Program-made: the position numbers and the translations under genes
Notes under the pieces: generated by a model
Seen by the model: the letters and a program-made list of their open reading frames with translations, nothing else
What the model was told of the DNA's origin: nothing
The model's database searches: none
Assembly: GCA_002506255.1 (NCBI GenBank)
Contig: DAXF01000014.1
Span: 1-6,456, forward strand
Direction: 5' to 3'
Origin: Methanomassiliicoccaceae archaeon UBA367
Lineage (GTDB): Archaea; Thermoplasmatota; Thermoplasmata; Methanomassiliicoccales; Methanomethylophilaceae
Length of the DNA: 6,456 nucleotides
Shown here: positions 1 to 6,456 of the stretch, piece after piece
Position numbering within the stretch: position 1 is the first letter of the stretch
Layout: each line of letters begins with the position of its first letter

Positions 1-6
1 AATGCG

Positions 7-486
7 ATGAAATCGAAATCGATGGTTTTTGTGATCGCAGCGGTCCTCGCCGTGGCCGCTGTGAGTATTGTGATCAATTATGGCCTAATGGATAACGACA
101 GCGAGGCGAAATATGAGGTGGATTTCCTCTTTGAGAGGAACACAGGTGAGAAAGAGTGGTCTCACGGGTCCGGGGACACGCCTCAGGATGCGCTGAAGAA
201 TGCATGTGACAAGATCGGATATGAGCTTGAGTATACCGGGACCGGTAATACGTTATGGATCGATACGATAGACGGCATTGGTTGGGTAGCCGCCGCTCCT
301 GAGGATACGACAAAGTCTGGCAGCAGCTGGGTGCATTATGAGTGGGATTCTGAGAGCGGTTCCTGGATTCTGACAGATTACCTTTTCGGGAATCTCCCGA
401 CCGGCGTGAAGTACTTCTGTTTCTTCTACACGGATCTGGATACGTCCTGGGCTCCTATCGGAAGTCCGACTGCGGTTCCTGCCTGA
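7..486 (+). CDS. Small secreted/signal-anchored protein with a DUF4430-like (transcobalamin C-terminal-like) domain
   Basis: This is a 159-residue protein of unproven function. Residues 2-4 (KSK) precede a hydrophobic stretch at about 6-27, so it is exported or held by an uncleaved signal anchor; there is no lipobox cysteine. The rest is one domain (about 36-145): an alpha segment DALKNACDKIGY (61-72), the strand WIDTIDGIG (84-92), SGSSWVHYEW (104-113), and LPTGVKYFCFFY (130-141). That order of helix, 'IDGI', 'SxW..Y.W' and 'G(v)xxFxFxY' resembles DUF4430, the fold related to the cobalamin-binding beta domain of transcobalamin and intrinsic factor. The family call is by eye. The same domain recurs in the next two genes, so I infer a diffusible or surface corrinoid-binding accessory. 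The ATG at 7 is chosen because it keeps the basic residues ahead of the hydrophobic core. The frame is open to the window edge, so an upstream start cannot be excluded. Stop is TGA; 51 bp separate it from the next gene. Confidence 0.82.
   Translation: MKSKSMVFVIAAVLAVAAVSIVINYGLMDNDSEAKYEVDFLFERNTGEKEWSHGSGDTPQDALKNACDKIGYELEYTGTGNTLWIDTIDGIGWVAAAPEDTTKSGSSWVHYEWDSESGSWILTDYLFGNLPTGVKYFCFFYTDLDTSWAPIGSPTAVPA
112..441 (+). other. DUF4430-like domain, copy 1
   Basis: Residues about 36-145 of the first gene. Landmarks shared with copies 2 and 3 are an IDGI/INGV/LDGI turn, a serine-rich step into a Trp-rich strand (SSWVHYEW), a second Trp (SGSW, 117-120), and a closing F/Y-rich strand (KYFCFFY). 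Cys67 lies in ACDKIGY and matches the cysteine in SCTAKGY of copy 2. Boundaries are approximate. Confidence 0.6.
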
Positions 487-499
487 TTCAGACTATTTA

Positions 500-521
500 C
501 AAACCCTTTTCAAACCCTTTT
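500..521 (+). repeat. Perfect 11-bp tandem direct repeat in the intergenic gap before btuF
   Basis: CAAACCCTTTT occurs at 500-510 and again, with no gap, at 511-521. The second unit also forms a short dyad, TCAAA-CCCT-TTTGA (510-523). It ends just ahead of the likely ribosome binding site of the btuF-like gene. It could be a regulator site, a weak T-rich pause or processing site, or chance; the sequence does not decide between these. It is far too short to be a cobalamin riboswitch. Confidence 0.6.
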
Positions 522-527
522 GAAGGA
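522..527 (+). promoter_or_regulatory. Ribosome binding site supporting the ATG start at 538
   Basis: GAAGGA lies 10 bases ahead of the ATG at 538. A longer reading from TTG at 520 would place this motif inside the gene and leaves only C/T-rich sequence upstream, so the ATG is preferred. Confidence 0.5.
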
Positions 528-537
528 ACCCGTTACC

Positions 538-1887
538 ATGTCTGCCCGTAGATTGAAAACAGCGGCCTCATTGGCGATAATCATACTGGTCGCAATATCC
601 GTGCCGGTTCTGGCCGATATCAACGAGCCCCGGGATTACAGTGAAGGGATGCTCATCGATTTCGGAAGATATGACGGAGTGTGGATCCCCACGGAGAAGG
701 GGGACAAGACCATTGCCGAGGTCTTGGATTATTCCTGCACGGCGAAAGGATATGCAGTTGTAAAGGACAGTAATGGCATCCCGGAATCCATAAATGGGGT
801 ATCTAATAATTCGGTCAGGACCTGGACCCTCTGGACAACGCCCAAGGATAGTGGCGTGTGGGAGAAGCAGAACGGATTGCCGGAGAATCTCTATATGAAG
901 GATTTTGGATTCGTGACATTCGCTTTCTCGTACGAAGGATACACGCCGTTGCCGTGCGTGGATGCAGAGGGTAGATGCATATTCAATGACGGTACGCTTC
1001 TCCGGGCGATCACCTTAGCGCCTTCCTGCACAGAGATGTATTATGCCATACATGGGATCGGCGGTTTGGTGGGGACGGATCTCTACAGCAATTATCCTGT
1101 ATCCATAAGCGGTATGAGAGAGAGCGGCAGGGTCGCCGCCGTAGGTGGATATACCAACCCAAGTTACGAGAAGGTGTTGGGACAGAGCCCGGATATAGTG
1201 ATAGGAGAAGCTAGCGTCGGAGGCCATTTGGATGTGGCCAAGAGGCTCAGAAGCACCAACGTTTTCACTTTGATGCTGCCGGGATCTGACAGCATTGATG
1301 CCATATGCAGGAATATATGGACAATAGGTCAGGCCACAGGCAATCCGGAGAATGCCAAAGCCGTGACCAACAGTATCACGGCGCAGTTGGACAGCACTTT
1401 GTCCGGGATAAAGAACACAGTCAGGAAGGATGTCCTTCTGGCCCTGGGAATGCTGCCCTCGGCCTTCACTTCAGGAGATAACACTTACATGGATGATGCA
1501 ACCAAATACGCCAGGGGAACGAACATATTCGGAGAGGAGAACCTTGGATGGTTCCCGTCCAGTGCGGAAGAGGTAAAGGATAGGAACCCGCAGGTCATAA
1601 TCATAGTATCCGAATCCGCAGTGACCACTCAGGCGGAATACGACGAAAAGATGGAATGGATAAGGAATAACAATCCTCAGTGGGCCGGTACAGACGCTTT
1701 CAAGAACGGAGAGGTATACTTCTTCAGCGGTCAGGCTGCGGATGTGCTGTCGCGTCCCGGTCCGAGAGTGTGCCAGGCCGCAGAGCTTCTCGCAAACGCG
1801 CTTCATCCCGAACGTTTCAGTGATCCGCTTCCAAAGTATGTGGGCGACGATTACAGAGACTATCTTACAGTATCTGCGGGGTGGTGA
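538..1887 (+). CDS. btuF: BtuF-type corrinoid ABC transporter binding protein with an extra N-terminal DUF4430-like domain
   Basis: This 449-residue extracellular protein should capture the ligand and dock on the permease encoded next. A signal sequence runs to about residue 26 (ARRLK, then a hydrophobic run, then VLA-D). Residues about 34-140 are a DUF4430-like domain, and about 155-425 are a periplasmic-binding fold of the BtuF/FecB type (Pfam PF01497 by recognition). BtuF landmarks are RAITLAPSCTEMYYA (156-170), VGTDLYSNYP (178-187), VGGYTNPSYEKVLGQSPDIVIG (202-223, read as two motifs: VGGYTNPSYEKVLG and QSPDIVIG) and SRPGPRVCQAAELL (405-418). Acidic residues D232 (GGHLD) and E344 (SSAEEV) sit, by eye, where E. 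coli BtuF has the two glutamates that dock on BtuC arginines. Ordinary BtuF proteins are about 250-350 residues; the excess here is the added front domain. No lipobox cysteine or C-terminal membrane helix is seen, so attachment would be by an uncleaved signal, by protein partners, or absent. A TTG at 520 would add six residues; the ATG is preferred. A siderophore or heme ligand is possible; the downstream cobD favours corrinoid. Confidence 0.88.
   Translation: MSARRLKTAASLAIIILVAISVPVLADINEPRDYSEGMLIDFGRYDGVWIPTEKGDKTIAEVLDYSCTAKGYAVVKDSNGIPESINGVSNNSVRTWTLWTTPKDSGVWEKQNGLPENLYMKDFGFVTFAFSYEGYTPLPCVDAEGRCIFNDGTLLRAITLAPSCTEMYYAIHGIGGLVGTDLYSNYPVSISGMRESGRVAAVGGYTNPSYEKVLGQSPDIVIGEASVGGHLDVAKRLRSTNVFTLMLPGSDSIDAICRNIWTIGQATGNPENAKAVTNSITAQLDSTLSGIKNTVRKDVLLALGMLPSAFTSGDNTYMDDATKYARGTNIFGEENLGWFPSSAEEVKDRNPQVIIIVSESAVTTQAEYDEKMEWIRNNNPQWAGTDAFKNGEVYFFSGQAADVLSRPGPRVCQAAELLANALHPERFSDPLPKYVGDDYRDYLTVSAGW
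637..957 (+). other. DUF4430-like domain, copy 2 (fused in front of BtuF)
   Basis: Residues about 34-140 of the BtuF-like protein. Its features align in order with copy 1: EVLDYSCTAKGYAVV (61-75) with DALKNACDKIGYELE, SINGVSNNSVRTWTLW (84-99) with the IDGI...SSWVHYEW region, SGVW (105-108) with SGSW, and FVTFAFSYEGYTPLP (125-139) with the closing aromatic strand. Boundaries are approximate. Confidence 0.6.
1878..1887 (+). promoter_or_regulatory. Ribosome binding site deciding a TTG start at 1889
   Basis: The bases GGGGTGGTGA resemble the archaeal GGAGGTGA consensus and overlap the TGA stop of the BtuF-like gene. The next gene's TTG follows after one base. Termination and re-initiation are therefore probably coupled, giving linked amounts of the binding protein and permease. 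Confidence 0.6.
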
Positions 1888-1888
1888 A

Positions 1889-4702
1889 TTGAAGAGAGCA
1901 TTGCCTGTCTTCTCGGTTGTCCTTTTGATGCTGGCAGGTGTTCTTTCCATAGCTCCGTTCTTATCGGATGCTGATACTGAGGAAGGAACGATCTTCTTGG
2001 ATATGGGCGACGGCAACGTGATGGAAACGTATGTTTCGGTGAACGGCACAATGGGTGATGCCGTATCTGTTGCCATTTCAGAAAACGATCTTACAGGCAC
2101 TTTGGCGGGAACGGCAACAGACAATCTTGACGGCATATCCAACGGGTCCGGCTCATCCAATTGTGAATGGCGTTTCTACAAATGGGAGGGAGAATGGGTG
2201 GAGACGGCCTATGACGGCGCCGCAGCCTTCGTCGGCGGGACATTCGCATGGGGCTTCTATCCCGCCGGCTTGACGCCTGTGGCCACACCCTCGGTTTCAG
2301 ACCCATGGATCATGTACAGAGGTGACGCTTCAGGCTCAGGCGTCCAATCCTCTGCAGGTCCCGAGTCCTGCGGAGTGAAGTGGACGATCCAGTACGACGG
2401 CGAATTCATAAACGGCGGCATACTGGCTGCAGGGGAACGCATTTATTTCATAACCGGGGGGACGGAGAAACCTAATCCCCTCGATCCGACGGAGGAACGT
2501 GATCGTGCTTACCCCGCACTGCACTGTGCGGATCTGGATGGGAACATAATATGGTTTGCGCAATATCCCGAAATAGGTCTAAGTTGGGAGACTGCAACAC
2601 CTCTTGTGCTGAGTGACAGAGTCATAGTTCCTGCATCCTGCGGTAAGATATTCATGGTGGATCTGGACGGGAAACCGATAGGGACGCCTGTGGATATACC
2701 TCGTTTCGATACAGGTGTGCCTCGAAAATTCATGTCAGGTCCTGGATCTTTGGTGTATGACAGCGGTTTCGTGTACTTCGGAGCATCCGACGGCCGTTTC
2801 TATAAGATGGATACAGACGGCAACATCATTTCCAGTGTTCAGACCGGGGAGGCAGTGTACCATGCCGCACCCTATATACGCACGGAGGCGGACGGAACCA
2901 AGACGGCCTTCATAGGCGGATGGGGCGGGTCGATATTCGCCATAGACTGCGCTACGATGACAGTGGAATGGGAATACGATCTGTACCTGGATGAAGAAGA
3001 TCCGGATAAATACGGTCTTTTCGGCTCTGTCACGATGGGGACCGGAGCATACTCCAATATGATCGCCGTAACGTATTCAGACGGTGCCATGTCCCCCCTT
3101 GAATCGGGGATCGCAGTCTTTAACCTGGACACTCTAGATCCCAGCAATCCGGAGCCGATGTGGAAGGATGAAAGCTTCAGTGCCGCAGGATCCCCAGGAG
3201 TGGCCTACAAGAACGGTTTCATAATATCGACTTCAAACGGAGTGTCATTCTACGAATGGAACAACAGCGAGCCTCTTTGGATGAAGGATTACGGGCTGGT
3301 CAAAGGTCCGCTGACAATGGCCAACGACAGAGTATATCTTGTTCAATATCAATCCAACGGATCCATTATAGCCTTAAGTCCCGAGAGCGGCTCTAAGCTG
3401 GGGGAGTATGCAATTGAGCCTGCCACAAGCAAAGGGTTCGCAATGGTCGGGGCCCTGATCCACGGCGGCAACATATACGTGGGTAACGACGATGGAATAC
3501 TCTATTGCTTTGACTCCTCTGTCCTTCCGCTCATAAGGGGAGAGCCCAAACCCGGAGGAGCGGATACCGCAACCATAGCGATATGGTCTGCGACATTCGG
3601 AATGCTGGCTCTTTTTGTCTTTTATTATATCAGATTCGTGAAACCTTCCGGGGAGGGCATGGTTGCATCCAGGAAGAGGAAACTGTTCCTGATGCTTGCC
3701 GCCGGCTCATTGGGCTCGTTCATAATGTTCATGCTGGCACTCTCCTACGGTCCCGGAGGGAATATGTCCGTAGGCGAGGCGCTCCTGAATCTGGCATCCG
3801 CACTTGGTAAAGGCGGCGAAGGCCTTACGGCATACGAGTCGTACATCTATGAATCCAGGCTTCCGAGGGCTATGGCGACTTTTGCCGTCGGCATAGGCCT
3901 GTCCGTAGCCGGTGCCGTTTATCAGGCAATAATCAGGAATCCGCTGGTGGATCCCTACATCACGGGAGTCTCTTCCGGAGCAGGATTGATGGCCATAGTC
4001 GCGATAGTCTTCGGGACCTCCCTGGGTGTGAGCTATGTAACGAGCATATATCTGACGCCCATAGTCGCAATGGTAGGCGGTCTTTTGGCTTTCGTACTCA
4101 CGATGCTGATAGCGGAGAAATCCGGCGGATCGTCTCTGAACTATGTACTCGGAGGCGTAGTGATCGGTCTGGCATTCTCGGCATTCCAATCTATGATACT
4201 GTCCATGGCGGGAAACCAGCTTCAAAATGCTATGTTCTGGCTCTTCGGTAGCTTCGCCAACGTGACATGGAATAACGTCTGGTTCATATTCATACCTGCG
4301 TTGGCTATGTCATTTATACCTCTATTCTGGGCCAAGGAGCTCAATCTTGTGCTGCTGGGCGAGGAGCAGGCGAGGCAGATGGGGCTGAACGTCAGGAGCT
4401 TCAACAGGTGGATGATGGTGCTGGCGTCTGTGATAACGTCAGTATGTGTTGCCTTCGTCGGCATAATCGGATTCGTGGGCCTGGTGGTCCCCCACCTCTG
4501 CCGTATGATATTGGGCGGAGACCACAGACTGGTGCTTCCCGCTTCGATAATAATGGGTGGCGCACTCATGATGGCTGCAGATCTGGTAGCCAGAATGATC
4601 TTCGTGCCATTCGAGCTCCCGGTGGGTGCGATAACGACGCTTATAGGAACGCCACTGTTCGCGTACCTTCTGATAAAGAGGGGGAGGATGTACAATGGTT
4701 GA
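1889..4702 (+). CDS. btuC: Fusion of DUF4430-like domain, extracellular PQQ-type beta-propeller and BtuC/FecCD permease
   Basis: A 937-residue membrane protein, nearly three times the usual BtuC length of about 330. Order: signal sequence (1-28, MKRALP then hydrophobic); DUF4430-like domain (34-133); beta-propeller (about 139-548); an added membrane helix (about 562-583); basic linker (RFVKPSGEGMVASRKRK, 582-598); BtuC permease (about 596-937). Permease motifs are RLPRAMA (657-663), SVAGAVYQAIIRNPLVDP (672-689), TGVSSGAG (692-699), the ATPase-contacting LLGEEQARQMGLNV (822-835), GFVGLVVPHLCR (861-872) and FELPVGAITTLIGTPLF (908-924). R657 and R660 match the BtuC arginines that meet BtuF. Signal, outside propeller, helix into the cell, basic linker inside, then BtuC's first helix gives a consistent topology. 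The start is TTG at 1889: it gives a proper signal sequence, whereas the longer in-frame reading from 1742 lies inside btuF and encodes no signal. ATG at 1928 would cut the signal. No frameshift is seen across the junction, which is open in one frame throughout. Role: channel of the corrinoid importer; the propeller's role is inferred as capture or docking. Confidence 0.88.
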   Translation: MKRALPVFSVVLLMLAGVLSIAPFLSDADTEEGTIFLDMGDGNVMETYVSVNGTMGDAVSVAISENDLTGTLAGTATDNLDGISNGSGSSNCEWRFYKWEGEWVETAYDGAAAFVGGTFAWGFYPAGLTPVATPSVSDPWIMYRGDASGSGVQSSAGPESCGVKWTIQYDGEFINGGILAAGERIYFITGGTEKPNPLDPTEERDRAYPALHCADLDGNIIWFAQYPEIGLSWETATPLVLSDRVIVPASCGKIFMVDLDGKPIGTPVDIPRFDTGVPRKFMSGPGSLVYDSGFVYFGASDGRFYKMDTDGNIISSVQTGEAVYHAAPYIRTEADGTKTAFIGGWGGSIFAIDCATMTVEWEYDLYLDEEDPDKYGLFGSVTMGTGAYSNMIAVTYSDGAMSPLESGIAVFNLDTLDPSNPEPMWKDESFSAAGSPGVAYKNGFIISTSNGVSFYEWNNSEPLWMKDYGLVKGPLTMANDRVYLVQYQSNGSIIALSPESGSKLGEYAIEPATSKGFAMVGALIHGGNIYVGNDDGILYCFDSSVLPLIRGEPKPGGADTATIAIWSATFGMLALFVFYYIRFVKPSGEGMVASRKRKLFLMLAAGSLGSFIMFMLALSYGPGGNMSVGEALLNLASALGKGGEGLTAYESYIYESRLPRAMATFAVGIGLSVAGAVYQAIIRNPLVDPYITGVSSGAGLMAIVAIVFGTSLGVSYVTSIYLTPIVAMVGGLLAFVLTMLIAEKSGGSSLNYVLGGVVIGLAFSAFQSMILSMAGNQLQNAMFWLFGSFANVTWNNVWFIFIPALAMSFIPLFWAKELNLVLLGEEQARQMGLNVRSFNRWMMVLASVITSVCVAFVGIIGFVGLVVPHLCRMILGGDHRLVLPASIIMGGALMMAADLVARMIFVPFELPVGAITTLIGTPLFAYLLIKRGRMYNG
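1988..2287 (+). other. DUF4430-like domain, copy 3 (front of the permease fusion)
   Basis: Residues about 34-133 of the fusion. It holds NLDGISNGSGSSNCEWRFYKW (79-99, read as LDGISNGSGSS then NCEWRFYKW), GEWVE (101-105) and FVGGTFAWGFYPAGLTPVATP (114-134, read as FVGGTFAWGFY then PAGLTPVATP). The last part lines up with FVTFAFSYEGYTPLP of copy 2. The helix cysteine shared by copies 1 and 2 is absent here; the domain has a single cysteine at 92. Confidence 0.6.
2303..3532 (+). other. Beta-propeller domain of about eight PQQ/BamB-type blades
   Basis: Residues about 139-548 of the fusion. It opens with the typical PQQ-propeller entry, PWIMYRGDASGSG (139-151) and GVKW (162-165). Recurrent blade strands then follow: ERIYFITGG (183-191) with LHCADLDGNIIW (211-222), DRVIVPASCGKIFMVDLDG (243-261), GFVYFGASDGRFYKMDTDG (293-311), TAFIGGWGGSIFAIDCA (339-355), MIAVTYSDG (391-399) with GIAVFNLDT (407-415), GFIISTSNGVSFYEW (443-457), DRVYLVQYQSNGSIIALSP (480-498) and GNIYVGNDDGILYCFD (527-542). 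Eight units fit the eight-bladed quinoprotein/BamB class. Whether it binds PQQ cannot be told; most archaeal members of this fold are likely protein- or ligand-binding scaffolds. Confidence 0.85.
4681..4687 (+). promoter_or_regulatory. Ribosome binding site for btuD inside the permease gene
   Basis: GGGGAGG lies seven bases ahead of the ATG at 4695, within the last codons of the permease gene. It fixes the start and supports translational coupling of permease and ATPase. Confidence 0.7.
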
Positions 4703-5501
4703 GACGCCGCTTCTGGAGCTGAGGAATGTCAGCAAAACATACGAGAACGGGTTCCGGGCGGTGAAGGAGGTTTCCTACAGCATAGGAAAGGGGATGCTGG
4801 TAGGCCTAATCGGCCCTAACGGATGCGGGAAGTCCACCATGATGAAGTGCATCAACAGGATTCATCCTACCACATCCGGAGACATACTGGTGAACGGTGA
4901 ATCCGTGTTGAATAGAGCTCCGGGGGAGCTTGCCAAGGTAATATCAAATGTCCCGGCGGAGCTGAATACCAGCTTCGGTCTTACTGTCGCGGAGACTGTG
5001 ATGATGGGCAGATATCCGCACAGCACAAATCTATGGTGGGAGAGTGACAGGGACGAGTCCTTTACAGAAGAGGCCATGCACAAGTTCGGAGTGTTCGGCC
5101 TGAAGGACAGGTATCTCCACACCCTGTCCAGCGGAGAGAGGCAAAGAGTGCTCATCGCCAAGGCATATGTGCAGGAGCCCAAGCTCATGCTCGTGGATGA
5201 GCCCACGTCGCATCTTGATATGAGATACAAGCTGGAGGTGATGGAGTACCTGAATGCGATGGTCAAGAAGGACATATCCATATTGATCGCGGAGCACGAT
5301 ATCTCCCTCATGGCCAGATATTGCGATATCTGCATAATTATGAAGGAGGGATCCCTGTTCAAGATCGGCCCTCCGAAGGAGATCATAAACTCGGATCTTA
5401 TAGAGGAGGTCTACGGTGTCTCAGCGTCTGTGGGCTTTGACAATGACGGCGAGCTCTTCGTTCTGCCGAAGAGATACAAATCAGGTCGCGGCAGTATATG
5501 A
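4695..5501 (+). CDS. btuD: BtuD/FecE-type ABC transporter ATPase
   Basis: This 268-residue cytoplasmic ATPase powers the importer formed with the BtuF-like and BtuC-like proteins. Motifs in order: Walker A GPNGCGKST (40-48, Lys46), Q-loop region ISNVPAELNTSFGLTV (83-98), GRYPH (105-109, typical of the FecE/BtuD class), signature LSSGERQRV (144-152), Walker B KLMLVDEP (163-170, Asp168 and catalytic Glu169), D-loop SHLD (172-175) and switch His201 in AEHDIS. Length is normal for the family. One oddity: the family's Q-loop reads VPQ, but here it is VPAE, so Ala88 stands where the glutamine is expected. The other catalytic residues are intact, so the enzyme should still be active. The gene overlaps the permease gene by 8 bp. 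The class also includes iron-siderophore and heme ATPases; ligand assignment rests on context. Confidence 0.93.
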   Translation: MVETPLLELRNVSKTYENGFRAVKEVSYSIGKGMLVGLIGPNGCGKSTMMKCINRIHPTTSGDILVNGESVLNRAPGELAKVISNVPAELNTSFGLTVAETVMMGRYPHSTNLWWESDRDESFTEEAMHKFGVFGLKDRYLHTLSSGERQRVLIAKAYVQEPKLMLVDEPTSHLDMRYKLEVMEYLNAMVKKDISILIAEHDISLMARYCDICIIMKEGSLFKIGPPKEIINSDLIEEVYGVSASVGFDNDGELFVLPKRYKSGRGSI

Positions 5502-5507
5502 CGGACT

Positions 5508-5515
5508 CTATAAAT
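5508..5515 (+). promoter_or_regulatory. Possible archaeal TATA box ahead of cobD
   Basis: CTATAAAT lies about 25-30 bases before the cobD ATG at 5540. In archaea that spacing would put a transcript start at or next to the ATG, so a secondary promoter making a leaderless or nearly leaderless cobD message is possible. No clear BRE is seen, and the 38-bp gap with a good ribosome binding site also fits simple operon readthrough. Confidence 0.3.
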
Positions 5516-5529
5516 CGAAGAAAAGCATC

Positions 5530-5536
5530 GGGGTGA
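5530..5536 (+). promoter_or_regulatory. Ribosome binding site for cobD
   Basis: GGGGTGA, three bases before the ATG at 5540, matches the GGTGA core of the archaeal Shine-Dalgarno sequence. It decides this start. Confidence 0.6.
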
Positions 5537-5539
5537 CGG

Positions 5540-6456
5540 ATGAGAATAGAGGACTCTGTCAGAAAACATCTTCTTGACCTTAACGGAGCGGTCCACGGTG
5601 GCCAGGGGTGGCGTTACGGGGGAGTGGAGGACTTCAGCCACAACCTCAATCCTTTTGGCCCGCCGGACATCCTCAATAATGTGATCATATCTGCCACGTC
5701 CAATATAGGTCACTATCCGGACGACTCTTGTGCAGATCTTAAGAGAGTGATAGCCAAGAGGCATTCCCTGAGCGAGTGCAACGTAATGGTGGGGGCAGGC
5801 TCGTCCGACATAATACGGGCGTTCCCCAATACATTCGTGGAGCCGGGGGACAAGGTGGTCATGGCCAGGCCCACCTTCGCGGAGTACGGCAGGCAGTGCA
5901 GGGTGGCCGGTGCGAACATAACGGATCTGCTACTGACAGAGTCGGACGATTTCAGGATCAACCGTGACAGGCTCTCGAAGCTAATATCCGGGGCGAAGGC
6001 GCTCTTCCTGTGTAATCCAAATAATCCGACCGGAAGGGTGGAGTCCAGGGAGCGTATACTGAGCATCGCCGATGAGTGCCTGAAGAAGGGCGTGATGCTC
6101 TTCCTGGACGAGACCCTGCTGGATCTCGTGCTGGGACATGAGGACATATCCTGTGCCGGGTACATCAACGAATATCCTAACATGGTGGTTGCGTGTTCCC
6201 TTACGAAATCCTTTGCGATCCCGGGGGTGCGCATAGGATACGGTCTGGCTTCCGAGGGCACAGTCAAACAGATGGAGAAGGTGAGGATGGCCTGGAATGT
6301 CGGCGGCATAGAGCAGCACGTGGCGAAGATACTCATAAGAGATCATATGAGCCATGTGGACAAGGCGGCCAAGATGATGGACACGGAGAAGAGATGGATG
6401 TTCAACGCACTGAAGGACATAGGGTTCCCTGTTTCCGATCCGGCGGACTCCTTCTT
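5540..6456 (+). CDS. cobD: Threonine-phosphate decarboxylase, CobD family (3' end outside window)
   Basis: CobD is a PLP enzyme that decarboxylates L-threonine 3-phosphate to (R)-1-aminopropan-2-yl phosphate, the linker joining the corrin ring to the nucleotide loop of cobamides. 305 codons plus two bases are visible, with no stop; the family is about 360 residues, so some 50-60 are missing at the window edge. CobD landmarks are VHGGQGWRYG (18-27), DFSHNLNPFGPP (31-42), PTFAEYGR (111-118), ALFLCNPNNPTG (154-165), FLDE (188-191, Asp190 for the PLP ring) and SLTKSFAIPGVRIGYG (220-235), with PLP Lys223 and Arg231. FAEYGR, FLC.PNNPTG and SLTK..AIPG favour CobD over its relative HisC. GAGSSD (85-90) is more HisC-like than the GNGETE of Salmonella CobD, so a histidinol-phosphate aminotransferase remains the alternative. 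Placed 38 bp after btuD, it points to cobinamide salvage coupled to uptake. Confidence 0.86.
   Translation, partial: MRIEDSVRKHLLDLNGAVHGGQGWRYGGVEDFSHNLNPFGPPDILNNVIISATSNIGHYPDDSCADLKRVIAKRHSLSECNVMVGAGSSDIIRAFPNTFVEPGDKVVMARPTFAEYGRQCRVAGANITDLLLTESDDFRINRDRLSKLISGAKALFLCNPNNPTGRVESRERILSIADECLKKGVMLFLDETLLDLVLGHEDISCAGYINEYPNMVVACSLTKSFAIPGVRIGYGLASEGTVKQMEKVRMAWNVGGIEQHVAKILIRDHMSHVDKAAKMMDTEKRWMFNALKDIGFPVSDPADSF

Follow-up and report, generated by a model that had tools for sequence, protein, structure and literature searches.

The fused gene and its operon

The window, by which we mean the whole 6,456-nucleotide stretch analyzed, encodes a small secreted protein, a BtuF-like substrate-binding protein, a fused permease, a BtuD-like ATPase, and a CobD-like enzyme (Table 1). 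The gene of the fused permease starts with a TTG codon one base past the btuF stop, is open throughout, and ends with a stop codon at 4700–4702.

Table 1. Genes and protein domains of the window, with the evidence for each.
Feature	Position	Strand	Evidence and remarks
Small secreted protein, perhaps a stand-alone transcobalamin-like (DUF4430) domain	7..486	+	weak
btuF-like substrate-binding protein	520..1887	+	Peripla_BP_2, E 1.2e-23 at residues 165–402
BtuF N-terminal transcobalamin-like domain	628..969	+	BtuF residues 37–150; profile comparison
Fused permease, 937 aa	1889..4702	+	open frame, family models, homologue search
Transcobalamin beta-domain-like (SLBB/DUF4430-like) domain	1979..2299	+	residues 31–137
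Eight-bladed PQQ/BamB-type propeller	2345..3520	+	residues 153–544; Pfam, predicted model, structure comparison
Extra membrane helix, propeller-to-permease joint	3566..3637	+	residues 560–583; model and hydrophobic sequence
Complete BtuC/FecCD permease	3659..4690	+	residues 591–934
btuD-like ATPase	4695..5501	+	ABC_tran, E 3.9e-30; start overlaps permease stop
cobD-like threonine-phosphate decarboxylase	5540..6454	+	TIGR01140, E 1.4e-58; runs off the window

The joining of propeller and permease in a single frame, which the initial annotation had read from the sequence, is real. A protein search in which only the 7989 candidates sharing most words were scored found 654 homologues at E up to 0.001, the propeller model and FecCD occurred together in 116 of the 120 homologues listed, and the closest genome record, UBA381 (Methanomassiliicoccaceae archaeon), encodes a 95–96% identical protein in one uninterrupted frame; the fusion is thus neither chance nor an assembly slip. 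One match also runs from the propeller or earlier through the permease in at least 62 of the 147 genomes of the order (listed matches starting no later than query residue 341 and reaching 934 or beyond), and many database entries span both parts as well, leaving assembly or annotation error a negligible chance of explaining the architecture. Two further fused genes (G039 and G115), present among the tree sequences, fall outside the count of 62, and some fused matches start at contig ends (G053, G114, and G028). Names among the listed homologues are Methanomassiliicoccales or broader archaeal labels, and a Methanoplasma termitum protein is already called BtuC in the database.

E. coli BtuF is among the PDB relatives of the BtuF-like protein (E about 1e-12). 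The BtuD-like ATPase matched a model for corrinoid ABC transporter ATPases (E 1.8e-59, below the cut-off), and the CobD-like protein scored below the TIGR01140 cut-off both in the window (199 of 291 bits) and as the whole gene at locus L001 (228 of 291). Downstream in UBA381, cobS, CobT-type, and cobQ genes scored above their cut-offs and a CobY-like gene scored below. No cobalamin riboswitch or other Rfam RNA was detected in the window at E up to 1.

Domains of the fused protein and its partners

The permease part is complete, as had been annotated: FecCD (Pfam) matched residues 612–930 (E 4e-83; 279 bits, passing the cut-off of 26.5), and structure comparison of an AlphaFold2 model (pLDDT 83; pTM 0.61, at which the placement of domains relative to one another is uncertain) aligned residues 588–933 with BtuC-type permeases. 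Because the permease missed the NCBIfam cut-offs for BtuC equivalogs (217 of 461 and 210 of 334 bits), we filed it as FecCD family, BtuC-like, with no named BtuC equivalog; models of other FecCD importers scored alike (FecD, 207 bits). The system resembles E. coli BtuCDF in having a whole permease domain, which is 30% identical to BtuC of 2qi9 across 322 residues, and in its BtuF-like and BtuD-like operon partners, whereas the 326-residue E. coli BtuC chain has neither the extracellular module nor the extra first helix of the fused protein. R657 and R660 align with R56 and R59 of E. coli BtuC, which we take to be the arginines in contact with BtuF, and are invariant in 97 aligned homologues. 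This conservation suggests that BtuF still docks on BtuC as usual, and the propeller therefore probably adds to the usual BtuF–BtuC interface.

The region annotated as a propeller (residues 139–548) has that fold in the predicted structure, where residues 153–544 aligned with propellers, and PQQ_2 (Pfam) matched the fused protein (E 2e-11), placing it in the PQQ/BamB type by both fold and sequence. About eight blades had been estimated, and we count eight from the strand list of the model, each four-stranded and the last closed by strand 162–168. Conserved non-glycine propeller residues favor one loop set (one-sided p 0.04, with loops that we assigned ourselves), and conserved loop residues include Y324, Y487, M401, M519, E234, D398, and D534. 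The conservation of aromatic and methionine side chains on one loop set weakly points to a specific partner; mean conservation is higher in the C-D than in the B-C loops, which weakens the loop bias and which we count against a capture role. Residue 213 (window 2525–2527) is cysteine in 93% of homologues by weight and in the window, and residue 306 (window 2804–2806) is cysteine in 85% by weight and lysine in the window. By eye, relatives P0084 and P0101 (1193 and 1444 residues) have more SLBB-like repeats, unflagged by Pfam, between propeller and membrane helix.

The initial annotation had listed neither the extra membrane helix nor the similar domain on BtuF. Model confidence is low just before the helix (544–562), and its hydrophobic sequence leads into a basic stretch, VKPSGEGMVASRKRK (584–598), which fits a cytoplasmic position for the inner end. 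Separate propeller proteins of other loci have a C-terminal hydrophobic stretch that we judged by eye to be similar.

At the level of profile and fold, the N-terminal domain is DUF4430-like, as annotated; the Pfam DUF4430 model itself (PF14478) matched neither the fused protein of the window nor 22 homologous N-domains (22 used of 33 slices printed), which we count against the explanation preferred below. A profile of fused N-domains matched bona fide DUF4430 proteins (E 1.4e-6; score 42.4, where 100 shuffles reached at most 18.2); with a narrower profile the values were only prob 54 and E 1.3e-4. By the definition in the available part of Burroughs et al. (2007; PMC1796856), the predicted model is a beta-grasp fold whose helix is followed by a hairpin. 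Identity to the mammalian B12 carriers is 8–14%, and the N-domain profile, searched against PDB sequences, returned only a calcium uniporter (E 0.056), taken as chance. A profile of 31 BtuF N-domains, that of the window included, matched the fused N-domain profile (prob 98.6, E 9.6e-16, score 86) and the DUF4430 profile (prob 92.7, E 4.3e-7, score 45), with shuffled maxima of 18.0 and 18.7, respectively, in 100 each, and the BtuF N-domain of the relative in G056 itself passes PF14478 (24.6 bits). The likeness is visible only by profiles, as the two N-domains of the window compared as single sequences gave a non-significant E of 0.18. The small secreted protein has no Pfam match and aligns at 24% identity with a protein of G068 (L051) that narrowly passes PF14478 (24.5 bits against a cut-off of 23.8).

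Distribution and gene architectures

Some match to the full protein was found in 142 of the 147 genomes of the order, and matches to the extracellular part alone in 95. Of 400 genomes sampled from the class, matches at E up to 1e-6 occurred in 66, of which G158 alone was new relative to the order set; its gene, with an open frame of 570 residues, is probably not fused. A plasmid search returned ordinary permeases and no record covering 80% of the query.

The extracellular part is not obligatory, as the order also has separate propeller genes, bare second BtuC copies, and plain operons. In the plain type (L090–L092, three loci picked for a permease-only match), the order is btuF-btuC-btuD-cobD and BtuF is without the extra domain; the operon of G029 is also without a propeller, which we count against the preferred explanation. 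The split type (12 tree rows) has btuF, a propeller gene with its own terminal hydrophobic helix, btuC, and btuD, with no btuF within the stretch fetched for row L086. In the fused-alone type, represented by the window, the propeller–BtuC gene has no second BtuC beside it, and in the tandem type a bare BtuC follows the fused gene (10 genomes, L070–L079, corresponding to G082, G083, G032, G084, G043, G080, G087, G041, G115, and G039). Locus L081 has two bare BtuC copies.

Among five split junctions read, the permease starts 139 bases before to 9 bases after the propeller stop in four, and 1.7 kb separates the two genes in L067. Pyrrolysine read-through as a link between split propeller and permease was rejected; the propeller stops with TGA at all five loci examined.

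In a permease tree, the bare second BtuC copies formed one clade (100/99) nested within the fused ones and therefore most likely arose from a duplicated fused gene by loss of the propeller; by eye, copies L072 and L079 still open with a hydrophobic helix. The tandem arrangement suggests a heterodimeric permease with a single propeller. Four changes between fused and not fused are needed among the four labeled groups, and the 12 split rows group in a single clade next to a fused row, a pattern that a single fission and repeated fusion would explain about equally well. The tree left out L002 (a duplicate of L001) and permease frames with a best match below about 290 residues (including both L087 pieces and L080_1523); labels were set by hand for L075_3130, L067_9246, L069_840, and L080_6188, and long-branch warnings applied to the outgroup, L090, and both L081 rows.

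Several individual genes depart from these types. A fused gene in G043 (C20:1474-4347) carries an in-frame TAG, which could be pyrrolysine, a sequencing error, or a broken gene; the order includes species known to use pyrrolysine (PMC4153887, available part). Frames of about 380 residues in G049 (C9:27431-28570) and G056 (C43:5438-6562) match the permease from the joining helix onward (query 559–561) and look as if the propeller was lost and the helix kept. At L077 (8061-11999), a BtuF-like frame of 1312 residues has a very long N-terminal extension.

A related propeller gene lies near a PF14478 protein in 12 other genomes (L053–L064), with an ABC ATPase nearby in all 12. L053, the sole locus of the 12 scanned with family models, encodes a CbiQ-like T component as well as an ECF S component whose best match is to riboflavin-type models. 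Searching with the L053 propeller brought up 91 proteins with E no higher than 1e-20, the lower-ranked ones grading into ordinary PQQ propellers; the first 31 include four named proteins, all from Methanomassiliicoccales.

CbiC occurs in 53 of the 62 counted fused genomes, 37 of the 85 others, and 90 of 147 overall, so many carriers may synthesize the corrin ring themselves, which speaks against plain scavenging and which we count against the preferred explanation. Auxotrophy as the driver of fusion is unsupported by these counts, and the available part of PMC1796856 doubts B12 as the ligand in archaea that synthesize it. G001, the genome nearest the window and of unstated completeness, had no CbiC or CbiD match.

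Possible roles of the extracellular module

In the usual picture of BtuCD-type ABC importers, a bare permease is visited by a binding protein that is either soluble or anchored. The permease described here has a large candidate receptor of its own, and permease and BtuF both bear a predicted fold that forms half of the animal B12 carrier, which makes it testable whether prokaryotes used the transcobalamin-like domain for B12 capture and how competition for corrinoids works in archaea that lack an outer membrane.

We lean, by a narrow balance of probability, toward the fused protein being the permease subunit of a BtuCDF-kind corrinoid ABC importer with a fused extracellular capture module. The built-in surface receptor or docking module proposed in the initial annotation is partly supported and holds up as the best class of explanation, backed by the transcobalamin-like domain, the corrinoid gene neighborhood, and propeller precedents; the module is not obligatory in the order, and BtuF probably docks on BtuC as usual. 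The ligand-processing role also raised in the initial annotation found no support in our analysis. In the capture mechanism, the propeller and the transcobalamin-like domain would face the outside of the cell, anchored by the extra helix; by crossing the membrane inward, this helix would let BtuC begin in its normal orientation. Propeller and SLBB domain would bind a corrinoid, perhaps between them or together with BtuF, much as transcobalamin uses a toroid and a beta domain; the corrinoid would pass to BtuF, which bears the same kind of domain, and BtuF would hand it on to BtuC in the usual manner. One effect of the fusion would be to keep the capture module beside its channel at the membrane. 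A more specific proposal, which we put forward tentatively and with less than even confidence, is an archaeal counterpart of transcobalamin within the importer, in which the propeller cavity would replace the toroid, the SLBB domain would close over the corrinoid, matching SLBB domains on permease, BtuF, and perhaps the small secreted protein would relay it inward, and the tandem lineage would have an asymmetric importer with fused and bare BtuC and one receptor.

Published systems, cited from the available parts of the papers, share some of these features. Burroughs et al. (PMC1796856) describe SLBB domains of a transcobalamin-like clade in bacteria and some euryarchaea, propose B12 scavenging for them, and report an SLBB–propeller combination in Clostridium, SLBB operons with CbiO/CbiQ cobalt/vitamin transporter genes, and the sandwiching of B12 by the SLBB domain and toroid of transcobalamin. 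Our domain resembles that clade in predicted fold with hairpin insert, secretion, and combination with a propeller; their proteins are separate from the transporter, whereas in our system BtuC carries the module and BtuF a similar domain, and the available text mentions no fusion of SLBB to a permease or BtuF. Mammalian transcobalamin, intrinsic factor, and haptocorrin have a toroid partner, where the fused protein has a propeller, is membrane-bound, and has putative B12 binding. Bacteroides BtuG (and BtuG1 with a BtuH-like extension) is likewise a surface propeller of a B12 uptake locus, complexed with a transporter, and binds B12 in its propeller cavity (PMC6143338; PMC10404256), but it is a separate seven-bladed lipoprotein (PMC6143338) of an outer-membrane TonB-dependent transporter, compared with eight blades in our model. 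The comparison concerns function only; the absence of BtuG from the structure matches listed bears neither for nor against homology. The mycobacterial propeller Rv3035 binds FecB, a substrate-binding-protein homologue (PMC12802301; PDB title 9p3f), in envelope assembly with AftB and is unfused to a permease. Five BtuC clades occur in the order, and BtuC diversity is singled out as one of its traits (PMC10804542); the word "propeller" is absent from the main text of that paper, and a search of open-licence PMC full text, which leaves absence unproven, found no paper on a propeller–BtuC fusion.

The propeller might instead hold BtuF, not the vitamin, near the channel of a periplasm-less cell. 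We consider this role rather unlikely: it leaves the transcobalamin-like domain unexplained, the Rv3035–FecB pair does not serve transport, and the invariance of R657 and R660 makes docking on BtuC look intact. An importer for another metal chelate or a non-corrinoid vitamin, with the surface module serving that ligand, is improbable. The permease scores far below the NCBIfam BtuC cut-offs and close to FecD, the frequency of CbiC in fused genomes, and the riboflavin-type S component beside the L053 SLBB-propeller gene are in its favor; a corrinoid is favored by the cobD-like gene of the operon, by the adjoining cluster of cobamide genes in the closest genome, and by the resemblance of the small domain to B12 carriers. 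Least plausible of these roles, and very improbable, is anchoring of the extracellular part to a cell surface glycan or S-layer, as proposed in the available part of PMC1796856 for the extra domains of SLBB proteins, the propeller included; nothing in our analysis supports it, and the loop conservation described above weakly points to a specific partner.
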